A stretch of DNA of 64,000 nucleotides from Pelotomaculum sp. PtaU1.Bin035 (GTDB taxonomy: Bacteria; Bacillota; Desulfotomaculia; Desulfotomaculales; Pelotomaculaceae), in contig MVRN01000004.1 in assembly GCA_002067965.1 (NCBI GenBank), forward strand, positions 1 to 64,000, in the 5' to 3' direction. Below are positions 1 to 64,000 of the stretch, in pieces. Each line of letters opens with the position of its first letter. Position 1 is the stretch's first letter. The position numbers and the translations under genes were made by a program. A model generated the notes under the pieces. That model saw nothing but the letters and a program-made list of their open reading frames with translations, did no database searches and was not told the DNA's origin.

Positions 1-624
<624 letters not shown>

Positions 625-648
625 TCACTGGTTCACCCCTATCTATAG

Positions 649-1191
649 TTAGCTGATTTGCTTGAGACGATCCCCCAGGGCAGTCAACTTGGCCTTGATA
701 GTGCCGTCAATTACCTTGTCCCCGATCCGGATCAACACCCCTCCGATCAGAGACGGGTCAGTAGCATAAGAAACCTGCACTTTTTTGCCGGTCAGCTTGG
801 ACAGCAACCGGCCGAATTCGCCTTTTTCCTGATCTTGCAAATCTACCACGGACGTCACCCGGGCCGCCACAATATTGCGCGCCGCGTTGGCCCGGGCGAT
901 AAATTCAGACGCGATATCCCCCAAAAATGTCTCCCGCCGGCGGTCCACCAGCAAGTCGATAAAGTCAAGGGTCAACCCGGATATCTTCCCCTTAAAAAGC
1001 TGGCCAAGCAGCTCCTTTTTCGCGGCGGCGGCAATCCGGGGGTGATACAGTATTTTTTGCAGGCCGGCGTTCTCTTGAAGGATTGCGTTTACGGCTTTTA
1101 ATTCTTCTTCTATTTGATCAACTTGATTTGATTCCGATGCTATTTCATATAACGCCGCCGAGTAACGCCCTGCTACAGCTCCTTTTAGCAT
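649..1191 (-). CDS. atpH: F1 ATP synthase subunit delta
   Basis: Peripheral-stalk subunit (OSCP family) that ties the top of the F1 alpha/beta head to the b subunits. At 180 residues it has the usual family length: an N-terminal helical domain starting [18 protein letters not shown], and a C-terminal part with the conserved run [19 protein letters not shown] at about residues 144-162. Its start overlaps the 3' end of atpF by 7 bp, which suggests translational coupling, and atpA follows. This is the standard b-delta-alpha order. Confidence 0.96.
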
Positions 1192-1673
1192 AGCAGTTCC
1201 CCTGCCTCTTTAACGAACTCCCGGACCAGCTCGTGCTGGATCTTGTCGTCAATCTGCCGCTCCAGAATTTTGCCGGCCGCGAGGACGGCCAAACTCGCGG
1301 CCTGGTCGCGCATCTCGGCGACGGCCTTGTCTTTTTCACGCTGGATCTCGGCAAGGGCCGATTCCTTCAGCCTCTTTGCCTCATTCTTGGCGTTTTCAAT
1401 AATTTCAACAGCCTGATCCTCAGCCGCCTTGGCGGCTTTCTGGATAATGTCCTGGGCCTGCTCGCGGGCACGGCGCAAGTCCGACTCAAGCTCTTCTTTA
1501 AGCTGCCCGGCTTGCTGCCTTTCCTGTTCGGCGGCGTTTATATTATTCTCGATAAGCCGCTGGCGGTCGGACAATAATTTTATTAGAGGCTTATACGCGA
1601 CAAACCGAAGAAAAATCAATAATATCAAAAAGTGAACAACCTGCGCCAGCAGTGTTGCGTTAAACTCTAGCAC
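1185..1673 (-). CDS. atpF: F0 ATP synthase subunit b
   Basis: Peripheral-stalk subunit b, 162 residues. One N-terminal membrane helix (about residues 8-27, [20 protein letters not shown]) is followed by a long, highly charged coiled coil rich in Glu, Lys, Gln and Ala up to about residue 135, typical of b subunits that dimerise and bind delta. The start follows a GGAGGGGG ribosome site. A 126 bp gap containing a strong hairpin separates it from atpE, while it overlaps atpH by 7 bp. Confidence 0.95.
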
Positions 1674-1742
1674 TCCCTAATCCCCCTCCTTCCAAGTCCA
1701 GCCATTTGCCACAATATAACGGACCACTTGGAGAACTTTGCC

Positions 1743-1788
1743 AGCCGCAGAGAGCCGGCAATCACCCGATGTCCGGCTCCCGGCGGCT
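1743..1788 (-). promoter_or_regulatory. Strong intercistronic hairpin between atpE and atpF
   Basis: Arms at 1743-1758 and 1773-1788 pair at 14 of 16 positions around a 14-nt loop, with GC-rich outer (AGCCGC/GCGGCT) and inner (AGCCGG/CCGGCT) blocks. No U-run follows on the minus strand, so it does not look like an intrinsic terminator. Lying just downstream of atpE, it could protect that part of the message from 3' decay or reduce flow into atpF. The structure is seen; the role is inferred. Confidence 0.6.
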
Positions 1789-1799
1789 GACACCGGGCT

Positions 1800-2099
<300 letters not shown>

Positions 2100-2110
2100 T
2101 TATGGGCCCT

Positions 2111-2845
2111 TTAGTGATTTTCCGCGACAGCCTGGGAAACATACGCTATGGAAAGCATCGTAAAGATAAATGCCTGGATAAAGCCCACAAAAATGCTAAA
2201 AGCCAGCCATATCACCGACGCGATAAAACCGCCGCATACGTCGACCCAGCCGGTAAGCAACCCCAGCAGGACGGCAATCAACACCTCGCCGCCGTAGATA
2301 TTCCCGTAAAGACGGAAAGCCAGCGTAATGGGCTTGGATAAATCTTCGATGAGGTTTATCGGCAGAAAGAAAACATACGGCTGGAAGTAATGTTTAAAAT
2401 AACCGGCGCCTTTGTACCTGATCCCAAAAATATAAATAAGGACAAATGTGGTCAGGGACAGGGCGAACGTGGTATTATAATCGGCCGTCGGGGAGCTGAG
2501 GGTGGGTATCAAACCAATCATATTGGAGAATAAAATAAAAATAAAAAACGTCACGACTATGCTGAGAAGATTGGCCCCTTTCTGCGGATCCATGTTCTGG
2601 TTGACCAGGTTCCTGATCCCCTCAAACATCATCTCCAAAACATTCTGCGCGCCACGCGGCCGCCTCAGATCCATGTTGCGGGTGGCTGAGACAGCGAAAA
2701 ACGCTACAATGATCATGACAATCCAAGTCATGATCATTGTTTTGGGGTTGAATGATAAATGAACGCCTCCCAGGGTTGTATCCCAGTGATGGTGAGGCCA
2801 GTTCCAAAAGTTCAGCTTTTCTTCAACTTCTTGCAGACTCAGCAT
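2111..2845 (-). CDS. atpB: F0 ATP synthase subunit a
   Basis: Stator channel subunit a, 244 residues from MLSLQEVEEKLNFWNWP. The ATG at 2845 is preferred over the one at 2866 because the GGGGGTGA ribosome site lies between them. Five to six membrane helices are visible. The essential Arg that faces the c-ring Glu lies in LAFRLYGNIYGGE, and the final helix contains FIQAFIFTMLSIAYVSQA. It precedes atpE by about 75 bp in normal order. Identity is secure. Confidence 0.96.
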   Translation of the reverse strand: MLSLQEVEEKLNFWNWPHHHWDTTLGGVHLSFNPKTMIMTWIVMIIVAFFAVSATRNMDLRRPRGAQNVLEMMFEGIRNLVNQNMDPQKGANLLSIVVTFFIFILFSNMIGLIPTLSSPTADYNTTFALSLTTFVLIYIFGIRYKGAGYFKHYFQPYVFFLPINLIEDLSKPITLAFRLYGNIYGGEVLIAVLLGLLTGWVDVCGGFIASVIWLAFSIFVGFIQAFIFTMLSIAYVSQAVAENH

Positions 2846-2882
2846 AATTCTCACCCCCTTTCTCAACTGAATTAATTCAACA

Positions 2883-3275
2883 TCAAGCGCTTTTCTTGCC
2901 GGTTTCCCTTAACGACCTGGCCACGGCACCGCAGGTGAATATGCATGGAGTGATAAACATGCCCGCCGCGGTGGCATAGAGGCTGAACCAAGAAACGCGG
3001 TAAACAAAAAAAAGAACCGCGATAATGATGGCAACCCGCAAAAAAACACCGAACTTGACGCTGGCCTTGGCTTTAGGCACAGGCAACCCCACGGTGGCCC
3101 GCACTCTCTTGCCAAGAAAATAAGCGTTCCACATACCAGTAATGGTACCCGCGAGAAACCCGCCCGCAACAGGATCCTTTGGCTGCGATACCAAAACAAG
3201 GCACATGAACACTACCAGCCAGCCGGATATCCTTAAAGCTCCCGCTAACTGACCATCAAAATCCCAGTCCCTCAT
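2883..3275 (-). CDS. atpI: AtpI-like membrane protein (ATP synthase assembly)
   Basis: Small membrane protein of 130 residues with four hydrophobic segments (about 15-32, 36-52, 76-93 and 96-117), located where atpI sits between atpZ and atpB. AtpI proteins help assemble the c-ring or insert F0 subunits in several bacteria. Sequence identity to any named member is not obvious to me, so the call rests on topology, size and position. Its start follows atpZ with a 3 bp gap. A C-terminal basic tail (RSLRETGKK) would be cytoplasmic under the positive-inside rule. Confidence 0.8.
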   Translation of the reverse strand: MRDWDFDGQLAGALRISGWLVVFMCLVLVSQPKDPVAGGFLAGTITGMWNAYFLGKRVRATVGLPVPKAKASVKFGVFLRVAIIIAVLFFVYRVSWFSLYATAAGMFITPCIFTCGAVARSLRETGKKSA

Positions 3276-3278
3276 TTT

Positions 3279-3545
3279 TTACTTCCTCTCTCTAAAAAAA
3301 ACCATTAAGGTTTTATAAATGCCCGCTACTCCAACGGCAATCCCCGCCAGCACACCCGCCAGCAACAACCAGGGCGCGGTGCCGAGCAGGCGGTCCAGAT
3401 ACTGCCCGCCAAAGAAACCCAGCAACACGGTAATCGCCAACTCAGTCCCGATGGCAGTAGTCAAGGCCAGAGCCTGCAGCGCCCCTCCCCGGCCCTGTTC
3501 ATTTCGGGGCATTTCATTTTTCTCCATATCTTTTTTATTTGCCAT
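3279..3545 (-). CDS. atpZ: AtpZ/AtpQ-like small membrane protein
   Basis: An 88-residue protein with a polar N-terminus (MANKKDMEKNEMPRNEQG) followed by two membrane helices (about 28-48 and 57-81) joined by DRLLGTAPW. This is the layout of the AtpZ family (F0F1-ATPase subunit, putative Mg/Ca transporter) that often opens atp operons. It is the first gene of the operon here, so the promoter should lie in 3546-3700. The ribosome site is weak (CAGGT 5 nt before ATG). Internal ATGs at codons 7 and 12 are possible starts, the latter preceded by GGAG. Confidence 0.82.
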   Translation of the reverse strand: MANKKDMEKNEMPRNEQGRGGALQALALTTAIGTELAITVLLGFFGGQYLDRLLGTAPWLLLAGVLAGIAVGVAGIYKTLMVFFRERK

Positions 3546-3613
3546 TTTTACCTGTGCATTAATATCTTATCCGCCTTACCATTTTTTACGGAACTGAATT
3601 TATTGCCTTCAAT

Positions 3614-3666
3614 ATTATACATTGTTCTACATTAATATATATTGTTCTTATATTGTTCTACATTAA
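3614..3666 (-). promoter_or_regulatory. Candidate atp operon promoter region with phased repeats
   Basis: On the minus strand a perfect TATAAT lies at 3619-3614, about 70 bp before atpZ; no good -35 is visible at 17 bp. Directly upstream, the plus-strand word ATTGTTCTACATTAA occurs identically at 3621-3635 and 3652-3666, with a partial copy (ATTGTTCTTAT) at 3641. Starts are 20, 11 and 31 bp apart, roughly whole helical turns. This could be an operator array or simply AT-rich repetition. Confidence 0.4.
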
Positions 3667-3705
3667 AACCGCTATTCCTCCATTATAAAAAAATTTTATA
3701 AAAAA

Positions 3706-4857
3706 TCAACAAGGTCTGAATTCTTCAAAAGTTTCTCCAGAAATACCAAACTTGTGCTTAATCGCCTGAATAATTCTTTTAGAAGCGAACCCGTCGCCAT
3801 ATGGATTGGCCGCGTTGGCCATTTTACCGTAAAAAACGCTATCGTCCAACAGGCGCCTGGTTTCTGAAACCACTGTTTCCCGGCCGGTGCCCACCAGCCG
3901 GACAGTGCCGGCGTCCACCGCTTCCGGCCGCTCGGTAGTGCCGCGCAGCACCAGGACGGGCTTGCCCAGGGCTGGGGCTTCCTCCTGCAGCCCGCCGGAG
4001 TCGCTTAAAACAAGGTAACTGTGTTTGATCAGGTTGGCAAAGGGCTGGTAATCCAGAGGCTCGATCAGGCGCACCCGGTCAAGGCCGCCCAGTTCTTCAC
4101 TCACCACATTCCTGACCGCGGGGTTCTTATGGACCGGGAATACCACTTCCACATCGCGGTAGTTTTCCACCACTTCCCGGAGCGCTTGGTAAATCTCGCG
4201 CATCGGCCCGCCCAGGTTTTCCCTGCGGTGGGTTGTGATCAGCAGCACTCTGCGGTTTTCGTAGTCTATCCGGCTCAATACCGGGTCGGCAAAAATGTAG
4301 CCCGGCTTCACGGTAGCAAGCAGGGCGTCGATCACTGTATTTCCCGTCACGAAAATATTTTCGCCGCGCACGCCCTCGCCAAGCAGGTTCCGCCTGGCGT
4401 TGGCGGTGGGAGCAAAATGCAGGTCGGCCAGCGCGCCGGTCAGGCGGCGGTTGATCTCTTCCGGAAAGGGTGAGAATTTATCGCGGGTCCGCAGGCCGGC
4501 CTCAACATGACCTACCGGGATTTGGAGGTAATAGGCGGCCAGGGCGGCCGCAAAAGTGGTGGTCGTATCGCCGTGCACCAGGACCAGGCCGGGCTTTTCC
4601 GCCTCAAAGACTTCCCGCAGCCCGGCCAGCGCCCGGCAGGTGATATCGAAAAGGGTTTGCCGCCGGCGCATAATATCCAGGTCATAATCAGGGCGGATCT
4701 CAAACAGCGCCAGCACTTGATCAAGCATCTCCCGGTGCTGGGCTGTCACGGCTACCTTACAGTCTATTTCACCCCGGCACTTTGCCAGTTCCTTCACCAG
4801 CGGCGCCATCTTGATCGCCTCGGGCCTGGTGCCGAACACTGTGATTATTTTTAGCAA
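3706..4857 (-). CDS. wecB: UDP-N-acetylglucosamine 2-epimerase (non-hydrolysing)
   Basis: Interconverts UDP-GlcNAc and UDP-ManNAc, feeding teichoic acid or polysaccharide synthesis. At 383 residues it matches the family, with the N-terminal signature FGTRPEAIKMAPLV, then VHGDTTT, HVEAGLRT near residue 118, TTHRREN near 209, and SDSGGLQEEAPALGKPVLV near 285 in the UDP-binding half. The start appears to be TTG (LLKIITVF in frame), with AAAGG about 12 nt upstream. It sits between comEB and the atp operon, as mnaA does near atp in Bacillus. Confidence 0.95.
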   Translation of the reverse strand: MLKIITVFGTRPEAIKMAPLVKELAKCRGEIDCKVAVTAQHREMLDQVLALFEIRPDYDLDIMRRRQTLFDITCRALAGLREVFEAEKPGLVLVHGDTTTTFAAALAAYYLQIPVGHVEAGLRTRDKFSPFPEEINRRLTGALADLHFAPTANARRNLLGEGVRGENIFVTGNTVIDALLATVKPGYIFADPVLSRIDYENRRVLLITTHRRENLGGPMREIYQALREVVENYRDVEVVFPVHKNPAVRNVVSEELGGLDRVRLIEPLDYQPFANLIKHSYLVLSDSGGLQEEAPALGKPVLVLRGTTERPEAVDAGTVRLVGTGRETVVSETRRLLDDSVFYGKMANAANPYGDGFASKRIIQAIKHKFGISGETFEEFRPC

Positions 4858-5005
4858 AGCTCACAACTGCCTTTCTACAGTAGCCGGTAGTCGGTAGTCA
4901 GTAATCTGTAGTTCAGTATGAGAAAACAGTTTTGCCATATCGAAGCGTTCTGAACGCATATTGGGACACTTTAAATACCGGCTAATTATTACTAATGATA
5001 ACGTA

Positions 5006-5449
5006 CTATTGATAACGTATTATCTCCACACCTGCTTCTTCAAATATTTCCTGAGCCAGAGGATCGGGGTAATCACCTTGAAAAATAACCTTTTCCACGC
5101 CGGCGTTAATCATAATCTTCGCGCAGAGCAGGCAGGGCTGGTGGGTAACGTAGCAAACCGAACCCTTGATGGCGGTGCCATGGACAGCGGCCTGGATCAC
5201 GGCATTTTGTTCGGCGTGCAGCCCGCGGCAAAGCTCGTGGCGCTCGCCGGAAGGCACGCCCATCCGCTCCCGCAGGCAGCCGGTTTCCAGGCAGTGCTTT
5301 AGTCCGGCGGGAGCTCCGTTGTAACCGCTGGCCAGGATCCGCCTGTCTTTTACAAGGACGGCGCCGACCTGCCGGCGCAGGCAGGTGGACCGTTTGGCCA
5401 CAACTCTGGTAATGTCCATGAAATACTGGTCCCAGCCCGGCCGGCCCAT
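5006..5449 (-). CDS. comEB: ComEB/dCMP deaminase family protein
   Basis: Zinc-dependent deoxycytidylate deaminase family, supplying dUMP for thymidylate synthesis; named ComEB in competence operons. The 147-residue protein has the zinc site HAEQNAVIQ (His plus catalytic Glu) and the two cysteines of THQPCLLCAK, plus the substrate-loop SGYNGAPAGL. I start it at the ATG of MGRPGWDQYF because AAAGGTG lies 9 nt upstream; an in-frame GTG at 5461 overlaps that site. Its last codons (IIRYQ) are followed by repeat-like sequence. Confidence 0.93.
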   Translation of the reverse strand: MGRPGWDQYFMDITRVVAKRSTCLRRQVGAVLVKDRRILASGYNGAPAGLKHCLETGCLRERMGVPSGERHELCRGLHAEQNAVIQAAVHGTAIKGSVCYVTHQPCLLCAKIMINAGVEKVIFQGDYPDPLAQEIFEEAGVEIIRYQ

Positions 5450-5645
5450 ACGCAACAACACCTTTATATAGGAGTCAGAATTCAGAATTCAAAATATTTC
5501 ACAGTGAACTTGTTTAGAACTCGCTGAACTTCGGGGCTTCGGTGGGGGATTCTACCCCCACCAAATTCCGAAGCGGAAAACCATCATTGGGGACATTCCT
5601 CCGGCCCAAAAGACGGTCATTAAGGAGGAGGTGTGTCCCCTTTCC
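5450..5645. repeat. Palindrome-rich intergenic block between comEB and glyA
   Basis: No gene. It contains repeat-family sequence (GGAGTCAGAATTCAGAATTC at 5470-5489), a perfect hairpin with arms 5541-5548 and 5555-5562 (GGTGGGGG/CCCCCACC), extended outward by GCTTC/GAAGC, and an imperfect inverted pair GGGGACATTCCTCC (5589-5602) with GGAGGAGGTGTGTCCCC (5624-5640). The last pair looks like a REP or miniature-element arm pair. It directly follows the glyA stop. Confidence 0.6.
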
Positions 5646-6887
<1,242 letters not shown>

Positions 6888-6921
6888 AAAACCAATCCTC
6901 CCCACTGCCGGCAATATTTAT

Positions 6922-7380
6922 TTACCGGCCGCATCGATTATATTTTTGCTCAATAGCTTCTATTTTGCCGACCCGGCGGGTATGACGCCCGCCTTGAAAT
7001 TCCGCTTGGAGCCATGTGGAAACAATATCCCGCGCCAGGCCCGGCCCGATTACCCGCTGTCCCATGGTCAGAACGTTGGCGTTGTTATGCTCACGGGCCG
7101 CTCTGGCGGAAAACGTGTCATGGCATTGCGCCGCTCTTATTCCCGGCACTTTATTCGCGGTTATGGCCACACCGATCCCCGTTCCGCAACAGATTACACC
7201 CCGGTCAAACTCACCGCCGCGCACCGCCTCGGCAACCGCCAGAGCCAAGTCGGGATAGTCCACCGCTTCCTCGGAAAAGGCGCCGAAATCTTTATATTCG
7301 ACACCGGATTCGCGAAGCAGCCCGGCTACCTCTTCCTTGAGCCTGAATCCTCCGTGATCACTCGCTATGGCAATTTTCAT
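6922..7380 (-). CDS. rpiB: Ribose-5-phosphate isomerase B
   Basis: Interconverts ribose-5-phosphate and ribulose-5-phosphate in the pentose phosphate pathway. The true start is MKIAIASDHGGFRLK at 7380, giving the family length of 152 residues. The open frame continues 90 codons upstream, but that part is translated from the intergenic repeats and is not family sequence. AAGAGG lies about 11 nt before the ATG. Conserved features are DHGG at residues 8-11, CCGTGIG with the catalytic Cys, and NNANVLTMGQRVIG. The C-terminus contains FQGGRHTRRVGKI, typical of RpiB. Confidence 0.96.
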   Translation of the reverse strand: MKIAIASDHGGFRLKEEVAGLLRESGVEYKDFGAFSEEAVDYPDLALAVAEAVRGGEFDRGVICCGTGIGVAITANKVPGIRAAQCHDTFSARAAREHNNANVLTMGQRVIGPGLARDIVSTWLQAEFQGGRHTRRVGKIEAIEQKYNRCGR

Positions 7381-7430
7381 CCTTGAACAACCTCTTTTCA
7401 CAAGAAACAAAGGAAACAGAAACAGAGGAA

Positions 7431-7580
7431 ACAAAGGGGACGGTTCTTTTTGTCCGTTTGACAATGGGGACGGTTCTTTTTGTCCGTTTTTGACAAAGGG
7501 GATGGTTCTTTTTGTCCGTATCCGTACTTCCTTTATAGCGCCTGCCAGACAATAAGAACCGTCCCCATTGTCCCATTGTC
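7431..7580. repeat. Three direct plus one inverted copy of a GGGGACGGTTC element
   Basis: Between rpiB and ywlE, the unit GACAAWGGGGAYGGTTCTT (followed by TTTGTCCGT) occurs three times head to tail at 7431-7459, 7460-7491 and 7492-7519. An inverted copy lies at 7554-7580. Copy two (7460-7478) and the inverted copy (7554-7572) match over 19 bp without mismatch and could form a large stem. The rest of the gap is unremarkable. Origin is not shown by the sequence. Confidence 0.85.
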
Positions 7581-7636
7581 TGCTCCAACCCTCAAATTCG
7601 CTTAAAAAAGGTTCGACAGCAATCGGGAGAATTCCT

Positions 7637-8116
7637 CTAATTTTGGTCAAATAATCCCGTCCGTTTTGCCCTTAGCTTGGCAAAAGCGCGTTTTATCAGA
7701 CCTTCCAGACTTTCCGCGCAATTGCGGTAGACCTCAAGAGGCCGGCCGGCCGGGTCATTCACATCCCCGCCACTCCCGGCAAATTCGGCGAGGGTCAACA
7801 CTTTGCCGGCTGTTTGCGGGTAGGCGTTCAAAATGTAGTCGCGGTGATCACGGGTCATGGTCAGGATTAGTCCGGCCTCGCAGGCTGTTTCGGGTGTCAG
7901 GCGGGTGGCGCGGTGTTCTTGCAGGTCGACCCCCATCCCGGCCAGCGCTTCCACCGCTTCAGCGGACGCGGGCGCTCCGGGCCAGGCCGCCACGCCGGCG
8001 GAAGAAACCGATATATTCTCCAATCCCGCCGGGCGCTCCTCCAAAATCTTGCGCGCCAGCGCCTCTGCCATACTGCTGCGGCAGGTGTTGCCGGTGCAGA
8101 CAAAAAGCAGATTCAT
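7637..8116 (-). CDS. ywlE: Low-molecular-weight protein arginine phosphatase, YwlE type
   Basis: Phosphatase of the low-molecular-weight tyrosine phosphatase fold, 159 residues. The catalytic loop at residues 7-14 is CTGNTCRS, with nucleophile Cys7 and Arg13. Thr at position 11 is the residue that gives YwlE preference for phosphoarginine, whereas tyrosine phosphatases usually have Ile there. The general-acid loop appears as DVNDPAG near residue 117. Its likely partners are the McsB arginine kinase and ClpC, which are outside this window. GAGAGGATG precedes the ATG. The place between ywlC and rpiB matches Bacillus. Confidence 0.92.
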   Translation of the reverse strand: MNLLFVCTGNTCRSSMAEALARKILEERPAGLENISVSSAGVAAWPGAPASAEAVEALAGMGVDLQEHRATRLTPETACEAGLILTMTRDHRDYILNAYPQTAGKVLTLAEFAGSGGDVNDPAGRPLEVYRNCAESLEGLIKRAFAKLRAKRTGLFDQN

Positions 8117-8203
8117 AAAACATCCTCTCTCAGTTCATAAATTAATGCCGGAAAGCATGGTTTTGCCCGAAGCGAATGACTTGCTCAGCGCCGGCAACAG
8201 CCT

Positions 8204-9271
8204 TTAAACATAAATTATCCTGCCGCCAGCCGCCTTGCGCAGCCGGTCCATGACCGCCATACCTACGCCACGGTCTTCCACGCCTTCAGCCAGGATCAGG
8301 TCCACACCCATTTCATCGAAACGCCGCAAGGCGGCGTACAATTCCGCGGCCACTGTTTCAGGATTGGCCCGGCATCCTGCCGGGACTACCTCCCCCACAG
8401 GTGAAAAATCCATGCTGTCGCGGTATGACAGGATACCCACCCGCCTGCCTTCCGCCCGGTACTTCCCGGCCAAATCCACTATTTTCGCGGCCACGGCTTC
8501 CTCGCCGCCTTCAACCACAAGCAGCCGCGCGCGCGGGGCGTAATGGGTGTACTTCATACCCGGGGAACGTGGCCCGCCTTCCCCTTTGAATCCGGGCCTG
8601 ACTGCCGGGTCAACCCCGACAGCCCCCAGGATTTTTTTTAATTCTTCCGGGGTGATCCCGCCCGGCCTGAGCACCAGCGGCTCCGGGCCGGCAAGGTCAA
8701 GGACGGTGGACTCCACTCCCACCCCGGCCGGCCCGCCGTCCAGGACTATATCGATCCGCCCGTCAAGATCGTTTAAAACATGCCGGGCGTTCGTCGGGCT
8801 GGGCCTTCCTGAGGTATTGGCGCTGGGCGCGGCGACGGGAACGCCTGCCGCCCGGATCAGCCCCAGCGCCACCGGGTGGCTGGGCATGCGCACGGCGACG
8901 GTGTCCAGGCCGGCGGTAACCCGGGACGGCACTTTTTCACAAGCCTGCAAAATGATGGTAAGCGGCCCCGGCCAGAAGGCATCCATCAATTCCTCAGCCG
9001 CGCGGGGAATTCCTTTAACAAGGCCGTCCAGCGCCTCCCGGCCGGCGACGTGCACGATCAGAGGGTTATCCGGCGGGCGGCCTTTCGCTTCAAAAATCTT
9101 CGCTACAGCCCGCCCGTCCAGGACATTCGCCCCGAGGCCGTAAACAGTCTCGGTCGGGAAGGCTACCAGCCCTCCCCGGCGCAGGACCCGGCCCCCCTCC
9201 TCCAGCGGGCCGGCTTCCGGAAATTCCGGGTTTACCTTTATATACTTTGTGTTGATTCTATTTTCTCGCAT
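8204..9271 (-). CDS. ywlC: L-threonylcarbamoyladenylate synthase, Sua5 type
   Basis: Makes threonylcarbamoyl-AMP from threonine, bicarbonate and ATP, the first step of the t6A37 modification of ANN-decoding tRNAs. At 355 residues it is the long Sua5 form. The YrdC domain (about residues 20-215) carries GLVAFPTETVYGLGANV, then KGRPPDNPLIVHV and SANTSGRPSPT. A linker with SPGMKYTHYAPRARLLVVEG joins a C-terminal Sua5 domain of about 110 residues. The ATG lies 6 nt after the prmC stop, suggesting coupling. Confidence 0.95.
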   Translation of the reverse strand: MRENRINTKYIKVNPEFPEAGPLEEGGRVLRRGGLVAFPTETVYGLGANVLDGRAVAKIFEAKGRPPDNPLIVHVAGREALDGLVKGIPRAAEELMDAFWPGPLTIILQACEKVPSRVTAGLDTVAVRMPSHPVALGLIRAAGVPVAAPSANTSGRPSPTNARHVLNDLDGRIDIVLDGGPAGVGVESTVLDLAGPEPLVLRPGGITPEELKKILGAVGVDPAVRPGFKGEGGPRSPGMKYTHYAPRARLLVVEGGEEAVAAKIVDLAGKYRAEGRRVGILSYRDSMDFSPVGEVVPAGCRANPETVAAELYAALRRFDEMGVDLILAEGVEDRGVGMAVMDRLRKAAGGRIIYV

Positions 9272-9277
9272 AGCTAC

Positions 9278-10150
9278 TCAACCGCCTGACGTCTTGCTTC
9301 CTATTACCATCCTGTCCCTTCCGGCCAGGTCCTTTAGGACCGCCGCTTCCCGCAACGGCGGCTGTAAAAGGCCGGCGGCGGCCTCCCTCTGTCCGCAGCC
9401 GATCTCCATTAGCAGTGTGCCGCCCGGTTTTAGAATACCCGCCGCCATGGGGATTAAACGCCGGTACAGGTCCAGCCCGTCAGCGCCGCCGTCCAGCGCG
9501 GACGGCGGCTCAAACAGCCGCACGTCCCGCGGCAGGGCCGGGAGGTCTTTTGTGGGGATGTACGGCAGGTTGGCCGTGACCAGGTCCACGCGGCCGGCTA
9601 AATCCAGGCCGGACAGCGGCGCGAGCAGGTCTCCTTGGAAAAATAACACACGCTGCCCGGCGCCGTGCAAATAGGCGTTAAGCCGGGCTGTCTCAATAGC
9701 CTCAAAAGACCGGTCCGTGGCGTAAACCACGGCTTCAGGCACTAATACGGCCAGGCTCACAGCAATAGCGCCGCTGCCGGTACCGACGTCAACGATCAAC
9801 GAAGGCGCCGGCGAGAGCCGGGCCGCCGCTTCAACCAGCAGTTCCGTCTCCGGCCGGGGGATAAGGACAAAGCGGTTGACGATAAATTCCAGGCCCATGA
9901 ATTCCTTGCGCCCGGTAAGATAGGCCACCGGCTCGCCGGCCCGCCGCCTGGCGACCAGCGCCGAAAACACCGCTTCTTCCCCGGGCGCGAGCACATTTGC
10001 CAGATCCCGGTAAAGCCCCGCCCGGTCCAGCCCGGTCACGTAGGCAAGGAGCACTTCGGCGTCCAGCGCCGGGGAATCCGCGCCGCCATCCATCAGCCGT
10101 TTTCTGGCCCGGCTGAGGGCTTCTTTAACCGTTACCGCCAAATCGCTCAC
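9278..10150 (-). CDS. prmC: Release factor glutamine methyltransferase
   Basis: SAM-dependent methyltransferase that modifies the Gln of the GGQ motif in RF1 and RF2. The N-terminal helical domain (to about residue 80) is followed by a Rossmann methyltransferase domain with the SAM loop VDVGTGSGAIAVSLA. The substrate motif reads NLPY (in TANLPYIPTKDLP) where most family members have NPPY. The start is GTG. It lies 26 bp after prfA, whose product is its substrate, the classic prfA-prmC pair. Confidence 0.94.
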   Translation of the reverse strand: MSDLAVTVKEALSRARKRLMDGGADSPALDAEVLLAYVTGLDRAGLYRDLANVLAPGEEAVFSALVARRRAGEPVAYLTGRKEFMGLEFIVNRFVLIPRPETELLVEAAARLSPAPSLIVDVGTGSGAIAVSLAVLVPEAVVYATDRSFEAIETARLNAYLHGAGQRVLFFQGDLLAPLSGLDLAGRVDLVTANLPYIPTKDLPALPRDVRLFEPPSALDGGADGLDLYRRLIPMAAGILKPGGTLLMEIGCGQREAAAGLLQPPLREAAVLKDLAGRDRMVIGSKTSGG

Positions 10151-10176
10151 TTCTACTTCCGTTATGGCCCGCTTGA

Positions 10177-11244
10177 TCAGTCCGCCTGCTTCAGCCGCTC
10201 GGCCTGGTCGGTAGTAATCAGGGTATCGATAATCTCGAAAAGGTCGCCTTCCAGGACCCCGTCCAAACGGTGCAGGGTAAGGCCGACCCGGTGGTCGGTC
10301 ACCCGGTTTTGGGGGAAATTGTAGGTGCGGATCCGCTCGCTGCGGTCGCCCGTCCCGACCATCGACTTGCGGGTGCTGGCCATCTTTTGCAAGTGTTCTG
10401 ACTCGGCGCGGTCAAGCAGGCGCGCCATCAACACTTTCATCGCCTTATCCTTGTTTTTATGCTGTGATTTTTCATCCTGCATAGAAACGACCATCCCTGT
10501 GGGGATATGAGTGATCCGCACGGCGGACTGGGTTGTGTTCACCGACTGGCCGCCGTGGCCGGAAGCGCAGAACACATCAATACGCAGGTCGTTCTGGCTG
10601 ATCTCGACGTCCACCTCTTCGGCCTCCGGCAGCACCGCCACCGTTGCCGCCGAAGTGTGGATCCGCCCTCCGGACTCGGTAGTGGGGATCCGCTGCACCC
10701 GGTGCGCGCCGCTCTCGAATTTTAAACGGCTGTACGCTCCCCGCCCTTCAATGAGAAAAATTATTTCTTTAAACCCGCCGATATCGGTATAATTGGCGCC
10801 CAGCACTTCAGTTTTCCAGCCCTGCCGCTCCGCAAAGCGGGAATACATCCGGAACAGGTCCGCCGCGAACAGCGCCGCCTCTTCCCCGCCGGTACCGGCG
10901 CGGATTTCCACTATCACGTTTTTTTCATCATTCGGATCCTTGGGCAGCAGGAGCAGTTTTAGCTTCAGCTCCAGTTCCGATTTTTTCTTGACCAACTCAT
11001 CAAGCTCCGCCTGGGCCATCTCGCGCATTTCCCCGTCCGGCTCTTCGTTCAGGAGTTCTTTTGCCTCTTGAATTTCCTTGGCCGTCTTTTTGTAATCCCT
11101 GTACGCGCTTACCACGCCGGCCAATTCGGAATGCGTCTTTACATATTGCTGCCACCGGCCGAGGTCGGCGATTATTTCCGGGTCGGCAATCAAGTTGCCC
11201 AGCTCTTCGTACTTTTCCTCCAGAGCCGCCAATTTATCCAACAT
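10177..11244 (-). CDS. prfA: Peptide chain release factor 1
   Basis: Recognises UAA and UAG and triggers peptide release. It has 355 residues, the usual length. The stop-codon tripeptide PxT appears as PTT in [15 protein letters not shown], and the peptidyl-transferase motif is [18 protein letters not shown] near residues 226-243. The N-terminal domain is a charged coiled coil (to about residue 100). A GGTAGGTGA site precedes the ATG. Only 2 bp separate it from the DUF1385 gene upstream, and prmC follows. Confidence 0.97.
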
Positions 11245-11246
11245 TC

Positions 11247-12113
11247 CTAGTCACCTACCTTTAGCACCGCCCCAAAGGCAGTAATAGCAACTTCCACCTG
11301 ACTGTCATCCGGCGGGCCGGTCGTTAATTTCTGAAGCCACAGCCCGGGCGCGATTAGGAGGCGGCACCAGGGAACAGCGGCGTGTTTTCCCGACAGCTTT
11401 AAAAATTCATAGGAAATCCCCGCGACCACGGGCAACAGCAGCACTCTGGAGAGAATCCTCCACCACAGGACCTGTTTGCCCAGCAGGGAAAACAGCAGAA
11501 TGCTGATCACCAGCACGATAAGAATAAAACTCGTGCCGCACCGGGGGTGCAATGTGGAGTACCTCTGCACCCGCCTTACGGACAGTTCTTCTCCCGCCTC
11601 GTAGGCGTTTATTACCTTATGTTCGGCGCCGTGGTACTGAAAAACCCGCTTGATATCTTCCAGCCGGCCGATGGCAACCACGTACGCCAGGAAGATCACG
11701 ATCCGGAAGACCCCTTCAATCATGTTCTGCACCAAGCTGCCCGGAGCGACCTTACTCAGCAAATGAGCCAGGGCCGCCGGCAGCACGGCAAAAACAAGAA
11801 TAGCCAGCGCCAGCGCGATACCGGTGGTGAACACAATTTCTTTAGCCGTCAATTCCTCCTCTTCGCCGGTGGCCTGGTTCGCCGAGTAGGTCAGCGCGTC
11901 CAGCCCCAACACGAGGGATTCGATCAGTATTACTACCCCGCGCACCAGCGGCCATTTTAAAACCGGCACCCGCTTGGTCAGCGAACCCGCCGGCTTTTGA
12001 TCCACCGCAATCGTCCGGTCCGGCCGGCGCACGGCAACAGCGCGGGTATCCGGCCCGCGCATCATTACTCCTTCGATTACCGCCTGGCCTCCATACTGGT
12101 ATTTATCTCCCAA
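11247..12113 (-). CDS. DUF1385 membrane protein (YqhQ family)
   Basis: Conserved Firmicutes membrane protein of unknown function. The family signature [17 protein letters not shown] lies at the N-terminus, and a polar middle region has [13 protein letters not shown] and LHPRCGTSF. Four to five hydrophobic segments lie at about 45-75, 90-120, 130-155 and 205-245. I take the TTG at 12113 ([12 protein letters not shown]) as start because AAGAGGTGG lies 6 nt before it. The open frame extends 15 codons further to another TTG at 12158 without a matching site. It sits between rpmE and prfA. Confidence 0.88.
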
Positions 12114-12280
12114 AAAATCCACCTCTTTTAACAACAGCCGTGCAATCACGCAAGGCAATTTCCCTCAAAAGGCAAGTAGTTAAAGCTTACCCCGGGGAAG
12201 CGCCGTGTTATTTACGCCCCGGGTTCAAGTAAACTGTTATCAAATCAGAAATAGCAGAGCGCCCGCCCTGCTACCTGTCC

Positions 12281-12484
12281 TTACTTGGTTAAGCCGTATT
12301 TTTTACGGAAGCGTTCGGCTCTTCCGCCGGTCTCTATGGTACGTTGAGATCCGGTGTAAAAGGGGTGGCATTTGGAGCAAATTTCCACGCGCAGGTCCTT
12401 CTTGGTGGAACCGGTTTCAAATGTCTCACCGCAAACGCAGGTTACTTTGGCCTTCCCATATTGGGGATGTATAGCTTCTTTCAT
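12281..12484 (-). CDS. rpmE: Ribosomal protein L31, zinc-binding form
   Basis: Large-subunit protein bL31, 67 residues from [20 protein letters not shown]. It is the C+ form: CVCG near residue 16 and [10 protein letters not shown] near residue 37 supply four cysteines for a zinc ion. The ATG at 12484 has AGAGGTG 7 nt upstream; the GTG three codons earlier overlaps that site. It follows the radical SAM gene by about 90 bp and appears to have its own promoter. Confidence 0.96.
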
Positions 12485-12534
12485 TGGGTTCACCTCTTTT
12501 CATAAATGAAACAACCCTGTAAACACACGTGTAT

Positions 12535-12563
12535 ATTTTATCATACCGGACAGCCGGCTGCAA
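12535..12563 (-). promoter_or_regulatory. Candidate sigma-A promoter for rpmE
   Basis: On the minus strand TTGCAG (12563-12558) and TAAAAT (12540-12535) are separated by exactly 17 bp and lie about 50 bp before the rpmE ATG. Both boxes differ from consensus at one or two positions. The site is just downstream of the radical SAM stop codon at 12574, so rpmE can be expressed separately. Confidence 0.5.
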
Positions 12564-12573
12564 GAAGAACCTC

Positions 12574-13857
12574 TCACCTTACCGGGCGGCTGAAGCTCCC
12601 CACGTCCAGTCCCGGCACTTCTTTCAGCGCTTTAATCAGACCCGGTATGCCGATAGCCTCTCCTTTTCCGTCCGGCAAATGTTGAAACAATAAATCCGGG
12701 TCAATGTTCAGGTTGCGCAGTTGCACCAGGTTCACACCGGTTTCTTTTATAAGTTCAACCAAAGCTTTCACTTCATCCTCCCGGTCGGTCAGGCCGGGAT
12801 AAACCAGCAGGTTCAGCGAGGTGTACACACCGGACGAGACTGCCGTCCCGAGCGAGCGCCGGACGTCGGCCAAGCTGTACCCCCGCGGGCGGTAGTAGGC
12901 GTCATAGGTGTCTTCACGCGCGCTGATCAGACTAACCCTGATGGCGTCCAGTCCGGCCCGGCAAATATCCCTCACACCCGCGGCATAGCCGCCGTTGCTG
13001 TTCATATTTATTGTTCCGAGGCTGGTTGACTCGCGGGCCAACCCGATTGCTCTCACGACGGTACCGGCGGCCAGCGCCGGCTCTCCTTCACAGCCCTGCC
13101 CGAAACTAATAATGGCGCCCTCCCCGCTGCTCAAGTGGAGGGCCGCCACGTCCGCCACTTCGGCGGCGGCCGGGCTAAACCCGATCCGCGATTGCGGCGG
13201 CGGGCAGCACTCAGCCGGCTGGAGCGATATGCAGCCCAGGCAATTGGCGTTGCAAGCGGGGGAGACCGGTACCCCTCCCTCCCAGCGGCCGTAGAAAATA
13301 TTTTGAGCGGTGAAGCACCGGTACTCCAGGGCGCAATGAGCTAACTGGCCAAGAACGGGGTTGTGTGGAAACAACGCCAGTTTTTCCCGCACTCGCACGG
13401 GCAGGTCAGGCGTATTGTAGCGGGATGGGTCCCAGCGGTCCGGCTCATCGGTGAGCCGTGCCGCCGCGTACAATTCGCCGTCCCGGCAAGCCACGGCAGT
13501 GTATCCAAGCAAGGGCAGCGGTTTCTCCTTCCCGCTTCTCGTATAGGAAGGCAACAGGGTACGGGTATAACCCTGGGGGAGAAGCGCCCCGACCGCCCAC
13601 GACCGCCCCCCGGCCCATGGGTTGTTTTCAAGCGCCGTAAAACGGCCGGCACGGGTCATCCCTACCGGCGTCCCGCCGGGCACCAGGACCAGGGAGGCCC
13701 CCGCCGGCAGTTTAACCAGGTCCTCTCCGGCCAGTTCGACAAAACGGCCGCCGGTCCGGCCGGTGGCGAGCAAGGTGCGGTGGTCGTAAAGCTGTCCGTC
13801 ATCCCCGGCAAAAAGCAAGCGGTACAAATGCGCACTCCCCCGGAACTTATTGTTCAT
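12574..13857 (-). CDS. Radical SAM protein of unknown function
   Basis: A 427-residue protein with the radical SAM cluster motif CX3CX2C at Cys202, 206 and 209 (SPACNANCLGCIS), unusually far from the N-terminus. The first 200 residues form a separate domain I do not recognise, containing a Cys pair (HCALEYRCF) shortly before the cluster site. The following barrel has TINMNSNGGYAAGV and DAIRVSLISAREDTYDAYYR, typical of a SAM/substrate barrel. No substrate can be named. The ATG at 13857 has almost no ribosome site; TTG at codon 11 has GGGGGAG 9 nt before it and may be the real start. Neighbours are a LysM-M23 peptidase upstream and rpmE downstream, with no obvious partner peptide. Confidence 0.85.
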   Translation of the reverse strand: MNNKFRGSAHLYRLLFAGDDGQLYDHRTLLATGRTGGRFVELAGEDLVKLPAGASLVLVPGGTPVGMTRAGRFTALENNPWAGGRSWAVGALLPQGYTRTLLPSYTRSGKEKPLPLLGYTAVACRDGELYAAARLTDEPDRWDPSRYNTPDLPVRVREKLALFPHNPVLGQLAHCALEYRCFTAQNIFYGRWEGGVPVSPACNANCLGCISLQPAECCPPPQSRIGFSPAAAEVADVAALHLSSGEGAIISFGQGCEGEPALAAGTVVRAIGLARESTSLGTINMNSNGGYAAGVRDICRAGLDAIRVSLISAREDTYDAYYRPRGYSLADVRRSLGTAVSSGVYTSLNLLVYPGLTDREDEVKALVELIKETGVNLVQLRNLNIDPDLLFQHLPDGKGEAIGIPGLIKALKEVPGLDVGSFSRPVR

Positions 13858-13905
13858 AAAAAACCATTTTAAGCAAAAGCCTTCACAGCTTCCCGGCCTC
13901 TAAAA

Positions 13906-13914
13906 TTATTATAC
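13906..13914 (-). promoter_or_regulatory. Extended -10 promoter candidate for the radical SAM gene
   Basis: The minus strand reads TGGTATAAT, an extended -10 (TGnTATAAT), about 50 bp before the radical SAM start. No recognisable -35 is present at the usual distance, which extended -10 promoters can tolerate. Confidence 0.4.
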
Positions 13915-13937
13915 CACAGCCCGCGGGAAACCGGGCA

Positions 13938-13960
13938 GGGGCAAGCTTGGGGCTTGCCCC
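13938..13960. other. Stem-loop after the LysM-M23 gene
   Basis: Perfect 8 bp arms GGGGCAAG (13938-13945) and CTTGCCCC (13953-13960) with a 7-nt loop lie about 25 bp after the minus-strand stop of the peptidase gene. The minus strand lacks a U-run after the stem, so if it ends transcription it is not a standard intrinsic terminator. Confidence 0.45.
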
Positions 13961-13985
13961 TTAATTTATTATCCAATGATGATGT

Positions 13986-14849
13986 CTAACCGTAATAGCT
14001 CTCCCGCTTCAGGAAAGTCAGCGGGTCGAGCGGGACGCCGTTTTGCAGCACTTCCAGGTGCAGGTGCGGCCCGGTGGAATGGCCGGTGTTGCCGGACAGG
14101 GCTATCACCGTGTCAGTGTTGACAGCATCTCCCTCAGTTACAAGCACCTTTGAGCAGTGGGCGTACAATGTGCTCGTCCCGCCGCCGTGGTCAATAATTA
14201 CCGCCAGCCCGTAGGTCCCCCTGGGGCCGGCAAAGGCCACCTTGCCGGGCGCCGCCGGCCGGATTGGCGTACCTTCCACGGCCGCGATGTCGATACCTTC
14301 ATGACGGCCGCCGTCTCTTAAACCGAAAGGAGAAGTAATTTCCCCGGCCAGCGGCCAGGCCAACTGCCTGATCGCCGGGCCAATGGCGGGCAGCGCATCT
14401 TCAAGGCCGGTGACACCGCGCGGGATCAGCAACTGCCGGCCGGCAATGATGTTATTGATATCGGCCAGCCCGTTCCTGGACGCGATAACACCCGCGTCCA
14501 CCCGGTACATCATGGCGATTTCCGACAGTGTTTCCCCCGGCTGGACCAGGTGGGCGGCACAGTCCGCCGGCACCTTTAAAAGTTGGCCGGCGCGGATGTT
14601 GTCCCTGTCGGCCAGGCCGTTTACCGCCACAAGGGTTTCAATTGACACCCCGCTTCTCCCGGCGATATCCGAAAGTGTGTCACCGGATTTTACCTCATAT
14701 AAATTATGAGGCGCGGCTGCCACGGCGGCCGGCGGCGCTTCGTACGGCGCGCTCTCAAGAACGCGCTCGTCAAGGCGCGCGACAGCCGGGACGGCAGCCC
14801 ACAGTACGGCTAGCACCGATAAAATTACTGCAAATGTCTTTGGTTTCAT
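13986..14849 (-). CDS. Exported LysM-M23 peptidoglycan endopeptidase
   Basis: Predicted secreted cell-wall hydrolase of 287 residues from MKPKTFAVILSVLAVLWAA, a signal peptide probably cut near AVA-R. Two LysM modules follow (about residues 50-92, YEVKSGDTLSDIA; and 98-143, HLVQPGETLSEIA), then an M23 metallopeptidase domain. Its zinc ligands appear as HEGIDIAA (HxxxD) and HLHLE. The ATG at 14849 has AAAGAGGTG 5 nt upstream. It sits between rho and the radical SAM gene. The overall form resembles SpoIIQ or NlpD-like enzymes, but sporulation use is only a guess. Confidence 0.92.
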   Translation of the reverse strand: MKPKTFAVILSVLAVLWAAVPAVARLDERVLESAPYEAPPAAVAAAPHNLYEVKSGDTLSDIAGRSGVSIETLVAVNGLADRDNIRAGQLLKVPADCAAHLVQPGETLSEIAMMYRVDAGVIASRNGLADINNIIAGRQLLIPRGVTGLEDALPAIGPAIRQLAWPLAGEITSPFGLRDGGRHEGIDIAAVEGTPIRPAAPGKVAFAGPRGTYGLAVIIDHGGGTSTLYAHCSKVLVTEGDAVNTDTVIALSGNTGHSTGPHLHLEVLQNGVPLDPLTFLKRESYYG

Positions 14850-14921
14850 AAAAACACCTCTTTCAAAGCAAATCAATGGGTAGTTTTGCCTGAAAGGGTG
14901 AATTTTATACCTGTCCCAACT

Positions 14922-16232
14922 TCAGGTGTTGCACACGTTTTTGCGGGAGGGTTCGGCCCGCCCGGCGGCGGCTTCGGCCCGCCGCAGGTAGTGGAAGGCG
15001 TGAAGCAGGTCGTGGTTGTTTTTGGTCCTCTTTATTTGCTCGAGCATCATTTCCATAGCTTCCAGCGGACTCGCGCCGTTGGCAGCCTTGCGAAATTGCC
15101 AGATCATTTCCAGCTCGTCCTTCGACAGCAGCAGTTCTTCCTTGCGGGTACCTGAACGCTGGACGTCAATCGCCGGGAAAACTCTTCTTTCCGCGAGGCG
15201 CCTGTCCAGGATTAATTCCATATTGCCGGTCCCTTTAAATTCTTCGAAAATCACGTCGTCCATCCGGCTGCCCGTTTCAATCAGGGCGGTTGCCATAATG
15301 GTCAAGCTGCCGCCCTCTTCAATATTGCGCGCCGCTCCGAAAAATCGCTTCGGCTTATGCAGAGCGGCGGGGTCCACCCCGCCGGACAGGGTGCGCCCGC
15401 TGGGCGGCACCACCAGGTTGTGGGCGCGTGCAAGCCGGGTGATGCTGTCAAGCAGGATCACTACGTCGTACTTGTGCTCCACCAGCCGTTTCGCCCGTTC
15501 CAGGACCATGTCCGCCACTTTGACATGGTTTTCAGGGGGCTCATCAAAAGTGGAGCTTACCACTTCGCCGTTTACAGAACGCTCAATGTCGGTGACTTCT
15601 TCCGGCCGTTCATCAATTAATAACACCATCAAGACAACTTCCGGATGGTTCCTGGTAATGCTGTTGGCGATTTCTTTAAGAAGAATGGTCTTACCTGCTT
15701 TGGGCGGGGATACAATCAGGCCGCGTTGGCCTTTACCGATAGGAGAAATAAGGTCAATGATGCGGGTGGAGGGCTTATCCGGATATGTTTCCAGTGTGAT
15801 GCGCTCCATGGGGTAGAGGGGGGTCAACCCGTCAAAATGCAACCTCTCCCCGGACTGCTCCGGATCTATACCGTTTACCTGCTCTACTCTCAGAAGGGCG
15901 TAATACCTCTCGCTTTCTTTGGGCTTGCGCACCTGGCCGGCCACCATGTCGCCGGTCCGCAAGTCAAAACGTCTGATCTGGGAAGCGGATACATAAATAT
16001 CGTCGTGGCTTGGCAAGTACTGCAGCGGCCTGAGAAAGCCATAACCGTCAGGCAGTATTTCCAGCACTCCTTTTGCCAGCAATACGCCGTCTTTTTGGTT
16101 CTGGACCTTTAGAATTTCAAAAATCAATTCTTTTTTTCGCAATTTGTAATAAGCGGGTAAATCAAGGCCCTTAGCGATCTTGTAGAGTTCGACAATTGTC
16201 TTGTTCTCAAGGTCGGAATAATTCAATGGCAT
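14922..16232 (-). CDS. rho: Transcription termination factor Rho
   Basis: RNA-dependent hexameric helicase that ends transcription. The 436-residue protein has the N-terminal Rho_N helices (to about residue 48), a cold-shock RNA-binding domain with DGYGFLRP and [14 protein letters not shown], and the RecA-like motor with P-loop [11 protein letters not shown], Walker [17 protein letters not shown], the Q-loop region and the R-loop [21 protein letters not shown]. No insertion in the RNA-binding domain is seen. It lies downstream of fba-tal, the Bacillus arrangement. Confidence 0.97.
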
Positions 16233-16311
16233 CCCTCCCGTAATGGGAAATCTTATATTTCAAGTCCATTATTTTTATAACCAGCGCGGGTGTATTTTAT
16301 TCGCTTTCGCG

Positions 16312-16788
16312 CTACCGCCTTCTTTCCAGCAGGTACCACAGCGATAAATACACGGTCACCCATGCCAGCGCTGCGTTTAACAGGCTCCCGATCAGGAACG
16401 GGTAGCCGTGCTCAACCAATTTCTTTAGAAAAACACTTAACAATGAATCGCCGGAAACAGCCACTTCCAACCCGGGCATATCCCCCAAAAGCACGTTTCC
16501 GGTAAATATATTCAAGGTATAGAAAAACGGAACCGCCAACTTAAAAAATACCACCGTGGCTACCGCCGCCACCGGGTTGCAGCGGGCAAGGCGGGCAGCC
16601 AAATAGGATAGCGGGATGCTGATCACCGGGATCGGGAGAAAATCAAAAGCGAAGCCCAGCGCCACTCCCTTGATTATTTTTTGAGGCGAATCCGGCAGTT
16701 CCTTCAATTTCCCGCAATATGTCTTCACACAGTCCGCAAGCCTGCAGGCAATTTTCTTTTTGCAATAAACTACCCCTTCAAAAAACAC
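16312..16788 (-). CDS. DUF2062 membrane protein
   Basis: A 158-residue membrane protein with the DUF2062 pattern: amphipathic N-terminus, SPQKIIKGVALGFAFDFLPI, then a hydrophobic hairpin (about 47-70), a membrane segment (78-97) and a last one (130-153). The role of this family is unknown; it is often annotated beside polysaccharide or glycosyltransferase genes, but here it sits between tal and rho. AAAGGGG precedes the ATG. Four cysteines near the N-terminus (residues 9-25) are unusual but not arranged as a recognised motif. Confidence 0.8.
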   Translation of the reverse strand: MFFEGVVYCKKKIACRLADCVKTYCGKLKELPDSPQKIIKGVALGFAFDFLPIPVISIPLSYLAARLARCNPVAAVATVVFFKLAVPFFYTLNIFTGNVLLGDMPGLEVAVSGDSLLSVFLKKLVEHGYPFLIGSLLNAALAWVTVYLSLWYLLERRR

Positions 16789-16831
16789 ATCAAGACCCCT
16801 TTGGATGGTGTTGAAAATCTACTATTTGTAT

Positions 16832-17479
16832 TTATTTGTCTTTTACCGTCTCCCAGTCTTCCAGGAATTTTTTGATACCGGCGTCGGTCAAGGGATGTTT
16901 GACCATCTGCATAATTACCTTGTAAGGCACTGTAGCGATGTGGGAGCCGGCCTTGGCGGCAGCGGTTACGTGTACCGGGTGGCGGATACTTGCGGCAATG
17001 ATTTCGGTTGATATTTCGTAACGGCCGAAAATCTCCACGATATCGCGAATCAATTCCATCCCGTCCTGGCTGATATCGTCCAATCGCCCTACAAACGGGC
17101 TTACATATGCAGCTCCGGCCCGGGCCGCCAGCAGGGCCTGGTTGGCGGTAAAGATCAGGGTCACGTTGGTGCGGACGCCCTTTTCAGCTAATATTTTTGT
17201 CGCTTTCAGCCCTTCCGCGGTCATGGGTATTTTCACCACTATATTTGGGTGGATCGCCGCCAATTCCAACGCCTCGCCAACCATGCCCCGCGCTTGCGCG
17301 CTGACCGCCTCGGCGCTGACCGGCCCGTCTACAATAGAGACGATTTCCTTGACCACTTCGGCAAAATTTCGCCCTTCCCTGGCGATTAAAGACGGGTTGG
17401 TAGTAACGCCGCAAATAACCCCAAGGGAATTAGCATCCCTGATTTCGTCCACATTCGCGGTATCGATGAAAAGCTTTAT
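16832..17479 (-). CDS. tal: Transaldolase, FSA/TalC-like, with apparent AUA start
   Basis: Class I aldolase-fold enzyme of the small transaldolase family (about 215 residues), linking pentose phosphates and glycolysis. Homology begins at [15 protein letters not shown] and includes [11 protein letters not shown], the Schiff-base Lys in [12 protein letters not shown], and [11 protein letters not shown]. The family start codon should stand before KLFID, where the sequence is ATA, 11 nt after AAAGGGG and 1 nt after the fba stop. No ATG, GTG or TTG lies closer than a TTG 13 codons upstream at 17518, inside fba. The coordinates given assume initiation at ATA. See findings. Confidence 0.88.
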
Positions 17480-17480
17480 T

Positions 17481-18350
17481 TTAGATATCCCCTTTCTTCG
17501 CTTTATTCGCGCAGCCAAAAATCCGGATCTTTTCACGGATGACTTCGGTGGCGGCATCTCTGGCGGAAGCAAGAACTTTACGAGGATCGATCTCTCGCGG
17601 GTTGGATTCGAGCACTTTGCGGGCGGCAGCGGTAAATTTCTCACGGATGTCCGTATCGATATTAACCTTGCGCACTCCCAGGCGGATGGCTTCACGGACG
17701 GCTTCGTCCGGCAACCCGGAGGAGCCGTGCAGGACGATAGGTATTTTAACTATAGACTTAATCTTCTCCAGACGCGGAAAATCCAGCTCAGGCGTCCCTT
17801 TGTACCGGCCGTGAGCCGTACCGACAGCAACCGCCAGGGCGTCTACTCCGGTTTCACTCACAAAAACACCCGCTTCAGCGGGATCGGTAAAAAGCGCCTC
17901 CCGTTCGCTGACAGTAACGTCGTCTTCGGTACCACCGATCTTTCCCAATTCGGCTTCCACCGAAACCCCCACTGCCCGCGCCACATCAATCACGCGCCTG
18001 GTCAAAGCGATGTTCTCCGCCAGGGGCAGCTTGGACCCGTCGATCATTACCGATGAAAACCCGGCGCGGATACACCGCACCACCTGCTCAAAACTGGTGC
18101 CGTGATCCAGGTGGAGCGCCACCGGGACATTCGCCTGTTCCGCGGCCAACTTGGCCATCACCGCGATGTAATCAACTCCCGCGTACTTAATCGCTCCCTG
18201 GCTGGCCTGCATGATCACCGGGGCGTTTTCCGCCTCAGCCGCCGCAATAATAGCCTGCACGATCTCCATGTTGTTGCAGTTAAAAGCGCCAACGGCGTAG
18301 CCGCCGGCCTCGGCCAGCTTTAATAATTCATTAACGGGTACCAGGGACAC
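17481..18350 (-). CDS. fba: Class II fructose-bisphosphate aldolase
   Basis: Zinc-dependent glycolytic aldolase, 289 residues. Visible features are the N-terminal [24 protein letters not shown] with the catalytic Asp and a zinc His near residue 80, [13 protein letters not shown] with the next zinc His, [13 protein letters not shown] with the third, and [12 protein letters not shown] for phosphate binding. The C-terminus KAKKGDI overlaps the ribosome site of the transaldolase gene, so the two are probably coupled. Upstream is the six-Cys-pair protein instead of the spo0F often seen here. Confidence 0.97.
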
Positions 18351-18405
18351 AATAATCCCCCTTCACTTTTGACTATTTATTCAGCATGGCCGGAGGAGGC
18401 TAAAT

Positions 18406-19086
18406 TTATGTCTTATTTCTCTTCTGGCGCGTCTTTTTCATCTTTCCGGCATTAACAAGGCTATCCAGGCAATTGAAGCCGTGCCGTACCAATTCAATAG
18501 AATCAACTTGCCGGATAACACTCAAGTCTTCGTCTGTCTCGGCGTAGATAATGTTGATGCTGTCACAGTTTTTGCAGTGCAATTCCAGCCTGTCGGGAAA
18601 TATATCAACCTCAATCTTATAATTGCCGCACTGGCAGCACAACCCGCCTTCATCAACGATATCGTGCAGGCAATTCAACACTTCGTACATTATTCCCGGG
18701 TTGTGGAAGTAACTGTCACTGACAAACTTGCCGGCCATATTTCCCATTTTCTGCCCGCGCATTATGACCATTTCATCAATTTTCGAGGCGGGGCCGATAT
18801 TAGCCAACTCCAAGCCGGTTTCCTGGCAAGAGATGCAGGTTATCTCCCCGGACCATAACGCTTTTCCGGAAATCTCACGCGAATGTCTTGTCTCGCAAAC
18901 CACGCAGTGAAATTTCAACAAATAGCCGGACAGTTTTTTTATAACCTCAAGCATGGCGGCACCGCAGGAGCATTTGACAAGGACAGCTCTACCCCCGGGG
19001 AAGGCAAACCTGGAAAAGCCATGGACGTCCATTTTTCCACATTCGGGGCAACGCATGGCCAGCACGGCGTCTGTGGCTATTAGCAT
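18406..19086 (-). CDS. Unknown protein with six Cys-pair (zinc-ribbon-like) motifs
   Basis: A 226-residue protein I do not recognise. From the ATG at 19086 (CAGGGAGGG 8 nt upstream) it shows six Cys pairs: CPEC, CSC, CVVC, CISC, CCQC (CxxC within it) and CKNC. They fall as three successive couples, compatible with three zinc ribbons. Between the second and third lies a helical segment of about 60 residues with ASKIDEMVIMRGQKMG. The C-terminus is very basic (KMKKTRQKRNKT). No membrane or signal segment follows the chosen start. Nucleic-acid or protein binding is possible but unproven. Confidence 0.8.
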   Translation of the reverse strand: MLIATDAVLAMRCPECGKMDVHGFSRFAFPGGRAVLVKCSCGAAMLEVIKKLSGYLLKFHCVVCETRHSREISGKALWSGEITCISCQETGLELANIGPASKIDEMVIMRGQKMGNMAGKFVSDSYFHNPGIMYEVLNCLHDIVDEGGLCCQCGNYKIEVDIFPDRLELHCKNCDSINIIYAETDEDLSVIRQVDSIELVRHGFNCLDSLVNAGKMKKTRQKRNKT

Positions 19087-19314
19087 TGCAGAAACCCTCC
19101 CTGAAACAAACAATGTTAAGACCTTGCTTAGATAATCTATATATAGCAATTCGACACCAGGAATAAAACTCCTCTTTACAACAGGGTAAAATAGCCCCTT
19201 GCCATATGAGAAATATTAATTGCGAAAATAAAGCTTGCTCATACTATTTAAGTCCGGCGTGGCGCTTGCGCCGTATACATCCCTCCGGGGCATGAACTAT
19301 ATGCGAGTGAAGTA

Positions 19315-20142
19315 TTAAAAGTAACCGGGGAAATGTGTTCCGGCAGGCAGTGAAGCGGCAACCGCCGCCAGCGCCGCCACAATTAATACTCCCAGCGCAA
19401 TAGCGGCCAGAAAAGGACTAAGTACTGCCAGGACCGACCGGCCGGCGGTCAGGCCATGCACCTGCATAAGGCCGATAACCAGCAGTGTGGCGCTCCAAAT
19501 TAACGCGGCCAAACCGGCCAGCCCCACCAGTATGGTTACAGCCAATTTTCCCGCCCCAAGCCAGTAGGCCAGCAAATCAACGGGGACCATAAATATTGAC
19601 GGCAGGCCGGACAGCCCGGCGGCCGCGAAAACTCCCCTGGCGGAGCCGCGCCCGCCCAGCAATTCTGCAGCCAGGTGGACAACGGCACTGTAGGCGAACC
19701 ATTTTACATAACCCCAGAGCAGGCCGAAAATCACTCCGAGGGGCGCCAGCGCCCGGACCGCCGGGAGAAATTGGCCCAGGCCGGCGCCGGGCAGGCTTGC
19801 GGCAAACACCCGCGAAACGGTAAGGAGACCCGTCGTCACGCCTAAAACTCCAAGTATGGTGACAATCAGGAACGCAAAACCGGCCGGCGGCCTTCGGGCC
19901 ACACTTTCCATTGTTTTGACAGGGTCAAAAAGGACGCCGTAAACCAGCTCCAAAAAGTCCGGGCCGGAATCAGCGCCACCGGGGGACGGGTTTATTTCCG
20001 GGTTTATTTCCGGGTTTATAACCGGCCCGCCGCCCTCAAAGAAAGACTCTCCGCCGGGAATACGCCCGTTCTCGCCGGAATCGCCCGCGCCAGCGGCACC
20101 CGGCCCTTGACCGTTTTTCCGGCCGCCAATATCTCCATTCAA
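19315..20142 (-). CDS. Yip1-domain-like polytopic membrane protein
   Basis: 275 residues: a Gly/Pro/Asn-rich, probably disordered N-terminus (to about residue 60) followed by five hydrophobic segments (about 88-110, 128-150, 160-185, 200-225 and 240-262). DFLELVYGVLFDPVKTM just before the first helix is the usual entry into a Yip1 domain in bacteria. The tail includes NPEINPEINPS, encoded by a 12-bp tandem repeat at 19988-20023. The start seems to be TTG with GGGGGT 8 nt upstream. Function unknown; the gene lies between sppA and the Cys-pair protein. Confidence 0.75.
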   Translation of the reverse strand: MNGDIGGRKNGQGPGAAGAGDSGENGRIPGGESFFEGGGPVINPEINPEINPSPGGADSGPDFLELVYGVLFDPVKTMESVARRPPAGFAFLIVTILGVLGVTTGLLTVSRVFAASLPGAGLGQFLPAVRALAPLGVIFGLLWGYVKWFAYSAVVHLAAELLGGRGSARGVFAAAGLSGLPSIFMVPVDLLAYWLGAGKLAVTILVGLAGLAALIWSATLLVIGLMQVHGLTAGRSVLAVLSPFLAAIALGVLIVAALAAVAASLPAGTHFPGYF

Positions 20143-20222
20143 AGAAATACCCCCAAATTAAATAATTTCATACTCTGTACGCCCGCAAGTTAAGATGATG
20201 CAGGACTATTCCCAAAGAGCGG

Positions 20223-21146
20223 TTACCTTAAATTAACAGGATAAAACGGCTCTCCCTGGGGTAAAGCCGGCAGCCCCAACCCCCACCGGACGCTCCCCCC
20301 GGCGTCTCCAAACAGGTCGCGCCAAACGCTTTTTGGGCCGAGCTCGGTGACTGCCGGCTCACCAGGTATCCCCGCCAGTTCTCCGGCCAGAAGCACCGCG
20401 TCATGGAAGTCGCCGAGGCGGTCTACCAGGCCAAGCTCTTTGGCCTGCCGCCCGGTAAAGACTCTGCCGTCCGCCAGCGGCCTGATTTCTGAAACATCTT
20501 TATGCCTGCCCTCCGCCACAACATCTAAGAACTGGCTGTAAATATCGTCGATCATCGATTGAAAAATAGCTCTCTCCTCCGGCGTTACCGGCCTGGAGGG
20601 AGATCCCATGTCCTTATGGGGACCACTTATAAAAGTTTCCGTGCCTATCCCGAGTTTATCATACAGGCCCTGGAGGTTCGATGTCTGCATAATGACACCG
20701 ATGCTTCCGGTGAGCGTGCCGGGGTTGGCCACGATCTGGTCGGCCCCCGCAGCCACCCAGTAAGCGCCGGAAGCCGCGACATCCCCCATTGAGGCCACTA
20801 CTTTTTTACCCGACCGCTTCAAACGTTCCATTTCCAAACCGATTTCCTGCGAGGCCACCGGGGTACCGCCGGGACTGTTCAGCCGGATTACCACGGCTTT
20901 TATTTCCGGGGTCCTGGCGGCCTTTCTCAATATGGCGGCTATTTCCCCGGAACTGGCGCCGCTCCCGAACACGCCCGCGCCGCCACGGCCTGCCGCGATG
21001 GCGCCTTCCACGTATATAACGCCGACTTCACCTTTATCAGACCCCGGCTGCCCGGCTTGGCCTCCCCCGGTGCGCAAGGCAAGCGCGAAAACTACTGACA
21101 GTGCGGCCACTCCTAAAATAACGCCCGCGATCACTTTTCTTTTCAT
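20223..21146 (-). CDS. sppA: Signal peptide peptidase SppA
   Basis: Membrane-anchored Ser/Lys peptidase (S49) that degrades leftover signal peptides. The 307-residue protein starts with a membrane anchor (about residues 5-25). The catalytic Ser is in MGDVAASGAYWVAAGAD and the Lys about 50 residues later in the family alignment; SPGGTPVASQEI precedes them and NPGTLTGSIGVIMQ follows. The length is that of the short, single-domain Bacillus type. It lies downstream of pyrG, separated by a terminator and a dispersed repeat. Confidence 0.94.
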   Translation of the reverse strand: MKRKVIAGVILGVAALSVVFALALRTGGGQAGQPGSDKGEVGVIYVEGAIAAGRGGAGVFGSGASSGEIAAILRKAARTPEIKAVVIRLNSPGGTPVASQEIGLEMERLKRSGKKVVASMGDVAASGAYWVAAGADQIVANPGTLTGSIGVIMQTSNLQGLYDKLGIGTETFISGPHKDMGSPSRPVTPEERAIFQSMIDDIYSQFLDVVAEGRHKDVSEIRPLADGRVFTGRQAKELGLVDRLGDFHDAVLLAGELAGIPGEPAVTELGPKSVWRDLFGDAGGSVRWGLGLPALPQGEPFYPVNLR

Positions 21147-21166
21147 AAATCAACCACCTTCGGCCA

Positions 21167-21250
21167 GCAGTCAGAAGTCAGCATAAAAGATTGGGGTCCG
21201 CCTTTAAATATTCTGAATTCCAACTCCTGAATTATTGTATTCAGACTCCT
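21167..21250. repeat. Dispersed intergenic repeat, copy 1
   Basis: Between sppA and pyrG. The 38-nt core at 21183-21220 (ATAAAAGATTGGGGTC continuing to CTTTAAATATTCTGAATTC) recurs at 36674-36711 on the same strand and at 24839-24876 on the other. GTCAG and ACTCCTGAATT words flank it. Confidence 0.8.
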
Positions 21251-21287
21251 GAATTATAAATACTTGAATATGCTTTTATAGTTTAAC

Positions 21288-21314
21288 AAAAAAGCTTTGG
21301 TTTTACCCAAAGCT
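21288..21314 (-). terminator. Intrinsic terminator after pyrG
   Basis: On the minus strand AGCTTTGG, a 6-nt loop, CCAAAGCT and then a run of T. The 8-bp stem sits 20 bp after the pyrG stop codon, in the right position and orientation to end the pyrG transcript. Confidence 0.85.
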
Positions 21315-21334
21315 GTTCAAAAATTTTGTCGGAG

Positions 21335-22981
<1,647 letters not shown>

Positions 22982-23040
22982 TCAGCCACTTATCCATTCT
23001 ATCTGCCACCCGCCGGTTATGTCAATAGAAGATTAGCGGC

Positions 23041-24726
23041 CTACATCCGTTCCGGCGCGGTCAGCCCCAGGAGGCGCAAAGCATTCCGCAGGGTGATCCG
23101 GGTGGCGTCCACCAGAACCAGGCGGGCGTCGGACAGCGCCCGGCCCGCTGTAATCACCCGGTGGCTGTTATAAAAACTGTGCAGGAGGCCTGCCAGTTCA
23201 TGGGCATACCGGGCAATGCGCTGGGGCGCCAGGCCTTTCGCGGCCGAGGCCACTTCAACGGGGAAGTCGGCCAGCTTTCTGGCTAAAGCAAACTCGCTCT
23301 CCTCTATGAGCACGCTAAAATCTGTCGCCGCGGGGTCCGGCGGCTTAATCCCCTGCTCGCCGGCCTGTCTCAATATGCTGCAAATACGGGCGTGGGCATA
23401 CTGGATATAGTAGACCGGGTTGTCGTTCGTCTCCGCCTTGGCCAGATCCAGGTCAAAATCAAGGTGGCTGTCGGAACCGCGCATGACAAAGAAATAGCGG
23501 GCGGCATCCCTGCCAACCTCTTCCATCAGCTCTTCCAGAGTTACGAATTGCCCGCTTCGCTTGGACATGCGCACCAATTCGCCGCCTTTGTAAAGGCGGA
23601 CCAGTTGCATAATCACTATTTCCAGGGCGGCCGGGTCGTTGCCAACGGCAGCCATGGCCCCTTTCATCCGGGATACATGCCCGTGGTGGTCGGCGCCCCA
23701 GATATCAATAACCCAATCAAAGCCCCGCTGGAACTTGTTCCGGTGGTAGGCGATATCGGACGCAAAGTAGGTGGGAATCCCGTTGGAGCGTACAACGACC
23801 TCGTCCTTTTCCGCCCCGAAATCACTTGCCTTGAACCATAGGGCATCTTCACTTTCGTAAACAAAGTCCCGCTCCCGCAAATAATTTAACGTATCCCGGA
23901 CCGCGCCGGACTCATGCAGGGCCCGCTCGGAAAACCAGACATCATAATGGACGCCGAAATCCTCAAGCACACGTTTAATGGCGCCCATTTTTTCAGAAAG
24001 AGCATATTCCACAAGGGCGGCGCGCCGCTCTCCGGCCCCGGCCCGCAATAAGGCATCCCCGTGGCGATCCACAAAACCGCGGGCGGTTTCGGCCAAGTCC
24101 TCCCCGTGGTAGCCTTCTTCCGGAATCTGTGCGTCCATGCCCAATATCTGCATATAGCGGGCTTCCAGGGAAAGGCCGAAGTTCTCGATCTGGTTGCCGG
24201 CGTCATTTATATAAAATTCGCGGGTGACATTATAACCCGCGTAATCCAGGATCGAGGCGATACTATCTCCCAGCGCCGCTCCACGGGCGTTCCCCATGTG
24301 CAGCAGGCCGGTGGGGTTGGCGCTGACAAACTCCACCTGGACTTTCTTGCCCCCGCCGGCGTTAACCCGGCCGTAGTCATCTTGCAGGGAAATAATCCGC
24401 GGCAGCACTTGGTAGACCCACATTGGCCGCAAGTAAAAATTAATGAAACCGGCGCCGGCTATTTCCACCCGTTCAACCCAGGTCCCTGCAAGGGAAAAAT
24501 TGTTAACCAGGATCTCGGCTAATTTGCGCGGCGACATGCGGGCCGGCCTTGCAAGCAACATGGCCAGGTTGGCGGCAAAGTCGCCGTGATCTTTTTCGCG
24601 AGGCACTTCCACATTGAAATCCGGCGCCTCGTCTACTTTAATCGCCCCGCTTTCACGGGCCGATTCCAGCGCCCGGGCCAGCGCCCGGGCCAAACCGGAG
24701 CTGATTTCTTCTACTATACCGCCCAT
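23041..24726 (-). CDS. argS: Arginyl-tRNA synthetase
   Basis: Class I synthetase charging tRNA-Arg, 561 residues. The N-terminal Add-1 domain is followed by the HIGH region written ANPTGLLHMGNARGAALGD (HMGN) near residue 130 and the KMSKS region RMSKRSGQFVTLEELM near residue 375. The C-terminal DALR anticodon-binding domain ends LRLLGLTAPERM. AAGGGGGT lies about 13 nt before the ATG. It sits between pyrG and the aminotransferase gene. Confidence 0.96.
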   Translation of the reverse strand: MGGIVEEISSGLARALARALESARESGAIKVDEAPDFNVEVPREKDHGDFAANLAMLLARPARMSPRKLAEILVNNFSLAGTWVERVEIAGAGFINFYLRPMWVYQVLPRIISLQDDYGRVNAGGGKKVQVEFVSANPTGLLHMGNARGAALGDSIASILDYAGYNVTREFYINDAGNQIENFGLSLEARYMQILGMDAQIPEEGYHGEDLAETARGFVDRHGDALLRAGAGERRAALVEYALSEKMGAIKRVLEDFGVHYDVWFSERALHESGAVRDTLNYLRERDFVYESEDALWFKASDFGAEKDEVVVRSNGIPTYFASDIAYHRNKFQRGFDWVIDIWGADHHGHVSRMKGAMAAVGNDPAALEIVIMQLVRLYKGGELVRMSKRSGQFVTLEELMEEVGRDAARYFFVMRGSDSHLDFDLDLAKAETNDNPVYYIQYAHARICSILRQAGEQGIKPPDPAATDFSVLIEESEFALARKLADFPVEVASAAKGLAPQRIARYAHELAGLLHSFYNSHRVITAGRALSDARLVLVDATRITLRNALRLLGLTAPERM

Positions 24727-24823
24727 AATCCAATCTTGACCCCCTTAACGGTCACTATAGAGCTGATCAATTACTAAGGTTAATACTTTACCTCCGGCCT
24801 GTCAAGCATTGCCATACTATTCA

Positions 24824-24929
24824 AGAATTCAGGAGTCAGAATTCAGAATATTTAAAGACAGACCCTAATCTTTTATTCTGACTCCTGGCTACTGGCTACT
24901 GGCTACTGGCTACTGGCTACTACCTACTA
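24824..24929. repeat. Dispersed repeat copy 2 plus tandem GGCTACT array
   Basis: An inverted copy of the dispersed repeat core (24839-24876). CAGGAGTCAGAAT (24830-24842) and ATTCTGACTCCTG (24875-24887) form a perfect 13-bp inverted pair. It is followed by five tandem copies of GGCTACT (24887-24921). The aminotransferase stop codon at 24910-24912 lies inside the array. Confidence 0.85.
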
Positions 24930-26178
24930 CCAGGCCTTCTCTTGTCTGCTCCGGGATCTGCTCCGGCTTCCCGATAGTGAAGGTTAATACTTTTCTCCGC
25001 CCGAGACGGCGCTTTATAAAGCTTCCGATTCTCCTGAAAGCCTCATTCAGGTCCGCCTCCGAGGCGGCATAAGCGCAGCGGACAAAGCCTTCGCCCTGTT
25101 CCCCGAAGGCGTTGCCAGGCACTACCAGCACCTTTTCCTCTTTTAACAATTGCTTGGCAAACTCATCCGACGTCAACCCGGCGCTGCTGATTTCCGGGAA
25201 GGCGTAAAACGCGCCGCGAGGCTCGAAGCACGGCAGGCCTATTTCGCGTAAAGCATCCATAACCAGGCGGCGGCGGCGGTTAAACTGGGCAATCATCTTG
25301 CGCATCTCGCTCCGTCCGTTCCTCAGCGCCTCCAGGGCGGCAATCTGGGCGGTAATCGGGGCACAAAGCATAGTATACTGGTGGATCTTGGTCATGGCCG
25401 AGATAAAATCACTGTTGCCGGCCGCGTACCCGGCCCGCCAGCCGGTCATGGCATAGGCCTTGGAAAAACCGTTTAGCAGGATTGTGCGCTCGCGCATACC
25501 CGGCAGGGAAGATACACAGGTATGTTCTCCCACGTATGTCAGCTTATCATAAATTTCATCGGAGACCACAATCAAGTTGCGCGCCACGGCTATTTCGGCA
25601 ATCTCCAGGAGGTGTTTCCGGTCAATGGTGGCGCCGGTAGGGTTGTTCGGATAGCTGAGCAAAAGCACCTTGGTCCTGGGAGTAATAGCCTTTTCGACCA
25701 GGTCGGCCGTCAGCTGGAAGCCGTTTTCCACGGACGTCTTCAAATATACCGGCTTGCCGCCGGCCAGAGTGGCGCACGGCGCGTAAGAAACGTAAGACGG
25801 CTCGGGAATCAGCACCTCGTCACCCCGGCAGAGCAGGGTACGCATGGCCAGGTCCAGGCCCTCGCTGACCCCGGTGGTTATCAAAATTTCATTACGCGGG
25901 TTGTAGTTCACTTTGTAGGTGTTATGGATGTCACGGGCGATCTCCTCACGCAGCTCCAGCATCCCGTGATTTGAAGTGTACATTGTATAGCCTTTTTCCA
26001 GAGAGTATAAGCACGCCTCCCGGATATGCCAGGGTGTTACAAAATCCGGCTCACCCACCCCCAGCGAAATTACGCCTTTCACCTCGGTAACCAGATCAAA
26101 AAAGCGCCTAATCCCGGACGGAGGTATATCCCGCACAGTGGGGTTAACCATATCCGCCCAATTAGTCTTCAAAGTCAT
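24910..26178 (-). CDS. Class I/II aminotransferase, possibly alanine-linked
   Basis: PLP-dependent fold-type I aminotransferase, 422 residues. Visible are GVGEPDFVTPWHIREA, YPNNPTGATI, SDEIYDKLTY, the PLP lysine in GFSKAYAMTGWRAGY at about residue 240, and the substrate Arg in GFVRCAYA. The body ends near residue 392, as in the family. A further 30 residues (KVLTFTIGKPEQIPEQ and beyond) end in codons that run into the tandem GGCTACT repeat. The start overlaps the Lrp-like gene by 4 bp, so they are one operon. The alanine T-box upstream suggests alanine metabolism, but the motifs alone do not give substrate. Confidence 0.92.
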   Translation of the reverse strand: MTLKTNWADMVNPTVRDIPPSGIRRFFDLVTEVKGVISLGVGEPDFVTPWHIREACLYSLEKGYTMYTSNHGMLELREEIARDIHNTYKVNYNPRNEILITTGVSEGLDLAMRTLLCRGDEVLIPEPSYVSYAPCATLAGGKPVYLKTSVENGFQLTADLVEKAITPRTKVLLLSYPNNPTGATIDRKHLLEIAEIAVARNLIVVSDEIYDKLTYVGEHTCVSSLPGMRERTILLNGFSKAYAMTGWRAGYAAGNSDFISAMTKIHQYTMLCAPITAQIAALEALRNGRSEMRKMIAQFNRRRRLVMDALREIGLPCFEPRGAFYAFPEISSAGLTSDEFAKQLLKEEKVLVVPGNAFGEQGEGFVRCAYAASEADLNEAFRRIGSFIKRRLGRRKVLTFTIGKPEQIPEQTREGLVVGSSQ

Positions 26179-26654
26179 GGCACGATCACCTGCCTTCTGT
26201 CTTCTTCCCCGTCATTTAAAATAGTGCCGTGCTGCTTATACGTTTTCAGCACAAAGTGAGTGGCGGTGCTGAGGACATACTCCATGGAGGCAAGTTTGAA
26301 GGAAACAAAATGGGCGACTTCCTTCATCGTATCGCCTTCAATCATAACCGCCAGGTCGTAAGCGCCGGACATCAGCATGACGCTCCGCACCTCGGGAAAC
26401 CGGTAGATGCGTTCGGCCACGGCATCGAAACCCACGTCCCGCTGCGGAGAAATTTTGACTTCAATTAACGCGTTAACCTTCTCGGACCCCAGCTTATCCC
26501 AGTTGACCAGCGTAAAATACCCCATGATCGTCTTGTTGTTTTCCATTTCTTTAATAATACCGGCAACCTCTTCTTCGTCTCTTCCGAGCATGGCCGCGAT
26601 CCGGCCGGGGGTAAGCATGGCGTCAGATTCAAGGAGCTCCAGTATCTCCTTCAA
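26175..26654 (-). CDS. Lrp/AsnC-family transcriptional regulator
   Basis: Feast/famine regulator of 159 residues. The N-terminal winged helix (about 1-55) has ILELLESDAMLTPGRIAAML with a helix-turn-helix, and the C-terminal RAM effector domain (about 65-145) contains LIEVKISPQRDVGFDAVAE and SGAYDLAVMIEGDTM. It is probably started at TTG with GGGAG 10 nt upstream. Directly downstream of the T-box terminator and overlapping the aminotransferase gene, it most likely responds to an amino acid from that pathway, alanine being the best candidate. Confidence 0.9.
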   Translation of the reverse strand: MKEILELLESDAMLTPGRIAAMLGRDEEEVAGIIKEMENNKTIMGYFTLVNWDKLGSEKVNALIEVKISPQRDVGFDAVAERIYRFPEVRSVMLMSGAYDLAVMIEGDTMKEVAHFVSFKLASMEYVLSTATHFVLKTYKQHGTILNDGEEDRRQVIVP

Positions 26655-26679
26655 TTCAAGTCACTCCCGTTTCCTCAAA

Positions 26680-26965
26680 ATAAAAAAACCCGCGCCCTTA
26701 AAAGGGACGGGATATTTTCTCGCGGTACCACCCTGTTTGACCGAACTCCAAACCCTCCGGCTGGTTGATTCCATTCGGCCCTCTCAAGCCAGTTAACGGC
26801 GGCAAACCGGCGGTGGCTTACTCACTCTTCAAAAGATTTTTCGCCCGCGGCTTCCGGGGCGGCCCAAGCGCTTTCCTCGGCCGGGCTTGCACCAAACCCC
26901 GGCTCGCTGGCGATTAACAGCGCCATTCTTCCCCTTCATTACCTTGCGTTTTTTGATAATCTTAC
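26680..26965 (-). promoter_or_regulatory. T-box riboswitch, specifier read as GCC (alanine)
   Basis: Minus-strand leader with all main T-box parts. Stem I starts with AATGAAGGGGAAG; the distal part CCAGCGAGCCGGGG and loop TTTGGTGCAAG match the conserved AG-bulge and apical-loop regions. The antiterminator has the T-box sequence AGGGTGGTACCGCG (26735-26722). It is followed by the terminator CCGTCCCTT/AAGGGCGCGG with seven T at 26712-26681. Pairing GGGG with CCCC and GGCGCT with AGCGCT leaves TGG-GCC-G on the 3' side of the specifier loop, so the specifier is GCC for Ala; GGC for Gly one base earlier fits less well. It controls the Lrp-aminotransferase operon 27 nt downstream. Confidence 0.93.
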
Positions 26966-26968
26966 AAA

Positions 26969-26974
26969 ATTATA
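26969..26974 (-). promoter_or_regulatory. Candidate -10 box for the T-box transcript
   Basis: TATAAT on the minus strand directly upstream of the T-box leader. No convincing -35 at 16-18 bp; TTGAGT is present but 23 bp away. Confidence 0.35.
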
Positions 26975-27033
26975 AAATCATTGCTATGTTATCATAGACT
27001 CAAACTGGTGTCAACCGGCAAAGAGTGGATATT

Positions 27034-28395
27034 TCACATCGTCAGTATGCCGCCCGGCGTTTCAATGAGTTTCAGGACGTTCTCTTCCCGCCCGTTGACG
27101 GCGTTAACATAGATCAGGTAATTGTCCTCCCCCATCTTGCCCTGAAATTCATAGGCCAGCTCTTCATCCGTTACGCCAACCGGGATCAGCGCAAGGCTGC
27201 CGCCGGAAGCCTCAAGCCGCGGGTTAATAGCCGCGAGCGCCTGCTCGCGGGACACGCCGGCTTTTGGCAGGTCGCGCCGCCGGTGTGACATCAGGTAGCC
27301 GGAAGTTTCCGTTCCGATCACTTCACCGTTATCCAGGGCGACGGTCAATTTAACCAAATCCGGGTAGAGTGTCACACCGTCTTGCAGCGCCGCAAAATTA
27401 AAAGTGGCGGAATTTCCTTGACGCAAGAAATAAGTGGAGCGCATTTCCCCGTAACCGCGGCCGGCCAAAAAATCTTCAGCCTTCCGGCGCGCGTCTTCAA
27501 TGCTTACTGCCTGATCTCCCAGCGGGCGGGAGTTTAACATCCAGATCACTTCGCCGCCTTGTTGAGATACATCAAGCACGGTTACGGCGCCGTCTCCTCC
27601 GCCTGCCGGCACAACCTCCACCCGGTGCGCCGGGATGCGGCCGCCGGCCGGGCCGGTCACCTTCGCCTGGTATTCGGCGCCGCCCCGCTTATCCACAAAG
27701 GCAAGCGCTTTTTGTTCCGCTTCCGGCGCGCCGACGTTGCCCCGCCCGCTCAAATACCTGGGCTCCGCGCGCTCCAGGTGTTCCGAAAAAGGGCCGTCGT
27801 AGAGCAGCGCGGGGTACCGCCGCATCCGTTCATCCATTGTCTGAAAATCAGTCCTTGCCAGGTTGTCCGGAGCTTTTTGCAATTTACTCCTGACCTGGCG
27901 CAACATTTCACCAAAGTAAAAATTATTCCGGGCAACGCTGGCCTGTATCCCCTGCAGGTCCCGGTTCAATTCCACGGATTGTTCGTAAAGGCTCTTCAGG
28001 GTATCCCAGTTTTTCGAGTCAATGGCTTCTCCCTGACTAATCTGACGGGCGAGGCTGCCGGCGTAGTCTCCCACCTGGCTTAAAAATTTTGCCGTCCTGC
28101 CGGCCAGAGCGTCGTTAAGAGGCAACTGGCTCAGGTTGGACTGGGCAAAGGCCGCCTGCTGGCGGATATCCATTAGGAGCGCGCTGTCCAGGCGCGGGTC
28201 CGAGGCTACTAAAGTCTTCGAAAGGAGCACTTCCAGGTTCTGCGCCTGGTTTGCCAGATCATAAAATGCGCGCTGGTATTTATTATTCAAATAATTTTCA
28301 AGGTTACGGCCGGCTACCTGCCTGCTGTAACCCCATGAGCCAACCGCGGCCAACGCCAGCAGGCCGATGATGGCCGCTAGAATCCACTTTCTCAT
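27034..28395 (-). CDS. ypeB: Spore germination protein YpeB
   Basis: Inner-spore-membrane partner that is needed for SleB to be present and held inactive in dormant spores. The 453-residue protein begins MRKWILAAIIGLLALAA, an uncleaved anchor, at the ATG with AAAGGAAG 8 nt upstream. A helical region (about 35-215) is followed by repeated PepSY-like beta domains in the C-terminal half, with EVIGTETSGYLMSHRRRDLP near the end. It lies 13 bp after sleB, the conserved sleB-ypeB operon. Confidence 0.93.
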   Translation of the reverse strand: MRKWILAAIIGLLALAAVGSWGYSRQVAGRNLENYLNNKYQRAFYDLANQAQNLEVLLSKTLVASDPRLDSALLMDIRQQAAFAQSNLSQLPLNDALAGRTAKFLSQVGDYAGSLARQISQGEAIDSKNWDTLKSLYEQSVELNRDLQGIQASVARNNFYFGEMLRQVRSKLQKAPDNLARTDFQTMDERMRRYPALLYDGPFSEHLERAEPRYLSGRGNVGAPEAEQKALAFVDKRGGAEYQAKVTGPAGGRIPAHRVEVVPAGGGDGAVTVLDVSQQGGEVIWMLNSRPLGDQAVSIEDARRKAEDFLAGRGYGEMRSTYFLRQGNSATFNFAALQDGVTLYPDLVKLTVALDNGEVIGTETSGYLMSHRRRDLPKAGVSREQALAAINPRLEASGGSLALIPVGVTDEELAYEFQGKMGEDNYLIYVNAVNGREENVLKLIETPGGILTM

Positions 28396-28408
28396 AAGAA
28401 CACTTCCT

Positions 28409-29119
28409 TTACTGGGCAAAAATGTGGTTGCCAATCTGAGCGACGACATTTCTTGACCATATCCATGGGTTCACGTCCTTGGCCGGGTTCCAGAAAAAAA
28501 GCGCCCCTCCCGAAGGGTCATAGCCACTCATGGCCATCTGGGCGGCCTGTATCGACTCCTGGCTAAGAGGCCGGTAAGCCTGCCCGTTACTAATCGATTC
28601 AAAAGCGTCCGGCTGAAATATTACATCACTTATTGTGTGCGGAAATGAGGCGCTTTTTGTCCGGTTTAATATCACCGCGCCAACAGCCACCTTTCCCAGC
28701 AGCGGCTCGTTCGCCGCCTCTCCTTCGATCACGCGCGCCAGCAATGTAACATCTCCGCGGTCGGTGGCCGCGCCCCTGGAAACAGCCGGCGCCGCCGCGG
28801 GCGCGCTCAAGCCGAGGGCGTCCCAGGTAGCCTGGCCTACAGTTCCGTCCGCGGCCAAACCGTTACTGCCCTGGAAGTTGCTGACGGCCCGGAAGGTGTC
28901 GTAACCGTAGAATCCATCCAAAGGGCCGGCATAATAGCCCCACTGGCTAAGCCTTTGCTGAACACGGTAAACGTCATCTCCCTCACTCCCCCAGTACAAG
29001 GTGGGGTTTTGCGCCGCCGCCTGCCGCCCCTGCAGCGAAACACCGGCGATAATCAGTGCCAGCAGGCAGGCCGCATACATAACAATGATTTTTTTTGAAA
29101 TAAATCCACTATTAATCAC
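28409..29119 (-). CDS. sleB: Spore cortex-lytic enzyme SleB
   Basis: Lytic transglycosylase that breaks cortex peptidoglycan during germination. Signal peptide (about 1-36, ending QAAAQ), then a peptidoglycan-binding domain (YRVQQRLSQWGYYAGPLDGF to WDALG), then the SleB hydrolase domain with ARVIEGEAANEPLLGKVAVG carrying the catalytic Glu, and FFWNPAKDVNPW. I use the GTG at 29119 (INSGFISKK) because GGGGGTG lies 6 nt before it; a GTG three codons earlier overlaps that site. ypeB follows. Confidence 0.93.
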   Translation of the reverse strand: MINSGFISKKIIVMYAACLLALIIAGVSLQGRQAAAQNPTLYWGSEGDDVYRVQQRLSQWGYYAGPLDGFYGYDTFRAVSNFQGSNGLAADGTVGQATWDALGLSAPAAAPAVSRGAATDRGDVTLLARVIEGEAANEPLLGKVAVGAVILNRTKSASFPHTISDVIFQPDAFESISNGQAYRPLSQESIQAAQMAMSGYDPSGGALFFWNPAKDVNPWIWSRNVVAQIGNHIFAQ

Positions 29120-29186
29120 GATTTTCACCCCCTGGCAATATTATTATATTTTTTCTCTAATACCCAAATTTATGTGTATATAATAC

Positions 29187-29215
29187 AAAAAAACCACGCC
29201 CTTTTAAGGCATGGT
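29187..29215 (-). terminator. Intrinsic terminator after the rfb genes
   Basis: Minus strand ACCATGCC, a loop of TTAAAA, GGGCGTGGT and then seven T. The 8-bp stem with one G-U lies about 75 bp past the rfbC-like stop and separates the dTDP-sugar genes from sleB. Confidence 0.82.
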
Positions 29216-29288
29216 CACCAAATACAGACACTATTGACGGGCCACCCACAGCCGGCGGGCATGGGCGGAAATGCTTCTTTAAACCTCT

Positions 29289-29756
29289 CTACCTGTTTTT
29301 TGTCGCCCAATCGAAGCCGATAGCCGGGTCATCCCAGGCCAGGCGCTTTTCGTCCGGCCTATTCCGGTCATATGACATGGTGGTAAAATAGACGACAACA
29401 GCCGGGGTGTTCCCGAGCACCCGGTAACCATGAGCCACCATTTTGGGAATCACTAATAATACCGGGTTATCTTCACCCATGTAAAACACCCCGGTCTCTC
29501 CTTTAGTCGGCGAATCTTCACGAAGGTCGTACAGGACCACCTGGGTATTGCCAACTGGAAAAAACCACAGGTCGTCCTGATATTCATGGTAGTGGAAAGC
29601 TTTAATAACATTTGGGAACGCCTTGGCCATTGACGCCTGTCCGAAACGGGATAAAATTCCATCATCGCCGCGTAAAATTTCCATAAAAAAACCCCGGTCG
29701 TCACAATGCTTAATTAATTTCTTCACCTGGACCCCTTCGATCAATGGACAGTCCAC
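29289..29756 (-). CDS. RmlC-family dTDP-sugar epimerase-like cupin
   Basis: Cupin of the dTDP-4-dehydrorhamnose 3,5-epimerase family, 155 residues against about 180 for typical RmlC. The usual RGLHYQ is changed to KAFHYHEYQDDLWFF, keeping the catalytic His but not the Arg or Gln. Late family features are present: IPKMVAHGYRVLG, a Tyr in TTMSYDRNRP, and LAWDDPAIGFDW. It acts with the rfbA and rfbB products just upstream. Whether it is a 3,5-epimerase or another 4-keto-sugar enzyme cannot be decided from sequence. Confidence 0.82.
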   Translation of the reverse strand: MDCPLIEGVQVKKLIKHCDDRGFFMEILRGDDGILSRFGQASMAKAFPNVIKAFHYHEYQDDLWFFPVGNTQVVLYDLREDSPTKGETGVFYMGEDNPVLLVIPKMVAHGYRVLGNTPAVVVYFTTMSYDRNRPDEKRLAWDDPAIGFDWATKNR

Positions 29757-29783
29757 CTCTTTTCCTCTTTAATTTCATAAATA

Positions 29784-30788
29784 TTACCTGCCCGCGTACA
29801 TCCTTTCGTAATACTTGCGGTATTCCCCGGACTTGATTTTCCGCCACCATTCCCGGTTTACGCAGTACCATTCAACCGTTTCTTTCAAGCCCTTTATAAA
29901 CGTGTAACCCGGCCGCCACCCCAGTTCTCTTTTCAACTTGGAAGCATCAATCGCATAGCGGCGGTCATGGCCCGGCCTGTCTTTGACATAGGTGATCAGC
30001 GACTCGGGCTTGCCCAGTTCAGCCAGGATCAGGCGGATTATTTCTATATTTGCCCACTCGTTATTGCCTCCGACATTATATACTTCTCCCGGTTTGCCAC
30101 GGTGCAACACCAGGTCCAGCGCGGCGCAGTGATCCCGGACGTGAAGCCAGTCCCGGACATTCAACCCGTCCCCGTATAACGGCAGGGGCTTATCTTCCAG
30201 CGAATTGGTCACCATCAACGGGATAAGCTTTTCCGGAAACTGATAAGGCCCATAGTTATTGGAGCAGCGTGTAATATTCACCGGGATGCCGAAGGTCCGG
30301 TGGTAGGCCAGCGCCAGCAGATCCGCCGCCGCTTTGCTGGCCGAATAGGGACTGCCGGGGTCAAGGGGTGTCTCTTCAGTAAAATAGCCGCTTTCCCCCA
30401 ATGAGCCATAAACCTCATCGGTGGAGACCTGAAGGAACTTTGTAACGCCGTGCTTCCGGGCGGCCTCCAGCAACGCCCGCGCACCCTCAACATTCGTCCG
30501 GATAAAAACGCCGGAATCCTCAATACTGCGGTCAACATGGGTTTCCGCCGCAAAATTTACAACAGCGTCGACGCCGGGTGAAAAAACATTGTCAAGGCAC
30601 GTCCGGTCGGCGATATCGCCATGCGCAAAAGTATACCGCGGGTCATTGTTCAGATCGGTTAAATTATCTAAATTTCCCGCGTACGTCAGCAGGTCGAGGT
30701 TGACAACCCGGTAATCATACCGGCCCAGCAAGTACCTGATAAAGTTATTTCCGATAAACCCCGCCCCGCCAGTAACCAGCACTCTCAT
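29784..30788 (-). CDS. rfbB: dTDP-glucose 4,6-dehydratase
   Basis: Short-chain dehydrogenase/reductase enzyme turning dTDP-glucose into dTDP-4-keto-6-deoxyglucose. 334 residues with the NAD loop TGGAGFIGNNFIRYLL, NFAAETHVDRSIED, the catalytic STDEVYGSLGE (Thr, Asp, Glu) and the Tyr-Lys pair in SPYSASKAAADLL. RCSNNYGPYQFPEKLIPL is diagnostic for RmlB. It is 12 bp downstream of rfbA and 27 bp upstream of the epimerase-like gene. Confidence 0.96.
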   Translation of the reverse strand: MRVLVTGGAGFIGNNFIRYLLGRYDYRVVNLDLLTYAGNLDNLTDLNNDPRYTFAHGDIADRTCLDNVFSPGVDAVVNFAAETHVDRSIEDSGVFIRTNVEGARALLEAARKHGVTKFLQVSTDEVYGSLGESGYFTEETPLDPGSPYSASKAAADLLALAYHRTFGIPVNITRCSNNYGPYQFPEKLIPLMVTNSLEDKPLPLYGDGLNVRDWLHVRDHCAALDLVLHRGKPGEVYNVGGNNEWANIEIIRLILAELGKPESLITYVKDRPGHDRRYAIDASKLKRELGWRPGYTFIKGLKETVEWYCVNREWWRKIKSGEYRKYYERMYAGR

Positions 30789-30800
30789 GCCGCCAGCCTC

Positions 30801-31868
30801 CTATAAAGTAATATCTGAATCATCCCCGACAAACAAACGGCAGGCCCGGCGCTTGGCGCCGGAGCGCCCTACCCGGGTGTTGCAGCCGATCAGGCTGTCC
30901 TCAACCCGCTCCACATCAGACAACCGGCAATTTTCCAGCACTACTGAATGTTCCACGCCAACCCGCTCCAGGACAGTGCCCTTGCCGATAGCCGTGTACG
31001 GCCCGATAAAGGAGTCTTTGACCACGGCGTTTTCCCCGATTACTGCCGGACCGCGAATAATGCTGTTCGTAATCACCACGCCGGAAGCAATGTTCACCCG
31101 GCCGGCCACTTCACTGAAGGCATCCACCTGGCCGTCCACTTGCCGGGCGGCATATTCGTCCAGCACTACCCGGTTAGCCTCCAGGATGTCATCTTTCTTA
31201 CCGGTGTCCAGCCACCATCCCTCCAGCACTCTTGCTTCCACCCGGCAGCCCGATTCTACCATCTCCTGAATGGCATCCGTGATTTCCAGTTCCCCCCGCC
31301 AAGACGGCTTTATCCTGTCTATAGCATCGTGCACCGCCGGGCTAAACAGGTAAATGCCCACCAGTGCCAGGTCGCTGGGCGGTTCTTTGGGTTTCTCCAC
31401 GAGTTTTAATACTTCTTGTCCGGGGCCAAGCACGGCTACCCCGAATTGCCGGGGATCTTTAACTTTCTTTAGCTGAATGATTGACCGGCCGCCTCCGGCG
31501 TGAAAATCCCCGACCAAAGACCCGACGCCTCCCTGGATTAGGTTGTCACCGAGAAACATAAGAAAATAAGAATCGCCCAGGAAATGACGCGCTGTTTTAA
31601 CAGCGTGGGCCAGCCCCCCCGGAGTCTCTTGATGAATATAAGACAACGCGGCGCCCCAGCGAGAGCCGTCACCAAGGGCTTCTTTTATACTGCCGCCGGT
31701 TTCGGGAGAAACGATGATACCGATATCCTTTATTCCGGCCTTGCTGACCTGCTCCAGCACAAAGCAGATGATCGGTTTATTGGCCACGGGAATCAGCTGC
31801 TTGGCGGTAGTATGGGTCAACGGGCGCAACCGGCTGCCGCGCCCGCCGGCCAGGATAAGCGCCTTCAA
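30801..31868 (-). CDS. rfbA: Glucose-1-phosphate thymidylyltransferase, long form
   Basis: Makes dTDP-glucose from glucose-1-phosphate and dTTP. At 355 residues it is the long form: a nucleotidyltransferase domain with [20 protein letters not shown] at residues 6-25 and [10 protein letters not shown], then a left-handed beta-helix C-terminus rich in hexapeptides (for example [17 protein letters not shown]). Long forms are common in antibiotic-sugar and some S-layer glycan pathways. It opens the rfbA-rfbB-epimerase set; no rfbD is present in the window. Confidence 0.94.
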
Positions 31869-31905
31869 TAAATCACCTCCTGCCTTATTGGCCTTATACT
31901 ATACC

Positions 31906-31962
31906 TCAAATTCGCCCTAATGGCATGCGCCACTCCAGCCCGGGCAAACTATATTGTCAGTT
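31906..31962. repeat. Solo copy of the repeat end found at 34842-35072
   Basis: Between cwlD and rfbA. TTCGCCCTAATGGCATGCGC and CGGGCAAACTATATTGTCA closely match the right end of the element near truA (35013-35072). No other part of that element is here. Confidence 0.65.
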
Positions 31963-31976
31963 TATTCCGCGCATTT

Positions 31977-32765
31977 TCATGGCTCTCTCAATAAATCAGG
32001 CTGCTTCTCCTTGAAAGTTTTGATTATTGACTCTGGCGGAAGGCTGAAATATTTAACGGCGCCCGCGTATATCGCCCAGGCCACTTTAGCCTGGTAGGCC
32101 GGATCTTGCAGCAGCCTGCTCTCGCTTTCGTTGGTGATAAAGCCGGTTTCCACCAGCACCGCCGGCATTGAGGTATTCCTGGTGACGTAATAATCAACTT
32201 CATTTGTTAAACGGCCGGTGTTTTTTAATACCTTGGATAATTCGGTCTGGATGGCTTGGCCGGCCTGCTTGCTTTCGGAAAAACCCGGCTGGACAAAGGT
32301 CCGGGCGCCGCATTGAGCGGGGGAAGGAACACTGTTGACATGAATACTGATGAAAAGGTCGGCATTGTGGTCATTGGCCAGCGCTACCCTTTTTTTCATA
32401 TCTTCCTTTTTCTTAGCCGCCACCCCAATCGTCCCGGGGCCGCTCAAGTCAATATCGGTATCCCTGGTCATCAGGACCATCGCTCCGGCCTGACCAAGGT
32501 CGGCGGCCAGGCGTTTTCCTATAGCCAGATTAATATCCTTTTCTAAAATACCGCTTTTACTCACCACTCCCGGATCGAACCCTCCGTGCCCGGGATCCAC
32601 AACAATAACTTTATTAGCAACCGACCACGACATGGCGGCTACGGATTTCCGGCCGTCCATGGCTCTGATCAATCCGGCCAGGGGAAATGACAGGAATACC
32701 AGAGCGACCAGGACAGCGAGCCAGCGCATCCTTATTTTGAATGCTTTAACTACTATTAGAGGCAA
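31977..32765 (-). CDS. cwlD: N-acetylmuramoyl-L-alanine amidase CwlD
   Basis: Amidase_3 enzyme that, with PdaA, makes muramic-delta-lactam in spore cortex. 262 residues with an N-terminal membrane anchor (about 14-34). Zinc ligands: DPGHGGFDPG, the Glu in GILEKDINLAI, and SIHVNSVPS; the catalytic Glu is in LVETGFITNESE. The start appears to be TTG with AAGGGGG 9 nt upstream; an ATG 12 codons later lacks a site. The position after rpsI, here with amj between, matches the rpsI-cwlD neighbourhood of Bacillus, which supports CwlD over other amidases. Confidence 0.9.
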   Translation of the reverse strand: MPLIVVKAFKIRMRWLAVLVALVFLSFPLAGLIRAMDGRKSVAAMSWSVANKVIVVDPGHGGFDPGVVSKSGILEKDINLAIGKRLAADLGQAGAMVLMTRDTDIDLSGPGTIGVAAKKKEDMKKRVALANDHNADLFISIHVNSVPSPAQCGARTFVQPGFSESKQAGQAIQTELSKVLKNTGRLTNEVDYYVTRNTSMPAVLVETGFITNESESRLLQDPAYQAKVAWAIYAGAVKYFSLPPESIIKTFKEKQPDLLREP

Positions 32766-32773
32766 TAAAGAAT

Positions 32774-32821
32774 CCCCCTTCCGGACAACTGCTTATTAAA
32801 AGGTATGCTGTCCGCAGGGGG
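32774..32821 (-). promoter_or_regulatory. Hairpin that can mask the cwlD ribosome site
   Basis: On the minus strand CCCCCTGCGGACA (32821-32809) pairs with TGTCCGGAAGGGGG (32787-32774), leaving a small asymmetric internal loop. The second arm contains the AAGGGGG ribosome site of cwlD. The structure is seen; control of translation is inferred. Confidence 0.55.
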
Positions 32822-32848
32822 AATATGAAATAATATGCAATAAATGGA

Positions 32849-33721
32849 TTATGTTATCCTCTTTGTCAGTAATTGAAGGCCTTGCGCCACGGGTTCAAAA
32901 ATAAGCTGGCTCAACAAGGTACCCAGCAAGTTTGAAAGCGCCAGGTAAAATATAATTTGTTTTAACTCGATTTCATCCGTTTCACCCCTGGCCACCGAGT
33001 CAGTTACTTTGGCCAATACTGGGTCCACCATCATCACGTTAACCACGATTGAGGCATTACCCACAATTGAAGCCATCAGCACCGCGGTAGATCGGAATTC
33101 GGGGTAAAGAGCGCCGGCGAAGAGACCGGACAACACGTTGACGGTCCACAAGCTGTAGCTGGCCAGGTTCCAATAAAGAAAACCGCCGGGGGTGGCCATC
33201 CTCCTGAATAGAATTTGCTTAATTGTCCATAAGGAGGACAGCCGGAACCGGAGAATACCGCTGCCGGGCCGCAAGAGCGGCAGCAGGATCAGCGGCACTA
33301 CTTTGAAAACAGAACCGGTCCGCCCAAAGGCCTTGATCGAATTTGAGAACGAAGTGACAAAGCTGGGAATTAGCAGAATGCCCAGGACAGTGCCCGCGCT
33401 CGCGCCCAGAATGACAAAGCGGAGTTTGTTGTTTAAGCTTGCCAGCGCTTCCTGGTAGATCCCGGTCCCGGTTGCGCCGTTTCCCGGAGCCACTAATAAT
33501 GACTGGCTGTAGGCGTCGTCAATAACATGTTCCACAGTCGAAGCCAGCAAGGGAGCCTGAAGGGTATTGGCAAAACTGGCCATAAGATAAACCACGCCGA
33601 AAAGTGATATGGCAGTGGCGAGATGACCGGTGCGGACGCCGGAAAGGCGGGAGGAGCGGGTTAAAGTATTTATTAAATTAATAAAGGCAGTCAGAAGGAA
33701 AACTAATAGTAAACGGTCCAC
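32849..33721 (-). CDS. amj: Lipid II flippase, Amj family
   Basis: Polytopic membrane protein of 290 residues of the Amj/YdaH (DUF2837) family, an alternative to MurJ for moving lipid II across the membrane. The N-terminus (LINTLTRSSRLSGVRTGHLA, then LFGVVYLMASFANTLQAPLLA) matches my memory of the family pattern, and six or more hydrophobic segments follow. The end of the protein has LSNLLGTLLSQLIFEPVA. It lies between rpsI and cwlD, next to a cortex enzyme, so it may serve peptidoglycan synthesis during sporulation. Confidence 0.82.
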   Translation of the reverse strand: MDRLLLVFLLTAFINLINTLTRSSRLSGVRTGHLATAISLFGVVYLMASFANTLQAPLLASTVEHVIDDAYSQSLLVAPGNGATGTGIYQEALASLNNKLRFVILGASAGTVLGILLIPSFVTSFSNSIKAFGRTGSVFKVVPLILLPLLRPGSGILRFRLSSLWTIKQILFRRMATPGGFLYWNLASYSLWTVNVLSGLFAGALYPEFRSTAVLMASIVGNASIVVNVMMVDPVLAKVTDSVARGETDEIELKQIIFYLALSNLLGTLLSQLIFEPVAQGLQLLTKRIT

Positions 33722-33821
33722 CGGCCCCTCCGAAACGCATCAATGTAAATTTGTCCCGCGTATTGCCCTGGCAGCAGGAAATATATGCCACGATTACCGT
33801 TAATTATAACACAAAGGCCGT

Positions 33822-33848
33822 AAATAAAAAAGGAAGGGGTTTCCTTCC
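33822..33848 (-). terminator. Intrinsic terminator after rpsI
   Basis: Minus strand GGAAGG, loop AAACC (with one extra pairing option), CCTTCC and then TTTTTTATTT. It starts about 14 bp after the rpsI stop and ends the rplM-rpsI transcript. Confidence 0.85.
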
Positions 33849-33861
33849 ATAATTTTGTTAA

Positions 33862-34254
33862 TTAACGTTTTGAGAATTGAGGAGCGCGGCGGGCCTTCTT
33901 GAGACCATATTTCCTGCGCTCTTTCATCCGCGGGTCCCTGGTCAGAAAACCCGCTTTCTTTAACATGGGGCGCAGGTTGGGGTCGGCCTGGATCAGCGCC
34001 CGGGCAATGCCCATTTTGATGGCGCCCGCCTGGCCGCTGATACCGCCGCCCAGTACCTTGGCCTGGATATCAAAGCGCGCGGACGCGCCGATCAGCTCCA
34101 TGGGCTGGCGTACTATCATCTCTAATGTCCTGCGGCCAAAATATTCGCTTACGGGCTTGTTATTAATAATTACATTGCCTTCACCTGGTAACAGAAATAC
34201 CCTGGCTATCGCGTTTTTTCTCCGTCCGGTACCGTAAAACATAACTTGAGCCAT
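33862..34254 (-). CDS. rpsI: Ribosomal protein S9
   Basis: Small-subunit protein uS9, 130 residues. [17 protein letters not shown] at the start and the C-terminal tail [20 protein letters not shown], whose last Arg reaches the P-site tRNA, are both present, as is [19 protein letters not shown] in the middle. It follows rplM by 19 bp and is followed by a terminator. Confidence 0.97.
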
Positions 34255-34273
34255 TTATCAGCTTCCTCCTTCC

Positions 34274-34708
34274 CTACCACATCCGCCATACTTCAGGTTT
34301 CTGAGCATGGTGAGGATGTTCCGGACCTTTGTATACCTTGAGCTTCCTGGCCATATCCGCACCCAGCCTGTTGTGGGGCAGCATACCCTTGACGGCCTTT
34401 TCCACAGCCAGTTCCGGCCTGGTTTTCATCAAAATGCCGTAGCTGACCTTTTTCAGGCCTCCAGGGTAGCCTGAATGCCTTATGTAGCTTTTATTATTAA
34501 GCTTGTTTCCGGTCAAAACTGTTTTTTCCGCATTTATTACAATTACGTGGTCGCCGGTATCAACATGGGGAGTAAAATCAGGCTTATGTTTTCCCCTCAG
34601 GATCCGGGCCGCCTCGACAGCCAGCCTTCCGAGGACTTTGCCTTCCGCGTCCAGAATGTACCACTTGCGCTCTTTTATATCAAGAGGCTTGGCCATAAAG
34701 GTCTTCAT
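34274..34708 (-). CDS. rplM: Ribosomal protein L13
   Basis: Large-subunit protein uL13, 144 residues, an early assembly protein. [19 protein letters not shown] at the start, [19 protein letters not shown] in the middle and [20 protein letters not shown] near residues 108-127 are typical. GGAGGGAAATC lies upstream of the ATG. The 367 bp before it hold a repeat element, so a separate promoter for rplM-rpsI is likely. Confidence 0.97.
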
Positions 34709-34841
34709 ATTATGATTTCCCTCCTAAAATAAATAAGACAATGCCACCAATTACTTTAAACGGCCCGGGGCCATGAACCGTCAAAAAACCATGTATAGTA
34801 ATATAACACAAAGTATTTCCAGTGTCAAGATTAAAACTAAT

Positions 34842-35072
34842 ATGGTTATAAAGTTTAATCAGGTAGATCTGGAGTGGCATTTGCCAACGGGCTCATATTC
34901 GCCCCTAAAAAGTGTCCGAGCTCGTTCACCTTCGGGCTCGGTCAAACTCGGCGCTAAAGCGCCTCAAACAGTTCTCTCGCTTACCCTCAGGCTCACTCGC
35001 TCTTTGAATTAGGGCTCAAAATCGCCCTAATGGCAAATGCCATTCCAACCTGAGCAAACTTTATAGTCAATA
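34842..35072. repeat. About 230-bp element with inverted ends between truA and rplM
   Basis: The left end (34842-34906) and right end (35013-35072) are imperfect inverted copies of each other over about 60 bp; both include GGCAAATGCCAYTCCA in their respective orientations and then AAACTTTATA. The middle is rich in short inverted words (GAGCTCGTTCACC, GGCGCTAAAGCGCC). A short plus-strand frame across it looks like chance. A solo end lies at 31906-31962. The rest of 34709-35075 shows nothing else. Confidence 0.7.
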
Positions 35073-35075
35073 CAA

Positions 35076-35840
35076 TCAATATTCCACTTTTTCTAGACTT
35101 AACCCTCTCGCCGGAGCCGTTGGACCGCCCCTGAGACTGTCCCTGCCTGCCATGATGCCGGCTGTTTCGCTTGCCGGCAGCTTGCCCAGACCCACCCGGA
35201 TCAGTGTGCCGGTGATCATGCGCGCCATGTGGTAAAGGAATCCATCCGCCCGCAATTCAACGCAGATTAAATCGCCTTCCCTGGTTACCCGCGCCTGGTA
35301 AAGTGTGCGCACTGTGGTCTTCACCGGTGTGCCAAGCGCCCTGAAGGCGCTGAAATCATGCTCGCCCAGCAGGAAACCGGCAGCGTCCCGCATAGCTTCG
35401 TGATCCATTGGTTTGGGAATATGGTAACTGTAAAGGCGAAGAAAGGGGGATTGCCACTTCCCGTTATAGATGGTGTAACGATAGGTCTTGGCTACGGCGG
35501 AGAAGCGGGCATGAAACGATCCGGGAACTTCCTCTGAATCCAACGCTACAATGTCCCCCGGCAGCAGGCTGTTGATAACATAGGTCACCCGCTCCGCCGG
35601 CACCGGCCAGTCGCCCGGCATGAAGTTGATCACCTGCCCCCTGGCGTGTACCCCGGCGTCCGTCCTTCCGGCGCCGATAACCTTTATCGATCTTTTTGCC
35701 ATCTTGGAGAGCCGTTCCTCCAGGGTACCCTGAACAGTCTGAAACCGTGTGCCGGCCTGCTCTTGAAAACCGTGGTAGTTGGTGCCGTCATACGCTATTG
35801 TAACTTTGATATTGCGCATTGGAACTTCATAACCCCTCAC
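35076..35840 (-). CDS. truA: tRNA pseudouridine synthase A
   Basis: Makes pseudouridine at positions 38-40 of tRNA anticodon arms. The family core starts MRNIKVTIAYDGTNYHGFQ; the catalytic Asp lies in AGRTDAGVHARGQVINF near residue 60, and FLYHMARMITGTLIRVG near residue 205. I use the GTG at 35840, which overlaps the ecfT stop (GTGA) and has GAGGA 5 nt upstream. The ATG seven codons later (35819) is the alternative. The last gene of the alpha-ecf-truA run. Confidence 0.95.
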   Translation of the reverse strand: MRGYEVPMRNIKVTIAYDGTNYHGFQEQAGTRFQTVQGTLEERLSKMAKRSIKVIGAGRTDAGVHARGQVINFMPGDWPVPAERVTYVINSLLPGDIVALDSEEVPGSFHARFSAVAKTYRYTIYNGKWQSPFLRLYSYHIPKPMDHEAMRDAAGFLLGEHDFSAFRALGTPVKTTVRTLYQARVTREGDLICVELRADGFLYHMARMITGTLIRVGLGKLPASETAGIMAGRDSLRGGPTAPARGLSLEKVEY

Positions 35841-36634
35841 AATATCCTCAACACCGCCGAGCCCGCAAGCACCGCGATGGAAACACCAATGGCCACGTAG
35901 TCCGGCAGGTCAAGCACAAAACTATTCATCCTGGTCCGGCCCGCCCCGCCCCGGTAGCAGCGGGCTTCCATTGCCGTGGCGAGTTCATCCGCGCGCCTCA
36001 AGGCGCCGGCGAAAAGCGGAACAAATAACGGCAGCAAACTTTTGACCCGCTCAAGCGCTCCACCGGAACCAAACCTGGCGCCGCGGGACCGCTGCGCCTT
36101 CATAATTATTTCCGCCTCAGCCAGCAAAGTAGGCACAAAACGCAGGGCAATGGTCACCATCATGGCCAGTTCGTGGGCAGGCACCCCGACACGCTTTAAC
36201 GGCGAAAGGATACTCTCAATTCCGGCGGTAAGGTTGACCGGTGAAGTGGTAAAAGTGAGCAGTGAAGCGAACATAATCAGCAGCGCGAGTTGCATGAAAA
36301 TCCGGCTGCCGGCTTCCAGCCCCTCCCGCGAGACTTTCAACGCGCCGTGGCCTAGTAAAACTTCTCCCGGCGTCAGCAATACCTGGGCAAAAAACGTAAT
36401 GGCCAGCAACACCCAGAGTGAGCGCAGCCCGCTTAGACATGTCTTTGAGGAAAGCCCGGACAGGGCCACCGATATAAAGGCAAAACCGGCCAACAATATG
36501 AACCCGTACCAGTTTACCGCAATAATAACCGCCACCGCCGCCGCAAGCGCGCAAATTACCTTGGTACGCGGATCGAGGCGGTGCAATAGTGAATTACCCG
36601 GAATATACCGGCCGAAGGTTATATCACTCAACAT
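35837..36634 (-). CDS. ecfT: Energy-coupling factor transporter membrane subunit EcfT
   Basis: Membrane scaffold that joins the two ATPases to substrate-binding S components for vitamins and cofactors. 265 residues with N-terminal YIPGNSLLHRLDPRTKVICA, five or so membrane helices, and the two coupling motifs with Ala-Arg in the cytoplasmic helices: KAQRSRGARFGSGG and TAMEARCYRGG. It follows ecfA2 by 34 bp and overlaps truA. Confidence 0.95.
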   Translation of the reverse strand: MLSDITFGRYIPGNSLLHRLDPRTKVICALAAAVAVIIAVNWYGFILLAGFAFISVALSGLSSKTCLSGLRSLWVLLAITFFAQVLLTPGEVLLGHGALKVSREGLEAGSRIFMQLALLIMFASLLTFTTSPVNLTAGIESILSPLKRVGVPAHELAMMVTIALRFVPTLLAEAEIIMKAQRSRGARFGSGGALERVKSLLPLFVPLFAGALRRADELATAMEARCYRGGAGRTRMNSFVLDLPDYVAIGVSIAVLAGSAVLRIL

Positions 36635-36650
36635 AACGGGCTACCTTTCA

Positions 36651-36714
36651 TAATTCAGTAGTCAGCAGTCAGAATAAAAGACTGGTTTTCGCCTTGAAAT
36701 ATTCTGAATTCAAA
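36651..36714. repeat. Dispersed repeat copy 3, overlapping the end of ecfA2
   Basis: The core at 36674-36711 matches copies 1 and 2. It supplies the last 13 codons of ecfA2 (NSEYFKAKTSLLF) and its TGA. GTCAG/TCAGTAGTCAG words flank it on the ecfT side. Confidence 0.8.
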
Positions 36715-37550
36715 CGGGCAATTTCCTCGGCCGCTTCACTGACAGTAAGCATATCCGCGCGTACCGGCTTGCCGCCGGCCTGTAAACCGAGCATCAGCCT
36801 GACCGTCGCCGGGACGTCCAACCCCAGGTCCCGCAGTTCTCCCGCCTTGCTGAAAATCTCCCTCGGCGTCGCCTCCATGGCAAGGCGGCCTTTATGCAGC
36901 ACGGCCACCCGCCCGGCCCGGCGGGCTACTTCTTCCATGCTATGGGTGACCAGCACAACTGTAATTCCCCGTTCCACCCGAAGGTATTCTATAGAGTCCA
37001 TCAGCTGCCGCCTGCCCAACGGGTCAAGCCCGGCCGTCGGCTCGTCGAGCACCAGCACTTCCGGCCGGAGGGCCAGCACGCCCGCAATTGCCGCTTTCCT
37101 GCGCGTCCCGCCGCTAAGCCGGAATGGGGACATATTTCCCACCCTGTCCGGGTCCAGGCCAACCAGGCGGAGCGCATCCACGACCCTCTCCACGACTTCA
37201 GCCTTGCTTAAGCCCAAATTTCTCGGGCCGAAGGCAACGTCGTCAAAAACCGTTTCCTCGAAAAGCTGCTGCTCGGGCTGCTGAAAAACCAATCCTACCT
37301 TGCGCCACAATTCACGGCTTAATTTCCGGTTTGAAACATCGATTCCACAAACCCGGACACTCCCGCCGGCAGGCGCCAGGATGCCGTTAAAATGCTGGGC
37401 CAGGGTAGTCTTGCCGGAACCGGCGGCTCCGACCAGCGCGTAAAACTCGCCTCGCCTTATTTCAAGGGAAAGGCCGCGCAGGGAGGTCACTTCAAACGGG
37501 GTACCCCGGGAGTATATGTGTGTGAGATTTTCAACCTTTATCACCGACAT
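36669..37550 (-). CDS. ecfA2: ECF transporter ATPase EcfA2
   Basis: One of two ABC ATPases of the ECF module, 293 residues. Walker A GAAGSGKTTLAQHFNG near residue 39, Q-loop LVFQQPEQQLFEETVFDD, signature RLSGGTRRKAAIAGVLA (LSGG), Walker B VLVLDEPTAGLDP and switch His LVTHSMEE. The conserved body ends about residue 278; the final 13 residues come from the dispersed repeat. It overlaps the end of ecfA1 by 10 bp. Confidence 0.95.
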   Translation of the reverse strand: MSVIKVENLTHIYSRGTPFEVTSLRGLSLEIRRGEFYALVGAAGSGKTTLAQHFNGILAPAGGSVRVCGIDVSNRKLSRELWRKVGLVFQQPEQQLFEETVFDDVAFGPRNLGLSKAEVVERVVDALRLVGLDPDRVGNMSPFRLSGGTRRKAAIAGVLALRPEVLVLDEPTAGLDPLGRRQLMDSIEYLRVERGITVVLVTHSMEEVARRAGRVAVLHKGRLAMEATPREIFSKAGELRDLGLDVPATVRLMLGLQAGGKPVRADMLTVSEAAEEIARLNSEYFKAKTSLLF

Positions 37551-38380
37551 AGGTACGATACCATATCCTCAACAGTAAGTATGTCGCCCGGCACTAAAAA
37601 GCCCCGCCTCCTAAGGCGGCGGGCGATTTTAGCCGCAACCGGCAGTTCCAGCCCCAGATCACGCAACAGCCCGCCATCGGAGAATAACTCAACAGGAGTG
37701 CCTGCCCGCGCCAGCCTGCCGCCGGACAAAACGATCACTCTGTCCGCCGCCGCGGCCTCTTCCATATGGTGGGTAACCAGCACTACCGTAACGCCTCCGG
37801 AGCGGTTCAGGCGGGCCAGGATATCCATAAGCTCCAGCCGCCCGGACGGGTCGAGCATGGAGGTAGGTTCGTCAAGGACAAGGCAGTCCGGACGCATGGC
37901 CAGTACACCGGCAATAGCCAGCCGCTGCTTCTGCCCGCCGGACAGAAGATGTGAAGCGTGGTTCCGGTAATCAGACAGGCCGGCTAAGCGTAAAGCTTCG
38001 TCTACCCTGTCCCTGATTTCTTCCGGGGGCAGGCCAAGGTTCTCCGCGCCAAAGGCGACGTCTTCTTCTACCAGCGAGCTGACGATCTGGTTATCCGGGT
38101 TCTGGAAAACCATCCCGACCCGCCGCCGAATTTCCCAGAGATTTTCAGGCCTGCCGGTGTCCATTCCATTTACCAGGACCTTGCCTTCAGCCGGTATGAG
38201 CAGGGCGTTCAGGTGCCTTGCCAGGGTGGATTTCCCCGACCCGTTCGGGCCAACCAGAGCAATAAATTCACCTTTTTTTATATCCAGGTTTACCCCTGAC
38301 AAAGCAATCCGCTCTGACAACCCGCCCCGGTCATAAATATGAGTAAGCCCTTTAACCTGAATGAATATCTCACTAAACAT
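37541..38380 (-). CDS. ecfA1: ECF transporter ATPase EcfA1
   Basis: Partner ATPase of EcfA2, 279 residues. Walker A GPNGSGKSTLARHLN near residue 42, Q-loop VFQNPDNQIVSSLVEEDVAF, signature LLSGGQKQRLAIAGVLA, Walker B CLVLDEPTSMLDPSGR, and H-switch LVTHHMEEAA. It is the first ecf gene after rplQ, 15 bp away, as in other Firmicutes. Confidence 0.95.
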   Translation of the reverse strand: MFSEIFIQVKGLTHIYDRGGLSERIALSGVNLDIKKGEFIALVGPNGSGKSTLARHLNALLIPAEGKVLVNGMDTGRPENLWEIRRRVGMVFQNPDNQIVSSLVEEDVAFGAENLGLPPEEIRDRVDEALRLAGLSDYRNHASHLLSGGQKQRLAIAGVLAMRPDCLVLDEPTSMLDPSGRLELMDILARLNRSGGVTVVLVTHHMEEAAAADRVIVLSGGRLARAGTPVELFSDGGLLRDLGLELPVAAKIARRLRRRGFLVPGDILTVEDMVSYLCR

Positions 38381-38395
38381 GGGGGGCCGCTTGCG

Positions 38396-38734
38396 TTATA
38401 TTAATTCTAAGACCACCATTCTCGCGGCGTCACCGCGGCGGTAGCCTACTTTGACAATCCTGGTGTACCCACCCGCCCGTCCGGCGTATTTAGGCGCGAT
38501 CTTGTCGAACAACTTGCGCACGACTTCTTCTTCATAGAGATAAGCGAGTGCCTGGCGCCGGGCGGCAAGGTCGTTCTGCTTAGCCTTTGTAACAAGTCTT
38601 TCGGCAATGCTTTTTACTTCTTTGGCCCTGGTTTCGGTCGTATTGATCCGTTCGTCCCTGAAGAGGGATGTTACCAGGTTCCGCAGCAAAGCTTTCCGGT
38701 GGCCGGTGTTTAGTCCCAATCTCTGGTAGCCCAC
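38396..38734 (-). CDS. rplQ: Ribosomal protein L17
   Basis: Large-subunit protein bL17, 112 residues, the short bacterial length. The start [20 protein letters not shown] and the middle [19 protein letters not shown] are canonical; the end [19 protein letters not shown] is complete. It follows rpoA by 15 bp. Confidence 0.97.
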
Positions 38735-38749
38735 TATCGAATCCCTCCC

Positions 38750-39697
38750 TTACTCATCGTCCTTTTTCAGCAAGAGGCCCAGTTCACGCAACTTATTTAT
38801 TACTTCCTCAAGAGACTTTTTACCTAAATTTCTCACTTTCATCATGTCGTCTTCATTACGCTGGATGAGTTCTTCCACCGTGTTGATCCCCGCCCGCTTC
38901 AAACAGTTGTAGGATCGCACGGAGAGGTCCAGTTCCTCGATGGTCATCTCCAGGATCTTATCCTTCATTTCCTCTTCTTTTTCCACCATAATCTCCACGT
39001 CGCTTACCGTCTCGGTCAGGCCGATAAAAAGACGCAGGTGTTCACTCAAGATCTTGGCTGAAAGGCTGACCGCCTCGTCAGGCCTGATACTTCCGTCGGT
39101 CCACGCTTCAATAGTCAGCTTATCGTAGTCAGTTATCTGCCCAACCCGGGTGTTTTCTACGGTAAAATTTACTTTTCGAACCGGCGTAAAGACGGAATCC
39201 ACCGGGATCACCCCAATAATGTTGTCACCTTTCTTATTGCGTTCCGCCGAAACATAACCACGTCCCTTGGAAACGGTAATTTCCATGGATAGTTTGCCGT
39301 TATTTGAAATAGTAGCAATAGTAAGGCCGGGATTTAATATTTCCACATCAGAGTCGCTGATTATATCTCCGGCTTTCACCACACCTTCAGCATCCGCGTC
39401 AATCCGTAAGATCTTTTCATCTTCACTGTAAAGTTTCAGGCATAGACTCTTGAGGTTCAGGATAATGTCTGTAACATCTTCCACAACCCCCGGAATAGTC
39501 GAAAACTCATGCAGAACTCCGTTGATCTTAACCGATGTCACAGCCGCGCCCGGCAGAGATGAAAGCAGGATGCGGCGCAACGAATTGCCAAGGGTAATGC
39601 CGTAACCCCTTTCAAGTGGCTCTACTGTAAATTTTCCGTAGGTGCAATCTTCGTTCATTTCAACTATTTCGATTTTTGGTTTTTCAATTTCAAGCAA
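38750..39697 (-). CDS. rpoA: RNA polymerase subunit alpha
   Basis: Assembly platform of RNA polymerase, 315 residues. The N-terminal domain has [20 protein letters not shown] near residues 28-47, used for dimerisation. A flexible linker leads to the C-terminal domain with [20 protein letters not shown] and [11 protein letters not shown], which contacts UP elements and activators. The start is TTG with GGGAGGG 7 nt upstream. It lies between rpsD and rplQ. Confidence 0.97.
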
Positions 39698-39755
39698 AGA
39701 GATTTCCCTCCCTTTTGGTGGTTAGCAACGACTAACGACCAACGACCAAAATGGC

Positions 39756-40382
39756 CTACCTGGAGTATAGCTCGACGATCAAGTGCTCCTGAACGGGAGC
39801 GTCTATCTGATCCCGTGACGGGAGGGCCACTACTCGAGCCATGGCCTGGTCTGCCTCAAATTCAAGCCAAGCGGGGGGGGTATGGTCGGCTGCCCGCTCC
39901 ATCAGCTCTTTAACCCTGGGTGATTCCTTGCTTTTGTCCCGGACAGCGATTACATCGCCTACCCGGAGTAAATACGAGGGAATGTTTACCTTTTTGCCAT
40001 TAACTGTAAAATGTCCGTGTCTAACAAGTTGTCTGGCTTCATTCCGGGAAGCCCCGAGACCCAGCCGGTAGACAATGTTGTCCAACCGCCTTTCCAACAG
40101 GCGAAGCAGGTTCTCACCGGTAACCCCCTGCTGCCCCTCAGCCTTTTTAAAATAGCGCCTGAACTGGTTTTCCAAAACACCATACATCCGGCGCGCCTTT
40201 TGCTTCTCCCTCAGCTGCAGGCCATACTCCGAAACCTTTTTGCGACCTTGGCCGTGCTGGCCGGGAGCATAAGCCCGGCGTTCAACACCACACTTCGGGG
40301 TGTAACACCGGTCACCTTTTAGGTAGAGTTTCAGGCCTTCCCGGCGGCAAAGCCGGCATACTGCTTCTGTATATCTCGCCAT
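39756..40382 (-). CDS. rpsD: Ribosomal protein S4, zinc-binding form
   Basis: Primary 16S-binding protein uS4, 208 residues from [28 protein letters not shown] precedes this ATG and the in-frame extension is dropped. Cys residues CRLC and CYTPKC in the N-terminus form the zinc-binding C+ type. The S4 RNA-binding domain has [20 protein letters not shown] (about residues 92-111). In many bacteria S4 represses the alpha operon; that is not testable here. Confidence 0.97.
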
Positions 40383-40396
40383 ACCAGCAAACCTCC

Positions 40397-40786
40397 TTAA
40401 ACTCTCCGGCGCTTGGGCGGCCGGCAACCGTTGTGGGGAATCGGAGTAACGTCTTTAATCAAGTTGACTTCCAGTCCCGCGGCCTGGAGCGAGCGAATGG
40501 CCGCTTCCCGGCCGGAACCCGGACCTTTAACCATCACTTCTACTGCCTTCAGCCCATGTTCCATAGCTTCTTTAGCCGCGTTCTCCGCCGCCATCTGGGC
40601 AGCAAAGGGAGTACTTTTCCGGGAGCCCTTAAAGCCCACTCCACCGGCGCTGGCCCAGGAAAGGGTATTGCCTTTTGTGTCGGTAATGGTTACAACGGTA
40701 TTATTGAAAGTAGATTTTATATGCGCCACACCTGATTCTATGTTTTTGCGTTCACGTCTTTTGGTCCTGGTTACGCGACGCGCCAT
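40397..40786 (-). CDS. rpsK: Ribosomal protein S11
   Basis: Platform protein uS11, 129 residues. [18 protein letters not shown] and [20 protein letters not shown] are canonical, and the end [17 protein letters not shown] is the mRNA-path tail. AAGGAGG precedes the ATG. 20 bp follow rpsM, 14 bp precede rpsD. Confidence 0.97.
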
Positions 40787-40805
40787 TTAATAACCTCCTT
40801 ATAAA

Positions 40806-41177
40806 CTATTTTTTTCTGCGGACGCCGACTGTCTTGCGCGGGCCTTTACGGGTCCTGGCGTTGGTCTTTGTCCTCTGGCCCCGCACCGGCATGCCGCGGC
40901 GGTGTCTTAACCCCCGGTAACAGCCGATCTCGATCAGCCGCTTAATATTTAAGGCTATTTCCCGGCGTAGATCGCCCTCCACCTTATAGTTCTTCTCAAT
41001 AGCTTCCCGAAGTCTGTTTACTTCTTCTTCGGTCAGGTTCTTTACCCGGGTGTCGGGGTTAACACTGGTCTGAGCCAGGATTTGTTGGGACGTGGGCTTA
41101 CCTATACCGAAGATATAAGTGAGCGCGATTTCGACCCGCTTATCTCTCGGTAAGTCGACGCCTGCAATACGTGCCAT
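40806..41177 (-). CDS. rpsM: Ribosomal protein S13
   Basis: Head protein uS13, 123 residues, contacting the A and P tRNAs. [20 protein letters not shown], the H2TH region [11 protein letters not shown], and [20 protein letters not shown] with the basic tail [16 protein letters not shown] are all intact. It lies 23 bp downstream of rpmJ. Confidence 0.97.
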
Positions 41178-41200
41178 ATATTATTTCACACCTCCTGGTT

Positions 41201-41314
41201 TTACCCTTGGACCTGCTTATGTTTGGGATTTTCGCAAATTATCATAACTTTGCCCTTCCTGCGTATGATTTTACACTTCTCGCAGATAGCCTTAACGGAT
41301 GGCCTGACTTTCAT
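41201..41314 (-). CDS. rpmJ: Ribosomal protein L36, zinc-binding form
   Basis: Small large-subunit protein bL36, 37 residues starting [20 protein letters not shown]. It is the C+ form: CEKC, then CENPKH, giving the C-C-C-H zinc set. GGAGGG precedes the ATG; the open frame upstream of 41314 is not part of the gene. It lies between infA and rpsM. Confidence 0.96.
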
Positions 41315-41407
41315 CGTAAACCCTCCTTGATAAAGGTTGTCGTTTGACAGCCGCCGGCCGTTTGCTGCCGGTTGTCGAATCAATTGTTGTTGATCTGACT
41401 GCTGATT

Positions 41408-41626
41408 TTATTTGTAACGATAAATGATCCGCCCACGGTTTAAATCGTAGGGGGAAAGTTCAACTGTCACCCGGTCGCCGGCCAGGATCCGGATAAAGTT
41501 CATCCTAATCTTACCGGACACATGCGCCAGTACCTTATGCCCGTTTTGAAGCTCCACACGGAACATCGCATTTGGCAGCGGTTCAATGACAGTACCTTCA
41601 GCCTCAATAACATCCTGCTTTGACAT
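41408..41626 (-). CDS. infA: Translation initiation factor IF-1
   Basis: A-site blocking initiation factor, an OB-fold of 72 residues from [40 protein letters not shown] and [16 protein letters not shown] are typical. The AGGAGG lies about 15 nt before this ATG, longer than usual. A farther ATG at 41665 overlaps the KOW gene and is unlikely. The unusual spacing may lower expression. Confidence 0.96.
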
Positions 41627-41652
41627 TATATATCCGGCCAACCTCCTTAAAC

Positions 41653-41985
41653 TTATAATGGACACTTATCAACGATTTGCGCAAGACTCTTGAGTTCTTT
41701 CCGGACATCCGCGTTAGTGATTCTTTTACCGACAAGCGCTTTATCTGCCACTTCACCTGCAATAAGACCAGTAAATTTCAAGTGATTAACATTTTTTCGC
41801 TTGGGATTTTCTACTTTTCGCCCTTCTCCATCAGCCACACGTACCCTGGATGGACTTTCAAGCCCCACTACCAGGTATAGCTTTTCTTTATCGCGGCCCT
41901 TAATTGAACAGACCAGGTGCCCGACCTTTACCGCGTCCCGGCTGCCGCCCTTACGGCTATTGTCATATACTACTGATTCCGCCAT
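41653..41985 (-). CDS. KOW-domain RNA-binding protein
   Basis: A 110-residue protein with a KOW segment, [21 protein letters not shown], at about residues 19-39, resembling the archaeal/eukaryotic L14e-L6e-L27e type, followed by a basic stretch ([14 protein letters not shown]). Clostridia often carry such a gene between map and infA. Ribosome or rRNA binding is likely from the family; the exact role is unknown. It overlaps the non-coding leader of infA only. Confidence 0.85.
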
Positions 41986-42049
41986 CCATTTCCCTTCCTC
42001 TCATAATTGGAAAATAGTTATCGGCATTTAGTATATTATTTTTCGCTGG

Positions 42050-42805
42050 CTACCGTTTGCCGGCTTTCGTCAGTATCTCCGGCTTGCCGCCGGTAATGGC
42101 TATGGTATGCTCGAAATGGGCTGAAAGCTTTGCGTCTAATGTCGCAACCGTCCAGTTGTTCGATAAAGTCCGCACTTCGTAAGTGCCCATATTGATCATT
42201 GGTTCGATAGCTAATGTCATTCCCGCCTTCAATCTGGGGCCTCTTCCAGGCCTGCCGAAATTGGGCACCTGTGGCTCCTCGTGCAGCTTGCCGCCAATCC
42301 CGTGCCCCACAAAGTCCCGCACAACTGAATAACCATATCCCTCAGCGCACGTCTGTACAGCATTGGAAATGTCAGACAGCCTGGCGCCTTCCCTGGCATG
42401 TTCAATTCCTTTAAAAAGCGACTCCTCCGCAGCCTTTAAAAGCAACATTGCTTCGCTGTCAACGTCTCCCACCGGCAGGGTAACGGCACTATCGCCAAAA
42501 TATCCATTTATTTCCGCACCGGTGTCAATACTGATAATATCACCATTTTTTAACTTCCTTAAACTGGGGAACCCATGTACCACTTCTTCATTTATTGAAG
42601 CGCAGATGCTGTATGGAAAGCCGTACATCCCTTTGAAAGCCGGCTTGGCGCCTGCCCTCACAATATAGTCTTCGGCAAGCTGGTCCAATTCCAGCGTGGG
42701 CACCCCTACCTTTACCGCACCGGCCAGCTCGGCAAGGGTTTGGGCCACAATTCGCCCCGCGTCTCTCATATAAATGAGTTCTTTCCCGGACTTGCAGGTA
42801 ATCAT
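42050..42805 (-). CDS. map: Methionine aminopeptidase, type I
   Basis: Removes N-terminal Met from nascent proteins, 251 residues from MITCKSGKELIYMRDAG (ATG at 42805, TAGGTGA 5 nt before; a TTG just upstream is not needed). Metal ligands appear as SIDTGAEINGYFGDSA (two Asp), GHGIGGKLHEEPQ (His), TLAIEPMINMG (Glu) and a final Glu in HFEHTIAI. It follows secY by only 8 bp, with no adk between them. Confidence 0.97.
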   Translation of the reverse strand: MITCKSGKELIYMRDAGRIVAQTLAELAGAVKVGVPTLELDQLAEDYIVRAGAKPAFKGMYGFPYSICASINEEVVHGFPSLRKLKNGDIISIDTGAEINGYFGDSAVTLPVGDVDSEAMLLLKAAEESLFKGIEHAREGARLSDISNAVQTCAEGYGYSVVRDFVGHGIGGKLHEEPQVPNFGRPGRGPRLKAGMTLAIEPMINMGTYEVRTLSNNWTVATLDAKLSAHFEHTIAITGGKPEILTKAGKR

Positions 42806-42813
42806 CAAGTCAC

Positions 42814-44073
42814 CTACTTAATAAACCCTTGATAGCTGCGCATCAACAGGTGCGATTCAACCTGTTTCATCGTGTCCATGGCCACACCTACCACGATCAG
42901 AAGCGCGGTGCCTCCGAAATAGATGTTGGGGATCCTGGTGGCCAGAAGCACAAAGTTCGGCAAAATCGCAATCAGAGCTAAAAAAACGGCTCCGGCAAAG
43001 GTTATCTTGTTCATCACCCTGCTGATGTATTCCGCTGTCGGCCGCCCCGGCCGCAGTCCAGGGATGAAACCGCCGTATTTTTTTATGTTATCGGCCATAT
43101 CCGACGGGTTCATAATCACCGCGGTATAAAAATAAGTAAAACCTATGATCAAAAGCGCGTAAAAAATCGTATGCGCCGCCGTCCCCCAGCCAAACCACTT
43201 CACATAGAACATCGCGGCAGCGGAGTTGGAAAACCAGCGCGCCACTGATTCCGGAAACATCAGCAGAGAAGAGGCAAAAATGACCGGGATAACGCCCGCC
43301 TGGTTGACCCTCAACGGCAGGTGGGTGGTTTGCCCGCCGTAAACCCTGCGTCCTACTACGCGCTTGGCATACTGGACGGGGATGCGGCGCTGGCCTTCCT
43401 GCACTGCGACAACACCGGCGATCACCAGGGCGCCGATGATTATCAACACCACAACATTTAATATGTTGATGGTACCCGCGTTCACGTATTCAAAAATCCT
43501 CACTATTCCGGCAGGAACCCTCGATACGATACCCGCGAAAATCAAAAGTGAAATACCGTTGCCGATCCCTCTTTCGGTAATTTGTTCGCCAGTCCACATC
43601 AGGAAGGTAGTCCCGGCGGTGATTGTGACGGCAGTCATTAAGTAAGCCGCCGGCCCCGGGTTCTGCAGGGAACCGCCGACCCCGACCACCATGCCCAGGC
43701 CCTGTATAAAGGCCAGGACCACTGTAAGGTAGCGGGTGTATTGGGTGATTTTCTTGCGTCCCTCGTCGCCTTCCTTGGACAGCCGCTCCAGGTGGGGAAC
43801 AACCACTGTCAGGAGCTGCATGATAATCGAAGCGTTGATGTAAGGCGTGATACTCATGGCAAATACAGTAAAATTCCTCAGGGCGCCGCCGGAAATAACA
43901 TCAAAAAACCCGAAAATAACTCCGCTGTTAACCAACTCGGCAAACCTTTCCGGATTGACTCCGGGCACCGGAATGTGGGCGCCCAGCCTGAAAATAAATA
44001 TCATACCCAGGGTATACAGGAGTTTTGTCCTCAATTCAGAGGCTTTCAGGGCGCTCCATAAACTCTCCAGCAA
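42814..44073 (-). CDS. secY: Protein translocase subunit SecY
   Basis: Main pore of the Sec translocon, 419 residues with ten membrane helices. KLLYTLGMIFIFRLGAHIPV starts the first, the plug region is EFVNSGVIFGFFDVISGGAL-like, and GIGNGISLLIFAGIV and QQGQRRIPVQYAKRVVGRR-like residues (VQEGQRRIPVQYAKRV) mark later loops. The end RSYQGFIK is complete. It directly abuts rplO, as in the spc operon. Confidence 0.97.
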   Translation of the reverse strand: MLESLWSALKASELRTKLLYTLGMIFIFRLGAHIPVPGVNPERFAELVNSGVIFGFFDVISGGALRNFTVFAMSITPYINASIIMQLLTVVVPHLERLSKEGDEGRKKITQYTRYLTVVLAFIQGLGMVVGVGGSLQNPGPAAYLMTAVTITAGTTFLMWTGEQITERGIGNGISLLIFAGIVSRVPAGIVRIFEYVNAGTINILNVVVLIIIGALVIAGVVAVQEGQRRIPVQYAKRVVGRRVYGGQTTHLPLRVNQAGVIPVIFASSLLMFPESVARWFSNSAAAMFYVKWFGWGTAAHTIFYALLIIGFTYFYTAVIMNPSDMADNIKKYGGFIPGLRPGRPTAEYISRVMNKITFAGAVFLALIAILPNFVLLATRIPNIYFGGTALLIVVGVAMDTMKQVESHLLMRSYQGFIK

Positions 44074-44514
44074 TTAAATCACCTCTGCTTTGCCACCGGC
44101 AGCGGCGATCTTTTCTCCGGCTGCCTTGCTAAAAGCCTGGGCGCATACGGTTAATGACTTTTCCAGATTTCCGCCGCCGAGTATTTTCACACCGTCCCCA
44201 ATTTTCTTTATGAGGCGCGCGCCGAGCAATGTTTCAGGAGTAACGGTATCCCCGTTTTCGAACCTGTTCAGTACCGCCACATTGACTGCCACAATCACTT
44301 TAGAAAATTTATTATGGAAGCCGCGCTTCGGCATGCGGCGCTGCAATGGCATCTGCCCGCCCTCAAAGCCGGGGCGCACACCGCCGCCGGAGCGTGACTT
44401 CTGCCCCTTGTGGCCGCGGCCGGCTGTTTTACCCAGGCCGGAGCCGTGCCCCTGCCCCTTGCGGGTTGGTTTCGGCCTCGCCCCCGGAGCCGGACTTAGT
44501 TCATGCAGTTTCAT
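44074..44514 (-). CDS. rplO: Ribosomal protein L15
   Basis: Large-subunit protein uL15, 146 residues. The Gly/Arg/Lys-rich N-terminus ([20 protein letters not shown]) and [19 protein letters not shown] are typical; the globular C-terminus ends [22 protein letters not shown] site lies before the ATG. Its stop is adjacent to the secY start. Confidence 0.97.
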
Positions 44515-44532
44515 GGTAACACCTCCTTAAGC

Positions 44533-44748
44533 TTACTGTGCCCGCGCTTCCTCAACCAGCGCCACGTTTTCTGCTTCCTCAACCCTCAGCAGGTGAGACA
44601 CTTTATTAATCATACCCCTGACTTGCGGGGTGTCTTTGCGTATCACCGAACGGTTTAATTTAGTCAAGCCCAGGGTGCGAACAATGGCCCTCTGATCTTC
44701 CGGGCGGCTGATCAGACTCTTGACCAGGGTTATCTTCAAATTAGCCAC
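44533..44748 (-). CDS. rpmD: Ribosomal protein L30
   Basis: Large-subunit protein uL30. I start at the GTG at 44748 ([20 protein letters not shown]) because GGGGGG lies 7 nt before it; the ORF to 44778 has no family match. The protein is 71 residues, about ten longer than usual, with an acidic tail ([17 protein letters not shown]). [20 protein letters not shown] is conserved. Between rpsE and rplO. Confidence 0.95.
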
Positions 44749-44790
44749 GACATTCCCCCCTTTTTCTTGAGAGATCATTACGTTACCTTG

Positions 44791-45291
44791 TTACCCCAGC
44801 AGTTCTTCCACTGTCTTATTTCTCAGGCGGGCCACTTCTTCCGGAGTTTTCAGGCTTTTCAACGCTTCCATAGTCGCGTGGACCATGTTGTTGGCGTTAT
44901 TGGAACCCAGAGACTTGGTTAGAATGTCGCGCACCCCGGCCAGTTCCAGGATCGCCCGGACCGGACCGCCCGCGATAACGCCGGTACCGGGGGCGGCGGG
45001 TTTAAGAAGCACCTTGCCCGCTCCAAACAGCCCGGTTACTTCATGAGGGATGGTTGTGCCGGACAGGGGAACTTTAATTAAAGACTTTTTCGCGTCTTCA
45101 ATACCCTTGCGAATGGCCTCGGGGACCTCGCCCGCCTTACCCAGGCCGGCCCCGACATGTCCGCTGCCGTCTCCCACTACCATCAATGCGGAAAAGCTGA
45201 ACCTGCGGCCACCCTTGACCACCTTGGCTACCCTGTTGACATATACTACTTTTTCGGTCGTCTCAAGCTTGCTGGCATCTATCCTTGCCAT
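44791..45291 (-). CDS. rpsE: Ribosomal protein S5
   Basis: Small-subunit protein uS5, 166 residues. [20 protein letters not shown] and [20 protein letters not shown] form the double-stranded-RNA-binding domain; [20 protein letters not shown] is in the C-terminal domain. The stretch that harbours spectinomycin sites ([14 protein letters not shown]) looks wild type. AGGAGG precedes the ATG. Confidence 0.97.
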
Positions 45292-45337
45292 CTATTTACC
45301 TCCTTTCACATTCGCTGGGAATATTCCTTGATTGTTG

Positions 45338-45706
45338 TTAAAACTCCAGCCCGCCTGACCGGGCCGTATCGGCCAGCGCCTTGATCCGGCCATGGTAAAT
45401 GCATCCGCCACGGTCAAAAACGACCCGCTTGATCCCGGCGTCCCGTGCCTTTTGGGCCAGCAACTCGCCCACTGCCTTAGCAGCAGCCGTATTGCCGCCC
45501 GCAGGCAGTTTGCCTTTCAGTTCCGGCGCCAGGGTAGATGCGGAAACCAGTGTTACACCCCGCTCATCATCGATGATCTGAGCGTAAATATTTTTGATAC
45601 TGCGGAAAACATTCAGCCTCGGCCGGCCGGCGACGCCGGTTATTTTCTTTCGCACCCTTAAGTGTTTTTTTGCCCGCAGGGCCTTGCGGTCGGGTTTATT
45701 CAGCAC
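45338..45706 (-). CDS. rplR: Ribosomal protein L18
   Basis: 5S rRNA-binding protein uL18, 122 residues. The basic N-terminus ([17 protein letters not shown]), then [20 protein letters not shown], and the end [20 protein letters not shown] are canonical. The start is GTG, with AAAGG rather far upstream. Gaps of about 45-55 bp separate it from rplF and rpsE. Confidence 0.96.
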
Positions 45707-45759
45707 TTAGGTCACTGCCTTTCCAAATTAAGTTAATGAATTTCTGAGATAACGATAAC

Positions 45760-46308
45760 TTACTTTTTGCCTTTACCGCCGGCTTTACCGACCTTGCGCC
45801 GGACTTTTTCACCTTCGTACCTGATACCTTTACCCTTATAAGGCTCGGGCTCCCGGACCGCACGGATTACTGCAGCCAGAGCTCCTACTTTTTCTTTGTC
45901 AATACCTTTGACGCTGATCCTGGCCGGCGCCGGAACTTCAATCTCCAGTCCCGCTTCAGGTTCAATTTCGACCGGGTGGGCATAACCCACGGCTAATACC
46001 AGTTTTTTGCCTTGTTTGGAGGCACGGTAACCGACACCGACCAGTTCCAGGTTCTTCTGAAACCCGTCTGTCACTCCTACCACCATATTATTAACAAGGG
46101 TACGGGTAAGGCCGTGCAGTGACCTGTGCAGCTTATTGTCGGAAGGCCGCTCTATCAGCATTCGCCCTCCTTCATATTTAACAAGCATATCCCGGTGCAA
46201 CTCTCTTTCCAACTGCCCTTTCGGGCCCTTGACCCGCAAGCGGTTTCCGTCAATCTGAACATCAACGCCGGCGGGAACAGGTATGGGCCGCCTACCAATC
46301 CTGGACAT
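45760..46308 (-). CDS. rplF: Ribosomal protein L6
   Basis: Large-subunit protein uL6, 182 residues from [26 protein letters not shown] lies 6 nt before this ATG. Two similar domains: the first ends near residue 82, the second has [20 protein letters not shown] and the C-terminal signature [20 protein letters not shown]. It lies between rpsH and rplR. Confidence 0.97.
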
Positions 46309-46404
46309 AATTACACCTGCCATCCTAATTTATTCAAACAATTGGAATATAATTTTATACGGCTTTTGCAATTTGCCAACTTATCTTACACATACAATAA
46401 GCAA

Positions 46405-46797
46405 CTACCACACGTAGCAGATTACCTCGCCGCCCAGGCCTTCCTTACGGGCTTTTTTGTCGGACATGAACCCCCTGGAAGTAGAGATGATAGCTATACC
46501 CAGGCCGCCCAATACCTTGGGAACGTCGTCTTTTCTCGCATATACTCTCAAACCTGGCTTTGATATGCGCTTGAGTCCGGTGATCACCCGCTCTTTATTC
46601 GCCCCGTATTTGAGGTAGACCCGGATGATCCCCTGCTTGCCGTCGTCAATAAATTCACATTCCCTGACAAATCCCTCATCCTTCAGGATGTTGGCGATTG
46701 CCTTTTTTACCCTGGAAGCAGGCGCCTCAACTTTATCATGATAAAACGTATTTGCATTACGGATACGGGTCAAGAAATCTGCAATGGGATCGGTCAT
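46405..46797 (-). CDS. rpsH: Ribosomal protein S8
   Basis: 16S-binding protein uS8, 130 residues from [20 protein letters not shown]. The C-terminal signature [20 protein letters not shown] and the end GGEVICYVW are intact. The GGAAGGGGG ribosome site is about 15 nt before the ATG, so an upstream GTG (46803) two codons earlier may be used. In E. coli S8 represses its own operon; no target is identified here. Confidence 0.96.
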
Positions 46798-46824
46798 AAC
46801 CACGCGCAACTACCCCCTTCCTGA

Positions 46825-47010
46825 TTACCAACTAGCTTTACGGATTCCCGGAATTTCACCTTTATAGGAAAGCTCCCGGAAACAGATCCGGCAGATTCCG
46901 AATTTTCTCATATAGGCGTGCGGCCGCCCGCATATCGCGCACCTATTGTGTCCACGCACTGTGAATTTGGGTGCCCGCATAGCTCTTATTACCATCGACT
47001 TTTTAGCCAC
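46825..47010 (-). CDS. rpsN: Ribosomal protein S14, type Z
   Basis: Short zinc-containing uS14, 61 residues. [10 protein letters not shown] and [10 protein letters not shown] supply the four cysteines, and the end [11 protein letters not shown] is the usual one. I use the GTG at 47010 ([10 protein letters not shown]) because AGGAGG lies 7-8 nt upstream; an ATG two codons earlier is too close to it. Between rplE and rpsH. Confidence 0.96.
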
Positions 47011-47071
47011 CAACATACCTCCTTTTTGGCAACCGGCAGTTTTTTATCTGTAGCCTGACTGCTGACTACTT

Positions 47072-47614
47072 TTAAGCGGCCCGGAACGGCATACCCATCA
47101 ATTTTAACAGTTCTCTTGCTTCTTCATCTGTCCTGGCAGTAGTCACAAAAATAATATCCATGCCGCGGACCTTATCGATCTTGTCGTACTCTATCTCAGG
47201 GAAAATAAGCTGCTCCCGGACACCCATGCTATAATTGCCCCGCCCGTCGAAGGATTTCGGGGAGATGCCGCGAAAGTCACGCACTCTCGGCAACGCAATG
47301 TTAAACAGCTTATCCACAAACTCGTACATCCGCTCCCCCCGCAGGGTTACTTTGGCTCCGATAGTCATCCCGGCCCGCAGCTTAAAGGCGGCGATGGATT
47401 TCTTCGCTTTAGTGGTAATCGGCTTCTGTCCGGTGATTATCATCAGGTCGCTTACAGCGGAGTCAATCGCTTTGGAGTTCTGGATCGCCTCACCCACACC
47501 CATATTCACGACTACCTTTTCCAACTTGGGAACCTGCATAACATTTTTATATCCAAACTTTTTTATCATCGCAGGTATTACGTCGTTCCTGTATTTATCT
47601 TTCATTCTGGGCAC
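47072..47614 (-). CDS. rplE: Ribosomal protein L5
   Basis: 5S rRNA- and P-tRNA-contacting protein uL5, 180 residues from a GTG start ([20 protein letters not shown]) with GGGAGG 8 nt upstream. [39 protein letters not shown] and [20 protein letters not shown] are canonical. It is followed by a short AGCCTGACTGCTGACTA repeat-like stretch before rpsN. Confidence 0.97.
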
Positions 47615-47649
47615 TCACACTACCTCCCTTCTCGTTCGCCACTGACTCC

Positions 47650-47973
47650 TTATATGGCTTCCCCGCATTTCTTGCAGACACGATCCTTTTCCCCGTTATC
47701 AAGGAGCTTTTTCCCGATCCTGGTAGGCGAGCCGCATTTGTTGCAAAAAAGCATTACATTGGAGCTATGGACAGGGGCTTCTTTTTCCAAAATGCCCCCT
47801 TGCGGGATCTTCTGGCTAGGCTTGGTATGGCGCTTGACTATATTTATTCCTTCGATGACTACCCGGCTTTTTTCCGGCATCACTGATATGACCTTGCCCT
47901 TTTTCCCGGCATTTTTGCCGGTTATCACCAATACTGTGTCTCCTTTACGGACGTGTACCTTATGATTTGCCAT
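47650..47973 (-). CDS. rplX: Ribosomal protein L24
   Basis: Assembly initiator uL24, 107 residues from [20 protein letters not shown]. The N-terminal KOW domain is followed by [17 protein letters not shown]. The C-terminal extension has two CxxC pairs, FCNKCGSP and VCKKCGEAI, a zinc-ribbon form. GGAGGTG lies 12 nt upstream of the ATG. Between rplN and rplE. Confidence 0.96.
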
Positions 47974-48059
47974 GTGTATTTTTGTCACCTCCAAATTCGG
48001 CCGCCGGCCATCAGGCGCCTGTACCCGGCATGATGACTTATTTTATGATGTCTGACAGG

Positions 48060-48428
48060 TTAAAGCACTTCCGGGGCCAGTGAAATAATCTTCATAAATT
48101 CGCGATCCCTCAACTCCCGGGCTACCGGCCCGAAAATACGGGTGCCTCTCGGACTTTTATCGTCCTTGATTATTACGGCGGCGTTTTCGTCAAATTTGAT
48201 ATAGGATCCGTCCGGGCGCCGCACTTCTTTTTTCGTGCGGACCACCACGGCCTTCACAACATCACCTTTCTTGACAACGCCACCTGGCGTAGCCTCTTTA
48301 ACGGAACAAACAACTATGTCTCCTACACCGGCGTAGCGACGCAGTGATCCGCCCAATACGCGGATACACATCAGCCTGCGCGCCCCTGTGTTGTCCGCCA
48401 CGGTGAGCATAGACTGAACCTGAATCAC
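48060..48428 (-). CDS. rplN: Ribosomal protein L14
   Basis: Large-subunit protein uL14, 122 residues when started at the GTG at 48428 ([20 protein letters not shown]), with GAGGAGG about 7 nt upstream. That is the exact family length; the frame to 48467 is leader. [20 protein letters not shown] and [20 protein letters not shown] are conserved. It lies 42 bp after rpsQ. Confidence 0.97.
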
Positions 48429-48470
48429 AGTTGCAACCTCCTCACACTTCCAACTTCCGAGTGCCAAATT

Positions 48471-48734
48471 TTAAATCTGTTCCTCCCTATCCAGGATCTC
48501 TACAACCCGCCAGCGCTTTTCTTTGGACAGGGGCCTGGTTTCCATAACTTTTACCTTATCGCCAATCCGGCAGGAATTCTCCTCATCATGCGCTTTAAAC
48601 TTCCGGGTGCGGCGAATGATGCGCTGGTACATGGGATGCCTGACCAGGGTTTCAACAGCCACAACCACGGTTTTATCCATTTTATCGCCAACCACCCTGC
48701 CGGTAAGGACCTTGCGCATTCCACGCTCTTCCAT
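48471..48734 (-). CDS. rpsQ: Ribosomal protein S17
   Basis: Primary 16S-binding protein uS17, 87 residues from [20 protein letters not shown] (GGAAGGAG 8 nt upstream). [20 protein letters not shown] and [20 protein letters not shown] are typical of the OB fold. The longer frame to 48869 covers intergenic DNA and is dropped. The gap to rpmC is 169 bp, which is long for this operon. Confidence 0.96.
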
Positions 48735-48903
48735 TAATCCTACTCCTTCCTTAACTACTGATATTTCCCCCTTCCAAGGCTCACAATCGGGGACATGCCT
48801 TCTTGGGCGCATCAAAGTAAAGCACTTGACTAAAGCTGCCCGGAAAGTGCAACCCTTTTCAAAAATCATATATCAAGAGGTGTGCACTCTTTCCACCGCA
48901 TTT
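48735..48903. other. Long intercistronic gap between rpmC and rpsQ
   Basis: 169 bp with no gene. It contains CGGGGACATGCCTTCTTGGG (48789-48808), similar to one arm of the palindromic pair near glyA, so a decayed repeat copy may account for the spacing. No promoter or hairpin stands out. Confidence 0.4.
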
Positions 48904-49116
48904 TTACGCCCGCTGGATCCCCAGTTCGCGCTCGCGAATTATTGTCTTAACCCGTGCAATCCTGCGGCGGACCTCTTGCAGTTTCATCGGATTATCCAGC
49001 TGCCCGGTGGCCATTTGAAATCTTAATTTAAATAGCTCATCCTTGGTATCGTCCAGCTTTTTATTAAGTTCGGCATCGGTCAGTTCCCTTATATCTTTAA
49101 CTTTCAATGACCTCAC
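48904..49116 (-). CDS. rpmC: Ribosomal protein L29
   Basis: Exit-tunnel-rim protein uL29, 70 residues. [30 protein letters not shown]-like [20 protein letters not shown] and the end [13 protein letters not shown] are canonical. It starts at GTG (49116), overlapping the rplP end by 20 bp; a TTG three codons later would give a 67-residue protein. L29 and trigger-factor binding are family knowledge. Confidence 0.95.
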
Positions 49117-49528
49117 CCACTTCCCCGCGTTTCACAAACTTAGTTTTGATTGGCAACTTGTGAGACGCCAAACGCATAGCTTCACGGGCTACTTCTTCAG
49201 AGATGCCCGCCAACTCAAACATGATCCGGCCCGGCTTCACAACAGCAATCCAATATTCAGGAGTGCCTTTACCTGAACCCATCCGCGTTTCTGCCGGCTT
49301 GGTGGTGATGGGCGTATCTGGAAATATTCTGATCCAGACCTTCCCTCCCCGCTTAATGTAACGGGTCATGGCAATACGGGCCGCCTCAATTTGCCTGTTG
49401 GTTACCCAAGCGGATTCCAGAGCCTGAAGGCCGAAATCGCCAAAGTTGATTTCTTTGCCGCCTTTAGCCTTGCCGACCGTCCCTGGACGGTGCTGCTTGC
49501 GGTATTTAACCCTTTTTGGAATAAGCAT
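49097..49528 (-). CDS. rplP: Ribosomal protein L16
   Basis: Protein uL16 near the A-site tRNA elbow, 143 residues. [40 protein letters not shown] and [20 protein letters not shown] with the conserved Arg of the central loop are all intact. It is 2 bp after rpsC and overlaps rpmC. Confidence 0.97.
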
Positions 49529-49530
49529 CC

Positions 49531-50226
49531 CTATACGCCTCCTTCACCGGCCGCGGCCTTCCCTCCCCTGGACGGGGCCTTTGCGGGAGCCTTCGCTTCC
49601 GGTAAAACTTCTCCTTTATAGATCCAAACTTTTATTCCTATTTTTCCGTAGGTGGTGTTTGCTTCGGCAAACCCGTAGTCTATATCGGCACGCAAAGTAT
49701 GGAGGGGCACCTTGCCCTCACTGTACCATTCAGTCCGAGCTATTTCAGCGCCTGCCAGACGGCCGCCGCAAGAAATCTTGATTCCCTTGGCCCCCATCTT
49801 CATGGAGCGGTTCACCACCTGTTTCATGGCCCTTCTAAAAGCAATCCGCTTTACAAGCTGAGAAGCCACATTTTCAGCTACAAGCTGCGCGTCCAGTTCG
49901 GGAACCTTGATCTCCACGATATTGACACTGACCTGCCTGCCGGTGAGAAGCTCAAGCTGCTTACGGAGGTTCTCCACCTCGGCGCCTCCCCGCCCTATCA
50001 CAATACCTGGCTTGGCTGTATGAATAAATACTTTTACCCGGTTGGCAGCACGCTCGATCTGAATATTGGAAACGCCTGCCGCAAAAAGCTTCTTTTTTAT
50101 ATACTTGCGTATTTTAAGATCTTCCTGCAGGAGACCGGCAAAGCTTTTTTTATCGGCAAACCACTTGCCTTCCCAGTCCCGGATGATGCCGATACGCAGG
50201 CCTTTGGGATTTACCTTTTGCCCCAC
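49531..50226 (-). CDS. rpsC: Ribosomal protein S3
   Basis: mRNA-entry protein uS3, 231 residues from a GTG start ([20 protein letters not shown]). The KH domain has [20 protein letters not shown] and the C-terminal domain [21 protein letters not shown] Lys/Ala/Gly tail ([19 protein letters not shown]) extends past the usual end. The start shares one base with the rplV stop (TAGTG), so translation is coupled. Confidence 0.97.
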
Positions 50227-50573
50227 TAGAATCTATCCTCCTTTTTATCGCCCACCACTATGGTAATGTGGCTGGAACGCTTGCGCAAGATATCTGCGCG
50301 GCCCATGGCCCTGGGCTGGAAACGTTTTAAGGTAGGTCCCTGGTCGACATATGCCGCGGTAACGAACAACTCATCCCTGATGGCTTGCTTGTTATGCTCA
50401 GCATTGGCAGCGGCTGACTTGACCACCTTGGTTACCGCCTCTGAGGCCCGCCTGGGCGTATACCTTAGAATAGCGAGAGCCTCTTGAATATTTTTACCCC
50501 GGATCAGATCCACTACTTCGCGCACCTTTCGCGGGGAAATCCTTATAAATTTAGCCGTGGCTTTAGCTTCCAC
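50226..50573 (-). CDS. rplV: Ribosomal protein L22
   Basis: Exit-tunnel protein uL22, 115 residues from the GTG at 50573 ([20 protein letters not shown]); AGGGGG lies 8 nt before it, after the upstream ATG at 50591. The tunnel hairpin region ([20 protein letters not shown]) shows no obvious macrolide-resistance insertion. It lies between rpsS and rpsC. Confidence 0.96.
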
Positions 50574-50668
50574 AGTATTTACCCCCTTCATTCAGAACAA
50601 AGCCGCAGGCCGAGGGCAGGATACCCGATTTCTAATTTATTTCGCCTCTGGCTTCTTGCCTCTGCCCT

Positions 50669-50953
50669 TTACTTCAGCGACGTAGACCTTTCCGTATGAT
50701 GGCCATGCCCTCTAAATAACCTGGTAACTGCAAATTCCCCCAGCTTGTGGCCGACCATATCCTCAGTGATATACACCGGGACGTGCTTCCGCCCGTCGTG
50801 TACGGCAATAGTGTGCCCAACCATTTGAGGAAAGATGGTTGAACGCCTGGACCAGGTCTTAATTACTCTCTTTTCGCCTGTTTCATTCATATTTTCGATT
50901 CTTTGAAAAAGCCGTTCTTCACAATACGGCCCCTTCTTTATTGACCGGCCCAA
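50669..50953 (-). CDS. rpsS: Ribosomal protein S19
   Basis: Head protein uS19, 94 residues. I start at the TTG at 50953 ([20 protein letters not shown]) because AAAGGAGG lies 7 nt upstream; the ATG six codons earlier sits before that site. [20 protein letters not shown] and the end [20 protein letters not shown] are canonical. The gap to rplV is about 95 bp. Confidence 0.96.
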
Positions 50954-50982
50954 ATTATAGCCTCCTTTCATTCCACCAACTG

Positions 50983-51807
50983 CTATTTTGTCCTTCGTTT
51001 TACGATCATCTTATCGCTTGGTTTTCTCTTGCGTGTGCGGGCGCCCAGAGCCGGCTTGCCCCATGGGGTAACCGGGTTGCGGCCGATAGGTGAACGGCCT
51101 TCGCCGCCGCCATGCGGGTGGTCAACCGGGTTCATCACAATGCCACGGACTGTCGGGCGGATACCCATCCAGCGTTTGCGGCCGGCTTTTCCTACGGTAA
51201 TGTTTTCGTGGTCAACATTGCTTACCTGACCGATAGTGGCGCGGCAATCAATTAACAGCAGCCTCATTTCGCCCGATGGCATGCGGATATTGGCGTATTT
51301 GCCTTCTTTGGCCATTAGCTGCGCCGACGTGCCCGCCGAACGTACCAATTGCCCGCCGCCTTTAGGGTAGAGCTCAATATTGTGGACCATCGTGCCCAGC
51401 GGGATATTACGGAGCGGCAGGCAGTTGCCAGCCTTTATGTCCGCATCCGGGCCGGATATTAAAGTTTGACCCACCTTTACTCCCACCGGGGCAAGGATAT
51501 ATCTTTTTTCCCCATCGGCGTAGTTCAGCAGGGCAATCCTGGCAGAACGGTTGGGATCATATTCTATACTGACAACTTTGGCCGGTATACCGTCCTTATT
51601 CCGTTTAAAATCAATCGCCCTGAACATCCGCTTGTGCCCGCCGCCCCGGTGCCTTACCGTAAGCTTGCCTTGAGCGTTGCGTCCGGCTTTCTTCTTCAAC
51701 GGCTCAAGCAACGACTTTTCAGGTTCCGCTTTGGTAATATCTTTAAAGTCTGAAACGGTTACAAACCGGCGGCCTGGTGACGTTGGCTTAAAACTTTTAA
51801 TAGCCAC
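50983..51807 (-). CDS. rplB: Ribosomal protein L2
   Basis: Core large-subunit protein uL2, 274 residues. [20 protein letters not shown] at the start and the signature [20 protein letters not shown] with the functionally important His near residue 229 are intact; the end [20 protein letters not shown] is complete. An unusual 293-bp gap separates it from rplW upstream. Confidence 0.97.
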
Positions 51808-52100
51808 AGGAGATTTACCTGGTTTTTAGAAACATATAGATTGAATATGTTTCTCTCCCGCCGACTCCACGGGAGGCAGTGTCACAGGTTTCAACCGCTA
51901 AGCTGTAAGCTTTCACTTACATTCCAGGCGACAGCCCCGCGGTTCGCCGCCGGCCTGCCCGGAAGGGGGCGTTACCCACCGCCTGCACGTTTGATCCTCA
52001 GCGCCCGTATTTTGATCATTTCCACGCGGCGCCTCATCAGATTGTGATTGCTAGAAACCATTTCCTTTCTCAATAATAAATGCTGGTTGTTATTAATCCT
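51808..52100 (-). other. Unexplained 293-bp block between rplW and rplB
   Basis: These genes are normally almost adjacent. The minus strand has several possible stems: GAAACATAT/ATATGTTTC (perfect 9 bp, 51829-51853), CTCCCG/CGGGAG (about 51856-51876), GTAAG/CTTAC near 51905, and GGCGGTGGG/CGCC near 51965-51980. It also has a 29-codon frame (51972-52061) starting MVSSNHNLMRRRVEMIKIRA, very basic, with AAAGGA close to its ATG. I see no match to a riboswitch, leader or mobile element I know. Confidence 0.6.
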
Positions 52101-52388
52101 TTATATTCCCTCAAAAATCTCGATCCTGTCACCTTTTTTGAGGGTAACTATTGCTTTTTTCGTATCAGGAGTCTTGCCGGGAATCCTGCGGACCCGTTTG
52201 ATCCTGCCCTTAACCCGCATGGTGTTTACTTTTTCCACCTTAACCTTAAAAAGATCCTCCACGGCTTGCCGGATTTCTACTTTGTTGGCCTTGAGGTCAA
52301 CCATAAAAGTATATTTGTTATCTTTTAACAACGACGTGCTTTTCTCAGTGACCAACGGCTTCCTTAAAATATCGCGCGGGTTCTTCAT
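52101..52388 (-). CDS. rplW: Ribosomal protein L23
   Basis: Exit-site protein uL23, 95 residues, docking site for trigger factor and [43 protein letters not shown] and the loop [20 protein letters not shown] are canonical. It overlaps rplD by 4 bp. Confidence 0.97.
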
Positions 52389-53008
52389 TTCGCGAACACC
52401 TCCTCAACCTTGGCCACGGCGTCTTTGGTCATAACCAGCTTATTATAGGCCAGGATGTCGTAGACGTTGAGTCCGGTGGCGGTCAGAGGCTTGATATTTG
52501 GAATGTTCCGCGCGGACTTTTCCACCGCCGTTTCCGCTTCAGCCGTTACCAGCAGCGCTCTGTCAACTTGAAGGTTGTTTAAAATCTTAACCATATCCTT
52601 GGTTTTCGGCTGATCCAGCTTCAGATAATCCAACACCAGGATATCGCCTGAATTCACCTTTGCCGAAAGGGCTGATTTCAGCGCCAGCCTTCTTACTTTT
52701 CTGGGCAGGCTGTATTGATAGTCCCTTGGATGAGGGCCGAAAACAATCCCGCCGCCACGCCAGATAGGTGAACGGATCGTACCGTGGCGGGCCCTGCCGG
52801 TGCCTTTTTGACGCCATGGCTTGCGTCCGCCGCCGCTGACATCCGACCTGGTTTTGGTATCATGCGTGCCCAGGCGCCGGCCGGCCAACTGCATCACAAC
52901 GGCATCGTGAAGGACTGATTCGTTCACTTCAACGCCAAATACTTCATCCTTCAGCGCGAGTTCACCGACCTGTTCACCGTTAATATTATACAATGCTACT
53001 GTAGGCAT
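52385..53008 (-). CDS. rplD: Ribosomal protein L4
   Basis: Exit-tunnel protein uL4, 207 residues. The tunnel loop [20 protein letters not shown] with [20 protein letters not shown] is intact (about residues 58-95). [20 protein letters not shown] is near the end. In E. coli L4 represses the S10 operon; no comparable leader was identified. AAAGGGGAC precedes the ATG. 87 bp separate it from rplC. Confidence 0.97.
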
Positions 53009-53095
53009 GAGTGTCCCCTTTCTGAGCCGTAAGCCTGTAAGGCCGTAGTCGCGCCGGTTGGCCGCTTTCCTACGCCCAAGCCTAAAGTCTCATTT

Positions 53096-53731
53096 CTAGT
53101 GCTTTATAGCCTTGGCCGACGGTGTCACAATTACCAGGCCGCCTTTGGGCCCGGGTATGGCTCCTTTAATGGCAAGCATGTTACGTTCGCCGTCAACTCT
53201 TACTATTTCAAGATTCTGGACCGTCACGCGCTCCGCTCCGTATTGTCCGGGCAACTTTCTGCCCTTATATACACGCGCCGGCCCTTTGGCTCCCAGCGAA
53301 CCGGGACGCCGGTGGTATTTGGAACCGTGGGCCATCGGGCCACGGTGAAAACCGTGACGTTTAATCCCTCCGGAGAAGCCATGACCTTTACTGGTCCCGG
53401 CCACATCCACTTTTTCGCCCTGGGCGAAAATATCGGCCTTTATTTCCTGGCCCACCTGATACGAGTCCACATCTTCAACCCGCAGCTCCCGCAAGAAACG
53501 CAGCGGACGCACACCGGCCTTGGCAAAATGGCCCTTTGCCTGTTTATTAAAAAGCCGTTCCCGCTTCTCTCCAAAGCCGATTTGGATAGCGCTGTAACCA
53601 TCTTTCCCGGGAGTCTTTTTTTGAACCACGATACAAGGTCCCGCCTCAACAACGGTTACAGGAATGGCTAAACCAGTATCGGTAAAAATCTGTGTCATTC
53701 CAATTTTTTTCCCCAGAATGCCTTTAGGCAT
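53096..53731 (-). CDS. rplC: Ribosomal protein L3
   Basis: Early assembly protein uL3, 211 residues from [20 protein letters not shown] (GGAGGTG 11 nt upstream). [20 protein letters not shown] and [20 protein letters not shown] form the loop reaching the peptidyl-transferase centre. There are gaps of about 195 bp to rpsJ and 87 bp to rplD. Confidence 0.97.
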
Positions 53732-53926
53732 GTTTTGACGCACCTCCGTTTTTCAAAGCCGGAAACCAACCGGAAGGCGGAAGCCAGCCCCGCCGGCATC
53801 CTATAAAGTCCCAGCCTCCCGCGCCCGGTTCCGGACCCTGTTCTCTGCGGCAAGCGGTTGGACAATCCCCAACGTTACCTCTATTCTACCGGATACAATC
53901 ATCCCTTCGGGGATATTATTTTCTTG

Positions 53927-54235
53927 TTACAGCTTTATTTCGATGTCCACACCGGCAGGGAGATCCAGACGCATTAACGCGTCAACAGTCTTAGAAGTCG
54001 GTTCCACGATATCGATCAAGCGCTTATGAGTCCGCATTTCAAACTGCTCGCGGGAATCCTTGTTTACATGAGGACTGCGCAGTATAGTGTAAATATTTTT
54101 TTCTGTCGGCAGCGGGACCGGGCCAGCCACAGAAGCGCCTGTCCTCTTCGCGGTATCTACAATCTTCAGCGCGGACTGGTCGAGTATATGATGGTCAAAG
54201 GCTTTAAGCCTAATCCTGATTTTTTGGCTCTTCAT
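53927..54235 (-). CDS. rpsJ: Ribosomal protein S10
   Basis: Head protein uS10 and NusG/NusB partner, 102 residues from [20 protein letters not shown] (AAAGGAGAG 8 nt upstream). [20 protein letters not shown] and [20 protein letters not shown] are canonical. First gene of the S10 operon; the frame to 54292 is leader. Confidence 0.97.
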
Positions 54236-54552
54236 TGTTTCCAGCTCTCCTTTTCGCCCGATTACCGGACTTTCTCGGTGAAAATTTCCCATTTCGGCAG
54301 CCAGTAGCCGGTGCCAGTAGCCGGGTTGCCCGTTGGAAACCGTCTTTTCACGATTCCTCTTTAACCGGCCACTGACAACGGGATAACTGACAACTGAGTT
54401 GGCAACCTCTCACCTCATCGCTTTTCACTTTTATATCAACAGCAGGCAGCCATTATTTAAAACAATTCCGCAAGGTCATTTTTCAGCCGGTTCCAGAACC
54501 TTGATCCGCCGGCATTTTACTCTACTTAGCCGCATAACTATATTAACGCGAG
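54236..54552 (-). other. Leader region between tuf and rpsJ
   Basis: 317 bp without a gene, the likely place of a tuf end and the S10 promoter. On the minus strand TGATATAAA (54438-54430) resembles an extended -10, without a clear -35, about 195 bp before rpsJ. CCAGTAGCCGGTGCCAGTAG words (54301-54320) belong to the short repeats seen elsewhere. I found no convincing terminator after tuf, so the str and S10 operons may be joined. Confidence 0.4.
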
Positions 54553-55755
<1,203 letters not shown>

Positions 55756-55854
55756 TAGTTTTATCCTCCTTTAATTTTTTGGTTAATTTCAATAGCGCAT
55801 TTCAACTATTGATTTCTTATTGACTTGGAACTATGAATACCAACCACCCGTATT

Positions 55855-57930
55855 CTACCCCTGCCGCCTGGCAATAATTCCCTCCGCAATATTTTGTGGC
55901 ACTTCAGCGTAATGGCTAAACTGCATGCTGTAAGTGCCGCGGCCCTGGGTGCGCGAACGCAAGTCAGTAGCATAGCCGAACATTTCCGCCAGCGGCACGC
56001 AAGCATGGATCACTTGCGCGCCGCTGCGCGGCTCCATTTCCTCGATACGGCCGCGCCGCGAGTTCACGTCGCCGATAACATCACCCATATATTCGTCGTT
56101 TACTACAACCTCCACCTTCATCACCGGCTCGAGCAAGACCGGGCCGGCTTTATTGGCGGCATTTTTGAATCCGACGGAACCGGCAATCTTGAAAGCCATT
56201 TCAGATGAGTCCACGTCGTGGTAAGAACCATCCAGCAAGGCAACCCCGACATCCACCATCGGGAAACCGGCCAAGACGCCGTTTTCCTGCGCCTCTTTGA
56301 CGCCCGCGTCAACCGCCGGAATATATTCCTTGGGAATAACCCCGCCAACGATTTTATTCACGAACTCGTAACCAGAGCCCGGTTCCCGGGGCTCGATCTC
56401 CAGGACCACATGTCCATACTGCCCGCGCCCGCCGGACTGGCGTACAAATTTACCCTCGGCCCTGGTCTTCTTTCTGATGGTTTCTTTATAAGCAACCTGG
56501 GGACGGCCGACGTTTGCTTCCACATTAAATTCCCGCAGCATCCTGTCAATTATAATCTCCAGGTGCAGCTCACCCATTCCCGATATCAGCGTCTGACCGG
56601 TTTCTGTGTCGGTATTAATGCGGAAAGTCGGGTCCTCTTCAGCTAACTTTTGAAGCGCAATGCCCATTTTCTCCTGGTCGGCCTTCGTCTTAGGCTCGAT
56701 GGCCACCTGAATGACCGGTTCCGGAAATTCCATGGATTCCAGATAAACCGGCGCTTTTTCATCACATAGGGTATCTCCGGTACTAGTCGCTTTCAAGCCG
56801 ACCGCGGCTACAATATCACCGGTAAAAACTTCTTCGATATCCTCCCGGTGGTTGGCATGCATCCTTAGAATGCGTCCGATCCTCTCCCGCCGTTTCTTGG
56901 TAGAGTTAAAAACATACGATCCTGACTTCAGTTGCCCCGAGTAAACCCGGAAAAAAGTCAATTTACCCACGTAAGGGTCCGCCATGATCTTAAAGGCCAG
57001 CGCCGCAAATGACTCATCATCCCTGGCATCGCGAACCCTTTCGGCACCGCTTTCCGGGTCTGCTCCCCGGATGGCCGGCACTTCGGTAGGAGCGGGAAGA
57101 TAATCCACAATCGCGTCAAGCAATGGCTGCACTCCTTTATTCTTAAAAGCTGAACCGCATAATACCGGAATAATCTTCACCGCCAGCGTGGCTTTGCGAA
57201 TTCCCTCTATTATTTCTTCCTCGGTAAATTCCTCATTTTCCAGGTACCTCATCATCAAATCCTCATCGGACTCGGCGATTGCTTCGATCAACCTGTTTCT
57301 AAGAATTTCAGCCTCCCCGGCCAATTCCGGCGGAATGGCGGTTTCCTCGCTGTCAGTACCAAGATCATCCATATAAACGACCGCCTTATTTCTTACCAGA
57401 TCGATTACACCGCGGAACATGTCTTCCAGCCCGATGGGCATCTGCAGAGCCACCGGGTTGGCTCCCAAACGTTCCCTGATCATTTTTATTCCCCGGTAGA
57501 AGTCGGCTCCCACCCGGTCCATTTTATTGATGTAAGCTATCCGCGGGACACCGTACTTATCGGCCTGCCGCCATACAGTTTCGGACTGCGGTTCGACTCC
57601 CCCCACGGAGCAAAATACTGCTACCGCTCCGTCTAGCACCCGCAGGGATCGTTCCACCTCAACAGTAAAGTCCACGTGTCCTGGCGTGTCAATTATATTA
57701 ATTTGGCAATCTCGCCACCGGCAGCTAGTTGCAGCGGAGGTAATGGTGATACCCCGCTCCTGTTCCTGGACCATCCAATCCATAGTCGCCGCCCCATCGT
57801 GGACCTCGCCAATCTTATGCACCTTACCGGTATAAAAAAGTATCCGCTCGGTGGTGGTGGTCTTGCCGGCGTCAATATGAGCCATTATTCCTATGTTTCG
57901 AATTTTATCCAGCGAAAACTGACGCGCCAT
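55855..57930 (-). CDS. fusA: Elongation factor G
   Basis: Translocase GTPase, 691 residues from [27 protein letters not shown] precedes this ATG, and the frame to 57948 overlaps rpsG. G1 [33 protein letters not shown] and NKMDRVG are intact; domains III-V follow, with the domain IV tip region containing [20 protein letters not shown] and [15 protein letters not shown]. It is the main EF-G by location in the str operon. Confidence 0.97.
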
Positions 57931-57941
57931 CAAGATCCCCC

Positions 57942-58412
57942 TTACCACCTGTAATGCGCAAACGCCTTATTGGCTTCAGCCATTTTATGAGTGTCTTCTC
58001 TTTTCTTCACCGAACCACCGGTACTTGCGGCGGCATCCATGATTTCACTCGCGAGTTTCTCTTCCATGGTCCGGCCCGCCCGATCGCGGGAATACCTGGT
58101 CAGCCAGCGGATGCCCAGCGTTTGCCTGCGGTCATATCGCACCTCTATAGGTACCTGATAGTTGGCCCCGCCAACCCGGCGGGCTTTTACCTCCAAAACA
58201 GGCATGATATTTTTCATAGCCTGCTCAAATACCTCAAGCGGGTTTTTATTTGTTTTATCTTTGACAATATCCATGGCGCCATAGACAACCGCTTCCGCAA
58301 CGCTCTTTTTGCCGTCCAGCATAATCTGGTTGATCAGTTTTGTTATAATTTTGCTCCGGTAAACAGGATCCGGCAGTACCTCCCGTTTCGCGACAGCTCC
58401 TCTTCTCGGCAT
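57942..58412 (-). CDS. rpsG: Ribosomal protein S7
   Basis: Head-organising protein uS7, 156 residues from [29 protein letters not shown] precedes this [23 protein letters not shown] and [20 protein letters not shown] are typical; the end [13 protein letters not shown] is complete. Between it and rpsL lies about 137 bp containing another GTCAG/ATTCTGACTCCTGAC repeat (58468-58534). Confidence 0.97.
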
Positions 58413-58455
58413 ACTTATCCCCCCTTTGCCGTTAACGTAAAAAACCTGTTTAAAT

Positions 58456-58534
58456 TCAGGCATCTAGAACTCAGCAGTCAGTATTCAGAATACTTCGCGG
58501 CGAAGCCGTTCTCTTATTCTGACTCCTGACTCCC
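58456..58534. repeat. Related intergenic repeat between rpsL and rpsG
   Basis: CAGCAGTCAGTATTCAGAATA, a small palindrome (CTTCGCGGCGAAG), then TTATTCTGACTCCTGACTCC. The flanks share words with the dispersed repeat family but the core differs. Confidence 0.55.
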
Positions 58535-58549
58535 GTTTTGTTTTAATGT

Positions 58550-58924
58550 TTATTTCTTCGGACGTTTCGCGCCGTATTTTGAACGACCCCGGTTCCTGTT
58601 CTGCACACCGGCGGAATCCAATGAACCTCTAATGATATGATACCTGACGCCCGGCAGGTCTTTTACCCTGCCGCCGCGCACCAGGACCACCGAGTGCTCC
58701 TGCAAGTTATGCCCGATGCCGGGAATATAGGATGTTACCTCAATGCCGTTGGTGAGCCTGACCCGGGCTACTTTACGCAAAGCTGAGTTTGGCTTCTTAG
58801 GAGTAGTTGTATAAACCCTGGTGCAAACGCCTCGCTTCTGCGGGCACTCTTTCAGCGCCGGGGCGGTTGACTTTTTAATAATTTCTTCCCTGCCCTTGCG
58901 GATCAGTTGATTAATAGTTGGCAC
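58550..58924 (-). CDS. rpsL: Ribosomal protein S12
   Basis: Decoding-centre protein uS12, 124 residues. [20 protein letters not shown] and [20 protein letters not shown] carry wild-type residues at the positions where streptomycin-resistance changes arise. The Asp in the second motif is the one methylthiolated in many bacteria. It follows the L7Ae-like gene by 37 bp. Confidence 0.97.
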
Positions 58925-58961
58925 TTCAAAACACCTCCTTCCTGGCTAATCGTTTTTAATA

Positions 58962-59213
58962 TTATTCTTCGATAACAGCCGCCGAGGCGCAACCCACCTC
59001 TATACCGCAGGCTTTGCCAAGCGCCTGCATGGTATCCACCTGGATCACCTGGATACCTTTTGAGGCGCACAACCGGAGGATGGGTTCAACCACGTGCCTG
59101 TCAGCGTTTCGCGCTGTATATACCGCTTTAGCCTGCCCCCGCTCGATGGCTTTCAATGTCTGTTTGGCGCCCACGGTTTTTTTTCGCGCTAATAACAGCC
59201 GATTATCAGCCAT
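58962..59213 (-). CDS. rplGB: L7Ae/L30e-family K-turn-binding protein (YbxF type)
   Basis: An 83-residue protein of the L7Ae/L30e/Gadd45 fold. KKTVGAKQTLKAIERGQAKA and ARNADRHVVEPILRLCASKG match the family, and Bacillus YbxF, encoded at the same place between rpoC and rpsL, binds kink-turn RNA. The native target is not known. GGAGG precedes the ATG. Confidence 0.92.
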   Translation of the reverse strand: MADNRLLLARKKTVGAKQTLKAIERGQAKAVYTARNADRHVVEPILRLCASKGIQVIQVDTMQALGKACGIEVGCASAAVIEE

Positions 59214-59310
59214 GATAACTTACCTCCTGAAATCCAGACACTTTTACATCTTATCACTACAAAACAGCATTGTCAATATTTTTTAAATTCCTCAAATTAT
59301 TACCGCCCGT

Positions 59311-62300
59311 TTACAACAAATCTGTTTCCCCCTCATGTTGAGTTGGAAAAAAATGCTCTGAAAATTCACCGGAATGTTCATCCACATCAATATCTTCAAT
59401 ATACTCGTCATCATCCGCGCTGATGCCTATGTTGCGGTAGCGGGACATCCCCGTGCCGGCCGGGACCAGCTTGCCGATAATCACGTTTTCCTTTAATCCG
59501 AGCAATGGATCCAGCTTGCCTTTGATGGCCGCCTCAGTGAGCACTCTGGTGGTCTCCTGGAAGGAGGCCGCGGAGAGGAAGGAATCGGTGGCCAGGGAAG
59601 CTTTGGTGATCCCCAGCAGCACCGACCGGGCGGTGGCAGGCTCGCCTCCCAACTCCATGACCCGGCCGTTCTCATCCTCAAACTCGAAAATATCGATCAG
59701 CCCCCCCGGCAGCAAGTCAGTGTCGCCGGGTTCATCCAATTTTATTTTCCGGAGCATTTGCCTGATCATCACTTCAATATGCTTATCATTAATATCCACA
59801 CCCTGCAGCCGGTATACCCGCTGGACCTCCTGCAGCAGGTAAACTTGCACTCCTTGGTTCCCTTTAATTTTAAGCAAGTCATGCGGGTTGACCGAACCCT
59901 CAGTCAGTTCATCCCCGGCGCTTACAATGTCCCCGTTTTTGACCTTGAGGCGGGCTCCGTATGGCACCTGATAGATAGCCTTTTCACCGTTTTTAGCAGT
60001 GACTTCAATTTCCCTGCGCCTCTTCACTTCCCGCACCTCGACTCTACCGTCAGCTTCGGCGATAATAGCCTGCCCTTTGGGACGCCGGGCCTCGAACAGC
60101 TCCTCTACCCGCGGCAGGCCCTGGGTGATGTCATCTCCTGCCACGCCGCCGGTATGGAAGGTCCGCATAGTGAGCTGTGTGCCAGGCTCACCGATACTCT
60201 GCGCGGCTATAATCCCGACAGCCTCGCCGATGTCGACATTGCGCCCGGTGGCCAGGTTGCGGCCGTAACACTTGATACAAACGCCATAGCGGGTTTTGCA
60301 CGTTAAAACCGAGCGGATTTTCACTTTCTTGATACCGGCCTTGATTATTCCCGCAGCTTGCTCCTCAGTAATCTCCTTATTGGCATATGCCAGTGTTTTC
60401 TTTGGCAGCGGCAATCCCGCCAGCTTTATGCGCCCGAGTACCTTTTCATCCAGAATTGTGCCGGACTCCGCCAGCACATCACCGGTTCCGGGCTCAATAA
60501 TTTCTTCTTCTATCCTGTCGCCAGCTTCCAGGTCAACCTTGATGTCCTCCAGGGCTACCCGGCCGATAATCCGGTCATCAATTTTTTCAATGACTTCGGT
60601 GCCGTCTTTAATCTCCGCTACTTCAATACCCTCGGTGGTGCCACAGTCAATTTCCCTGACGATTACGTCCTGCGCGACATCCACCAAGCGGCGGGTCAGG
60701 TAACCGGAGTCGGCTGTCCGCAGCGCGGTATCAGCCAGGCCTTTTCTGGCGCCATGGGTGGAAATAAAGTACTCCAAAACGGTCAGGCCCTCACGGAAAT
60801 TGGCTTTAATCGGCAGGTCGATAATCCGGCCCGAGGGGTCGGCCATCAAGCCACGCATCCCGGCAAGCTGGCGGATCTGCTGGATATTACCGCGAGCGCC
60901 GGAATTAGCCATCATATATACCGGGTTAAACCGGTCAAGCGTCTCAACCAGCGCGTCGGTCACGTTTTTAGTGGCGTCGTTCCAGATCCCGATTACCTTC
61001 CGGTAGCGCTCATCATCTGTAATCAAGCCGCGCCGGTACTGCAACTCCACCTTTCCAACCTGTTTTTCAGCATCTCTAAGAATTTCCTTTTTCCTTTCCG
61101 GGATTGTTATATCCTGAATGCTGATGGTGATCCCCGCTTTGGTAGCGAACGTGAAGCCCAGCTTCTTTACTCCGTCCAGCAGTTTAGTTGTTGATGAAAA
61201 ACCCAACCTCCGGTAGCAGTCATCGACGATCTTACTCAGCACCTTTTTATCCGCCACTTTGTTAATGTATCCCAATTCCGGAGGAATAACCTCATTAAAA
61301 ATAATTCTACCTACAGTTGTTTCCAGCAAGCTTCCCCCGGCCACCCGCACTTTTACCTTGGCGTGGAGAGAAACATCATTATTGTAGTAGGCCATAACAG
61401 CCTCTTCACTATCTTTAAAAACTTTCCCCTCACCGAGCACTCCCGGCTTTTCAACGGTCAGGTAATAAATACCCAGTACCATGTCCTGAGTGGGAATGGC
61501 GACGGGATGGCCGTCTTTAGGGTTTAAAATATTATTTGATGAAAGCATTAGCAGCCTGGCTTCGGACTGGGCTTCCGCGGACAGGGGCACGTGCACGGCC
61601 ATTTGGTCGCCGTCGAAGTCAGCGTTATAAGCCGTACAAACCATCGGGTGTATCTGAATGGCCTTTCCTTCCACCAGCGTCGGTTCGAAAGCCTGGATGC
61701 CCAGGCGGTGCAAGGTGGGAGCGCGGTTAAGCAGAACAGGATGTTCACTGATAACATCTTCAAGCACATCCCAAACCTCCGGGCGCACTCTCTCAACCAT
61801 GCGTTTAGCGCTTTTAATGTTATGGGCGTGACCGTCATTCACCAGGCGTTTCATTACAAAAGGCTTAAACAACTCTATGGCCATTTCTTTAGGTAAGCCG
61901 CACTGGTGGATTTTCAGCTCCGGACCGACAACTATAACTGAGCGGCCGGAATAGTCCACCCGTTTGCCCAGGAGATTCTGGCGAAAACGTCCCTGTTTTC
62001 CTTTCAGCATGTCGCTCAGCGACTTTAACGGGCGGTTGCCCGGCCCGGTGACCGGCCGGCCCCGCCGGCCGTTATCAATCAGGGCGTCCACTGCCTCCTG
62101 GAGCATTCTCTTTTCGTTCCTGACAATAATGTCCGGCGCACCCAAATCCAACAGCCTCTTAAGCCGGTTGTTCCGGTTAATTACCCGGCGGTACAGATCA
62201 TTCAAGTCGGACGTGGCAAAACGTCCCCCGTCAAGTTGGACCATTGGGCGCAGTTCCGGCGGGATCACCGGAACCACGTCCAGCACCATCCATTCGGGCC

Positions 62301-62964
62301 GGTTGCCTGATTTACGAAAGGCTTCCACCACTTCCAAACGCCTTATGGCTCTGATCTTCCGCTGGCCGGAGACCTCTTTCAATTCCTGGCGAAGTTCTAT
62401 GGCCAACTCCTCCAGCTCGATCTCCTCCAGAAGCTTCTTAATTGCTTCAGCGCCCATGCCGGCTTTGAAAGCCGCGCCGTACTTTTCCCTATGCTCACGG
62501 TATTCGGTTTCAGTCAGCAGCTGTTTTTTTATCAACCCGGTTGAACCCGGGTCGGTAACAATATATGAAACAAAATATAAAACTCTCTCAAGAGCCCGCG
62601 GGGACATGTCCAGCAATAGGCCCATCCGGCTGGGGATACCTTTGAAATACCAGATGTGTGAAACAGGAGCGGCCAGCTTGATATGGCCGAGGCGCTCCCG
62701 GCGCACCTTGGAACGGGTGACTTCCACGCCGCACCTGTCACAAACCACTCCCTTATAACGGACACGCTTATATTTGCCGCAATGGCATTCCCAGTCACGG
62801 GTAGGCCCAAAGATACGCTCGCAGAAAAGCCCGTCTCTTTCAGGCTTCAGGGTGCGGTAGTTGATGGTCTCAGGTTTCTTTACCTCGCCGCTCGACCAGC
62901 TGCTGATTTGCTCGGGAGATGCCAGGCCGATACGAATACGGTCAAAGTTATTCAAGTCCAGCAA
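59311..62964 (-). CDS. rpoC: RNA polymerase subunit beta'
   Basis: Catalytic subunit, 1217 residues from a TTG start with AAGGAGGGG 7 nt upstream. The N-terminal zinc site is Cys60, 62, 75 and 78; the active-site [12 protein letters not shown] is at residues 447-458 with the Mg-binding Asp triad; the trigger-loop region has [20 protein letters not shown], and a second Cys set is DCGTTEG with [11 protein letters not shown]. No large lineage-specific insertion is evident. Between rpoB and the L7Ae-like gene. Confidence 0.98.
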
Positions 62965-63008
62965 AAGAACCCCTCCTTTTGGTCGTTAGCCGTAAGCCGC
63001 AACTAATA

Positions 63009-64000
<992 letters not shown>

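Follow-up and report, generated by a model that had tools for sequence, protein, structure and literature searches.

A minus-strand gene in the window (the whole 64,000-nucleotide stretch of Pelotomaculum sp. PtaU1.Bin035 DNA that we analyzed) encodes a radical SAM protein whose family is widespread but has no name. Besides the three cysteines of the radical-cluster motif, the family carries three further invariant cysteines, C175, C181 and C256, which form a putative second, substrate-facing Fe-S site. We give about an even chance to the protein being an enzyme whose single barrel bears two distinct cysteine sites, the second binding an auxiliary cluster. Two features revealed by the alignments go beyond the initial annotation of this gene, namely the third extra cysteine, C256, and a lineage that has lost the radical-cluster motif.

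Table 1 Features of the radical SAM gene and its surroundings in the window
Feature	Position	Strand	Basis
Radical SAM gene	12574..13857	minus	Open reading frame, 427 aa, ATG at 13857; extent as in the initial annotation
β-rich N-terminal domain, residues 11-136, ~12 strands	13450..13827	minus	AlphaFold models and conservation
Helical linker with Cys pair, residues 137-190	13288..13449	minus	Model secondary structure
C175, first extra invariant Cys	13333..13335	minus	98/98 rows; 115/115 distinct intact, 25/25 motif-less
C181, second extra invariant Cys	13315..13317	minus	98/98 rows; 25/25 motif-less; 21 residues before the motif
Radical SAM barrel, residues 191-427	12577..13287	minus	Pfam, AlphaFold model, Foldseek, VIA
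CX3CX2C motif, C202/C206/C209 (CNANCLGC, residues 202-209)	13231..13254	minus	98/98 rows; 124/124 intact, 0/24 motif-less
SFGQGCEGEP loop after strand β2	13078..13107	minus	Holds the third extra invariant Cys, C256
C256	13090-13092	minus	98/98 rows; 25/25 motif-less
N284, aligned with the NifB β3 Cys	13006..13008	minus	hhalign; His in 11/115 distinct intact, 21/25 motif-less
Family signature QxRNLNID, residues 379-386	12700..12723	minus	D386 in 115/115 distinct intact and 25/25 motif-less rows
M23 peptidase with LysM, upstream neighbor	13986..14876	minus	Open reading frame, Pfam and neighbor counts
rpmE (bL31), downstream neighbor	12281..12493	minus	Open reading frame, Pfam and neighbor counts
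Candidate extended -10 (TGGTATAAT) of the radical SAM gene promoter	13908..13916	minus	Read off the sequence

The gene is confirmed as real: a genome scan found at least 580 pattern-matched stretches that encode relatives, of which 80 were kept, and this excludes a chance open reading frame. Frame 1 of the plus strand contains stops across the same interval. Translation more likely begins at the TTG at 13827 (residue 11), giving a protein of 417 residues. This start is favored by a GGGGGAG located just 5' of it, by the lack of conservation of residues 1-10 in the 98-row alignment, and by the pLDDT below 50 of residues 1-7 in the AlphaFold model. An 11-pair hairpin (13937-13961), with its T-rich tail on the plus strand, lies between the M23 and radical SAM genes together with the candidate extended -10 element, so the radical SAM gene may have its own promoter; the candidate element was absent from the output of a consensus scan.

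When the whole protein was searched against Pfam and NCBIfam, Radical_SAM (PF04055) was the only family over its cut-off, matching residues 197-363 with an E-value of 1e-9 (39.2 bits against 29.5). The best NCBIfam match was moaA (TIGR02666), which scored 27.1 bits where the cut-off is 284.05, while the nifB (TIGR01290) and lipA (TIGR00510) models were absent from the NCBIfam families at E up to 1. Searching solved structures with the single sequence gave nothing significant, and RlmN appeared neither there nor in NCBIfam; a profile search of solved structures reached BlsE (E 0.00046) and MoaA (E 0.00062). No paper specific to the family was found by title or abstract opening among the PubMed Central matches listed. 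The initial annotation had placed a radical SAM motif at residues 202-209 and left the enzyme outside the characterized families. Both statements hold, the first through CNANCLGC and the Pfam score, the second through the lack of a confident full-length match in the Pfam, NCBIfam and solved-structure searches. It had also described an unrecognized 200-residue domain ending in a Cys pair. The region is indeed unrecognized and the pair, C175-x5-C181, is present in 98/98 rows, but the AlphaFold model divides it into a β-rich domain (residues ~11-136) and a helical linker (137-190), and it is the linker that bears the pair.

The full-length AlphaFold model (pLDDT 93.5, pTM 0.91) is β-rich over residues 13-135 and helical over 139-189, followed by the barrel; a separate model of residues 8-165 reached a pLDDT of 93.7 and a pTM of 0.80. 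Conserved residues of the β domain include P94, G96, R99, P103 and Y119. When 77 N-terminal domains were searched against Pfam, no two of them matched the same family (best E 0.054), and the domain encoded in the window was itself unmatched. With the model of the β domain, the best Foldseek E-values were 0.12 in the PDB and 0.061 in BFVD, and among 999 chains VIA found none that reached Z 2. As this last result is far below what is usual for unmatched models, the model is possibly odd, even wrong-handed, and we make no claim of a new fold. A search for the domain in 149 genomes (76 matching) gave strong matches in frames of 408-560 residues that resemble the radical SAM gene, and five weak additional matches (E 3e-5 to 0.008), three of them with stops.

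Six cysteines, C175, C181, C202, C206, C209 and C256, are invariant in 98/98 rows of the family alignment (93 distinct), from which L008 and L093, being short frames, and L081, the window itself, were left out. Beyond C256 the only common cysteine is C299, in 35/98 rows. A Cys-Cys at residues 217-218 (13204-13209), past the motif, occurs in 62/98 rows and is replaced by Ser-Phe in 25. C256 lies in SFGQGCEGEP, the GxGE-type SAM loop; in radical SAM enzymes this loop contacts SAM beside the active site.

In all ten NifB rows from near genomes, a Cys at -20, a His at -7 and a Cys at +80 were found relative to the first motif Cys. K1 ligands are given as C18/H31/C115 and C29/H42/C128 for two numbered proteins in a published account, and we assigned them to our ten rows by spacing: 13 in all, then 84 and 86 in the numbered proteins against 87 in the rows (PMC9692996). 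In the radical SAM family the upstream Cys, C181, is at -21, and the residue that aligns with +80 is N/H284. A single-pair hhalign comparison matched NifB over residues 196-417 with a probability of 93 (E 2.6e-7), against a probability of 5 for LipA. From the alignment and this analogy, a second cluster site in the family is likely, and the most likely mechanism of the enzyme would be radical chemistry, with a substrate that this site holds or activates. In the mechanism we propose, C175, C181 and C256 would ligate an auxiliary [4Fe-4S] cluster close to the position that K1 has in NifB, leaving one of its irons open. The open iron would bind or activate a small substrate, or donate sulfur; the first cluster (C202/C206/C209) would generate a 5'-deoxyadenosyl radical to attack the substrate at the second site, and the β domain would shut the pocket through R99 and Y119.

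Several observations weigh against this model. The NifB profile match begins at residue 196 and does not reach C175 and C181; NifB has nothing that corresponds to C256, and its His ligand is Gly, Ala or Ser in the family. Foldseek, run on the full model, puts LipA first (4u0p, E 5e-8) rather than NifB (E 1.3e-7), with BlsE between them (1.1e-7), even though the LipA profile probability is so low.

Four distant Chloroflexota matches lacked CX3CX2C. A search centered on one of these motif-less proteins matched 27 of the 121 genomes of its class, including G459, whose protein is intact. Among the other 26 rows, the 24 with letters at all motif columns have Cys in none of them; the other two are G427 (locus L114), also without the motif, and G576, a fragment that stops ahead of it. 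C175, C181 and C256 are each present in 25/25 of the rows that cover all three (25 of the 26). For comparison, the 124 intact rows represent 115 distinct proteins. The motif-less rows also retain R99 (25/25), H241 (24/25), E259 (24/25), P260 (25/25) and D386 (25/25), as well as G253, G258, R275 and D358. None of the rows with a letter at the column keeps N286, R307, Y321 or N349, and three keep R224.

Strand β3 is altered in these proteins (L152-L175, from the class of G411), Asn284 having become His in 21/25 and Asn286 Glu in 23/25, a change that could mean the gain of new ligands for a metal or a substrate.

In a tree of 61 chosen sequences, the 24 motif-less rows formed a single branch (100/100), adjoined by the intact protein of G459. 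Since the tree was midpoint-rooted (the two incomplete rows were omitted), the direction from intact to motif-less is one that we infer. The order M23 - gene - obg is found both at the intact locus L124 (genome G459) and at the motif-less L111, which fits a loss of the motif in place. The branch is under purifying selection: dN/dS was 0.12-0.40 in 12 chosen motif-less pairs and 0.03-0.33 in the four informative intact pairs (a fifth was near-identical and hence uninformative). A tentative reading, to which we give a little less than an even chance, is that the motif was lost once in one Chloroflexota lineage while the auxiliary site, able to work by itself, and the β domain were kept under selection, so that a radical enzyme became a cluster-only protein that might serve as a Lewis-acid catalyst, a cluster carrier or a sensor. 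The second site would then be left alone and used without standard radical SAM chemistry. As support for a second cluster, the clade has the weakness of being a single loss event.

The extra cysteines could instead be a zinc-binding site or redox thiols. In its zinc form, which we consider rather unlikely, this alternative has the three cysteines holding a structural zinc that pins the linker to the barrel of a single-cluster radical SAM enzyme. It would explain why C175, C181 and C256 outlived the motif, and, with just three of the ligands being invariant cysteines, the fourth could be another residue, for example D386 or H241, both of which are retained. However, a SAM-contact loop by the active site, where C256 lies, would be an unusual place for zinc, and C181 and residue 284 are near the positions of the NifB cluster ligands.

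The gene was found in 33/41 near genomes (its own included), in 119/299 genomes of its phylum, Bacillota (E 1e-40, 90% completeness), and in 48/201 sampled genomes of Chloroflexota, the phylum of a Ktedonobacterales carrier that is itself included. Both phylum samples show one match per genome. A second Bacillota sample (93/199) largely repeats the genomes of the first and is thus not independent. Named carriers include Pelotomaculum, Syntrophomonas, Selenomonas, Paenibacillus, Brevibacillus and Thermogemmatispora. A mobile origin was rejected, with 0 matches in 72,556 plasmid records and 0 relatives among 41 viral-contig pattern matches. So was a link to nitrogenase: the nifB model matches 20 of the 41 near genomes (E 0.001), 11 of them over its cut-off, against 33 with the radical SAM gene, and G034 has nifB over the cut-off without the radical SAM gene. 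Apparent gene fusions at L113 and L118 were also rejected, their long frames looking, by eye, like antisense open frames in GC-rich DNA. The motif-less lineage itself separates the two possible cluster sites and could be measured free of radical-cluster signal. Should its members contain an Fe-S cluster, they would reveal what a lone auxiliary cluster does and open a way to the function of a family this common in the sampled genomes of the phylum.

Neighbors were counted at loci flanked by 4.5 kb or more in each direction (60 from Bacillota, 16 from Chloroflexota), taking the best match per locus; for rho, M23, L31, DUF1385, RF-1, PrmC, Pth and Obg, a Pfam search with one member of each served to check the name. 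At the Bacillota loci, rpmE lay downstream on the same strand in 48 and upstream in none, prfA downstream in 27 and rho upstream in 40, while M23 was found in 23 (22 upstream on the same strand) and pth in 12 (10 upstream). The Chloroflexota loci had rpmE in 6 (downstream, none upstream), prfA in 6, obg in 5, M23 in 4 and rho in 0. For comparison, we took 30 rpmE loci from 29 genomes without the radical SAM gene (30 genomes searched). M23 adjoined rpmE in 9 of them (85-242 bp between profile matches) and rho in 4 (86-181 bp). The gene therefore sits in an old housekeeping locus (rho/M23/rpmE/prfA) that exists also without it, and its neighbors are weak evidence on function. In the Syntrophomonas-type loci L015, L029, L031, L061, L064 and L069, a gene for an HD-domain protein with an OB-fold-like start (YhaM-like) lies downstream of the radical SAM gene.

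This bears on the proposal that the protein is a translation enzyme modifying rRNA, tRNA, bL31 or a release factor, which would be compatible with the second-cluster model and which we regard as distinctly unlikely. The neighbors rpmE, prfA, prmC, pth and obg, at the frequencies given above, speak for it, and several three-Cys radical SAM enzymes modify tRNA or a ribosomal protein, as a review describes (PMC5352715). Against it, M23 or rho adjoins rpmE in 13/30 loci that have no radical SAM gene. bL31 was rejected as a substrate, no position being at least 90% fixed in 60 sequences from genomes with the gene and below 60% in 30 from genomes without it.

The initial annotation had set the gene between a cell-wall peptidase and rpmE, with which Pfam agrees, and had called it an orphan with no precursor peptide and a substrate that could not be guessed safely. 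We likewise saw no precursor peptide or obvious partner and found no substrate or phenotype, but "orphan" understates a gene with a recurrent place in two phyla. Its hint of a sporulation link was not supported: SpoIVA was present in 107/119 genomes with the gene and 149/180 without it, a difference that is not significant (Fisher p 0.09), and 12 of the 299 genomes carry the gene without SpoIVA.

Finally, we compared the protein with named radical SAM enzymes. That it is a diverged NifB, LipA or MoaA doing that enzyme's job is highly improbable, in spite of the similarity of fold and profile, given that moaA scores far under its cut-off and the nifB and lipA models are not matched, that nifB and lipA are both encoded elsewhere in this genome, at scores over their cut-offs (387.9 and 369 bits, respectively), and that no cysteine past C256 is invariant. 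VIA on the full model ranked NifB first (6y1x, Z 17.4, rmsd 3.9, 215 residues aligned), tied within 1 Z with the PFL-activating enzyme (16.7) and followed by RlmN (15.6). The family resembles NifB in barrel fold, in its profile match, in the xPVxPxCNxxCxxC around the motif and in an upstream Cys 20-21 residues before it. It differs in having the additional Cys of the β2 loop and the β-rich N-terminal domain. Of the K1 set it has the upstream Cys alone, with Gly/Ala/Ser in place of the His and Asn/His in place of the β3 Cys; it also lacks the C-terminal K2 Cys pair, and it occurs in genomes with and without nifB. RlmN shares the fold over residues 166-422, but its catalytic Cys arrangement has no counterpart in the family.

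LipA has a C-x5-C before its motif, as part of an upstream auxiliary CX4CX5C. The family is like LipA, its first Foldseek match, in the C-x5-C ahead of the motif; unlike LipA, it has just C175-x5-C181 there, places its third extra Cys inside the barrel and gives no profile match. BlsE, the cytosylglucuronate decarboxylase, is the second Foldseek match and a weak profile match, yet its own model scores 17.3 bits against a cut-off of 400. As no Cys past residue 256 is invariant in the 98 rows, neither a Cys-rich C-terminal SPASM/twitch domain nor the C-terminal CX2CX13C of MoaA is present. With its three extra invariant cysteines besides CX3CX2C, the family resembles the MoaA/TYW1/MiaB/RimO/LipA group. 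Radical SAM enzymes with a three-Cys extra cluster are treated in a review, which places the auxiliary-cluster cysteines of MoaA at the C terminus and those of TYW1 at the N terminus (PMC5352715). Unlike in that group, the cysteines of the present family are split, with two of them ahead of the barrel and the third in the SAM loop.
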